Shown here one piece after another: positions 1 through 33,204 of a stretch of DNA of 33,204 nucleotides. A model generated the notes under the pieces. That model was not told the origin of the DNA, searched no databases, and saw only the letters and a list, made by a program, of their open reading frames with translations. Source of the DNA: Lachnospiraceae bacterium (GTDB taxonomy: Bacteria > Bacillota > Clostridia > Lachnospirales > Lachnospiraceae); the NCBI GenBank assembly GCA_017624495.1, contig JAGAMY010000023.1, positions 1 to 33,204 on the forward strand, given 5' to 3'. Numbering within the stretch: the stretch's first letter is position 1; every line of letters starts with the position of its first letter. The translations under genes were made by a program, and so were the position numbers.

Positions 1-327
1 CCGGGAACAGGTAAAGTTACAATCAACAAAAGAGATATGGACGAATATTTCGGATTAGAAACATTAAAAGTTATCGTTCGTCAGCCATTAGCAGCTACAG
101 AAACAGCTGATAAATTTGATGTTTTAGTAAACGTAAAAGGCGGTGGATACACAGGTCAGGCTGGTGCTATCCGTCACGGTATCGCAAGAGCATTACTTCA
201 GGTAGATGCTGATTACAGACCAGTATTAAAATCTAACGGTTACTTAACTCGTGACCCAAGAATGAAAGAAAGAAAGAAATACGGTCTCAAAGCAGCTCGT
301 CGTGCTCCACAGTTCAGCAAACGTTAA
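1..327 (+). CDS. rpsI: 30S ribosomal protein S9, 5'-truncated by the window edge
   Basis: The reading frame is open from base 1 and reads [18 protein letters not shown], the S9 N-terminal region, before the first visible ATG at 37. That ATG is therefore internal and the true start lies upstream of the window. The C-terminal half carries the [14 protein letters not shown] block and ends in SKR, the basic tail that S9 extends toward the P-site tRNA in the small subunit. In Firmicutes rpsI normally follows rplM (L13), which would sit just outside the window. An intrinsic terminator starts 16 bases after the stop, so this is the end of the ribosomal operon. Confidence 0.97.
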
Positions 328-342
328 TTTGGAACATTTACA

Positions 343-377
343 AACCTCTCACGACTTCGGTCATGGGAGGTTTTTCT
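343..377 (+). terminator. Rho-independent terminator of rpsI
   Basis: Inverted repeat 343-355 / 360-372 (13 pairs with one mismatch and one G-T wobble) closed by a TTCG tetraloop and followed by a short T run. It ends where the -35 of the next promoter begins. Confidence 0.9.
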
Positions 378-412
378 TGACATCAAACTGTATCTACTGT
401 ATAGTAACAGTA
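377..412 (+). promoter_or_regulatory. Sigma-A promoter with overlapping dyad operator for the GntR/ABC operon
   Basis: A consensus -35 TTGACA (377-382) is followed after 17 bases by TATAGT (400-405). An inverted repeat TACTGT-N6-ACAGTA (395-412) covers the -10. YtrA-type GntR regulators commonly repress their own ABC operon through such a dyad, so autorepression by the next gene product is the likely use; that role is inferred. Confidence 0.75.
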
Positions 413-444
413 TAACACTTTGTGCAAAGAAACGGAGAACGGCG

Positions 445-834
445 ATGAACATTCTTATCAGTCAGTTATCGCAGACACCTATATATGAGCAGATGGAAAA
501 TCAGATACGCCAGAGCATTTTATCCGGTGAACTAAAGCCCAATGAAATGCTTCCTTCTATTCGAAGATTGGCGAAGGATTTAGGTGTAGGCATTATTACA
601 GTGAAAAGAGCCTATGACGATTTGTGTAACGAAGGTTTATTAGTCAGCTTGCAGGGTAGGGGTGTATTTGTGGCACAGATAGATGCCGGGCAGGAAAAAA
701 ACATAAGATTAGAACAGTTAAGGAGTAAACTTGAAGAAATCCGTCAGTACTGTGATGCGGCATCCATTACAAAAGCAGAGCTTATGGCACAAATTGATAA
801 AATTTATCAGAAAGATAAGGAAGAGGGGAAATAG
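445..834 (+). CDS. GntR-family (YtrA-type) transcriptional regulator
   Basis: A 129-residue protein with a GntR winged helix over about residues 10-78 (PIYEQMENQIRQSILSG, then LPSIRRLAKDLGVG and the recognition-helix region ITVKRAYDDL). Only a short helical, coiled-coil-like tail follows (about 85-125). The lack of a large effector-binding domain places it in the YtrA subfamily, whose members usually sit at the head of ABC-transporter operons and act as their autoregulated repressor. The start has GGAGA seven bases upstream. Its stop is 3 bases before the ATPase start, and a dyad overlaps the promoter. The signal that relieves repression is unknown; in related systems it is often a cell-envelope-active compound. 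Confidence 0.88.
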   Translation: MNILISQLSQTPIYEQMENQIRQSILSGELKPNEMLPSIRRLAKDLGVGIITVKRAYDDLCNEGLLVSLQGRGVFVAQIDAGQEKNIRLEQLRSKLEEIRQYCDAASITKAELMAQIDKIYQKDKEEGK

Positions 835-837
835 AAA

Positions 838-1683
838 ATGAATCACGCAATCAAAATTGAAAATCTAAGCGTAAAACTTCCGGGATTTGAGTTGAAAAAT
901 GTAAATATGAATATCCCAAAAGGTATAATCCTAGGACTTATTGGAAAAAATGGTGCAGGCAAAACCACATTGCTAAAAACAATGACAGATGTTTATGCGC
1001 CTACACAGGGCAGCATTATTTATGGGGATAAAGAAATGCAGGGAAATGCACGGGAAATTAAAATGGAGCTTGGTATTGTGTATGACAGTCTGTTTTATCC
1101 GCCCGGCTTAAAGGCACAAAAAGTTGCAAAGTTAATAGCACCATTTTACAAAAATTTTGATATGAAAAAATGGGAAATGCTTATGCAGAGATTTCAATTA
1201 GATATGCATAAAGCACCTGCGCAGTATTCAAAGGGTATGCAGATGAAATTCATGCTGGCAATGGCATTAGCGCATAATCCCAAAATACTTATTTTGGATG
1301 AACCGACAGCAGGATTGGACCCCGCAGCAAGAGCAGAAATGATGGATATCATTCAGGAATTTATGGAAAATGAAGAAAATACCGTCATTTTTTCTACCCA
1401 TATTACAAGTGATTTGGATAAAATAGCAGATTATATTGCATTGATTTCACAGGGAGAATTGCGATATATGGAAGAAAAAGAGCAATTAATGGAAATGTTT
1501 TCTCTTGTACAGATAGAAAAGCATACAATGTCAAAACAGATAGAGGATAAAATTATTGGTATGAAAGAAAATGCTTTTGGGTATGTAGGACTTACAAGAG
1601 AAAGAGATTTTTTTGTGCAAATGCCGGAAGCAAAACTTACCCGGGCAACTCTGGAGGATTTGTTGATTTATCAGAATGAATAA
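838..1683 (+). CDS. ABC transporter ATP-binding subunit (ABC-2/exporter type)
   Basis: Nucleotide-binding subunit of 281 residues that would power the two membrane proteins encoded next. Walker A is GKNGAGKT (36-43), Walker B is LILDEP (151-156) followed by the D-loop TAGLDP, and the switch histidine is H188 in STHIT. The signature motif is SKGMQ (131-135), a variant of LSGGQ often seen in ABC-2 exporters of the YtrB type. About 90 residues after the core form the usual variable C-terminal extension. It lies 3 bases behind the GntR gene, so the two are certainly co-transcribed. The substrate cannot be told from sequence; export of an antimicrobial or envelope-related compound is a guess from gene order. 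Confidence 0.92.
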   Translation: MNHAIKIENLSVKLPGFELKNVNMNIPKGIILGLIGKNGAGKTTLLKTMTDVYAPTQGSIIYGDKEMQGNAREIKMELGIVYDSLFYPPGLKAQKVAKLIAPFYKNFDMKKWEMLMQRFQLDMHKAPAQYSKGMQMKFMLAMALAHNPKILILDEPTAGLDPAARAEMMDIIQEFMENEENTVIFSTHITSDLDKIADYIALISQGELRYMEEKEQLMEMFSLVQIEKHTMSKQIEDKIIGMKENAFGYVGLTRERDFFVQMPEAKLTRATLEDLLIYQNE

Positions 1684-1713
1684 AAACGCAGGGGGTGAAA
1701 GGAAGGGTGGAAA

Positions 1714-2304
1714 ATGAAAAATCTTCTCGTTTACTGGAGTCGGTTAACAGGAATACATAAGTTCTGGAGTCTGCTTCTATTGCTGATTACCATATGGAAT
1801 CCACGAAATATGCTAGGGATAGTTTGGGTGGTTTATTATCTGAATAAAAATAGTTTAACCATGTTTTCGGGAGAAAAACAGGAAGGGAATGATGTACTGA
1901 CATTGTCCTTACCGATGACAAGAAAAATGCTGTGGGATACAAGGATGTGGGTGATGATGGTTTTGTATCTTTTATATGGCATGATTTTAGGGACAAGAAC
2001 GTATGAGAACAGACTATGGTTTTGTATGCTATGTTGTCTGTTTTTGTTTTCACATATTTGCTGTGGGAAGTGTGTACGAGGTCGGGAGTGGTATATATTG
2101 TCGGGGACATTTGGGATTTTATTTGGATTTGTAGATGTGCTGAGAAATTTAAATGAAAAATTTGCAGGATTTTATGTAAGATTAGAGGAAAATGCAGGAT
2201 TTTTGTCAGGATTTTTCGTGTTAAATGTGATTTTGCTTGGGTTAGATATATGTATATGGAAAAATGAAGGGCGGATATTTATAAAAGGAGAGAGTGATGA
2301 TTAA
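1714..2304 (+). CDS. ABC-2 type permease-like membrane protein
   Basis: Small hydrophobic protein of 196 residues with about four to five membrane segments (around residues 18-45, 72-95, 98-115, 128-145 and 160-182). I see no enzyme motif. Position, hydrophobicity and the LSLPMTRKMLWDTR block, which resembles the cytoplasmic coupling region of ABC-2 permeases, suggest one half of the export channel, with the larger second membrane protein as its partner. Its 3' end overlaps the start of that gene, so the two are translationally coupled. The family identification rests mainly on context. Confidence 0.7.
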   Translation: MKNLLVYWSRLTGIHKFWSLLLLLITIWNPRNMLGIVWVVYYLNKNSLTMFSGEKQEGNDVLTLSLPMTRKMLWDTRMWVMMVLYLLYGMILGTRTYENRLWFCMLCCLFLFSHICCGKCVRGREWYILSGTFGILFGFVDVLRNLNEKFAGFYVRLEENAGFLSGFFVLNVILLGLDICIWKNEGRIFIKGESDD

Positions 2305-3775
2305 GCGGATTTTATATTACCAGAATATGCTAAGCAGTTCTTTTTCAAAGGATACAGTGAATGGAAAAATGCCCGGAGGAAAGATGCTTATTTTTGTTGT
2401 TTGTATAAGCTTTTTTAGCGGGTTGTTTAATCAACAGCTAGGGAGCTTTGCATGGCTTTTGGTGGTAATTTATGGTATGGGAATAAACTTTATAGAAAAT
2501 GGTTCGTCAAGATTATTAAGAACATTGCCGGTATCGGATGAATTTGCGGTTGCAGGCAGAATGTTTGTATATCCAGTGTATTTTGGTGGGTTGATATGTA
2601 TGGGACTGCTGATTGTTTCGATTGGACTGACCGGATTTATAGAGGGTGATTTTCATGCATTATCAGCGATAAGAAATGTAAATCTGAAAGGATGCATTTT
2701 TTCTATTCTGCTGGCGATGGGTGTCTGGTTTTGGCTTTGTCTGGCAGCTTTTCATAAAAATGTGAAAGTCAGGAGAATCTGGTATATAAGTATTGGGATT
2801 TTATGTCTGGCAGGATTTTTCTTAAAATCAAAATTTGTGGAGGGAAAAGGCATACAGGTAACAGTTGCTATCGCTGATTTACCGGATATATTTCCGGTTA
2901 TGCCGACAATGCTTGCAGGTATAGTATTTGCAGTTGGTTCAGGAATTTTTGCATGGCATGGCTGTCTGAAATTATATCGTGCAGACATAACAGGGCAGGC
3001 AAAAAGCATAGATATGCAGGATAAAAAGGATGAAACTTACATAAATGAAGTAAAAGCATTAACGACAAAAGTGGGAAAGCGAAAAAGAGGAATTTTGCTG
3101 GTACTGTCGGTGTTTCTTGTGGTAAGCTGTCTTTTTATCGTGTTTACGGCATTGGGAGCGTTTGTGAGCACAGGGGATGGGCAGATGGTGGATATAGAAA
3201 CCTCAAGCCCTATGGAATATGAAAACTGGGACACTTATGCAGAAAAAGCAGGTGTAGATGCAGATTTGTGGAAAACAGGAGAATGTATATTTCCCCAAAA
3301 GATGGAAGAAGAGTATATAGTAGAATACTATGTCAAAATAGATGGCAGCTTTAAAAGAGAGTCGTGGTCTTCCATTGAAAAATTACGATTTATGGTGGCA
3401 GCATTGCCGGAAGATATGTATGAGAAGGAGAAAGAACGAATAGGGAAAATTTCTATTACCTGCCCGGAAGACGGGGTAAAAGAAAATGTAAATACAGTTG
3501 TACATAATACAGAAGATTTTCCGTTAGAAGCTTACATTGCGGTATATGAAATGGACTGCGAATATGAGTATGCATTGTTCGATGATGAAAAGAAACAAAT
3601 TATATATGTACTGTCTACCGGAGCAGAGCTGCAGAAAATACCTACACAAAGAGATTTTTATGCAAGATTTGGTGCAAATGTGATATCTGTGTTTGATGCA
3701 AATACGGATGCAAAAGGCTATTCGATTTATACATTTAAGGATGAAATTTGGGGGTTTCAGTCTGTGTATTATTAA
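2297..3775 (+). CDS. ABC-2 type permease with C-terminal extracellular domain
   Basis: 492-residue protein; ATG at 2297 is chosen over the GTG at 2294 because GGAG (2287-2290) is then well placed. The first half is polytopic and contains LLRTLPVSDEF, the LP-VS motif typical of ABC-2 permeases. A last membrane helix lies near residues 268-293. The final 200 residues are hydrophilic and probably extracytoplasmic. Residues from about 395 carry EDMYEKE...YEYAL...IIYV...GYSIY. The same pattern recurs in the protein at 8854-9579, so the two share a domain. It completes a GntR-ATPase-permease-permease operon. No terminator with a T run is evident after it. Confidence 0.78.
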   Translation: MIKRILYYQNMLSSSFSKDTVNGKMPGGKMLIFVVCISFFSGLFNQQLGSFAWLLVVIYGMGINFIENGSSRLLRTLPVSDEFAVAGRMFVYPVYFGGLICMGLLIVSIGLTGFIEGDFHALSAIRNVNLKGCIFSILLAMGVWFWLCLAAFHKNVKVRRIWYISIGILCLAGFFLKSKFVEGKGIQVTVAIADLPDIFPVMPTMLAGIVFAVGSGIFAWHGCLKLYRADITGQAKSIDMQDKKDETYINEVKALTTKVGKRKRGILLVLSVFLVVSCLFIVFTALGAFVSTGDGQMVDIETSSPMEYENWDTYAEKAGVDADLWKTGECIFPQKMEEEYIVEYYVKIDGSFKRESWSSIEKLRFMVAALPEDMYEKEKERIGKISITCPEDGVKENVNTVVHNTEDFPLEAYIAVYEMDCEYEYALFDDEKKQIIYVLSTGAELQKIPTQRDFYARFGANVISVFDANTDAKGYSIYTFKDEIWGFQSVYY

Positions 3776-3784
3776 ATTGCCACG

Positions 3785-3810
3785 AAGCAGATTTGACAAA
3801 AATCTGGATT
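3785..3810 (+). repeat. 26-bp direct repeat, left copy, at the edge of the decayed restriction island
   Basis: Positions 3785-3810 match 6295-6320 at 24 of 26 bases, the first 18 (AAGCAGATTTGACAAAAA) exactly. Both copies contain TTGACA. The left copy is also a small dyad, CAGATTT-N5-AAATCTG (3788-3806), and has no good -10 at the right distance. The pair brackets the hsd remnants. Confidence 0.75.
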
Positions 3811-3839
3811 TAGGAATGCTTTTAGTTTGTAATGCAGTA

Positions 3840-3848
3840 TGGTATAAT
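3840..3848 (+). promoter_or_regulatory. Extended -10 promoter upstream of the hsdM remnant
   Basis: TGGTATAAT (3840-3848) is a perfect extended -10. The -35 region is weak, which extended -10 promoters tolerate. It lies 82 bases before the ATG, whose ribosome binding site is GGAGG. Confidence 0.6.
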
Positions 3849-3929
3849 CATTAAGATTTAAGTGCTTAAAATGTATTTTGAGTAAGTACTCTTTTCATAG
3901 AGGTTAATTTAATATTTGGAGGTAGTCGT

Positions 3930-4354
3930 ATGTCAAGTGCAGTGCAAAGAACGGAATTACAATCAAAGATATGGAAAATTGCGAATGAAGTACGAGGTTC
4001 TGTAGATGGATGGGATTTTAAGCAATACGTATTAGGAAACCTTTTTTATCGTTTTATAAGTGAAAATTTTTCAAATTATATTGAAGGTGGAGATGAAAGT
4101 ATTCATTATGCTGACTTAGATGATGAAATCATTACAGAAGAAATAGTGGATGATGCAATCAAAACAAAGGGGTATTTTATTTAACCAAGTCAGTTGTTTT
4201 CAAACATTGCAAAAAATGCAAATATAAGATTGATATTAAGGTGTTAAATGCTGAGATAGAGCAGATAGTGGCAAGAGAACAGGTGCTTAGAGAGGAAATT
4301 GCCAAGATTATTGCAGAAATTGAAAGTGAATCAGTGGAAATCGAGGTGAAATAG
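3930..4354 (+). pseudogene. hsdM: Type I restriction-modification methylase HsdM, nonsense mutation plus internal deletion
   Basis: The first 84 codons are a clear HsdM N-terminal domain (LQSKIWKIANEVRGSVDGW, FKQYVLGNLFYRFISENF, then IKTKGYFI). A TAA (4182-4184) stands where the family has the Tyr of YFIYPSQLF. The frame continues with PSQLFSNIAKNAN up to about 4223. From 4232, in another frame, it resumes as the coiled-coil C-terminus (LNAEIEQIVAREQVLREEIA) and stops at 4354. About 140 codons remain of the usual 500 or so, and the whole SAM-binding and NPPF catalytic region is gone. No methyltransferase activity is possible. The neighbouring fragments show the same kind of deletion. Confidence 0.9.
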
Positions 4355-4355
4355 A

Positions 4356-5423
4356 TTGGAAAATGAAATTACAATGTATCAGTCGGTTATTACAGATATA
4401 AAAGATATAATCTCCTCTGGAAGAAAATTCGCTTATAATGCTACAAATAAAGCTATTGTGCTTACTTATTGGCAGATTGGCAGGCGTATTGTGGAGCAGG
4501 AACAGGGTGGAAAAGAAAGGGCTGAATACGGAAAGGCTTTACTTGAAATTTTGTCAGATGAACTTACAAGAGAATATGGAAAAAGTTATTCTAAAAGAAA
4601 TCTTCAATATTTTAGAAAATTTTATCTTGCATTTCCAGATGAGCAAATTGTGAACGCATGCGTTCACAATTTGAATTGGACACATTTTAGATGTTTATTG
4701 CGTGTTACGGACGAAGCAGCAAGATTGTGGTATATGAAAGAGGCTTCACAAGAAGGCTGGAGTTCAAGAACATTGGATAGAAATATTGGTACACAATATT
4801 ATTACAGATTAGTTCAGTCGCCAAAAAAGGAAAATGTAATAAATGAAATGTTACAGAAAAATATTGAAAATCAACAAAATAAATTTGAGCTGCTAAAAAA
4901 CCCGGTAGTTGCAGAGTTTCTAGGGTTTAAGAACGAGGATACCTACCTTGAAAATGATTTGGAGTCAGCCATATTGACACATATTAGAGATTTTTTAATG
5001 GAGATGGGAAAAGGGTTTGCTTTTGTTGCACGACAGCAACATATAGTGACAGAAACGGAAGACTATTATATAGACCTTGTTTTTTATAATATTGAATTAA
5101 AATGTTATGTGCTTATTGATTTGAAAATGGGGAAAATTACACATCAAGATGTCGGACAGATAGACATGTATGTTCGTATGTATGATGATTTAAAGTGTAA
5201 AGAAGGGGATAATCCTACACTTGGCATTCTTTTGTGTGGAGAAACAGATGAGGATATTGCAAGATATTCTGTATTGCATGACAACGACAGATTATTTATG
5301 TCTAAATACCTCACATATTTACCATCAAAGGAGAAACTAAAAGAAGAAATAGAAAGACAAAAGGAAATATTTTATATGCAATATCCGGCGTTTAAAGAGA
5401 ATGGTGGTGAAGAAAATGAGTAA
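4356..5423 (+). CDS. YhcG-type PD-(D/E)XK nuclease family protein (DUF1016), intact
   Basis: Intact 355-residue protein starting at a TTG, with AGGTG placed 7 bases upstream in the end of the hsdM remnant. The N-terminal half is the DUF1016 helical domain (YWQIGRRIVEQEQ, then YSKRNLQYFRKFYLAFP and LNWTHFRCLLRV). The C-terminal half is the nuclease-like domain with YYIDLVFYNIELKCYVLIDLK, where D and the DLK triad match the PD-(D/E)XK core. Such genes are often inserted in type I restriction operons and may assist or regulate them; the biochemical role is not settled. It is the only undamaged gene of the island. A perfect 30-bp palindrome lies inside the coding sequence at 4644-4673. Confidence 0.88.
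   Translation: MENEITMYQSVITDIKDIISSGRKFAYNATNKAIVLTYWQIGRRIVEQEQGGKERAEYGKALLEILSDELTREYGKSYSKRNLQYFRKFYLAFPDEQIVNACVHNLNWTHFRCLLRVTDEAARLWYMKEASQEGWSSRTLDRNIGTQYYYRLVQSPKKENVINEMLQKNIENQQNKFELLKNPVVAEFLGFKNEDTYLENDLESAILTHIRDFLMEMGKGFAFVARQQHIVTETEDYYIDLVFYNIELKCYVLIDLKMGKITHQDVGQIDMYVRMYDDLKCKEGDNPTLGILLCGETDEDIARYSVLHDNDRLFMSKYLTYLPSKEKLKEEIERQKEIFYMQYPAFKENGGEENE
4644..4673. repeat. Perfect 30-bp palindrome inside the DUF1016 gene
   Basis: Left arm CAAATTGTGAACGCA (4644-4658) is followed directly by its exact reverse complement (4659-4673), with no spacer. It encodes part of QIVNACVHNL just before the conserved NWTHFR block. Such a dyad could extrude as a hairpin in DNA or fold in the mRNA. 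Confidence 0.95.
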
Positions 5424-5691
5424 ACTTGAGGAATTGATACAGAAACTTTGTCCGGATAAGGTGGAATATAAGAAAATTGGTGAAATAGCTTTTTATGAGC
5501 AACCATCAAAATATATTGTAAATAGTATAGATTATAGTGATGATTTTGAAGTGCCAGTACTTACAGCAGGACAATCATTTATATTAGGATATACAAATGA
5601 AAAAAATGGAATTTACAAAGCATCTAAAGATGATGCAATCGATAGTTGTGTTGCAAGAAAGAACTATTCAGGATTATCGTTCTACATATAA
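5416..5691 (+). pseudogene. hsdS: Type I restriction specificity subunit HsdS, N-terminal fragment
   Basis: Reading from ATG 5416, which overlaps the stop of the DUF1016 gene by 8 bases, gives MSKLEELIQKLCPDKVEYKK and later [17 protein letters not shown] and GIYKASK. This is the start of the first target-recognition domain of an HsdS subunit. Homology ends at about 5628. The remaining in-frame codons to the stop at 5691 are the hsdR remnant read out of frame. About 70 of roughly 400 residues survive, so no sequence specificity can be conferred. The breakpoint with hsdR lies within a few bases of 5629 and marks a deletion that removed most of hsdS and of hsdR. Confidence 0.88.
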
Positions 5692-6256
5692 TGATATTCG
5701 TGAATGGCTACGGCGCGAAAAGGAAGGAGAAAATAGAGAACGTTTAGTAATTGATTGGGATGATGTCGTATTTGAAGTAGATTTATTAAAATCGCAGGAG
5801 ATTGATTTAGATTATATTCTTGAGTTGATTTTTGAGAAAAATAAAAATACAAAAGATAAGAGTTTTTTGGTAGAGGAAATTCGACGAATAATACGTTCTA
5901 GTACAGAAAATCGTGCTAAGGAAAGCATGATTGTGGATTTTGTGAACCAAACAGATTTGGATGAAATTAAGGATAAAGCAAGCATTATTGATTTGTTTTA
6001 TCAATTTGCGCAAAAAGAACTAAAGAAAGAGGCGGAGAAACTGATAAAGGCGGAAAAACTTAATGAGGATGCTGCAAAACGATATATCCTTGCATCGTTA
6101 AAAAAGGAATATGCAAGTGAAAATGGAACGGCATTAAACGAGATTCTTCCTAAAATGAGCCCACTCAATCCAGAATATCATACTAAGAAACAGCGTGTAT
6201 TTGAAAAAATATCTGCTTTTGTAGAAAAATTTAATGGTGTAGGTGGAGTGATATAG
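5630..6256 (+). pseudogene. hsdR: Type I restriction endonuclease HsdR, C-terminal fragment
   Basis: From about 5630, in the frame ending at 6256, the protein reads [20 protein letters not shown], then [20 protein letters not shown] and a long helical tail ending [21 protein letters not shown]. This is the helical C-terminal domain of HsdR that docks on the methylase core. The N-terminal nuclease and the DEAD-box motor (together about 800 residues) are missing, and there is no start codon or ribosome binding site of its own. It is joined directly to the hsdS fragment with a frame change. Nonfunctional remnant. Confidence 0.88.
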
Positions 6257-6294
6257 TTAGCCTTGACAGAGAGGGATTTGGACTTATCAAAAAA

Positions 6295-6330
6295 AAGCAG
6301 ATTTGACAAAAAGCTAGATTACAATATAAT
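6295..6330 (+). promoter_or_regulatory. fabV promoter, containing the right copy of the 26-bp direct repeat
   Basis: TTGACA (6303-6308), a 16-base spacer and TATAAT (6325-6330) form a strong promoter. Bases 6295-6320 repeat 3785-3810 (24 of 26 identical). In this copy the repeat supplies the -35 and half of the spacer. Confidence 0.8.
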
Positions 6331-6386
6331 AATATAGATAGAGAATGTTCACAGAGTGAATGAATAGGATACAATTGGAGGACAAT

Positions 6387-7550
6387 ATGGTAGTAGAACC
6401 AAAAGTAAAAGGATTTATATGTACAACAGCACATCCTGTTGGTTGTGAAAAAAATGTAGAGAATCAGATTCGTTATACAAAAGAAAATGGAAAAATCGAT
6501 GGGGCAAAAAAAGTATTAGTTATCGGAGCATCTACAGGTTATGGTTTAGCATCCCGTATTACCGCAGCCTTTGGTATGGGCGCAGCTACCATTGGTGTCA
6601 TGTTTGAAAAAGAGGCAACCGGCAAACGAACAGCTACACCGGGATTTTACAATACAAGAGCCTTTGATGAAGCTGCAAAAAAAGAAGGACTGTATACAAA
6701 ATCTATCAATGGTGATGCATTTTCCAAAGAAATTAAAGATGAAGTAATTGCCACCATCAAAAAAGATTTAGGTCAGGTGGATATGGTGGTATATTCCCTT
6801 GCTGCACCAAGACGAATTTTAGCAGACGGTACGAGTGTATCCTCCAGCTTAAAAACCATTGGCGAACCGTTCACACAGAAAAACTGGAATTTTAAAGATA
6901 ATACCATTGGTGAAGGTACTATTGGCAGTGCTACAGAAGAAGAAATCGCAGGAACCGTAAAAGTTATGGGCGGTGAAGACTGGATGGAATGGATAGATGC
7001 TTTAGTAGAAAATGATGCTATTGCAGAAAATGCCGTAACTTTAGCTTATTCTTACATTGGACCAAAACTTACATATCCGGTATATCATGAAGGCACGATT
7101 GGTATGGCAAAAAAACACTTAAAGGAAAGCGCAGATGCCATTACGAAAAAACAGTCCGCAAAAGGTATTAAAGCCTATGTTTCTGTTAATAAAGCCTTGG
7201 TAACACAGGCAAGTGCGGCAATTCCTGTTGTACCATTATACTTATCTGTACTTTACAAAGTCATGAAAGAAAAAGATATTCATGAGGGCTGTATTGAGCA
7301 GATGAATCGTTTATTTAAGGATAAAATTTATGGAAATGATGCTGTTGAAATCTTTGAAGACGGCATGATTCATGTGGATGACTGGGAAATGCGAGACGAT
7401 GTGCAAAGCACAGTTATGGATATCTGGGAGAAAATCTGCACGGAGAATTTCTTAGAATTAGCAGATGCAGATGGCTATTGGGATGATTTCTATCATATGT
7501 TTGGATTTAAAATGGATGGTGTGGATTATTCCGTAGATGTAGAAGTTTAG
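6387..7550 (+). CDS. fabV: Trans-2-enoyl-CoA/ACP reductase (FabV/Ter), NADH-dependent
   Basis: 387-residue single-chain reductase that saturates the C2-C3 double bond of enoyl-ACP or enoyl-CoA. The Rossmann motif VIGASTGYGLASR follows the characteristic N-terminal VKGFICTTAHPVGCE block. Active-site Tyr and Lys occur as Y-x8-K in YHEGTIGMAK, and the family hallmarks YSLAAPRR and AYSYIGPK are present. ATG 6387 is preferred over the in-frame ATG at 6360 because GGAGG (6377-6381) sits 5 bases before it and the family starts at this point. It is monocistronic, with its own promoter and terminator. In clostridia the enzyme may serve fatty-acid synthesis, butyrate-type crotonyl-CoA reduction, or both; sequence does not decide. 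Confidence 0.95.
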   Translation: MVVEPKVKGFICTTAHPVGCEKNVENQIRYTKENGKIDGAKKVLVIGASTGYGLASRITAAFGMGAATIGVMFEKEATGKRTATPGFYNTRAFDEAAKKEGLYTKSINGDAFSKEIKDEVIATIKKDLGQVDMVVYSLAAPRRILADGTSVSSSLKTIGEPFTQKNWNFKDNTIGEGTIGSATEEEIAGTVKVMGGEDWMEWIDALVENDAIAENAVTLAYSYIGPKLTYPVYHEGTIGMAKKHLKESADAITKKQSAKGIKAYVSVNKALVTQASAAIPVVPLYLSVLYKVMKEKDIHEGCIEQMNRLFKDKIYGNDAVEIFEDGMIHVDDWEMRDDVQSTVMDIWEKICTENFLELADADGYWDDFYHMFGFKMDGVDYSVDVEV

Positions 7551-7570
7551 AATGTGTTTGTGATTGTAAA

Positions 7571-7604
7571 AATAGAGTTTCTGTTAAAGAAGCTCTATTT
7601 TTTT
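7571..7604 (+). terminator. Rho-independent terminator of fabV
   Basis: Arms 7571-7582 and 7588-7599 pair over 12 bases (one G-T wobble) around a GTTAA loop, followed by a T run to 7604. Confidence 0.9.
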
Positions 7605-7674
7605 ACAAAATCTGTAACGAATTTTATTTTAGATGGACTAATTTACAGAAACACAAAAGAGGAGGTGACATTCC

Positions 7675-8166
7675 ATGGATATGGCACATATGTGTGAGGA
7701 ATATTATCAGACTGTGCTAGGCTATCTTATCAGTTTAACAGGCGGTAATTATGATGTAGCAGAGGAACTGACACAGGAAACTTTTTATCGTGCTATCAAA
7801 AATGCCAAAAGCTTTCGTGGGGACAGCAAAATGTCCACATGGCTGTGTCAGATAGCAAAATATACATTTTATCAGTATATTGACCGTAAAAACCGCCATA
7901 AAGAAGTTTCTATGGACACTGTCACAGATTTAGAAGCGGCACAGCAGATAGAGAAGCAGTATATTGATGAAGAACAGAAGCTGGAAATTTTAAAGGTTAT
8001 TCAAAAGCAGCAAAGTCCTTTAAAAGATGTGTTGATGCTACGTCTTTTGGGAGATTTGAGTTTTAAGGAGATTGGAGAAATTCTGGGAAAAAATGAAAAC
8101 TGGGCAAGAGTAACTTTTTATCGTGGGAAACAAATCATCGGAAAGGAGCTGAAAGAAAATGCATAG
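7675..8166 (+). CDS. ECF-type RNA polymerase sigma factor (sigma-70 family)
   Basis: 163-residue two-domain sigma factor. Region 2 covers about residues 8-75 (DVAEELTQETFYRAIKNAKSF, then MSTWLCQIAKYTFYQYI) and region 4 about 105-160 (LKDVLMLRLLGDLSFKEIGE, then NENWARVTFYRGK). No region 1 or 3 is present. The start is set by GAGGAGG just upstream. Its last 8 bases overlap the next gene, a zinc-finger anti-sigma factor, which is the usual sigma/anti-sigma coupling. A GTAAC element at 7614-7618 resembles an ECF-type -35, so autoregulation is possible but unproven. The controlled genes probably include this operon; the inducing stress is unknown. Confidence 0.93.
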   Translation: MDMAHMCEEYYQTVLGYLISLTGGNYDVAEELTQETFYRAIKNAKSFRGDSKMSTWLCQIAKYTFYQYIDRKNRHKEVSMDTVTDLEAAQQIEKQYIDEEQKLEILKVIQKQQSPLKDVLMLRLLGDLSFKEIGEILGKNENWARVTFYRGKQIIGKELKENA

Positions 8167-8473
8167 AGAATATAAGGATTGTGAAATTGTGTTTGATTTA
8201 CTGCCTCTTTATCTGGATGGAAAAACAAATAGTGAAAGTAATGCCTATGTAACAGCACATTTAAAGTCATGCGAAAACTGCCGGCAGACATTTTCTTTTA
8301 TGCAAAAAGATTTTGGGGAATTTTCAGTGAAACAGTCGGTGAGTCCGGTAAAAAAACGTGGAAAAATCAGTAGGACAAAGCTGCTGTTGATTTGCGTACT
8401 AGGGTTGTATATTTTCGGACTTGCAGGATTTATTGTCTGGTTTTTTTGCGCAACGGCATTACCTGTTTTATAA
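8159..8473 (+). CDS. Zinc-finger anti-sigma factor, single membrane helix
   Basis: 104-residue protein with an N-terminal zinc-binding anti-sigma domain: C8 followed by H34-x3-C38-x2-C41 in HLKSCENCR. One membrane helix lies at about residues 76-98 and only a few residues follow on the far side. It should hold the upstream sigma factor at the membrane. The start ATG overlaps the sigma stop (ATGCATAG), so the two are translationally coupled. Having almost no extracytoplasmic part, it probably cannot sense a signal on its own; the next two membrane proteins may do this. Confidence 0.88.
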   Translation: MHREYKDCEIVFDLLPLYLDGKTNSESNAYVTAHLKSCENCRQTFSFMQKDFGEFSVKQSVSPVKKRGKISRTKLLLICVLGLYIFGLAGFIVWFFCATALPVL

Positions 8474-8490
8474 TCACGAGGAGAAAAGAC

Positions 8491-8820
8491 ATGAAGGATG
8501 TAAAATGTGAAATTGTAGGGGATTTGCTAGTTTCTTACAGAGATAAAATGACAACAAAAGAGACAACAGAAATGTTAGAAGAGCATTTGTCAGTATGTGA
8601 TTTTTGCAGGGATAAGTATGCAAAACTGCAACAGTTATCCGATGAAGAGGAAAAAAAAGAAACAGACAGGGGAAAGCAGTTTCAGAAAAAGTTGCTGACC
8701 TATAGGGCTTATGGTATTGGTTTTTTTATTGGACTGTTTCTGCCTGTTTTTATACTTACGGTATTGTTTTTACTGCGAATGTTGACGGAAGCAATACGAG
8801 ATAAATGTATATTTTTTTAG
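8491..8820 (+). CDS. Second zinc-finger anti-sigma-like membrane protein
   Basis: 109-residue protein that resembles its upstream neighbour in layout. It has C6 followed by H32-x3-C36-x2-C39 in HLSVCDFCR, then a charged linker (EEEKKETDRG) and a membrane helix at about 76-100. ATG 8491 is chosen because GAGGAG (8478-8483) precedes it; an open frame extends upstream to 8392 but overlaps the preceding gene. Likely a duplicated or partner anti-sigma factor. Two such proteins behind one sigma factor suggest a heteromeric inhibitor or divided sensing, which is inference. Confidence 0.82.
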   Translation: MKDVKCEIVGDLLVSYRDKMTTKETTEMLEEHLSVCDFCRDKYAKLQQLSDEEEKKETDRGKQFQKKLLTYRAYGIGFFIGLFLPVFILTVLFLLRMLTEAIRDKCIFF

Positions 8821-8853
8821 GTTGATATTGGCGAAGGAAGAGAGGAAAGTACA

Positions 8854-9579
8854 ATGGATAATATAGAGAAAAAGAAATTACGGACAGGCATTATCATTGG
8901 AGCAATTGTATCTGGCATTACATTATTTGCACTTATGATAATATTCACAATTTTAGTCTTTTTTGGCGGACCGCCGTATGTGACAAAGGATAGTAAAGAT
9001 TACGATATTGCTATGCATAAATACGACAATATCCAATGTGGATTTTTGACATTCCCGGAAACAATTACACCTGAAGCAGACGTTAAGAAATTTTATTTTT
9101 CCTATCAGGATACATGGGATGACCCCACCTGTGAGGTGTTTTTGCAGTGTGCGTATACAGAGGATATGTATGCTAAAGAAATTGCACGTTTAGAGGGAAT
9201 AGAGCGTATTTATGGAGAGGATGTACAAAAGCTTTTAAAAGAGGAAGCAGGCAGGTATCCATATCCGGTTTACATAGCCATGGAAAATCACAATCATGGA
9301 TATGAATATGCTTTGCTGACGGGAGAGAATGAAATAACTTATGTGTACACAGCCTTTAAAGAGCGGCACAATATTCATTTTGAAGAAAAATATCTGCCGT
9401 CCGATTTTGGAGAACTGTATTATGAGGGAATACCGCTAGATGAATGGCAGAATAAGAATTTTAACAATCCCAAAGTAGATATTGGTCCGGTGTCTGCAAG
9501 TGTAGTGATGAATGGGTATTCTATTTATTTAGATACGGAAAAATCCGGCAGTGATGGGTGGGTGCACCAGTATAAATAG
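8854..9579 (+). CDS. Membrane-anchored extracellular protein of the ECF operon, unknown function
   Basis: 241 residues with one N-terminal membrane helix (about 12-37) and a hydrophilic domain of about 200 residues, predicted outside the cell. I recognise no named family. The outer domain contains EDMYAKE, PVYIAMENHNHGYEYAL, ITYVYTA and NGYSIYLD in the same order as the C-terminal domain of the ABC permease at 2297-3775. It is preceded by GAGAGGAAAG and follows the anti-sigma-like gene by 33 bases, so it belongs to the sigma operon. It may be the sensor or the effector of that regulon. It converges on the EAL gene with only 11 bases between stops. Confidence 0.75.
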   Translation: MDNIEKKKLRTGIIIGAIVSGITLFALMIIFTILVFFGGPPYVTKDSKDYDIAMHKYDNIQCGFLTFPETITPEADVKKFYFSYQDTWDDPTCEVFLQCAYTEDMYAKEIARLEGIERIYGEDVQKLLKEEAGRYPYPVYIAMENHNHGYEYALLTGENEITYVYTAFKERHNIHFEEKYLPSDFGELYYEGIPLDEWQNKNFNNPKVDIGPVSASVVMNGYSIYLDTEKSGSDGWVHQYK

Positions 9580-9590
9580 TGGATGACATA

Positions 9591-10802
9591 CTAGCCTATA
9601 ATTGCCTGTTTTTTTGCCAGCAGCAGAAGTAAATCGTGGATAGTGCCAATACCATGATAACGGTCATTTTTTAAAATAACAAAGGGCTCATAACACTTCT
9701 CTGTTGGTCTTGTCATGGTTTGCAAAACGGCAGTTTTCAGGGAATCATTTGCATCCAGTGTCAGCGGACTTTCATCCATCCAGTCAGTAATGGGGCTGTC
9801 AGCAGGTATGGAGCGCTTATCCTGAAAATGATTCATAAAAGCATCACGCATCAGCAGACCATGAAAATGATTTTTAGCATCCACAATGGATATCTGTGAA
9901 AGTTCATCATATTTTAGGAACAATTCATAAGCATAGGTTGCCTGACAGGCAGGGTCAAGAATCCAGCCCATTTTACTCAATGCACTGATTTTATTGTTTT
10001 TTCTCTCTTTTTTGGCATTTTGGTTTAATTCTGCAAGTTGTTTTTTGGCATCAGGATTTAATTCCACAAAATTTTTATCCGGTCTGGCTAAATAATATCC
10101 CTGACCGTAATGTACACCTAATTTGTGCAGACATTCTAATTCCTGTGGAGTTTCAATACCTTCAGCAACCAGCGTATATCCCATATCATTACAATGGCGG
10201 ACGAGCATACTGACTAAAGAACGCTGGGATTTACTGTTGTGAATATTGCGGATAAGTGCAATATCAATTTTGATGTATTGTGGGTTTAGATAATTTATGC
10301 GGTTAAGTCCCGAATACTGCGAACCCAAATCATCGATAGCAATGGCAAATCCCTGACTTTCATAATGTTTCATGGTCTGCTGAAACAGCTCTATGTTTTC
10401 TACACCATGTCGTTCCGTAATTTCAAAAACCACATCTTTGGTTTTCAAATTGTGTGCATGCAGGTACTCTTTGGTAAAACCGGAAACAAAATCCTCATCT
10501 AAAATAATATTACTGTCTACATTTAAAAAGAGTTTTTTGTCTTTAGGCTTATGAGCCGCAGCTTTAACGGCAGCTTTCCGACAGGTTTTTTCTAATTTCC
10601 AGAGATAGCCAAGCTGTTCTGCGACGGAAAATAATTCTTCGGTATTTAACGAACTTTCCGGGTCATCAATTCTGCTTAATGCTTCATAACCTGCAATTTC
10701 ACCATCTTCTAAAGAGACGATTGGCTGAAAAACAGGATAAATTTTCTTTTCATTTAAAATTATAAAAAAATCATCAATTTTCCTTTTGGTAATATTTTTC
10801 AT
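9591..10802 (-). CDS. EAL-domain cyclic-di-GMP phosphodiesterase with C-terminal CBS-like domain
   Basis: 403-residue cytoplasmic protein. The EAL domain spans about residues 10-250 and keeps the catalytic set: E40 of EAL, N94 in LNVD, E127 in EITE, D157-D158 in DDLG, K178 in KID, E214/E217 in AEGIE and Q234 in GQG. Active hydrolysis of c-di-GMP to pGpG is therefore expected. After a linker rich in Lys and Asn (about 245-270), the last 130 residues look like a pair of CBS repeats (DELSQISIVDAKNHFHGLLM; VILKNDRYHGIGTIHDLL), a common nucleotide-sensing module. No membrane segment is seen. AAAGGAGG precedes the start. It lies divergent to the nitrogenase-like operon but shows no functional link to it. 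Confidence 0.92.
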   Translation of the reverse strand: MKNITKRKIDDFFIILNEKKIYPVFQPIVSLEDGEIAGYEALSRIDDPESSLNTEELFSVAEQLGYLWKLEKTCRKAAVKAAAHKPKDKKLFLNVDSNIILDEDFVSGFTKEYLHAHNLKTKDVVFEITERHGVENIELFQQTMKHYESQGFAIAIDDLGSQYSGLNRINYLNPQYIKIDIALIRNIHNSKSQRSLVSMLVRHCNDMGYTLVAEGIETPQELECLHKLGVHYGQGYYLARPDKNFVELNPDAKKQLAELNQNAKKERKNNKISALSKMGWILDPACQATYAYELFLKYDELSQISIVDAKNHFHGLLMRDAFMNHFQDKRSIPADSPITDWMDESPLTLDANDSLKTAVLQTMTRPTEKCYEPFVILKNDRYHGIGTIHDLLLLLAKKQAIIG

Positions 10803-10866
10803 CGAAACCTCCTTTGACTTTACAATAGTAGTTTAATTAGGAAATCTGGCAGGTTCTATCGTAAAA

Positions 10867-10903
10867 AGGTAAAGCTTGTGTAAAAAATATGCAAGATTTA
10901 CCT
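10867..10903 (-). terminator. Inverted repeat with T run on the minus strand, possible attenuator
   Basis: Arms 10867-10878 and 10892-10903 pair over 12 bases with one mismatch. Read on the minus strand the hairpin is followed by TTTTT, so it could stop transcription entering the EAL gene from upstream. It has no T run on the plus strand. Confidence 0.45.
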
Positions 10904-10941
10904 GTATACGAACCCATTCCTTAATGATAAAATTTCATCAA

Positions 10942-11002
10942 TAACCTAGCTTGACACTAGGTTATATAAATGATAAATTTTATTAAGTTAGCGTCAACTA
11001 AC
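10942..11002 (+). promoter_or_regulatory. Promoter and twin dyads in front of the ABC/nitrogenase-like operon
   Basis: Perfect dyad TAACCTAG-N7-CTAGGTTA (10942-10964) encloses TTGACA (10951-10956), a consensus -35. TAAATT (10974-10979), 17 bases on, is an acceptable -10. A second dyad GTTAG-N6-CTAAC (10987-11002) lies where transcription would start. Both loops contain TTGAC, in opposite orientation. The arrangement suggests tight repression, plausibly by a metal- or cofactor-responsive regulator; the regulator is not in the window. Confidence 0.6.
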
Positions 11003-11026
11003 AAAAATAAGTCTTGGAGGAGAACC

Positions 11027-12262
11027 ATGAAGAGAAAAATATTATCCCTAGTATTATGTGCAACCATGTTGTTTAGTATGACCGCATGTGGTGGCACAAA
11101 AGAAGAAGCATCTGCGACAACAGGACAGGAAACTGTTACAGCAGAAAATACAGAAACAGCAGAAAACACAGAAAATGTGAATGAAGCTACAAAAGAAGCC
11201 GGAGAAACAGAAGAGGTAGCTGGTGGCAGCGGTATGATTACAGTAACTGACCAGAATGGTATGGAAGCAACCATCGAAGCAAACCCTGACAGATTAGTAA
11301 CAACGGCTCTTCCACTGCCAAGTATCTATGCATTAACAGGTGCACCAATTGAGTACTTAGTCGGTGTACATCCAGGCTCTACAAGTGCCATTGAAAATTC
11401 TGTCATGGCAGCCATGTATCCGGAATTAAAGGGTATTGCAGATAACTTTATTGAAGGAACGGATGTCAACGTAGAAGAGTTATTAAAGTTAGAGCCGGAT
11501 GTGGTTTTATACTGGGCAGAGTATTTAGAACAGTACGAAGCGATGAGTAATGCCGGAATCAACGCAGTTGGCGTAAAAACACAGGACAACGGAAATGTAC
11601 TTTCTACATTGGAAAGCTGGCTTACCATCATGAAGGAGATTTTTGGTGATACGGGAAATGTAGACAAGGTTATCGAATATGGACATAAAATGGAAGCTGA
11701 AATTGAAGCGCAGACAGCAGAAATTGCCGACGAGGATAAACCAAAGGTGCTGTACTTATACAACCATAGTTCTGAAGATATCAGCGTAAGCGGTGCAGAT
11801 TTCTATGGAGATTACTGGATTAAGGCAGCAGGCGGTATTAACGCAGCAGCAGAATTAACAGGTCCTACCTCTGTAAATATGGAACAGATTTATGAATGGG
11901 ATCCGGATATCATTATCATTACAACTTTTACAGAAACCATGCCGGAAGATTTATATAATAACACCATTGACGGACAGGACTGGAGTCAGGTAAGTGCTGT
12001 ATTGAATGGAAAAGTTATCAAAGAGCCATTAGGTGTTTACAGATGGTTTCCACCATCAGGTGATGCGCCTTTAATGTTAAAATGGATGGCACAGACCTTA
12101 CACCCGGACAAGTTTACTTATGACATGAAGGAAGAAATCAAAGCATACTACGAAGAATTCTATAACTACACTTTAGATGATGCGCAGGTTGAAGGAATCT
12201 TAAATGCAGACCCACAGGCGGCTAAAGGTGCGAACTTCGGAGGCGGCGCAAACAGATCATGA
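11027..12262 (+). CDS. Lipoprotein substrate-binding protein of a siderophore/corrinoid-type ABC importer
   Basis: 411-residue exported binding protein. A lipoprotein signal peptide (MKRKILSLVLCATMLFSM) ends at the lipobox TAC, so the mature protein is anchored outside the membrane by its Cys. An acidic Thr/Glu-rich linker (about 25-70) follows. The BtuF/FhuD-type fold begins at MITVTDQNGMEATIEANPDR and includes VEELLKLEPDVVLYW and YEWDPDIIIITT, typical of the periplasmic-binding family for iron chelates, haem and cobalamin. ATG 11027 is chosen over 10970 because GGAGGAG precedes it and the signal peptide starts there. First gene of the six-gene operon; its ligand is presumably what the reductase acts on. 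Confidence 0.9.
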   Translation: MKRKILSLVLCATMLFSMTACGGTKEEASATTGQETVTAENTETAENTENVNEATKEAGETEEVAGGSGMITVTDQNGMEATIEANPDRLVTTALPLPSIYALTGAPIEYLVGVHPGSTSAIENSVMAAMYPELKGIADNFIEGTDVNVEELLKLEPDVVLYWAEYLEQYEAMSNAGINAVGVKTQDNGNVLSTLESWLTIMKEIFGDTGNVDKVIEYGHKMEAEIEAQTAEIADEDKPKVLYLYNHSSEDISVSGADFYGDYWIKAAGGINAAAELTGPTSVNMEQIYEWDPDIIIITTFTETMPEDLYNNTIDGQDWSQVSAVLNGKVIKEPLGVYRWFPPSGDAPLMLKWMAQTLHPDKFTYDMKEEIKAYYEEFYNYTLDDAQVEGILNADPQAAKGANFGGGANRS

Positions 12263-13263
12263 TAAAAACGGGAAAATATAAAGGTATATTCATCGTATTA
12301 ATTGCGATGCTGATAGGCACATTGTTAGCAGCCATCTGTATCGGGCGTTATTCCTTAAGCGTAACGGAGGTTTTTAAGATTCTCTTTAATATCGGAGAAA
12401 TGGAAAAGACGAAGACCATTGTCGTGTGGAGTGTGCGTTTTCCACGAACCGTTATGGCAATGATGGTTGGCGCAGGTTTAGCCTGTGTGGGCGTGTGTTT
12501 ACAGGCAATGTTTGCAAATCCTTTAGTCAGCTCTCATATCCTGGGCGTATCCTACAGCTCAGGATTTGGGGCAGCCCTTGGGATTTTGCTAAGCAGTAAT
12601 TTTTTGATTATTCAGGGTTCTGCCCTTGTCTTTGGTTTTGTGGGAATGGCATTAACCTACCTCATGAGTCGCAAAAACGGCAGAAGCAGTACGATTATGC
12701 TGGTATTGTCCGGTACGATTATCGGAGCGGTGTTTGAAGCACTGACATCCTTTATTAAATATATCGCTGACCCGGAAGAAAAACTTCCGGCAATTACCTA
12801 CTGGCTGATGGGAAGTCTTGCAGGCTCTTCCATGAAAGATGTTTTGAAAGTAGTTCCGGTGGTTGGTGTGGCAATGCTTATCCTCTGGCTGATTCGCTGG
12901 CGGTTAAACGTAGTATCTTTAAGGGAGGATGAAGCTGCATCCTTGGGCGTAAATGTAAAAAATACACGAATTATCGTTATTGTGGCAACTACAGTGATTG
13001 TATCCATATCTGTATCCTTTTGTGGAGTAATTTCCTTTGTAGGATTGGCTGTACCGCATCTGGCACGAATGATTGTGGGAAATGACCATAAATATTTGCT
13101 CCCGGCAAGTATTTTGATGGGCGGCATATTTCTGGTTATTATTGATACCGTAGCAAGAAGTCTGACTGCATCAGAAATACCGTTATCTATTTTAACAGCG
13201 TTAGTAGGCGCGCCGATATTTGCCATGCTATTGCACAAAACAGGAGGTGGATGGAGTGATTAA
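12259..13263 (+). CDS. FecCD-family permease of a metal-chelate/corrinoid ABC importer
   Basis: 334-residue polytopic protein of the BtuC/FhuB/FecCD family with about nine to ten membrane helices. Family hallmarks are VRFPRTVMAMMVGAGLACVG near the N-terminus, NPLVSSHILGVSYSSGFGAA, and the coupling and last-helix region FVGLAVPHLARMIVGNDHKY. The start ATG overlaps the stop of the binding protein (ATGA at 12259-12262), so translation is coupled. With the neighbouring ATPase it forms a complete type II importer. The family carries Fe-siderophores, haem and cobalamin; sequence alone does not separate these. Confidence 0.94.
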   Translation: MIKTGKYKGIFIVLIAMLIGTLLAAICIGRYSLSVTEVFKILFNIGEMEKTKTIVVWSVRFPRTVMAMMVGAGLACVGVCLQAMFANPLVSSHILGVSYSSGFGAALGILLSSNFLIIQGSALVFGFVGMALTYLMSRKNGRSSTIMLVLSGTIIGAVFEALTSFIKYIADPEEKLPAITYWLMGSLAGSSMKDVLKVVPVVGVAMLILWLIRWRLNVVSLREDEAASLGVNVKNTRIIVIVATTVIVSISVSFCGVISFVGLAVPHLARMIVGNDHKYLLPASILMGGIFLVIIDTVARSLTASEIPLSILTALVGAPIFAMLLHKTGGGWSD

Positions 13264-14038
13264 AGCAGAAAATTTAACCTTTTCCTATGATGGAAAAAAG
13301 GATATTTTTCATAACATTTCTTTTCATGTGCCTAAGGGAGAAATCATGGCTGTATTAGGTGCAAACGGTGTAGGAAAAACCACCATGATGCGCTGTATCA
13401 TGCGTTTTCTGCATTTAAATGGCGGAGAGGTATATTTAGATGGCAAGAATGTAAAAAAACTATCGGACAGCCAGTTTTGGGAGAAAACCAGTTACGTCCC
13501 ACAGGCAAAAAGTCTTGTATTTGGTTATAGTGTGCTGAATATGGTGGTGATGGGACGAAGTGGATTTGTCAAATTTGGCTATACACCGGGAAAAGCAGAG
13601 TATGAAAAAGCGTATGCCCTTTTAGAAGAAATGGGATTAGAGGAATTTGCCCATCGCTCCTGCAACAGTCTAAGTGGAGGACAGTTACAGATGGTACTGA
13701 TTGCCAGAGCGTTAATCAAAGAACCGGATGTACTGATTATGGATGAACCGGAATCCAATCTGGATATGCGAAATCAGCTAAAGGTCTTAGAAATTATGAA
13801 AAAAATATCGAAGGAGCGTGGCGTAACCGTAATTATCAATACCCATTACCCGGAGCATGCCCTTAGATATACAGATAAAACATTGATTTTAGGAAAGGAT
13901 TCCTTTGTATTTGATGAGTCAAAAAAGGCAATTACAAAAGAGAATATTTATAAATACTTTAAAGTAGAAGCCAGTGTTTATGATGTGGAAGTTGGCGATG
14001 AAAAATATCAGGGAATACTGCCAATTTCTTATATTTAG
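13256..14038 (+). CDS. ATPase subunit of the metal-chelate/corrinoid ABC importer
   Basis: 260-residue ATP-binding subunit (FepC/BtuD type). Walker A is GANGVGKT (35-42), the Q-loop is VPQ (81-83), the signature is LSGGQ (139-143) and Walker B is LIMDEP (160-165), with the switch histidine in NTHYPEHA. The start is GTG 13256, 8 bases after AGGAGG and overlapping the permease stop; an open frame to 13220 exists but has no ribosome binding site. About 50 residues after the core make a short extension. It lies 38 bases before the NifH-like gene with no terminator between, which ties the importer to the reductase genes. Confidence 0.93.
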   Translation: MIKAENLTFSYDGKKDIFHNISFHVPKGEIMAVLGANGVGKTTMMRCIMRFLHLNGGEVYLDGKNVKKLSDSQFWEKTSYVPQAKSLVFGYSVLNMVVMGRSGFVKFGYTPGKAEYEKAYALLEEMGLEEFAHRSCNSLSGGQLQMVLIARALIKEPDVLIMDEPESNLDMRNQLKVLEIMKKISKERGVTVIINTHYPEHALRYTDKTLILGKDSFVFDESKKAITKENIYKYFKVEASVYDVEVGDEKYQGILPISYI

Positions 14039-14076
14039 AATGATATGCAAAATGAAAAAATGACAGGAGAATGACA

Positions 14077-14838
14077 ATGCTTAAAATTGCAGTTTACGGA
14101 AAAGGTGGAATCGGAAAATCCACAACCACTTCCAATTTATCCGCAGCTTTATCCGACTTAGGATTAAAGGTCATGCAGATTGGATGTGACCCAAAGGCGG
14201 ATTCCACGAAAAACTTAGTTTCAGGAATGAAGATTCCAACTGTACTTAATCAGATAAAAGAAAAAGGAAAAAACATTAAATTAGAAGATATCGTATTTAA
14301 AGGCTATGGAAATACTTTATGCGTAGAAGCCGGTGGACCAACCCCCGGAATCGGTTGCGCAGGAAGAGGAATTATTGCAGCCTTTGAAGAATTAGAAAGG
14401 CTTCACGCCTATGAAGAATATCAGCCGGATGTGGTATTGTATGACGTATTAGGTGACGTTGTATGTGGCGGTTTTGCCATGCCAATCCGTGGCGGTTATG
14501 CAGACCATGTATTTGTGGTTTCCTCTGGAGAAATGATGTCATTATATGCCGCAAATAACATTGCCAGTGCTATAAAGAGTTTTGGTACAAGAGGCTATGC
14601 GAAATTCGAAGGTTTAATTTTAAACTCCAGAAATATTGAAAACGAATTGGAAATCGTAGAAAAAGCCGCAGAAGAAATGGAAACAAAAATTGTAAAAGTA
14701 CTGCCAAGAAGTGGTGAAGTACAGTTAGCAGAAGCAGAGAAAAAGACCGTTGTAGAAGCATTGCCGGAATCTGCAATGGCAGCAGAATACAGAGATTTGG
14801 CAAAACAGGTATTGGAGGTATGTGGACATGAGTTGTAA
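14077..14838 (+). CDS. NifH-like iron protein (ATP-dependent reductase component), group IV type
   Basis: 253-residue homologue of nitrogenase Fe protein, ChlL/BchL and CfbC. It would dimerise around a [4Fe-4S] cluster and pass electrons to the NifD/NifK-like pair at the cost of ATP. The P-loop is GKGGIGKST (8-16), switch I is CDPKADST (37-44), and both cluster cysteines are present: C94 in GIGCAGRG and C130 in [13 protein letters not shown]97 matches the arginine that is ADP-ribosylated in true NifH. ATG 14077 is preferred to 14071 because AGGAG (14065-14069) then has 7-base spacing. It is shorter than NifH, and no nif or bch/chl partner genes lie nearby, so nitrogen fixation and chlorophyll synthesis are unlikely. 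Confidence 0.95.
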
Positions 14839-16141
14839 AAGTTGTGACGCAGGGCATTTTAGAAGCTCCTTAGAATACACCTGCCCATCCCATGGCGGAT
14901 GGGGAATGGTTAGAATCGGTATGTTGATACCGGAAAGCCACCAGATATTTGTCTGTCCCTCTGCCTGTGGAAGGCATGGTGCGTTGGGCGCAATTAAGCA
15001 GGGATTGAAAAACAGATTATCCTATTTATATTTAGAAGAAAGTGATGTTATATCCGGCTATGACGATGCAATTTATGATGCAGTAGAGGAGCTGTTGGTG
15101 CGTTTACAGAAACGTCCGAAGGTAATTATCGTATTTGTAAGCTGCTTAGATGATTTGATTGGAACAGATGAAAATGCTGTTATGGCGGAGCTTTCGAACC
15201 GTTATCCGGATGTAAAATTCCGCATGGGTCACATGAATCCGATTCAGACAGATTCCGATGAGCCGCCTTTAGTAAGCATCTGGAAAAATGTATACAGCCT
15301 GATGGAAAGAACCGTTGATACCGTAAAGCCGGCAGTAAACATGCTGGGAAATTATGTGGCAATTGACGAAAAAAGTGAATTTATTAAGGTTTTAAAGGAG
15401 TTAGGCATAGACGTATACCATATCGAAAACTTAAATACCTATGAAGAATTAAAGGATATGGGAAATCATGCATTAAATATTCTGCTTACCTCTGCCGTGG
15501 AAAAAGTTGCAGGACAGTTAGAAAAAGAGCAGAATATGGCATATTTGAAAGCTCCGGTAAATTATAATCTCAAAGAAATCAAAGCCGGTTATCAGGCATT
15601 GTTTGAAAAATTGGCAGAAATAGGTCAGTTGGGAGGTTCTGTATCTTCTGAAAGAATCGAGATTCCGGCAAAGGTAGAAGAAATACTTATTGACAGTGAA
15701 AAACGTGCGTTATCCGCCATCCAGAAAGCAAAAATGCTCATTGGTGACAGAGATATTCATATTGATTATTCTGCTTTTGTTCATCCTTTTTCCGCAGCAA
15801 AATTCTTTTATGAGAATGGTTTTTCCATTAAAAAAATTTATGCAAAGGAAATGGATGAAAACGATGCAGATTACCAGTGGGTAAAAAATGAAACGGATAT
15901 TGAAATCATTCCAATAAAAAAACACGACATTGTCCATATGTGGAAAGAGCATGAAGACAGTATATCCATTGGCTTAGAAGCTGCCTATGTATCCGGCAGC
16001 AGACATGTGGTGTCTGTTTTTCAGGATGAAAAAATGTATGGTTATCATGGCATATGTCTGTTAATGGAACATCTGATAAACTGTATAAAAGAAGATGTGG
16101 ATTTAGAAGATGTCATTAACAAAGCAGGATTAGTCGTATAA
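14828..16141 (+). CDS. NifD-like catalytic subunit of a nitrogenase-like reductase
   Basis: 437-residue member of the nitrogenase component 1 family. Three cysteines match the NifD P-cluster ligands: C19 in [10 protein letters not shown]47 in PSACGRHG (like GPVGCG) and C106 in SCLDDLIG. Extra cysteines are C3/C6 (MSCKSC) and C43. Near the C-terminus GYHG aligns with the NifD loop that holds the FeMo-cofactor His. The region matching the FeMo-cofactor Cys ([11 protein letters not shown]) has no Cys, so a bound FeMo-co is not expected. ATG 14828 is chosen because GGAGG (14814-14818) is 9 bases away; it overlaps the NifH-like stop by 11 bases. Expected to pair with the next protein and share a bridging Fe-S cluster. 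Confidence 0.92.
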
Positions 16142-16151
16142 GGAGGATAGC

Positions 16152-17330
16152 ATGGGAAAATTATGTATGACATTACCACCATTTTCACCGGATTATTCCG
16201 GTGTGTGTTCCGCCTTATTTCCGTTTGATACCTTAACGGTTTTGCATGATGCCTCCGGCTGTACCGGAAATTATACCGGCTATGATGAAGCGAGATGGTT
16301 TCGGTCAAGAAGTCCGATTTACTGCTCCGGGCTTCGGGAAATTGATGCGATATTAGGTGATGATGAAAAACTGATACAGAAAATTTTGTATGCGCTAGAA
16401 GATATCAAACCGGAAATGATTGCTGTAGTAGGCAGTCCTGTTCCGATGGTTATTGGGACAGATATGGAAGGAATTGCAGCAGAAATTGAAAACCGCACCG
16501 GAATCATGGCAGTTGGTTTTCCAACAACAGGTATCAAATACTACCCACAGGGGATTGCCATGGTGTATAAAAAAGTGGTGCAGAGAATATTAGAAGAGGA
16601 TAACACACAGGCGGTAAAAGAAGAAAATACTGTAAATATCCTTGGTGCTACACCCATTGATTTTGGCAGAAGCGGTACTATCGAAGAGTTGACAAAATTT
16701 CTTGAAGAAAATGGAATCACTGTAAGGAAGACCTTATGGGAAAATGTAAAAAAATCCGATGTGGTACAGCTAAAACATGCGGCATGTAATATCGTGGTAT
16801 CTAATGCCGGAATTGAGCTGGCAGAATATATGGAAAAAGAGTATGGTATTCCCTATGTAACGGGATTGCCGTATGGGGAAAAATATGCGGATATTTGGCT
16901 GGCAGAAGTGAAAAAAGTGCTGACAGGTGAGACAAGTAAAGTGTCATCTGCAGCAGGAGCAAACGAAGAGGTGTTAGGCAGCATAAAGGATAGTGCAGAA
17001 AGTAGTGCGAAAATTCTTATCCTCGGTGAACAGGTTCAGTGCAATTCTATCCGAAATGCTATTTTTGCAGAAACAGGTGAAAACTGCGATGTGGCAGGCA
17101 TTTGTGGCTGGGATAACAGATTTGCAGAAGCGAAGGATACATTTTTAGAATCGGAAGCGGAGATTGAGCAGATTTTAAATGCGGATAAATATGAGTGTAT
17201 TATTGGCGACCCATTGTATAAGGATTTGTTGCATACGGATAAAAAATTCTGTGTACATCCACATTATGCGGTGTCTAGTAAACTGGGGAATGAAGAGACG
17301 AGAAGTCTGATTGGGAAGAAGGTATTTTAA
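16152..17330 (+). CDS. NifK-like subunit of a nitrogenase-like reductase
   Basis: 392-residue component 1 family protein. C19 (DYSGVCSALFPF) and C37 (LHDASGCTGNY) match the first two NifK P-cluster ligands. The third site, in VVGSPVPMVIGTD, has no Cys; S95 is nearest. The block YCSGLREIDAILGDDEKLIQ aligns with the NifK segment after the cluster (SSSMTEDAAVFGG), which supports the NifK/NifN-type assignment. GGAGG precedes the ATG, 10 bases after the NifD-like stop. It is shorter than NifK. It is the last gene of the operon, which ends at the terminator from 17348. One missing ligand suggests a modified cluster, as in DPOR where an Asp replaces a Cys. Confidence 0.9.
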   Translation: MGKLCMTLPPFSPDYSGVCSALFPFDTLTVLHDASGCTGNYTGYDEARWFRSRSPIYCSGLREIDAILGDDEKLIQKILYALEDIKPEMIAVVGSPVPMVIGTDMEGIAAEIENRTGIMAVGFPTTGIKYYPQGIAMVYKKVVQRILEEDNTQAVKEENTVNILGATPIDFGRSGTIEELTKFLEENGITVRKTLWENVKKSDVVQLKHAACNIVVSNAGIELAEYMEKEYGIPYVTGLPYGEKYADIWLAEVKKVLTGETSKVSSAAGANEEVLGSIKDSAESSAKILILGEQVQCNSIRNAIFAETGENCDVAGICGWDNRFAEAKDTFLESEAEIEQILNADKYECIIGDPLYKDLLHTDKKFCVHPHYAVSSKLGNEETRSLIGKKVF

Positions 17331-17347
17331 ATAGAATAAAGGGATGA

Positions 17348-17402
17348 AAAAGTCCATCTGATGTTGCGATGTGTATATACGACTGTCAGATGGACTTTTC
17401 TT
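17348..17402 (+). terminator. Terminator of the nitrogenase-like operon
   Basis: Arms 17348-17361 and 17386-17399 are perfect 14-base complements (right arm TCAGATGGACTTTT) around a 24-base loop; the right arm supplies the T run. Confidence 0.88.
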
Positions 17403-17464
17403 GCATTGAGCATAAGAGAAGGATATTTAACGTATAATAAAACAGACTTAATATTCAAATAAGG

Positions 17465-17520
17465 AAGTAAGTCCGTTTGTGTCGTACTTACTTGACAAAA
17501 TAAAAAGCAAGTCCGATAAT
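17465..17520 (+). promoter_or_regulatory. Promoter of the first DUF4143 ATPase with three operator-like repeats
   Basis: TTGACA (17492-17497), 17-base spacer, GATAAT (17515-17520). Three copies of AAGYAAGTMCG lie over it: 17465-17475 (plus), 17483-17493 (inverted, touching the -35) and 17505-17515 (plus, touching the -10). The spacing suggests a repressor site set. The predicted transcript would start close to the ribosome binding site. Confidence 0.6.
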
Positions 17521-17538
17521 AAAGTTGAGGTGATGAAT

Positions 17539-18735
17539 ATGATAAAAAGAGAAAATTATTTACAAAAAATAAGAGGATTTTATCATAAAGATTTAATCAA
17601 GGTAATCACAGGTATTCGTCGCTGCGGAAAGTCTGTATTACTGATGCAGATTATGGATGAACTGCGGAAAGAAGGGATTACTGATGAACAGATACTTTAT
17701 ATAAATTTTGAAGATTATGACTATGCTTTTATTCGTACAGCAATGGATTTGCATGAATATGTAAAAGAAAAATTAGCACCGGATATAAAGTATTATCTTT
17801 TTTTTGATGAAATACAGGTCATACCGGAGTTTGAACGGGTAATTAATTCGTTAAAAATAAAGTTTGATGTAAGTATTTTTATCACCGGGTCAAATGGAAA
17901 ACTGCTTTCAGGAGAATTAGCAACTTTTTTATCAGGCAGGTATGTGAGTTTTATGATGTACCCATTTTCTTTTAAAGAAATGTGTGAAATTAAAGGTATT
18001 TCAGAAGAGCAGGTAAACGATGAAATGTTGCAGGAGTATATGATATGGGGTGGTTTGCCACAGCGATTTTTACTAGAAAATGAAGAACAGACAAAAACTT
18101 TTTTACGAGATGTATATGATGCGATTGTGTTAAAGGATATTGTGCAGAGGGCAGGGATTAAAGATATAGATTTATTTGGCAGAATTTTAGAATATCTTGT
18201 CTGTAATCCGTCACAAATTTTTTCTCCACAATCCATATCCGATTATTTTCTAAGCATAAACCGGAAAGTATCTAAAGATACGATATACAATTATTTAGAA
18301 CATATAACAGCAGCACTGATTATGAATAAAGTATCCCGTTATGATGTCCGGGGAAAAAAAATTCTTACAAAAATGCATAAATATTATTTGACGGATATGG
18401 GACTTGGGCGAATACGAAATACCGGATTTAAGCTGGAAATGGGCGCATTACTTGAAAATGTTGTTTATATGGAGCTGCTGACAAGAGGATATGAGGTATA
18501 TGTTGGTAAAACCAGAAATGCCGAAATAGATTTTGTGGCAATAAAAGATAATCAAAAAGAATACTATCAGGTAGCTTATTATTTATTGGATGAGAAGGTG
18601 ATTGAAAGGGAATTTGGTGCATTTAAAGATGTGCCGGACAATTATCCGAAGTATGTATTATCCTTTGATAAAATGGATTTTTCCAGAGATGGGATTATTC
18701 ATAAGAATGTGCTTAGGTTTTTATTGGAAAAGTAA
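17539..18735 (+). CDS. AAA+ ATPase with DUF4143 domain
   Basis: 398-residue cytoplasmic protein. Walker A is GIRRCGKS (25-32), Walker B is YLFFDEIQ at about 92-99, and sensor-1 ITGSNGKLLSG follows. The C-terminal half is the DUF4143 region, with a winged-helix-like stretch (SQIFSPQSISDYFLSINRKV) and a nuclease-like fold in which the acidic site is weak (NAEIDFVAI then YYQVAYY, where E-x-K would be expected). ATG 17539 is chosen over GTG 17479 because GAGG (17527-17530) precedes it and the family starts at about this point. Function of the family is unclear; members are scattered, often orphan, genes. Converges on the XRE gene. Confidence 0.85.
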   Translation: MIKRENYLQKIRGFYHKDLIKVITGIRRCGKSVLLMQIMDELRKEGITDEQILYINFEDYDYAFIRTAMDLHEYVKEKLAPDIKYYLFFDEIQVIPEFERVINSLKIKFDVSIFITGSNGKLLSGELATFLSGRYVSFMMYPFSFKEMCEIKGISEEQVNDEMLQEYMIWGGLPQRFLLENEEQTKTFLRDVYDAIVLKDIVQRAGIKDIDLFGRILEYLVCNPSQIFSPQSISDYFLSINRKVSKDTIYNYLEHITAALIMNKVSRYDVRGKKILTKMHKYYLTDMGLGRIRNTGFKLEMGALLENVVYMELLTRGYEVYVGKTRNAEIDFVAIKDNQKEYYQVAYYLLDEKVIEREFGAFKDVPDNYPKYVLSFDKMDFSRDGIIHKNVLRFLLEK

Positions 18736-18753
18736 ATTGAGTGACAAGTTGTG

Positions 18754-18801
18754 TCCACCTATACTGCTAAAATATATATATAGCAGGTAGGTGGATATTT
18801 T
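18754..18801. terminator. Bidirectional terminator between the first DUF4143 ATPase and the XRE gene
   Basis: Nested arms TCCACCTA/TAGGTGGA (18754-18761, 18788-18795) and CTGCTA/TAGCAG (18764-18769, 18781-18786) around an AT loop, with TATTTTT following on the plus strand. It also encodes the last residues of the XRE protein. Confidence 0.75.
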
Positions 18802-19055
18802 TGTATGAGTGAAAGCTCATCATCATTCAAATCCGTTTCCTGTACATCTTCGATTTTGTGGCTGCAGCTAGAGTGACCGATGAGATAATCCACAGAGACA
18901 TCAAAAAAATCTGCCATAACTTTTAACATGTCAATATTGGGTTCTGTAATCTGATTTTCGTATTTGTAAACGGATTGCTGGCTAATGTCAAGTCTGTCTG
19001 CTAATGCTTGCTGACTAAGTTCTCTTTGCAAACGGAGTAGTTTTAAATTCTTCAT
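18759..19055 (-). CDS. Small XRE-family (HTH_3) DNA-binding regulator, C-terminus apparently cut short
   Basis: 98-residue protein with a helix-turn-helix at about residues 4-58 (LRLQRELSQQALADRLDISQ, then QSVYKYENQITEPNIDMLK) followed by DFFDVSVDYLIGHS, typical of XRE regulators. ATG 19055 follows GAGGTGA at a normal distance; the GTG 9 bases upstream lies inside that site. After DDELSLIQKY, where relatives usually continue as a longer helical tail, the reading frame runs into the terminator hairpin and encodes PPTCYIYILAV. This looks like a 3' truncation, though DNA binding may survive. Its targets are unknown; it may control one of the flanking ATPase genes. Confidence 0.82.
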   Translation of the reverse strand: MKNLKLLRLQRELSQQALADRLDISQQSVYKYENQITEPNIDMLKVMADFFDVSVDYLIGHSSCSHKIEDVQETDLNDDELSLIQKYPPTCYIYILAV

Positions 19056-19145
19056 AGAAATCACCTCATATTAATTTATTTTAACAAGAAATGAAAAAGA
19101 AATATAAAACCATAATGATGTTGAAAAAGAAGCGGAAACCTACAA

Positions 19146-20483
19146 TTACTTTTTCTCTCTCAAAAACCGTTTCAACATAAATGCCAGAAAGTACGGGAAA
19201 GTATAAAACATACCATTAAATCCGACATTTTTATATCCAAATTTTATACCATACAAAATATCGCTGAATTTATCTTTTTCAATCATTTGATGTAAAGATT
19301 TTGTAGCACCGTCAACGGCTTTTACCTCTACAGGAATCAGGGAATTTTTGTCTCTTACAAAAAAATCCATTTCTATAGTAGATTTTTCGTTTCGGTAAAA
19401 GAATAAATCATAGCCTTGTTTTCGGAGTGTTTCAGCAAGAATATTTTCATAAATTGCTCCCTTATAGGTGTTAAAATTTTTATTTAGGCGTAAATCTTCT
19501 TGAGCTTCTTCGTCAAGGGAGGCAATCAAAAGCCCTGTATCTCCAAAATAAATTTTGTAGCTGTCAGGATTGTAATTACCTTTTAAAGGAAGTTCCGGAA
19601 GCTCCATGCAATGGCAGATGTTTATAATACCGGCATTTAACAGCCAGTCTATTGTACCGACATATTCACGGTTTCTTGCACCTTTTTCTACTTTTGAAAT
19701 TTGAAATTTTTTGTTTTCTTTCCCAAGAAAAACAGGGATTTTTCTGTAGATATTCAGGATTTTACCCTTGTCAAGTCCGCCTGCATATTTCGTAATGTCC
19801 TCTTCGTAGTCCAGCAAAATCTGTTTTTGTAATTTTAAGGTTCCACTGTAATTTTTATTTATAATAAAACGATTTACAATTGCCGGCATTCCACCTAAAA
19901 TCATATATTCACGAAAATTTTCAAATAATACATCTAATTCAGCCTGTGAAAACGGTGTCAGTGTGAGCATGTGCTGATACCAGTCTTCTATTTGCGCATC
20001 CTTGTAGCCTTTTGCCCACAAAAATTCTTCAAAATCCATAGAATACATTTCATAATCCTCTTTGTATCCTACGCTGTTAGATTCAATTTCCTGATAATTA
20101 ATACCCATAAGCGAGCCGGAGCAAATAACGTCAAAACGTCCATCCAGTTTAAAAAATTTCAAACTGGTAGCGCAGTTTATGCATGATTGTATTTCGTCAA
20201 AGAAAAACAAAGTTTCGTTTGGCACAAATTCTAAATCAGGATTTTTTAAGGATATGTTTTTTAGTATTGTATCAATAGAATATCCGTCATCGAAGATATC
20301 CCGATAGCTTTTATCTTCAATAAAATTTATGGCAATTATATATTTATAGTTTTTTTCTGCAAATTGTTTTATTGATGCAGTTTTTCCAATTTGTCTTGCA
20401 CCTTTTACGATTAGAGGAAGCCTTTCTGGGTTCGATTTCCATTGGGAAAGGAAGGTATCAATTTTTCTTCTTAACAGCTTCAT
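19146..20483 (-). CDS. AAA+ ATPase with DUF4143 / PD-(D/E)XK-like C-terminal domain
   Basis: 445-residue protein. Walker A is GARQIGKT (28-35), Walker B is LFFFDEIQ, and sensor 1 is VICSGSLMG. The central part has the family's FLWAKGY and EYMILGGMPA segments. The C-terminal domain carries STIEMDFFVRDK followed by IPVEVKA, the D...ExK pattern of the PD-(D/E)XK fold, so a nuclease-like active site is plausible. ATG 20483 is preferred to GTG 20492, which lies in its GAGGTGAT ribosome binding site. It differs clearly in sequence from the ATPase at 17539-18735, so the two are not recent duplicates. Its promoter is overlaid by three 13-bp repeats. Confidence 0.86.
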   Translation of the reverse strand: MKLLRRKIDTFLSQWKSNPERLPLIVKGARQIGKTASIKQFAEKNYKYIIAINFIEDKSYRDIFDDGYSIDTILKNISLKNPDLEFVPNETLFFFDEIQSCINCATSLKFFKLDGRFDVICSGSLMGINYQEIESNSVGYKEDYEMYSMDFEEFLWAKGYKDAQIEDWYQHMLTLTPFSQAELDVLFENFREYMILGGMPAIVNRFIINKNYSGTLKLQKQILLDYEEDITKYAGGLDKGKILNIYRKIPVFLGKENKKFQISKVEKGARNREYVGTIDWLLNAGIINICHCMELPELPLKGNYNPDSYKIYFGDTGLLIASLDEEAQEDLRLNKNFNTYKGAIYENILAETLRKQGYDLFFYRNEKSTIEMDFFVRDKNSLIPVEVKAVDGATKSLHQMIEKDKFSDILYGIKFGYKNVGFNGMFYTFPYFLAFMLKRFLREKK

Positions 20484-20507
20484 TTTTATCACCTCTATAC
20501 ATACGTT

Positions 20508-20584
20508 ATCACAAAATTCCTAGTTTTTCAATTATATAAATCACAAAATTCCTTGCAAAAATCGACGAATAATCACAAAATTCC
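20508..20584 (-). promoter_or_regulatory. Promoter of the second DUF4143 ATPase with three 13-bp repeats at exact 32-bp period
   Basis: ATCACAAAATTCC occurs exactly at 20508-20520, 20540-20552 and 20572-20584. On the minus strand TTGCAA (20553-20558), a 16-base spacer and TATAAT (20531-20536) form a promoter whose spacer is mostly the middle repeat. One copy lies upstream and one just after the expected transcription start. A 32-base period is about three helical turns, so a bound protein would sit on one DNA face. Confidence 0.75.
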
Positions 20585-20693
20585 AAATAAAAACCCTACA
20601 CTTTAACTATATTTTTATAAAATTCTATGTTAAAATATATAGGAAAAAAGGCACAAACAGGAGAAGCGGTGTCAAACGAAAGGGGACAAATTT

Positions 20694-22148
20694 ATGACAG
20701 AAAAACAATATCGCAAAGCAGATGCCATGGTCTTTCCAATTCTATTAGCCGTTATGATTGGAATACTTTTAAACGTACTAGGCATGGTAATGACAACAGA
20801 AGGAAGTGCACAGGCATATGTCGTAATGGCAGTAAGTATTATAGGAATCATTGCAGACTGCATCATATTTGCAAAGTTGAAAGGTACATACCGTTGTGGC
20901 AGGCTGATGATGATTGTTGTAACCGTTGTGTATATCATCATGGTGGCATCCGTAGATGCAATGTTTTTCTACATGTTAGCTACAATTATTTTAGCAGTAG
21001 ATATGGCATATTTGGATGTGAAGCGTTTACTGGTAAGTGGAATTGCCACATTGCCAATATTTATTGGAAAGAGTCTGCTGTTAAGCAGTAAGGGATTAGT
21101 GACGATGACAGAGGCGGGAACGCTGATTGTCATTATGATTTTTGTATTTATAGCCTTAACTGTAATTGCAAAAATCCAGACAGCATTTAATGAAGAAAAT
21201 ATCAATATCGTAAAAGAAGGCGCAGACAAACAGAAAGCAGCCATTGAACGGATGGAAATGGTATCTGCAAACGTAGTTACTTATTTTGATGAAGCAAATG
21301 GTCCTATCCGTGAATTATCCGCAGCAATCAATACCAGCAATATATCTATGAAAGATATTGCTGCCAGTGTGGACTGTACAGCCATGGCTATACAGGAGCA
21401 GTCACAGATGTGTCATGCAATTGAAAAGAATACCAAAGAGGCAAAGCATCAGACGGAATCCATGGTAGAAGCTTCCGGCAGAACATTAGAAGAAGTAGCA
21501 CTTGGTGCAAGTGCCATGAATGAATTACATAATCATGCGAAAAACGTGGAAAAGGACAACAAAGAAACCGTTGCCTATGCACAGGCGTTAAATGAGCGTA
21601 CAAAAAATGTGGCAGATATTTTGAGCACAATTGTCAATATTTCTTCCCAGACAAACCTTTTGGCGTTAAATGCCTCCATTGAGGCGGCAAGAGCAGGTGA
21701 AGCCGGAAGGGGATTTGCAGTTGTAGCAGACGAAATCCGTGTGCTTGCAGAACAGACACAACAGGCAACAGAAAACATTCGGGAAATTTTAACAGATCTG
21801 AATAACGATGTGGAAAGTGTTACCACAAGTATTGACCATTCTGTAGAAGCTGTAGAACAGCAGAATGTTCTTATCGAAGAAGCAAAGAGTAAATTTGATA
21901 TTATTGATGGGGATGTATCTTCCTTAATGAGCATTATCAGTAATGTGAAAAATGCGATTGATGAAATTGCAGAATCCACAGGTACAATTGCGGATGGTAT
22001 TACCGCATTATCTTCCAGCAGTGAAGAAGTTGCGGCGGCTTCAAATGAAGGAAGCGAGTTGATGGAAAAAGCTGTTGAAGATATGAAAGCGGTAAATGAT
22101 GCACTGACGAATATTTATCATACAGCACAGGAATTACGGGAGGAATAG
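20694..22148 (+). CDS. Methyl-accepting chemotaxis protein without an extracellular sensor domain
   Basis: 484 residues. About six membrane helices occupy residues 10-165 with only short loops, so there is no periplasmic-type ligand domain. The cytoplasmic part is a long coiled coil whose signalling tip is intact ([20 protein letters not shown], then [18 protein letters not shown]), the site that contacts CheA and CheW. No C-terminal CheR tether is seen. AGGGG precedes the ATG. It lies only 5 bases before the dus gene, at the head of the pfs-luxS operon. Sensing would have to occur in the membrane, as in receptors that read proton-motive force or redox state, or through a partner protein. Confidence 0.93.
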
Positions 22149-22153
22149 ACTCC

Positions 22154-23092
22154 ATGCAGTTTCAGCTTGCCCCTATGGAGGGAATTACCGGCTATGTTTA
22201 TCGAAATGCGTTAGAAAGCTGTTTTCCCGGAATTGATAAATATGTATCACCCTTTATTGTTCCGCATAGAAACAGAAAATTTAAGACAAAAGAGTTAAAA
22301 GATATTTTTCCGGAGAATAATACCGGTATACAGTTAGTGCCTCAATTACTGACAAATGATGCAGAGGATTTTTTGCGGGCGGCAGAGGAATTCCGGGTGA
22401 TGGGATATACAGAAATCAACCTGAATTTAGGCTGCCCGTCAGGGACTGTTACGGCCAAGGGCAAAGGTGCAGGCTTTCTTGCATATCCAAAAGAGCTGGA
22501 TGTTTTTCTGGACAAAATTTTTACGGAAACAAAGGTAAATATATCCGTAAAGACCAGACTTGGCGTGTCAGAGCATGAAGAGTTTTATGAAATTTTAGAT
22601 ATTTATAAAAAATATCCCATAAAAGAGTTGACAATTCACGCACGTTTGTTGAAAGATTATTATAAAAACATACCGGATGTGGATATGTTTGCTTATGCGG
22701 CTAAAAATTATCCGGGAAATTTACTTTATAACGGAGATATTTTTACGAAAGAAGCCTATGCACAGTTTGTAGAAAAAACACCGGATATTACAGGCGTGAT
22801 GATTGGCAGGGGACTGCTTACTAATCCGGGTCTTATCCGGGAAATAAAAAATGGTGAGTCCTTAAAAAAAGAAGAATTGAAGATTTTTCATGACAGGATT
22901 CTGGCTGGGTATGAGGAAATGATGTCGGGAGACAGAAATGTACTATTTCGTATGAAGGAATTATGGTTTTATATGATTGGGCTGTTTGGTGAGAGTGAAA
23001 AACATGCCAAGCAGATAAAAAAATCCCAGACAGTAAGGGAGTATAAACAGGCAGTAGAGAGTATCTTTGCAAATCTTCCCTTTTTAATTTAG
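22154..23092 (+). CDS. tRNA-dihydrouridine synthase family protein
   Basis: 312-residue FMN enzyme that reduces specific uridines in the tRNA D-loop with NAD(P)H. It begins with LAPMEGITGYVYRNAL (FMN phosphate side), has INLNLGCPSGTV with the catalytic Cys at 94, VKTRLG with the FMN-contacting Lys, LTIHAR, and GVMIGRGLLTNPGL near the end, followed by a short helical tRNA-binding domain. It is close to the usual Dus length. The chemoreceptor gene ends 5 bases before it and a lipoprotein gene starts 10 bases after it. The tRNA position modified cannot be read from sequence. Confidence 0.93.
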   Translation: MQFQLAPMEGITGYVYRNALESCFPGIDKYVSPFIVPHRNRKFKTKELKDIFPENNTGIQLVPQLLTNDAEDFLRAAEEFRVMGYTEINLNLGCPSGTVTAKGKGAGFLAYPKELDVFLDKIFTETKVNISVKTRLGVSEHEEFYEILDIYKKYPIKELTIHARLLKDYYKNIPDVDMFAYAAKNYPGNLLYNGDIFTKEAYAQFVEKTPDITGVMIGRGLLTNPGLIREIKNGESLKKEELKIFHDRILAGYEEMMSGDRNVLFRMKELWFYMIGLFGESEKHAKQIKKSQTVREYKQAVESIFANLPFLI

Positions 23093-23102
23093 AGGTAACA
23101 AA

Positions 23103-23741
23103 ATGAAACAATGGTTAGCAAAAGCTATAGTGATGGTATCCATAGTGCTTTTTACAGGTTGTGGATTTTTAGAAGAATATACAAAGTCGGAAGTGGTTTT
23201 AGATGGCGAATATAAGCTGGAGAATGTGGATAATATGACATTTTCTTTTAAAGAGAAAAGTCGGTTGATCGTTCGGCAGACAGGCATTTATGAATTTGCT
23301 GAAAATGCAGAAGGAAAGTTAGTTGTCAGGATTTGTCTGGATGATATTAGCCGGGAATTACCGGAGGATTACAGCTTTACAGAGTACCTTGTGCAAAAGA
23401 ATGGGCTGTATACAGAGTTAGTATATACTTCTGCGGAATTTGATTTGGATACAAGTCCGATGGTATTTGTACCGGTAAAGGGCAAAGACGGACTTTTGAC
23501 GGGAGATTATTTTACAGGAACCTATCAGATTGGAACAGAAAGCGACAGTTACCAATATAAGTTTCAAAAAGATGGGACATTGACAATGCAGATTAATCAG
23601 CAGTATTATGCAGATGAAGAAAAAGTTACACTTTCAGACAGTGCCGGAAGTACGGAGTATTTGTATGAAAAAACAGAAGAAAGTCTGGTTTTGAAAAATA
23701 AGAAAGAAGAACCAATACTGGTGCTGTTACTGCAGGAGTAG
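23103..23741 (+). CDS. Putative lipoprotein of unknown function
   Basis: 212 residues. A hydrophobic signal ends at the lipobox LFTGC with the lipid-anchored Cys at residue 20. The remaining 190 residues are hydrophilic with repeated beta-type patterns (SDSYQYKFQKDGTLTMQINQ) that resemble small lipocalin-like or DUF-type lipoprotein domains, but I cannot name a family. GAGGTAAC precedes the ATG. It sits between dus and pfs in one tight operon, with no evident functional tie to either. Confidence 0.8.
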   Translation: MKQWLAKAIVMVSIVLFTGCGFLEEYTKSEVVLDGEYKLENVDNMTFSFKEKSRLIVRQTGIYEFAENAEGKLVVRICLDDISRELPEDYSFTEYLVQKNGLYTELVYTSAEFDLDTSPMVFVPVKGKDGLLTGDYFTGTYQIGTESDSYQYKFQKDGTLTMQINQQYYADEEKVTLSDSAGSTEYLYEKTEESLVLKNKKEEPILVLLLQE

Positions 23742-23767
23742 ATGTTGAAAACAGAAAGGAAGAGAAA

Positions 23768-24463
23768 ATGTTAGGAATTATTGGAGCAATGGATCAGGAA
23801 GTGGCAAAATTAAAAGAAGTCATGACAGATGTAAAGGTGAGTAAAATTGCCACTTTAGAGTTTTATGAAGGAAAATTAAACGGTGCAGATGCAGTAGTAG
23901 TTAAGGCGGGCATTGGAAAAGTAAATGCAGCCTGTTGTACACAGAATCTTATCGACCATTTTCCGGTAAAATGGGTGGTAAATACAGGAATTGCAGGTTC
24001 CTTACAGGCAAAAATTGATGTCGGGGATATTGTCTTAGCAACAGATGCCGTAGAGCATGATATGGAGGTTTCTGTGTTTGGATATGAACCGGGACATGTG
24101 CCGGGAATGGAAACCCTTGCTTTTCCTATGGATGAAATGCTTCGCAAAATTGCAAAGGAAAGCTGTGAAAAGGTAAACCCGGATATTCATGTGCATGAAG
24201 GCAGAATTGTAACCGGAGATCAGTTTATTTCCAGTAAAGAGAAAAAACAATGGCTGACAGAAACATTTACGGGCTATTGCACAGAAATGGAAGGAGCTGC
24301 CATTGCCCATGCAGCATATTTAAATAATATTCCATGTCTGATTGTCCGTGCGATTTCCGATAAAGCGGATGACAGCGCAGAGATGGATTATCCGACCTTT
24401 GAAGCAAAAGCAATAGAACATTCCGTGAATTTGATGATAGAAATGGCAGGTAGATTAGCATGA
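23768..24463 (+). CDS. mtnN: 5'-methylthioadenosine/S-adenosylhomocysteine nucleosidase (Pfs/MTAN)
   Basis: 231-residue enzyme that cleaves adenine from SAH and methylthioadenosine, giving S-ribosylhomocysteine for LuxS. Start MLGIIGAMDQEV carries the catalytic-site Glu11. KAGIGKVNAA and NTGIAGSL are the purine nucleoside phosphorylase-fold glycine loops, TEMEGAAI binds ribose through Glu, and AISDKADD supplies the general acid Asp198. Length fits the family. AGGAAGAG precedes the ATG. Its stop overlaps the luxS start (ATGA, 24460-24463), so the two SAH-recycling enzymes are made together. Confidence 0.97.
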   Translation: MLGIIGAMDQEVAKLKEVMTDVKVSKIATLEFYEGKLNGADAVVVKAGIGKVNAACCTQNLIDHFPVKWVVNTGIAGSLQAKIDVGDIVLATDAVEHDMEVSVFGYEPGHVPGMETLAFPMDEMLRKIAKESCEKVNPDIHVHEGRIVTGDQFISSKEKKQWLTETFTGYCTEMEGAAIAHAAYLNNIPCLIVRAISDKADDSAEMDYPTFEAKAIEHSVNLMIEMAGRLA

Positions 24464-24939
24464 AAAAAATCGCAAGTTTTACAGTAAACCATCTTACCCT
24501 ATTACCGGGTATTTATGTATCCCGTAAAGACCATGTCGGTGCAGAGGTAGTGACTACTTTTGATATTCGTATGACAAGACCAAATTTTGAACCGGTGATG
24601 AATACAGCAGAGATTCATACCATTGAGCATTTAGGCGCTACATTTTTAAGAAATCATGCAGAATTTGCAGATAAAACCGTATATTTTGGACCGATGGGAT
24701 GTCGGACAGGTTTTTATCTTTTATTAGCAGGCGATTATGAATCTAAGGATATTGTGGAATTGTTAAAAGACATGTTTGCTTTTATCAAGGATTTTCAGGA
24801 TGAAGTACCGGGTGCAGCAGCAAGGGACTGCGGCAATTATTTGGACATGAATCTTCCGATGGCAAATTATGTGGCAAAGAAGTTTTATGAGGAAGTACTT
24901 TTAAATATTACAGAAGACCGTCTGGTGTATGCAGAGTAG
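24460..24939 (+). CDS. luxS: S-ribosylhomocysteine lyase (autoinducer-2 synthase) LuxS
   Basis: 159-residue metalloenzyme that splits S-ribosylhomocysteine into homocysteine and DPD, the precursor of AI-2. Metal ligands H53 and H57 lie in HTIEHLGATFLRN and C124 in ARDCGNY. C81 in GPMGCRTGFY is the catalytic Cys, and the GCRTGFY block is family-typical. Coupled to pfs by a 4-base overlap, which completes the activated methyl cycle branch to homocysteine. The next gene starts 88 bases later without a clear terminator between. Confidence 0.98.
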   Translation: MKKIASFTVNHLTLLPGIYVSRKDHVGAEVVTTFDIRMTRPNFEPVMNTAEIHTIEHLGATFLRNHAEFADKTVYFGPMGCRTGFYLLLAGDYESKDIVELLKDMFAFIKDFQDEVPGAAARDCGNYLDMNLPMANYVAKKFYEEVLLNITEDRLVYAE

Positions 24940-25027
24940 CAGATAAGATGTATGTGGCTGTAAGTTCTGCGCATGGGTATATTTGTAGTACCATAAGGCG
25001 GCAGATGGATGGAAAATTGGAGGAAAT

Positions 25028-25417
25028 ATGTTAGCAGCAGGGATAAAAGGTAAATTGGAAATGACAGTTACTTCTGCGGATACAGCAGAAGTGTTAAAAA
25101 GCGGTACATTACAGGTGTTCGCTACCCCGGCAATGATTGCTTTAATAGAAGAAACGGCATGGAAAAGCGTGGCAGAAATGCTTGATGAAGGCTGTGCAAG
25201 TGTGGGCACAAGTCTGAATGTAAAGCATTTAGCAGCTACTCCGGTAGGTATGAAAGTGACCTGCGAAACCGAATTGACAGAAGTAGATGGCAGACGTTTA
25301 GTATTTGCCGTTGAGGTCTATGATGAAACCGGAAAAGTAGGGGAAGGCACTCATGAGCGTTTTGTGATACAGGCAGAAAAATTCCAGCAGAAAGCGGATG
25401 CTAAGTTAGAAAAATAG
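25028..25417 (+). CDS. Hot-dog fold thioesterase, FlK-like
   Basis: 129-residue protein of the fluoroacetyl-CoA thioesterase-like group. The residues matching the FlK Thr-Glu-His triad occur with the same spacing: T33 (FATPAM), E41 (IEETA) and H67 (VKHLAATPVGM). The VGTSLNVKHLAATP block is characteristic. Specificity for fluoroacetyl-CoA is not implied; relatives in gut Firmicutes have no known substrate, and a role in hydrolysing stray acyl-CoAs is likely. GGAGG stands before the ATG. It is the last gene before a strong terminator. Confidence 0.9.
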   Translation: MLAAGIKGKLEMTVTSADTAEVLKSGTLQVFATPAMIALIEETAWKSVAEMLDEGCASVGTSLNVKHLAATPVGMKVTCETELTEVDGRRLVFAVEVYDETGKVGEGTHERFVIQAEKFQQKADAKLEK

Positions 25418-25464
25418 AAAATGTGCAGGTTGTGTATGGAATGATACAGCCTGCACATTTTTTC
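25418..25464. terminator. Terminator of the chemoreceptor-luxS-thioesterase operon
   Basis: Arms 25418-25429 and 25450-25461 are perfect 12-base complements (CCTGCACATTTT on the right), extended inward by TGT/ACA, then TTTTTT. The AAAA on the left side may let it work in the opposite direction for the convergent gene. Confidence 0.9.
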
Positions 25465-25471
25465 GTATTGT

Positions 25472-25867
25472 CTAAAGATTAACTTCTTTTTTCAGCCAGT
25501 CAAGACATTCCTGTGTAGTAGCAAAATGTCCCTCGGCAACGCCGGTTGCAGAACGCTCGGTGTTTTTCTTCGCCTGAATCTTTAACATAACGGAAGAACC
25601 TTCTGCAAATGCAAATGCTTTACATCCGGCATCTACAAATTTCTTTGTCATTTCTACAAGCTCACCGCCTTCAGCAGGTGAAACAGGACTCATTTGTGAG
25701 CAGTCTGCGATATAAGCCCAGCCGGATTTCCAGCTTGCAGCACTTTCCAATACGGTTTTTGTCAACCATTTTAATTCATCAATATTTGTCTTTCCAACAC
25801 CGGCAGAAAGTACGATTTTTCTTCCCGGAATAGTTTCAACTGTTTGTGCCCCCATTTTTTTTGCCAT
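25472..25867 (-). CDS. Small SpoIIAA/STAS-like protein of unknown function
   Basis: 131 residues, soluble, no signal or membrane helix. After a short N-terminal lead (MAKKMGAQTVETIPGRKIVL) come ASWKSGWAYIADCSQMSPVS, a long helix (ELVEMTKKFVDAGCKAFAF) and a C-terminal FATTQECLDWLKKEV, which resembles the closing helix of SpoIIAA/STAS-like folds. I am not certain of the family. GGAGAA precedes the ATG. It is transcribed away from the rrf2 gene from a face-to-face promoter pair with a dyad in the middle, so both genes may answer to the same regulator. Confidence 0.7.
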   Translation of the reverse strand: MAKKMGAQTVETIPGRKIVLSAGVGKTNIDELKWLTKTVLESAASWKSGWAYIADCSQMSPVSPAEGGELVEMTKKFVDAGCKAFAFAEGSSVMLKIQAKKNTERSATGVAEGHFATTQECLDWLKKEVNL

Positions 25868-25996
25868 AGTCAGTTCTCCTTTGCATGTGATTTTTCCTAA
25901 TAAATAGGAATGATTTTGTTTTTTAATTAATTATCCGGCAAATGTCATGTATATTTAAAGGAATATTACAAATTGCCAGAAAATTTATATATGGAT

Positions 25997-26074
25997 AGTG
26001 TATAGCAAAAGTACTAATTTGTCAATGTATGAAATTTATTTCATATTGACATACTAGGAAAAAGGTCATAAAAT
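25997..26074. promoter_or_regulatory. Divergent promoters with central dyad between the STAS-like gene and rrf2
   Basis: Plus strand: TTGACA (26046-26051), 17-base spacer, TAAAAT (26069-26074). Minus strand: TTGACA (26020-26025), 17-base spacer, TACACT (25997-26002). Between the two -35 boxes lies ATGAAAT-TT-ATTTCAT (26029-26044), a perfect dyad. ATACTAGGAAAA (26051-26062) lies in the plus spacer and recurs before cysK. Confidence 0.75.
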
Positions 26075-26107
26075 AGAATGCAGGAAAACAAAAAGGAGCA
26101 GTGTTTT

Positions 26108-26530
26108 ATGAAGATTTCTACAAAAGGACGTTATGCGCTTCGGTTGATGTTGGATATTGCTATGCATGATACAATAGAACCGGTGCGCTTAAAGGATACA
26201 GCAGAGCGACAGAATATTTCCGTGAAATATTTAGAACAGATTATATCTGCTCTTGTACGGGCAGGGTATGTAAAGAGTATTCGTGGACCGCAGGGTGGCT
26301 ATCGTCTGATGAAAAAGCCGACAGAGTACACGGTAGGCATGATTCTTCGTCAGGTGGAGGGAAACATGGTGCCGGTGTCCTGTTTAGAGGATGAAGCTGT
26401 AGATTGCGAAAGACAGGAGCAGTGTGTGACACTTCGGATATGGAAAGAACTGGATGTGGCAATGCGCAGTGTATTAGATAAATATACATTGGCAGATTTA
26501 ATGGGATGGCAGCAGGAAATAACTCCTTGA
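26108..26530 (+). CDS. Rrf2-family transcriptional regulator with three C-terminal cysteines
   Basis: 140 residues. The winged helix is at the N-terminus (MKISTKGRYALRLMLDIA, then NISVKYLEQIISALVRAGYV and RGPQGGYRL). The effector segment has C92, C100 and C106 (C-x7-C-x5-C), close to the IscR pattern (C-x5-C-x5-C), so an Fe-S cluster is likely; CymR, the cysteine-metabolism regulator, lacks these. The downstream gene is cysK, as with cymR-type loci, so it may link Fe-S or sulfur status to cysteine synthesis. ATG 26108 is preferred to the upstream ATG 26078 because AGGAG precedes it and the family starts here. Confidence 0.92.
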   Translation: MKISTKGRYALRLMLDIAMHDTIEPVRLKDTAERQNISVKYLEQIISALVRAGYVKSIRGPQGGYRLMKKPTEYTVGMILRQVEGNMVPVSCLEDEAVDCERQEQCVTLRIWKELDVAMRSVLDKYTLADLMGWQQEITP

Positions 26531-26550
26531 CAAAATTTGCAGGGAGTTTT
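26521..26550 (+). terminator. Weak terminator overlapping the rrf2 stop codon
   Basis: Arms 26521-26529 and 26540-26548 pair over 9 bases (one wobble), followed by TTTT and AT-rich sequence. It may only partly separate rrf2 from cysK. Confidence 0.55.
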
Positions 26551-26574
26551 ATATTATATTAAAATCATATAAAA

Positions 26575-26586
26575 ATACTAGGAAAA
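26575..26586 (+). promoter_or_regulatory. Candidate Rrf2 operator upstream of cysK
   Basis: ATACTAGGAAAA repeats exactly the element at 26051-26062 in the rrf2 promoter. It lies 33 bases before the cysK start, with AATAAA/TAAAAG-like -10 candidates at the matching distance (around 26593-26600). Confidence 0.5.
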
Positions 26587-26618
26587 GTATGGAATAAAAG
26601 AAAGTGAGGATACAAAAT

Positions 26619-27554
26619 ATGGCAAAGATTTATAAAGGAGCACTGGAATTGGTAGGCAATACCCCTCTTATTGAAGCTGTAAATATGGAAAAAGCACATG
26701 GTCTTGAAGCGAAACTAATTTTTAAATTAGAATATTTAAATCCGACCGGCAGCGTAAAGGACAGGGCAGCAAAAGCCATGATAGAAGAAGCTGAAAGAGC
26801 AGGTATGTTAAAAGAAGGTTCTGTTATTATTGAACCAACTTCTGGAAACACAGGTATAGGGCTTGCCTCTATTGCCGCTGTAAAAGGCTACCGGATTATT
26901 TTGACAATGCCGGAAACTATGAGTGTAGAACGCAGAAATATTTTAAAGGCATATGGAGCGGAAATTGTTTTGACAGAGGGTGCAAAGGGGATGTCCGGGG
27001 CTATAGCTAAGGCAGAGGCATTGGCAAAGGAAATTCCGGGCAGTTTTATTCCGGGACAGTTTGATAATCCGGCAAATCCTAAAGCTCATAAGGAAACCAC
27101 AGGACCGGAAATCTGGCAGGATACAGATGGAAAAGTGGATATATTTGTGGCTGGCGTAGGTACAGGTGGTACATTGACGGGAACGGGTGAATATTTAAAA
27201 GAAAAGAATCCAAATATCTCAATTGTTGCCGTAGAGCCGAAAGCATCTCCTGTTTTATCCGAGGGAAAAGGTGGTCCGCATAAAATTCAGGGTATTGGGG
27301 CAGGATTTGTGCCTGCTACATTAAATACAGAGATTTATGATGAAATTATTACTGCGGATAATGAAATTGGTTTTGCTATAGCAAAGGAAATTGCAACAAA
27401 AGAAGGCATTTTAGTAGGAATTTCCTCGGGTGCAGCAGCATATGCAGCTATTGAGCTGGCAAAAAGACCTGAAAATAAGGGGAAAACAATTGTTGCACTG
27501 CTGCCGGATAGTGGTGACAGATATTATTCTACACCGTTATTTGTGGAAGAGTAG
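26619..27554 (+). CDS. cysK: Cysteine synthase A (O-acetylserine sulfhydrylase)
   Basis: 311-residue PLP enzyme that makes cysteine from O-acetylserine and sulfide. [10 protein letters not shown] opens the fold, and [14 protein letters not shown] contains the PLP-binding Lys47. [12 protein letters not shown] binds the substrate carboxylate, [12 protein letters not shown] binds the PLP phosphate, and [10 protein letters not shown] follows. The length is standard for CysK. ATG 26619 has GAGGA 8 bases upstream; the GTG at 26604 lies within that region. Probably controlled by the Rrf2 regulator next door through the shared ATACTAGG element. A strong terminator follows. Confidence 0.97.
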
Positions 27555-27561
27555 TTAAATG

Positions 27562-27603
27562 ATTGTCCATGGGAGTGAGTTTTCTCCTGTGGACAATTTT
27601 TTT
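27562..27603 (+). terminator. Terminator of cysK
   Basis: Arms 27562-27575 and 27584-27597 pair over 14 bases with two wobbles, then seven to eight Ts. Confidence 0.92.
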
Positions 27604-27604
27604 C

Positions 27605-27643
27605 AAAAAAAAGAACGAACACAGTGTTGTATTCGTTCTTTTT
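27605..27643 (-). terminator. Terminator of the tRNA-Phe/tRNA-Gly unit
   Basis: Arms 27608-27619 and 27632-27643 are complementary (AAAAAGAACGAA/TTCGTTCTTTTT). On the minus strand the hairpin is followed by eight Ts. It abuts the cysK terminator, which points the other way. Confidence 0.9.
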
Positions 27644-27652
27644 ATAAAAATA

Positions 27653-27723
27653 AGCGGGTGATGGGAATCGAACCCACGTATCCAGCTTGGAAGGCTGGTG
27701 TTCTACCATTGAACTACACCCGC
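27653..27723 (-). tRNA. tRNA-Gly(TCC)
   Basis: On the minus strand a 71-nt cloverleaf: acceptor GCGGGTG/CACCCGC, D-arm GTTCAATGGTAGAAC, anticodon stem CCAGC/GCTGG with loop CTTCCAA (anticodon TCC), T-arm with TTCGATT, discriminator T as usual for tRNA-Gly. CCA is not encoded. It lies 8 bases after tRNA-Phe. Confidence 0.97.
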
Positions 27724-27731
27724 ATGTGAAG

Positions 27732-27804
<73 letters not shown>

Positions 27805-27825
27805 ATTGCTCTCACAGCAAAAATA

Positions 27826-27854
27826 ATTTTATATGAATACGAGTTGTTTGTCAA
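27826..27854 (-). promoter_or_regulatory. Promoter of the tRNA-Phe/tRNA-Gly unit
   Basis: On the minus strand TTGACA (27849-27854), a 17-base spacer and TAAAAT (27826-27831), about 20 bases before tRNA-Phe. Confidence 0.85.
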
Positions 27855-27908
27855 GGGGGAAAATAAAATTTTTGGCTCAGAATCGTTACAGTTTTTTACT
27901 TGAAAGTG

Positions 27909-27917
27909 TGTTATACT
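27909..27917 (+). promoter_or_regulatory. Extended -10 promoter of the secreted protease
   Basis: TGTTATACT (27909-27917) is an extended -10, 63 bases before the start codon. The -35 region is T-rich and weak. Confidence 0.5.
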
Positions 27918-27980
27918 GTTCATAACTTATGAAATTGTGCATTTTTATACGACATATAGAAAGCTAAAGGGGCGTTGTTT

Positions 27981-30900
27981 ATGAAAAAGAAGATATTATC
28001 GTGGCTTTTGATTGGTGTTTTATGTGCAGGCTGTTTATCGACAGATTTGCAGGTAAAGGCAGAAACAGTGGGAGAAATACAGTTATTTGATGAGCCGGAA
28101 GCCTATTATATGCAGTATAAGGGAGAGCCGTCTGTCTATGGCTATCAGGACTATGAATGGGTGGATGAAAATGGAAATGTCGTAGAAATACAGGAAACAC
28201 GGCAGGAGGTGAATCTGTTATTTGACGATATTGTGGAAAGTGTAAATTTGCCATCTGCCTATGATATGCGGGATGTGGACGGTACAAATTATGTACCTGC
28301 CATTCGAAATCAGGGCAGTTTTGGTACATGCTGGGCACATGCCGCATTAGCTTCCATGGAAACAAATATGATTAAAAAAGGTTTTGCAGATACAGAGGTT
28401 GATTATGCAGAGCGCCATCTTGCGTATTTTGCCCATACACCAAATGAGGCTTTAGGTGATGGAGCAGAAAGTATCTCCGGTTCTTATGGAAAATATGGTG
28501 GTGGAAACGCACAGCAGGCTATAGGACAGTTAGCCGGCTGGTATGGAGCTGCGAATGAAACGGATTTTCCCTATGAAAACTGTTCTGCATCGGATTCGAT
28601 TGCAGAAGCAAACCGAAAGGTAAGTGTGGCACATTTGACGGAAGCAAATGAATTAACGGATGCATCCGATATTAAAGCGGCTATTATGGCAAATGGAGCG
28701 GTGCAGGGAAGTTATTATTCAGCATCTTCAGATGGAGAATACATATATAAAACCGGAATGACAGGAACAAATCATGCGATATCCATTATTGGCTGGGATG
28801 ATACGCTGGATAAATCGAATTTTTCTTATAATGACAATTCTCCTATGACAGATGGTGCATGGCTGGTAAGAAACAGTTGGGGAACAAACTGGGGAAATGC
28901 AGGTTATTGCTGGATTTCTTATGAAGACAGTACGCTTTCAAGTTTCTGGTCATTTGAGGCAGAACCGGCAGATGCACGGGATTATATTTATCAGTATGAT
29001 GGTGCCGGATATAAAGGGTACTTAAGCAGTCAAGGCGGTGAGATGCATGTTGTAAATGCCTATAAAGCAGTAACAAACCAGATTTTACGAGAAATTGGTT
29101 TTTATACATTAAAGGAGGATTCTTATGAGATAAATATTTATTTGGACACAGAAGAAATATATCCAAATTCGGCAACCCTTTACTATGTGATGCCTGAAAC
29201 TCCATATATGACAATTACCGGGCAGGTAGAACATGGCGGTTACCATACAGTGGATATACCGGAGAGTATTCATATTGCTGAGGGTGAACGTTTTCTGGTG
29301 GAACTTAGTACTGGAAGTACATTTGTTATGTGTGAGATAGGAAGTGAATATTCTTCTTCAAAAAACGAATCCTATTATGTGACAGCTTCAACATCAGTTG
29401 GAGGGAAAAAAACGTATCTTTGGACGGATTGTGCAGAAAATACGAATTATAAAAATTTTTGTATAAAAGTTATCGCAGATAATCAGGAAGAAAGTGTTGA
29501 AAATATTGCCAAAACAATGAAAGAAACGGATTTGAAATTAGAATACTCTGCTGAAGAAGTAAACACACAGGAAATGCTAGAAAGCAAACTGCCGGAAACA
29601 GTATCGGTAATCACAGCAGCGGGTGAAGAAGCAGAGGCAGATGTTTTATGGGAAACAAATGACAGTTTTTTGGCAACAGGTAAAACTTATCATTATACAG
29701 GTACGTTGCAGTCGAATGTATCTGTATATGTACCGGAAGATTTTGATACAGTTTCACTGACGATTACCGTAGAGCCTGTAACAGTTACAAACCCGGTATT
29801 TGAGCCGATAGGTGTTCTCATGCAGGAAGGCATAACGACAGTAGGTGTAAATGATTTTGAAGAGGGTGTTTTTCCGCTGAATGGAGAAGTGGCAGTAGGA
29901 GAAAATAGTAAGGTATCATACAGCATAGTCTGGGATGAAAAGCAGACGATAGATATGTCGGCTATCGGTGCCAGTGTAGATTTTAGGGGTACGATTTCCT
30001 ATACAGATGCCAAGGCATGGATGACACTGCCGGAGAATCTGACAGTAATACGAAGAGTTTCTGTAGCAGAGCCGCCATATTATCAGGTTACTTTGCCGGA
30101 AGGTGTGGGATATAGGGCAGTTTCTGCCGAAGATTGTGTTGCGGAGAAGGTGTATGAAGGCAGAGATTACAGTTTTGTTTTAAATGAAGCCGAAGGATAT
30201 GATTTATCTGCTGTTATTGTAAAAATAGATGGTATAGAAACTATTCTTGCAAATGGTAAATATACAATTCCCAATGTTGTGCAGGATATCAGTCATATTA
30301 CAGTTGAGAATGTAAAACTGAAAAATACGCTTTTTAAAGTTGAAGGTACACAGGAGAATACATATTCCATTACGCCGATAGCACCGGCAACAGGAATAAA
30401 ACGTCTTGGGGATGCACAGTATCAGACAAGTCTTGTGATAAATGAAGCATCAGATGTAAAAATAGTATTGCAGGATGCACATGGTATTGAAAGTGCAGAG
30501 GCAGTAGTTTCAATTCAGGAAGAAAAATGTATACATGCAAATACAGAAATTCGTAATGCATCTGCTGCAGCAGTTGGCGTAGCAGGTTATACGGGAGATG
30601 TATATTGCATTGCCTGTGGTGAATGTATTGAATACGGAGAAATTATTGCGGCGTTAGAGAAGCCAGCGGATACACCGAGAGAGGATATCGGAGATAATCC
30701 GGGAAGTGATGACGGAGAAGAACCGTCGGATAATCCGGAAAGTGGAAACAATCCATCAGATAGCACGGAAAGCGGAAGTAATCCGTCCGATAACGCAGAA
30801 AAGAATACAGAAAATGCACAGCCGGAATATCCGGTTGTCGGTGAAGAGTTGAAGCTTGCAAATGACTGCTATAAGGTAACAAATGCAGACAGTGTTTACG

Positions 30901-31334
30901 GAACAGTAGAATATACAGGTACTACAGGTAAATCCAAAACCATAAAAATTCCGGATACAATTACAGTTGATGGAATTGTATATAAAGTTACATCAATTAG
31001 TACAAATGCTCTTAAAAATAACAAAAAGATTACAAAAGTTATTATTGGTAATAATGTGAAAACGATAGGTATAAGAGCATTTTATGGCTGTAAAAAACTT
31101 ACGTCTGTAACGATTGGAAAATCTGTAATTCGTATAGGCAAAGAAGCATTTTGCAACTGTAAAAAATTAGCCAAAATACAGATTAAGTCTGCTGTTCTTC
31201 AATCTGTAGGAAAAAATGCATTAAAAAATATCAAAAATTCTGCACAGATTAAAGTTCCGAAAAAGAAATTAGCTGCATATAAAAAGCTGCTAAAAGGGAA
31301 AGGTCAGGGAAAAGAGGTAAAAATTAAGAAATAA
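27981..31334 (+). CDS. Secreted papain-family (C1A) cysteine protease with BspA-type leucine-rich repeats
   Basis: 1117-residue exported protein. The signal peptide (about 1-27) probably ends VKA-ET. The protease domain lies at about 90-335 with the C1A catalytic set: Q111, C117 in NQGSFGTCWAHAA, H265 in TNHAISIIGWDD and N298 in VRNSWGTNWG. A beta-rich lectin-like region (about 340-510) and further beta modules, two of them Ig/FIVAR-like, follow. A low-complexity linker rich in Asn, Pro, Ser, Asp and Glu (about 900-955) leads to a C-terminal LRR_5 domain (IKIPDTITVDGIVYKVTSI, LKNNKKITKVIIGNNVKTIG, FYGCKKLTSVTIG). ATG 27981 is preferred to TTG 27975 because AAAGGGG fits it. Likely degrades or binds host or dietary protein at the cell surface. 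No sortase motif is seen. Confidence 0.9.
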   Translation: MKKKILSWLLIGVLCAGCLSTDLQVKAETVGEIQLFDEPEAYYMQYKGEPSVYGYQDYEWVDENGNVVEIQETRQEVNLLFDDIVESVNLPSAYDMRDVDGTNYVPAIRNQGSFGTCWAHAALASMETNMIKKGFADTEVDYAERHLAYFAHTPNEALGDGAESISGSYGKYGGGNAQQAIGQLAGWYGAANETDFPYENCSASDSIAEANRKVSVAHLTEANELTDASDIKAAIMANGAVQGSYYSASSDGEYIYKTGMTGTNHAISIIGWDDTLDKSNFSYNDNSPMTDGAWLVRNSWGTNWGNAGYCWISYEDSTLSSFWSFEAEPADARDYIYQYDGAGYKGYLSSQGGEMHVVNAYKAVTNQILREIGFYTLKEDSYEINIYLDTEEIYPNSATLYYVMPETPYMTITGQVEHGGYHTVDIPESIHIAEGERFLVELSTGSTFVMCEIGSEYSSSKNESYYVTASTSVGGKKTYLWTDCAENTNYKNFCIKVIADNQEESVENIAKTMKETDLKLEYSAEEVNTQEMLESKLPETVSVITAAGEEAEADVLWETNDSFLATGKTYHYTGTLQSNVSVYVPEDFDTVSLTITVEPVTVTNPVFEPIGVLMQEGITTVGVNDFEEGVFPLNGEVAVGENSKVSYSIVWDEKQTIDMSAIGASVDFRGTISYTDAKAWMTLPENLTVIRRVSVAEPPYYQVTLPEGVGYRAVSAEDCVAEKVYEGRDYSFVLNEAEGYDLSAVIVKIDGIETILANGKYTIPNVVQDISHITVENVKLKNTLFKVEGTQENTYSITPIAPATGIKRLGDAQYQTSLVINEASDVKIVLQDAHGIESAEAVVSIQEEKCIHANTEIRNASAAAVGVAGYTGDVYCIACGECIEYGEIIAALEKPADTPREDIGDNPGSDDGEEPSDNPESGNNPSDSTESGSNPSDNAEKNTENAQPEYPVVGEELKLANDCYKVTNADSVYGTVEYTGTTGKSKTIKIPDTITVDGIVYKVTSISTNALKNNKKITKVIIGNNVKTIGIRAFYGCKKLTSVTIGKSVIRIGKEAFCNCKKLAKIQIKSAVLQSVGKNALKNIKNSAQIKVPKKKLAAYKKLLKGKGQGKEVKIKK

Positions 31335-31369
31335 TGAAAAAAATTCTTTTCTCTGAAAAAGTTTTGTAC

Positions 31370-31417
31370 TATAATAGGAATATCTTTTTTATTTACCGGA
31401 TAAAATCGGCAAATAAA
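31370..31417 (+). promoter_or_regulatory. guaA promoter and leader hairpin
   Basis: TATAAT (31370-31375) with a weak -35 is followed by a hairpin with TTTATTT/AAATAAA arms (31388-31394, 31411-31417) and an inner CCG(G)AT/ATCGG stem. I cannot match it to a known purine-sensing riboswitch. Confidence 0.4.
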
Positions 31418-31472
31418 AGCCTCTGGCAGGATAAGTAGAAAAATTTATAAAAATACAAAAGGAGAGACAACG

Positions 31473-32765
31473 ATGAAACAGGATATGATTGTAATTCTGG
31501 ATTTAGGCAGTACAGAAAACACTGTAATCGCAAGACAGATTCGTGACATGGGAGTATATAGTGAGATTCACCCACATGACATTACTCCGGATGCTTTAAA
31601 AGCATTAAACAATGTAAAAGGTATTATTTTAAACGGTGGTGAAAATCGTGTAGTAGATGGTGTTGCTGTAGATGTTGACCCTGCAATTTATGATTGCGGA
31701 TATCCGGTAATGGCAATCGACCATCCGACAGCAAAATGCGAACAGCAGTTAGCAGAGCTTCCAGACGAAGCAGTTTTAAAAACATTCGTATTTGATACAT
31801 GTAAATCTGAAGCAAACTGGAACATGAAAAACTTTATCGAAGATCAGGTAGAATTGGTTCGCCGTCAGGTTGGGGACAAAAAAGTTCTTCTTGCTTTATC
31901 CGGTGGTGTAGATTCATCCGTTGTAGCTGCTTTATTATTAAAAGCAATCGGACAGCAGTTAGTATGTGTACATGTAAATCATGGTCTTATGCGTAAAAAC
32001 GAGTCCGAAAATGTAGTAGAAGTATTTCAGAATCAGCTAAATGCCAACTTAATTTATGTAGATGCAACAGACCGTTTCTTAGGCAAATTAGAAAATGTTG
32101 CAGACCCGGAAGAAAAGAGAAAAATCATCGGTGGCGAGTTCATTCGTGTATTTGAAGAAGAAGCTAGAAAATTAGAAGGTATCGACTTCTTAGGTCAGGG
32201 AACTATCTACCCAGATATTATTGAATCCGGTACAAAGACAGCAAAATGCGTAAAATCTCACCACAATGTAGGTGGTTTACCAGAGGATTTACAGTTTGAA
32301 TTAGTAGAACCATTAGCACAGCTCTTCAAAGATGAAGTTCGTGCCTGTGGTGTGGAATTAGGACTTCCGGCTGAAATGGTTTATCGTCAGCCATTCCCAG
32401 GACCGGGACTTGGAGTTCGTTGTCTTGGTGCAATCACTCGTGAACGTTTAGAGGCGCTTCGTGAATCAGATGCAATTCTTCGTGAAGAGTTTGCAAAGGC
32501 TGGCTTAGATAAGAAAGTATGGCAGTATTTTACAGTTGTGCCTGATTTCAAAGCTGTTGGTGTAAGAGATAATGCAAGAAGTATGGGCTACATGGTGGTT
32601 ATTCGTGCAGTAAATACGGTTGATGCAATGACAGCTACAATTGAGAGAATTGATTATGATATTTTAGAAAGAATCGTGGATAGAATTACGGCTGAGGTTC
32701 CTAGTGTGAATAGGGTTTGTTATGAGTTGACGAAGAAGCCGGTGGCTACGATTGAATTCGAATAA
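31473..32765 (+). CDS. guaA: GMP synthase with reduced, apparently inactive glutaminase domain
   Basis: 430 residues against about 510-525 for standard GuaA. The synthetase part is complete: ATP-PPase loop LLALSGGVDSSVVAALL, HVNHGLMRKNE, then FLGQGTIYPDIIESG, RQPFPGPGLGVRCLG and the terminal ATIEFE that completes the XMP site. The N-terminal amidotransferase domain is cut to about 115 residues. It keeps ILDLGSTENTVIARQIRDMG and IILNGGENRV. Where the nucleophile motif GICYG should stand it has AIDHPTAKC, and the catalytic His-Glu region is absent. It should make GMP from XMP with free ammonia, or with a separate glutaminase partner. AAAGGAGAG precedes the ATG. It is monocistronic. Confidence 0.93.
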   Translation: MKQDMIVILDLGSTENTVIARQIRDMGVYSEIHPHDITPDALKALNNVKGIILNGGENRVVDGVAVDVDPAIYDCGYPVMAIDHPTAKCEQQLAELPDEAVLKTFVFDTCKSEANWNMKNFIEDQVELVRRQVGDKKVLLALSGGVDSSVVAALLLKAIGQQLVCVHVNHGLMRKNESENVVEVFQNQLNANLIYVDATDRFLGKLENVADPEEKRKIIGGEFIRVFEEEARKLEGIDFLGQGTIYPDIIESGTKTAKCVKSHHNVGGLPEDLQFELVEPLAQLFKDEVRACGVELGLPAEMVYRQPFPGPGLGVRCLGAITRERLEALRESDAILREEFAKAGLDKKVWQYFTVVPDFKAVGVRDNARSMGYMVVIRAVNTVDAMTATIERIDYDILERIVDRITAEVPSVNRVCYELTKKPVATIEFE

Positions 32766-32850
32766 TCGCAATTATAAAAAGGCACTCCCAATTATCCTCC
32801 AGAGGTAAAAAAGAGTAGCCTGAGAGTAAGTGAATAAGTAAGAAAAAATG

Positions 32851-32893
32851 AAGACCTTGTAGAGAGGGTAAAACCTTTCTATGAGGTCTTTTT
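32851..32893 (+). terminator. Terminator downstream of guaA
   Basis: Arms 32851-32867 and 32874-32890 pair over 17 bases (three wobbles) around a 6-base loop, then Ts. It lies 86 bases after the guaA stop. Confidence 0.88.
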
Positions 32894-33119
32894 GCATTCT
32901 AAGACCTTGAAAATAGAGGGTTTGAGAGAGAACTAAGAGAAAAAGAAAGAAGATGTTTTTGAGGTAAACCGAGAAAAATCCGAGATTGGGTGAGGATAAA
33001 GAAACTTGTCTTTAGAGGATAAAGAGGGTTGCCTTGGTATAGCAATTGAATACAGAGTATTTTATATGGCAGGTAATCTTTAAGGTGCTAGCGTAAAATT
33101 TTATTCGGATTAATAAGAA
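32894..33119. other. Gene-free stretch between the guaA terminator and the possible insertion sequence
   Basis: No open frame with a plausible start, no tRNA and no strong hairpin is visible. The first 130 bases are very purine-rich on the plus strand (GAGAGA/AAAGAA runs). Together with 32766-32850, which holds only a weak imperfect hairpin (GGCACTC/GAGTAGCC), this makes the only gene-free region above 300 bases. Confidence 0.6.
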
Positions 33120-33204
33120 AGAGGACACCATTTTGTGATAAAGTATTTAAGGCTGACAACCAAAATACACACAAAGGAAGGTGTCCTCTATGATTAACAG
33201 TATA
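33120..33204 (+). mobile_element. Possible left edge of an insertion sequence, truncated by the window
   Basis: A 10-base inverted repeat AGAGGACACC/GGTGTCCTCT (33120-33129, 33180-33189) is followed at once by ATG 33190, which opens a frame MINSI that runs off the window. AAGGAAGG just before it lies partly inside the right arm, so the hairpin would hide the ribosome binding site. Such masking is common ahead of transposase genes. Identification as a transposase is a guess from this layout; five codons cannot support a family. Confidence 0.35.

Follow-up and report, generated by a model that had tools for sequence, protein, structure and literature searches.

A nitrogenase-like reductase operon linked to a FecCD-class importer in a Lachnospiraceae bacterium and other anaerobes

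Organization of the operon

Six genes, all on the forward strand, lie tightly packed at positions 11027 to 17330 of the window, i.e. the whole stretch of 33,204 nucleotides of a Lachnospiraceae bacterium (contig JAGAMY010000023.1) that was analysed by ORF listing and Pfam searches. The first gene (11027..12262, +) encodes a binding lipoprotein (SBP; PF01497) with a lipobox-like LFSMTAC near its N terminus; its reading frame can be followed from 10970, with the ATG at 11027 as the likely start. It is followed by the genes for a FecCD-type permease (PERM; PF01032, 287 bits; 12259..13263, +) and an ABC transporter ATPase (ATP; PF00005; 13256..14038, +), the latter with a GTG start at 13256 preceded by AGGAGG. 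The second half of the operon encodes a NifH-like reductase (H; PF00142, 320 bits; 14077..14838, +, start ATG 14077) and two nitrogenase component-1 proteins, D (PF00148, 84 bits; 14828..16141, +, start ATG 14828) and K (PF00148, 134 bits; 16152..17330, +). With these likely starts, the genes overlap by 4, 8 and 11 bases and are separated by gaps of 38 and 10 bases, reproducing the original prediction of six same-strand genes with such overlaps and with gaps of at most 38.

The terminator predicted at the end of the operon was also recovered by folding, as an intrinsic terminator-like hairpin with a U-rich tail at about 17348..17399 (+), with a stability of -23.7 kcal/mol and a z of -5.4 (equally stable shuffles, 0/200). 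This hairpin was missed by a consensus scan in which loops were limited to 3-8. Upstream of the operon, a promoter-like TTGACA-17-TAAATT (10951..10979, +) was detected as a consensus match only, in a region where promoter-like matches were not in excess over shuffles.

Cluster ligands and phylogeny of the reductase proteins

In the NifH-like protein, the P-loop is intact and both [4Fe-4S] cysteines are present, as originally noted, and these cysteines (C96 and C132 in the 14071 frame) were invariant in the 19 aligned rows. Its scores fell under the NCBIfam cut-offs of CfbC, NifH, BchL and BchX, with CfbC as the best model (351.6 bits, cut-off 402). The two proteins encoded downstream had been labelled NifD-like and NifK-like; their assignment to the nitrogenase component-1 family (PF00148) stood, but the distinction between D and K is purely positional, with both proteins scoring best against NifE among the NCBIfam models (50.7 bits for D and 82.2 bits for K). 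NifE also headed the PDB profile matches of both.

In the window, C49 and C108 of D occupy the positions of C88 and C154 of NifD, and C37 of K that of C95 of NifK, while the C62 and C275 columns of D and the C70 and C153 columns of K are without Cys. The same arrangement was found in the alignment of relatives: the C88 and C154 columns were Cys in 49/49 D rows and the C88/C95 column in 49/49 K rows, whereas the C62/C70 column held Cys in 0 of the 49 D plus 49 K rows and the Cys at C275, a FeMo-co ligand, was absent from all 98. Three of the six P-cluster cysteine positions are thus kept, so these proteins lack the six-cysteine set of NifHDK. Two further cysteines close to empty columns, C21 of D (a few residues off the C62 column and present also in a few relatives) and C19 of K (near the C70 column and shared by 77% of Ai rows), could serve as cluster ligands. 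The D-K cluster would probably be held by two cysteines of D, one cysteine of K and another ligand, and the best reading of these sequences is that H, D and K form an ATP-driven reductase of the [4Fe-4S] type.

This organization was compared with those of known systems. DPOR (BchLNB) and COR (BchXYZ) likewise combine a NifH-like protein with a two-subunit component 1, and the BchN, BchB and BchZ rows are also without Cys at C275. In DPOR, the ligands of the [4Fe-4S] cluster are three cysteines of N and one aspartate of B. The BchN rows had Cys in three columns, whereas D has it in two, the first N cysteine column being without Cys. DPOR is described as carrying [4Fe-4S] only (PMC12552129). The CfbD model matched K with 39.1 bits, under a cut-off of 268.4, and CfbD is reported as a homodimer (PMC11423573), in contrast to the two distinct subunits and genes found here. 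Mar (MarHDK) and Isr (IsrBHDK) are described as reductases of small sulfur compounds from the same superfamily; Mar is reported to contain P- and [Fe8S9C]-clusters, the ligands for which are missing here, and the Isr locus, as described, also contains ABC importers, but of the SsuABC and TauABC class, unlike the importer of this operon.

For the phylogeny of D and K, rows came from the window and from 41 loci out of the 120 numbered L033-L152 (in total 22 Ai loci, one of them the window, 7 Aii and 13 type B loci), together with NifDKEN, Mar, BchN (2), BchB (4) and BchZ (2) rows. As this was a quick tree with long branches and a single Mar locus, only the separation of large clades was used. 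D and K each formed a clade of their own, apart from the NifDKEN, Mar and Bch rows. Placement within a clade of known function, which would have spoken against the original prediction, was therefore not found among these rows, and for Cfb, which was compared by its models instead of in the tree, the CfbC and CfbD models were far from their cut-offs.

In 15 of the 18 carrier genomes, no PF00148 protein other than D and K passed its cut-off, and NifB exceeded its cut-off in one, leaving 17/18 without it; completeness was given for 10 of these genomes, and absences carry less weight in the other 8. A search of viral contigs for relatives found none.

The operon has likely counterparts in print. 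Dos Santos et al. 2012 (PMC3464626) describe an uncharacterised nitrogenase-like clade with a 2+1 cysteine pattern, no FeMo-co ligands and a NifH-like partner, including Mlab_1040/1039 of Methanocorpusculum labreanum, Dhaf_1539/1540 of Desulfitobacterium hafniense, and members in Coprococcus catus and Dorea longicatena. In that paper, ABC transporter genes are also reported as neighbours of nitrogenase-like genes, in M. labreanum among others. That cysteine pattern (D C88 plus C154, K C95 only, no Cys275) was present here in 49/49 D and 49/49 K rows, and common descent with the window operon is inferred from this pattern rather than from a tree. Because both the pattern and the ABC-transporter neighbourhood were printed in 2012, the operon belongs to a known, uncharacterised kind. 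The passages of that paper used for this comparison contain neither a linkage count nor a permease analysis.

Linkage of the reductase and importer genes

These genes are common: among the stretches fitting the K patterns that were listed for 84,980 species genomes, at least 556 of 596 encode a relative. From the matches listed, 80 loci were chosen by K similarity alone, and a locus was considered complete when H, D, K, SBP, PERM and ATP were found on one strand within 8 kb. All six genes were present within this distance in 66/80 loci, and 13 of the 14 incomplete loci had a contig end close by. The remaining one (L121, from Lactococcus hodotermopsidis) contains HDK without such an importer in the 10 kb on each side; locus L077 was equivocal. 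Therefore, reductase and importer form one unit as originally proposed, and the check on their co-occurrence across genomes revealed them to be usually linked, not unlinked.

The gene set was kept while its order varied, with seven gene strings among 75 complete loci (window counted, 8 duplicates dropped). HDK-SBP-PERM-ATP was found in 50 loci, the same string with a second SBP in 7, and SBP-PERM-ATP-HDK, the type of the window, in 6; the other strings were found in 5, 4, 2 and 1 loci. The linked operons span several phyla of anaerobes, and the copy in Treponema saccharophilum lies on a plasmid. The 18 carrier genomes contain 64 FecCD genes over cut-off, about 3.6 each, from which chance linkage is estimated to be near 1% per genome, and linkage was present in 10/10 of the best D-matching other genomes. 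The other 8 of the 18 carriers had been taken from complete loci and hence provide no test of linkage. No FecCD gene besides that of the linked permease was present in a 98% complete genome from the same genus.

Of the 32 linked rows in a tree of permeases, 31 grouped in one clade (SH-aLRT 94, slightly below star), which includes the permease of the window and none of the 38 unlinked rows. These represent 38 of the 46 unlinked permeases of the 18 carriers, the 8 omitted being mostly weak or partial. The 32nd linked permease, from Accumulibacter, lay outside. As the linked permeases form a clade free of the carriers' unlinked permeases, the importer looks dedicated. The distances of K and PERM over 70 loci correlated with an r of 0.55, uncorrected for host kinship, compared to a top value of 0.18 in 500 shuffles. 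The linkage of reductase and importer is no accident.

Recurrent neighbours were collected from 89 loci, with one member per family or none checked by Pfam. Most of the recurrent families gave no hint of metal: one resembling ABC exporters (24 loci), others being a Crp/Fnr regulator (14 loci), SAM methyltransferase (8) and a dehydrogenase-like protein (7). Families that fit metal or redox functions, each with one Pfam-checked member, were a CobW/HypB-like GTPase (7 loci), DtxR (4), a P-type ATPase (4) and flavodoxin (3). No recipient enzyme for a metallocluster was found among the recurrent neighbours, no tetrapyrrole gene was recognised among those checked, and no chlorophyll gene was recognised nearby. 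Related HDK sets without this importer (type B) lie beside HypF/HypD/HypE/HypC, and sister sets were also found beside the hydrogenase maturases HydE/HydF/TM1266.

Possible cargo and function

The importer combines a PF01497 binding protein, a PF01032 permease and a PF00005 ATPase, as in type II (BtuCD/FecCD-class) systems. The closest solved sequences to the binding protein were 4ovk and MolA (3psa), the latter being the top-scoring solved relative with a tested ligand (140.6 bits); proteins deposited as 'iron complex' binding (122.2 bits) and nickel-binding (92.0 bits) scored lower. MolA belongs to MolBCA of Haemophilus, described as a type II importer of molybdate/tungstate (PMC4031551). 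Identity between MolA and the linked SBPs was 28-31% in its eight best matches. MoeA is required for the molybdenum cofactor, and it was absent in 14/18 carriers, including the closest complete relative, and present in 4. The hint of molybdate given at first by the MolA similarity was therefore set aside, and molybdenum or tungsten as cargo for the molybdenum cofactor was rejected.

The importer had been predicted to be of a metal-chelate/corrinoid class, of which the FecCD-class assignment held and the corrinoid part was not supported. The SBP profile matched BtuF with 35.1 bits versus 140.6 for MolA, and other weak matches were IsdE (42.3 bits), haem proteins (29.2 and 25.8 bits) and HutB. 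The best NCBIfam models of the permease were those of BtuC, far under cut-off (218.2 versus 461 bits), and neither in the window nor in 28 relatives did Rfam match a cobalamin or other riboswitch ahead of the operon, so the corrinoid (BtuFCD) label was rejected. No His, Met or mature Cys was invariant in 18 SBPs. Apart from tRNAs, Rfam matched in the window and relatives only two TwoAYGGAY cis-regulatory motifs, each downstream of its operon, and a single drum sRNA that precedes another operon by about 2 kb and two genes.

The operon is best explained, with a probability of roughly one half, as a dedicated import-and-reduce system for one specific small, probably metal-containing compound. The lipoprotein would capture this compound outside the cell, and the permease and ATPase would bring it in. 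The NifH-like protein would then pass ATP-gated electrons of very low potential to a D-K complex with a [4Fe-4S]-type cluster only, and the compound would be reduced inside the cavity of that complex, much as tetrapyrroles are by DPOR and CfbCD. The imported compound would thus be the substrate of the reductase, and it presumably contains a metal. Counting against import and reduction, the linkage equally fits a transporter that supplies metal for cofactor assembly only, HDK occurs without this importer in L121 and in type B sets, and most of the recurrent neighbours give no hint of metals.

Metal supply, close to a suggestion of Dos Santos et al. 2012 (PMC3464626), is the less probable but still credible reading in which a metal ion or oxyanion enters through the importer and H-D-K, like NifEN, serves as a scaffold for building or inserting the metallocluster of another enzyme. 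The NifE matches of D and K, the similarity of the SBP to MolA and to the deposited 'iron complex' and nickel-binding proteins, and the hydrogenase maturation genes beside the sister sets point this way, but the near absence of NifB from the carriers, the missing C275 in 98/98 rows and the absence of any recipient enzyme from the list of recurrent neighbours argue against it, as does, for molybdenum or tungsten cargo, the distribution of MoeA. Rather improbable is the scavenging of a tetrapyrrole, by which the cell would import haem, a corrinoid or a product of chlorophyll breakdown and reduce its ring as in DPOR, COR or CfbCD. Haem and B12 importers exist among FecCD/PF01497 systems, and the BtuC, BtuF, IsdE and HutB matches fit this class. 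DPOR and CfbCD, with [4Fe-4S] clusters only, act on tetrapyrroles (PMC12552129); however, the low scores of these SBP matches compared to MolA, the SBPs without invariant His, Met or mature Cys, the riboswitch and neighbour searches and the position of D and K outside BchN, BchB and BchZ all disfavour such a cargo.

Nitrogen fixation or a C-S reduction of the methylthio-alkane (Mar) type, suggested by common superfamily membership, is very unlikely, and both were rejected on the missing ligands and the separate clades; the carriers' NifB counts point the same way. No sulfur-salvage genes were seen next to the window operon, as originally noted; in C. sporosphaeroides, by contrast, the MarD-like locus has neighbours that, read from ORF starts, look like cysteine synthase and homoserine sulfur genes. 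That two unrelated operons lie side by side through chance or hitch-hiking has the least to recommend it: importers of this class are common in the carriers, but the complete loci in seven gene strings and several phyla, with one linked-permease clade, oppose it.

The import-and-reduce reading can be extended, tentatively and with more doubt than confidence, to a new nitrogenase-superfamily reaction class for nutrient capture in anaerobes of guts and sediments. An ATP-gated reductase with a co-evolved importer might reduce a scavenged metal complex, rather than N2, a C-S bond or a tetrapyrrole, thereby freeing or remodelling the metal, and sister lineages might use the same enzyme type with the makers of the hydrogenase-type iron-CO/CN cofactor.

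As far as the openly licensed literature shows, the question of what this nitrogenase-like clade does has stood in print since 2012, and no characterised substrate for this arrangement was found there. The dedicated importer gives a handle on it, as the substrate of the reductase may follow once the ligand of the SBP is found. The literature cautions that Cluster IV sequences abound in gut nifH surveys, and the carriers described here fit this, 15/18 of them having no other component-1 protein.

The operon and its linkage across genomes

Open reading frames and Pfam searches placed six genes on the forward strand of the window: a binding lipoprotein (SBP, PF01497, 11027-12262), a FecCD permease (PF01032, 12259-13263), an ABC ATPase (13256-14038), a NifH-like protein (H, PF00142, 14077-14838) and two component-1 proteins (PF00148), named by position only D (14828-16141) and K (16152-17330). 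A strong hairpin lies 3' of the operon at about 17348-17399. The ORF coordinates reproduced the predicted overlaps of 4, 8 and 11 bases, with gaps of 38 and 10. The GC content of the operon was 40.5%, compared to 37.7% for the window, and the source genome (a 1.93 Mb assembly, 54.7% complete) had D and K as its only PF00148 matches. The region 4356-8820 also encodes a YhcG-type nuclease, FabV and an ECF sigma factor; two ORFs resembling zf-HC2 anti-sigma factors come after the sigma factor, the second of them slightly below the Pfam cut-off. The same region has a stretch whose match to a type I restriction R subunit is confined to the C-terminal part of that subunit.

When D was used as a query against 299 genomes of the same family, 60 had a match, and the 40 stretches retrieved were of two main sorts, HDK with SBP, permease and ATPase versus HDK (often two sets) with other genes. 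All six genes were present in the 10 genomes best matching D, the window's own excluded; the other eight of the 18 carrier genomes analysed were selected from loci already known to be complete and so are no test of linkage. A K alignment (18 proteins, of which 17 came from importer-type loci) was scanned against 84,980 species genomes and the best 80 loci were taken. By tblastn, 66 of the 80 had the six genes complete, on the same strand and within 8 kb of K, a figure that holds for the importer-linked group and not for nitrogenase-like genes at large, because the loci were chosen by similarity to a mostly importer-type alignment. In 13 of the 14 incomplete loci the contig broke off no more than 2.8 kb from K, in the direction in which the missing genes would be expected from the commonest gene order; the least clear, L077, had 2.8 kb downstream of K and no recognised SBP. 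At L121 (Lactococcus hodotermopsidis), no such importer was found in the 10 kb searched on either side of HDK; a methyltransferase-like gene lies immediately upstream.

As the 18 carriers hold 64 FecCD genes over cut-off (about 3.6 per genome), chance would place one on the same strand within 8 kb in roughly 1% of genomes, by a rough estimate. In the closest complete relative, of the same genus, the sole FecCD gene is the HDK-linked one. The original prediction was right about the six-gene operon, and the survey across genomes that it proposed revealed a reductase-importer coupling that is real and conserved within the group. After removal of 8 duplicates, the complete loci numbered 75 with the window and showed seven gene strings, six loci having the window order SBP-PERM-ATP-H-D-K. 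Hosts were Lachnospiraceae, Oscillospiraceae, Christensenella, Syntrophomonas, Tissierella, Treponema and other Spirochaetota, Synergistota and one Accumulibacter assembly. One copy is borne by the Treponema saccharophilum plasmid pTS1, annotated as 'nitrogenase component 1' and 'iron ABC transporter permease', and one Cellulosilyticum sp. contig (JAGAVZ010000098.1; L101 and L136) carries two HDK-importer sets a few kb apart.

The importer and its candidate cargo

A permease tree was built with 32 linked and 38 of the 46 unlinked permeases of the 18 carriers, the eight omitted being mostly weak or partial matches. One clade held 31 of the 32 linked permeases (Bacillota, Spirochaetota, Synergistota) and no unlinked row, with SH-aLRT 94, slightly below the starred level; the Accumulibacter linked permease fell outside it. 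K and permease distances correlated over 70 loci (r 0.55, uncorrected for host ancestry; maximum 0.18 in 500 shuffles). From this clade and this correlation, the importer appears to be a specialised subfamily rather than a borrowed system for B12 or siderophores.

Among solved structures, the SBP profile best matched 4ovk, a 'periplasmic binding protein' (312.1 bits), followed by MolA (140.6), the 'iron complex' protein 4hn9 (122.2), two proteins without a functional name (108 and 104.4) and nickel-binding proteins (92.0 and 91.6); matches to IsdE (42.3), BtuF (35.1) and haem proteins (25.8-29.2) were weak. These names are depositors' labels and not ligand tests, except for MolA, whose ligand has been tested (PMC4031551). 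No invariant His, Met or mature Cys was found among 18 SBPs. A molybdenum cargo for the usual cofactor is unlikely, because MoeA is missing in 14 of the 18 carriers. Upstream of the operon, no riboswitch match was found in 28 relatives or the window; TwoAYGGAY RNA motifs were detected at L048:13231-13395 and L110:16082-16268, downstream and on the opposite strand.

Neighbouring families were counted over 89 loci, with ten examples checked by Pfam and the others judged by eye. The commonest was an ABC exporter-like family (24 loci), followed by a Crp/Fnr regulator (14), a SAM methyltransferase (8), a CobW/HypB-like GTPase and a dehydrogenase-like protein (7 each), an XRE-type regulator, a MATE-like transporter, DtxR and a P-type ATPase (4 each), SBP_bac_6 proteins without evident signal peptide (4 and 3) and flavodoxin (3). 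The GTPase loci (L081, L083, L086, L087, L102, L105, L120) also carry such SBP_bac_6 proteins, and some an ABC-like ATPase and a Crp/Fnr regulator. Taken together, the SBP matches, the MoeA and riboswitch results and these neighbours give a weak indication of a metal-containing cargo that is neither haem nor B12.

The reductase and its possible role

None of H, D and K reached an NCBIfam cut-off. In a 128-protein component-1 tree, the 49 D and 49 K rows each formed one clade (SH-aLRT 100), and the phylogeny called for by the original prediction set them apart from the NifD, NifK, NifE, NifN, MarD, MarK, BchN, BchB and BchZ rows. The Mar rows came from a locus recognised by a 452-bit match to the solved 'Nitrogenase' chain 9fmg, presumably MarD of the published Mar structure. 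That locus (L206, C. sporosphaeroides) adjoins genes reading as cysteine synthase and homoserine sulfur genes, and its genome carries an importer-linked set as well. The window H was 48-52% identical to NifH rows and 37-38% to BchX rows.

Of the six P-cluster Cys columns, D keeps C88 and C154 and K keeps C95 in every row, and the FeMo-co C275 column has Cys in none of the 98 rows. C21 in the window D lies near an empty column, with a Cys displaced by three columns in 18% of D rows of Ai, the importer-linked group that includes the window. C19 in the window K is also near an empty column, such a Cys occurring in 77% of Ai, 86% of Aii (a related importer-linked group) and 45% of type B (sister sets without importer) K rows. 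Judged from these columns, the most likely cofactor of the group is a [4Fe-4S]-type cluster, with neither a P-cluster nor a FeMo-co of known kind; the off-column Cys may be alternative cluster ligands. No further PF00148 protein over cut-off was present in 15 of the 18 carriers, and NifB passed the cut-off in one; G004 and G699 had split NifB-like matches below it, adjoining extra PF00148 genes.

Systems of this kind are already in print, uncharacterised. Dos Santos et al. 2012 (PMC3464626) describe the 2+1 cysteine pattern in M. labreanum, D. hafniense, C. catus and D. longicatena, and also report nitrogenase-like genes next to ABC transporters. Such 'Cluster IV' sequences, mostly of unknown function, are numerous in a nifH survey of the human gut (PMC4995403), and a tetrapyrrole role has been suggested for a 'group VI' (PMC9391474). 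The present analysis adds the linked-permease clade, a gene set kept through changes of order, and the finding that nif partners are scarce. Under the favoured reading, given roughly even odds, the linked importer would bring a compound in and HDK would then, as originally proposed, act on that same compound, reducing it in an ATP-driven reaction. Cofactor assembly fed by the importer and tetrapyrrole scavenging are less probable alternatives.

Related sets and hydrogenase maturation genes

Aii (seven loci, same family) has the identical HDK and importer gene set, with HydE, HydF or the TM1266 regulator of [FeFe] hydrogenase within or adjoining the operon in five (L044, L048, L049, L050, L052). 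HydE over cut-off was found once per genome in all seven Aii genomes, borne by the operon in two (G117, G227).

In type B loci, HypF, HypD and HypE adjoin HDK (often two HDK sets). All three were checked by Pfam in L046 (G191:C1:1420000-1439900), and HypD and HypE only in L045; ORFs of matching sizes occur in L047, L051, L053-L057, L061, L064, L066, L068 and L071. HypC was present in all 17 type B genomes checked, in 16 on the HDK contig near the cluster. The NiFe-hydrogenase large subunit had no match in 15 of the 17, and in the other two partial matches adjoin a second HypC. Judging by gene content, the nitrogenase-like pair of type B may be served by a complete set of genes for making Fe(CN)2CO. 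The component-1 tree groups Aii with one set of most type B loci, in a subclade nested within the importer-linked group. At L047:5448-8012 and L066:8354-10792, D and K are fused in one open frame (854 and 812 aa) matched by both profiles.
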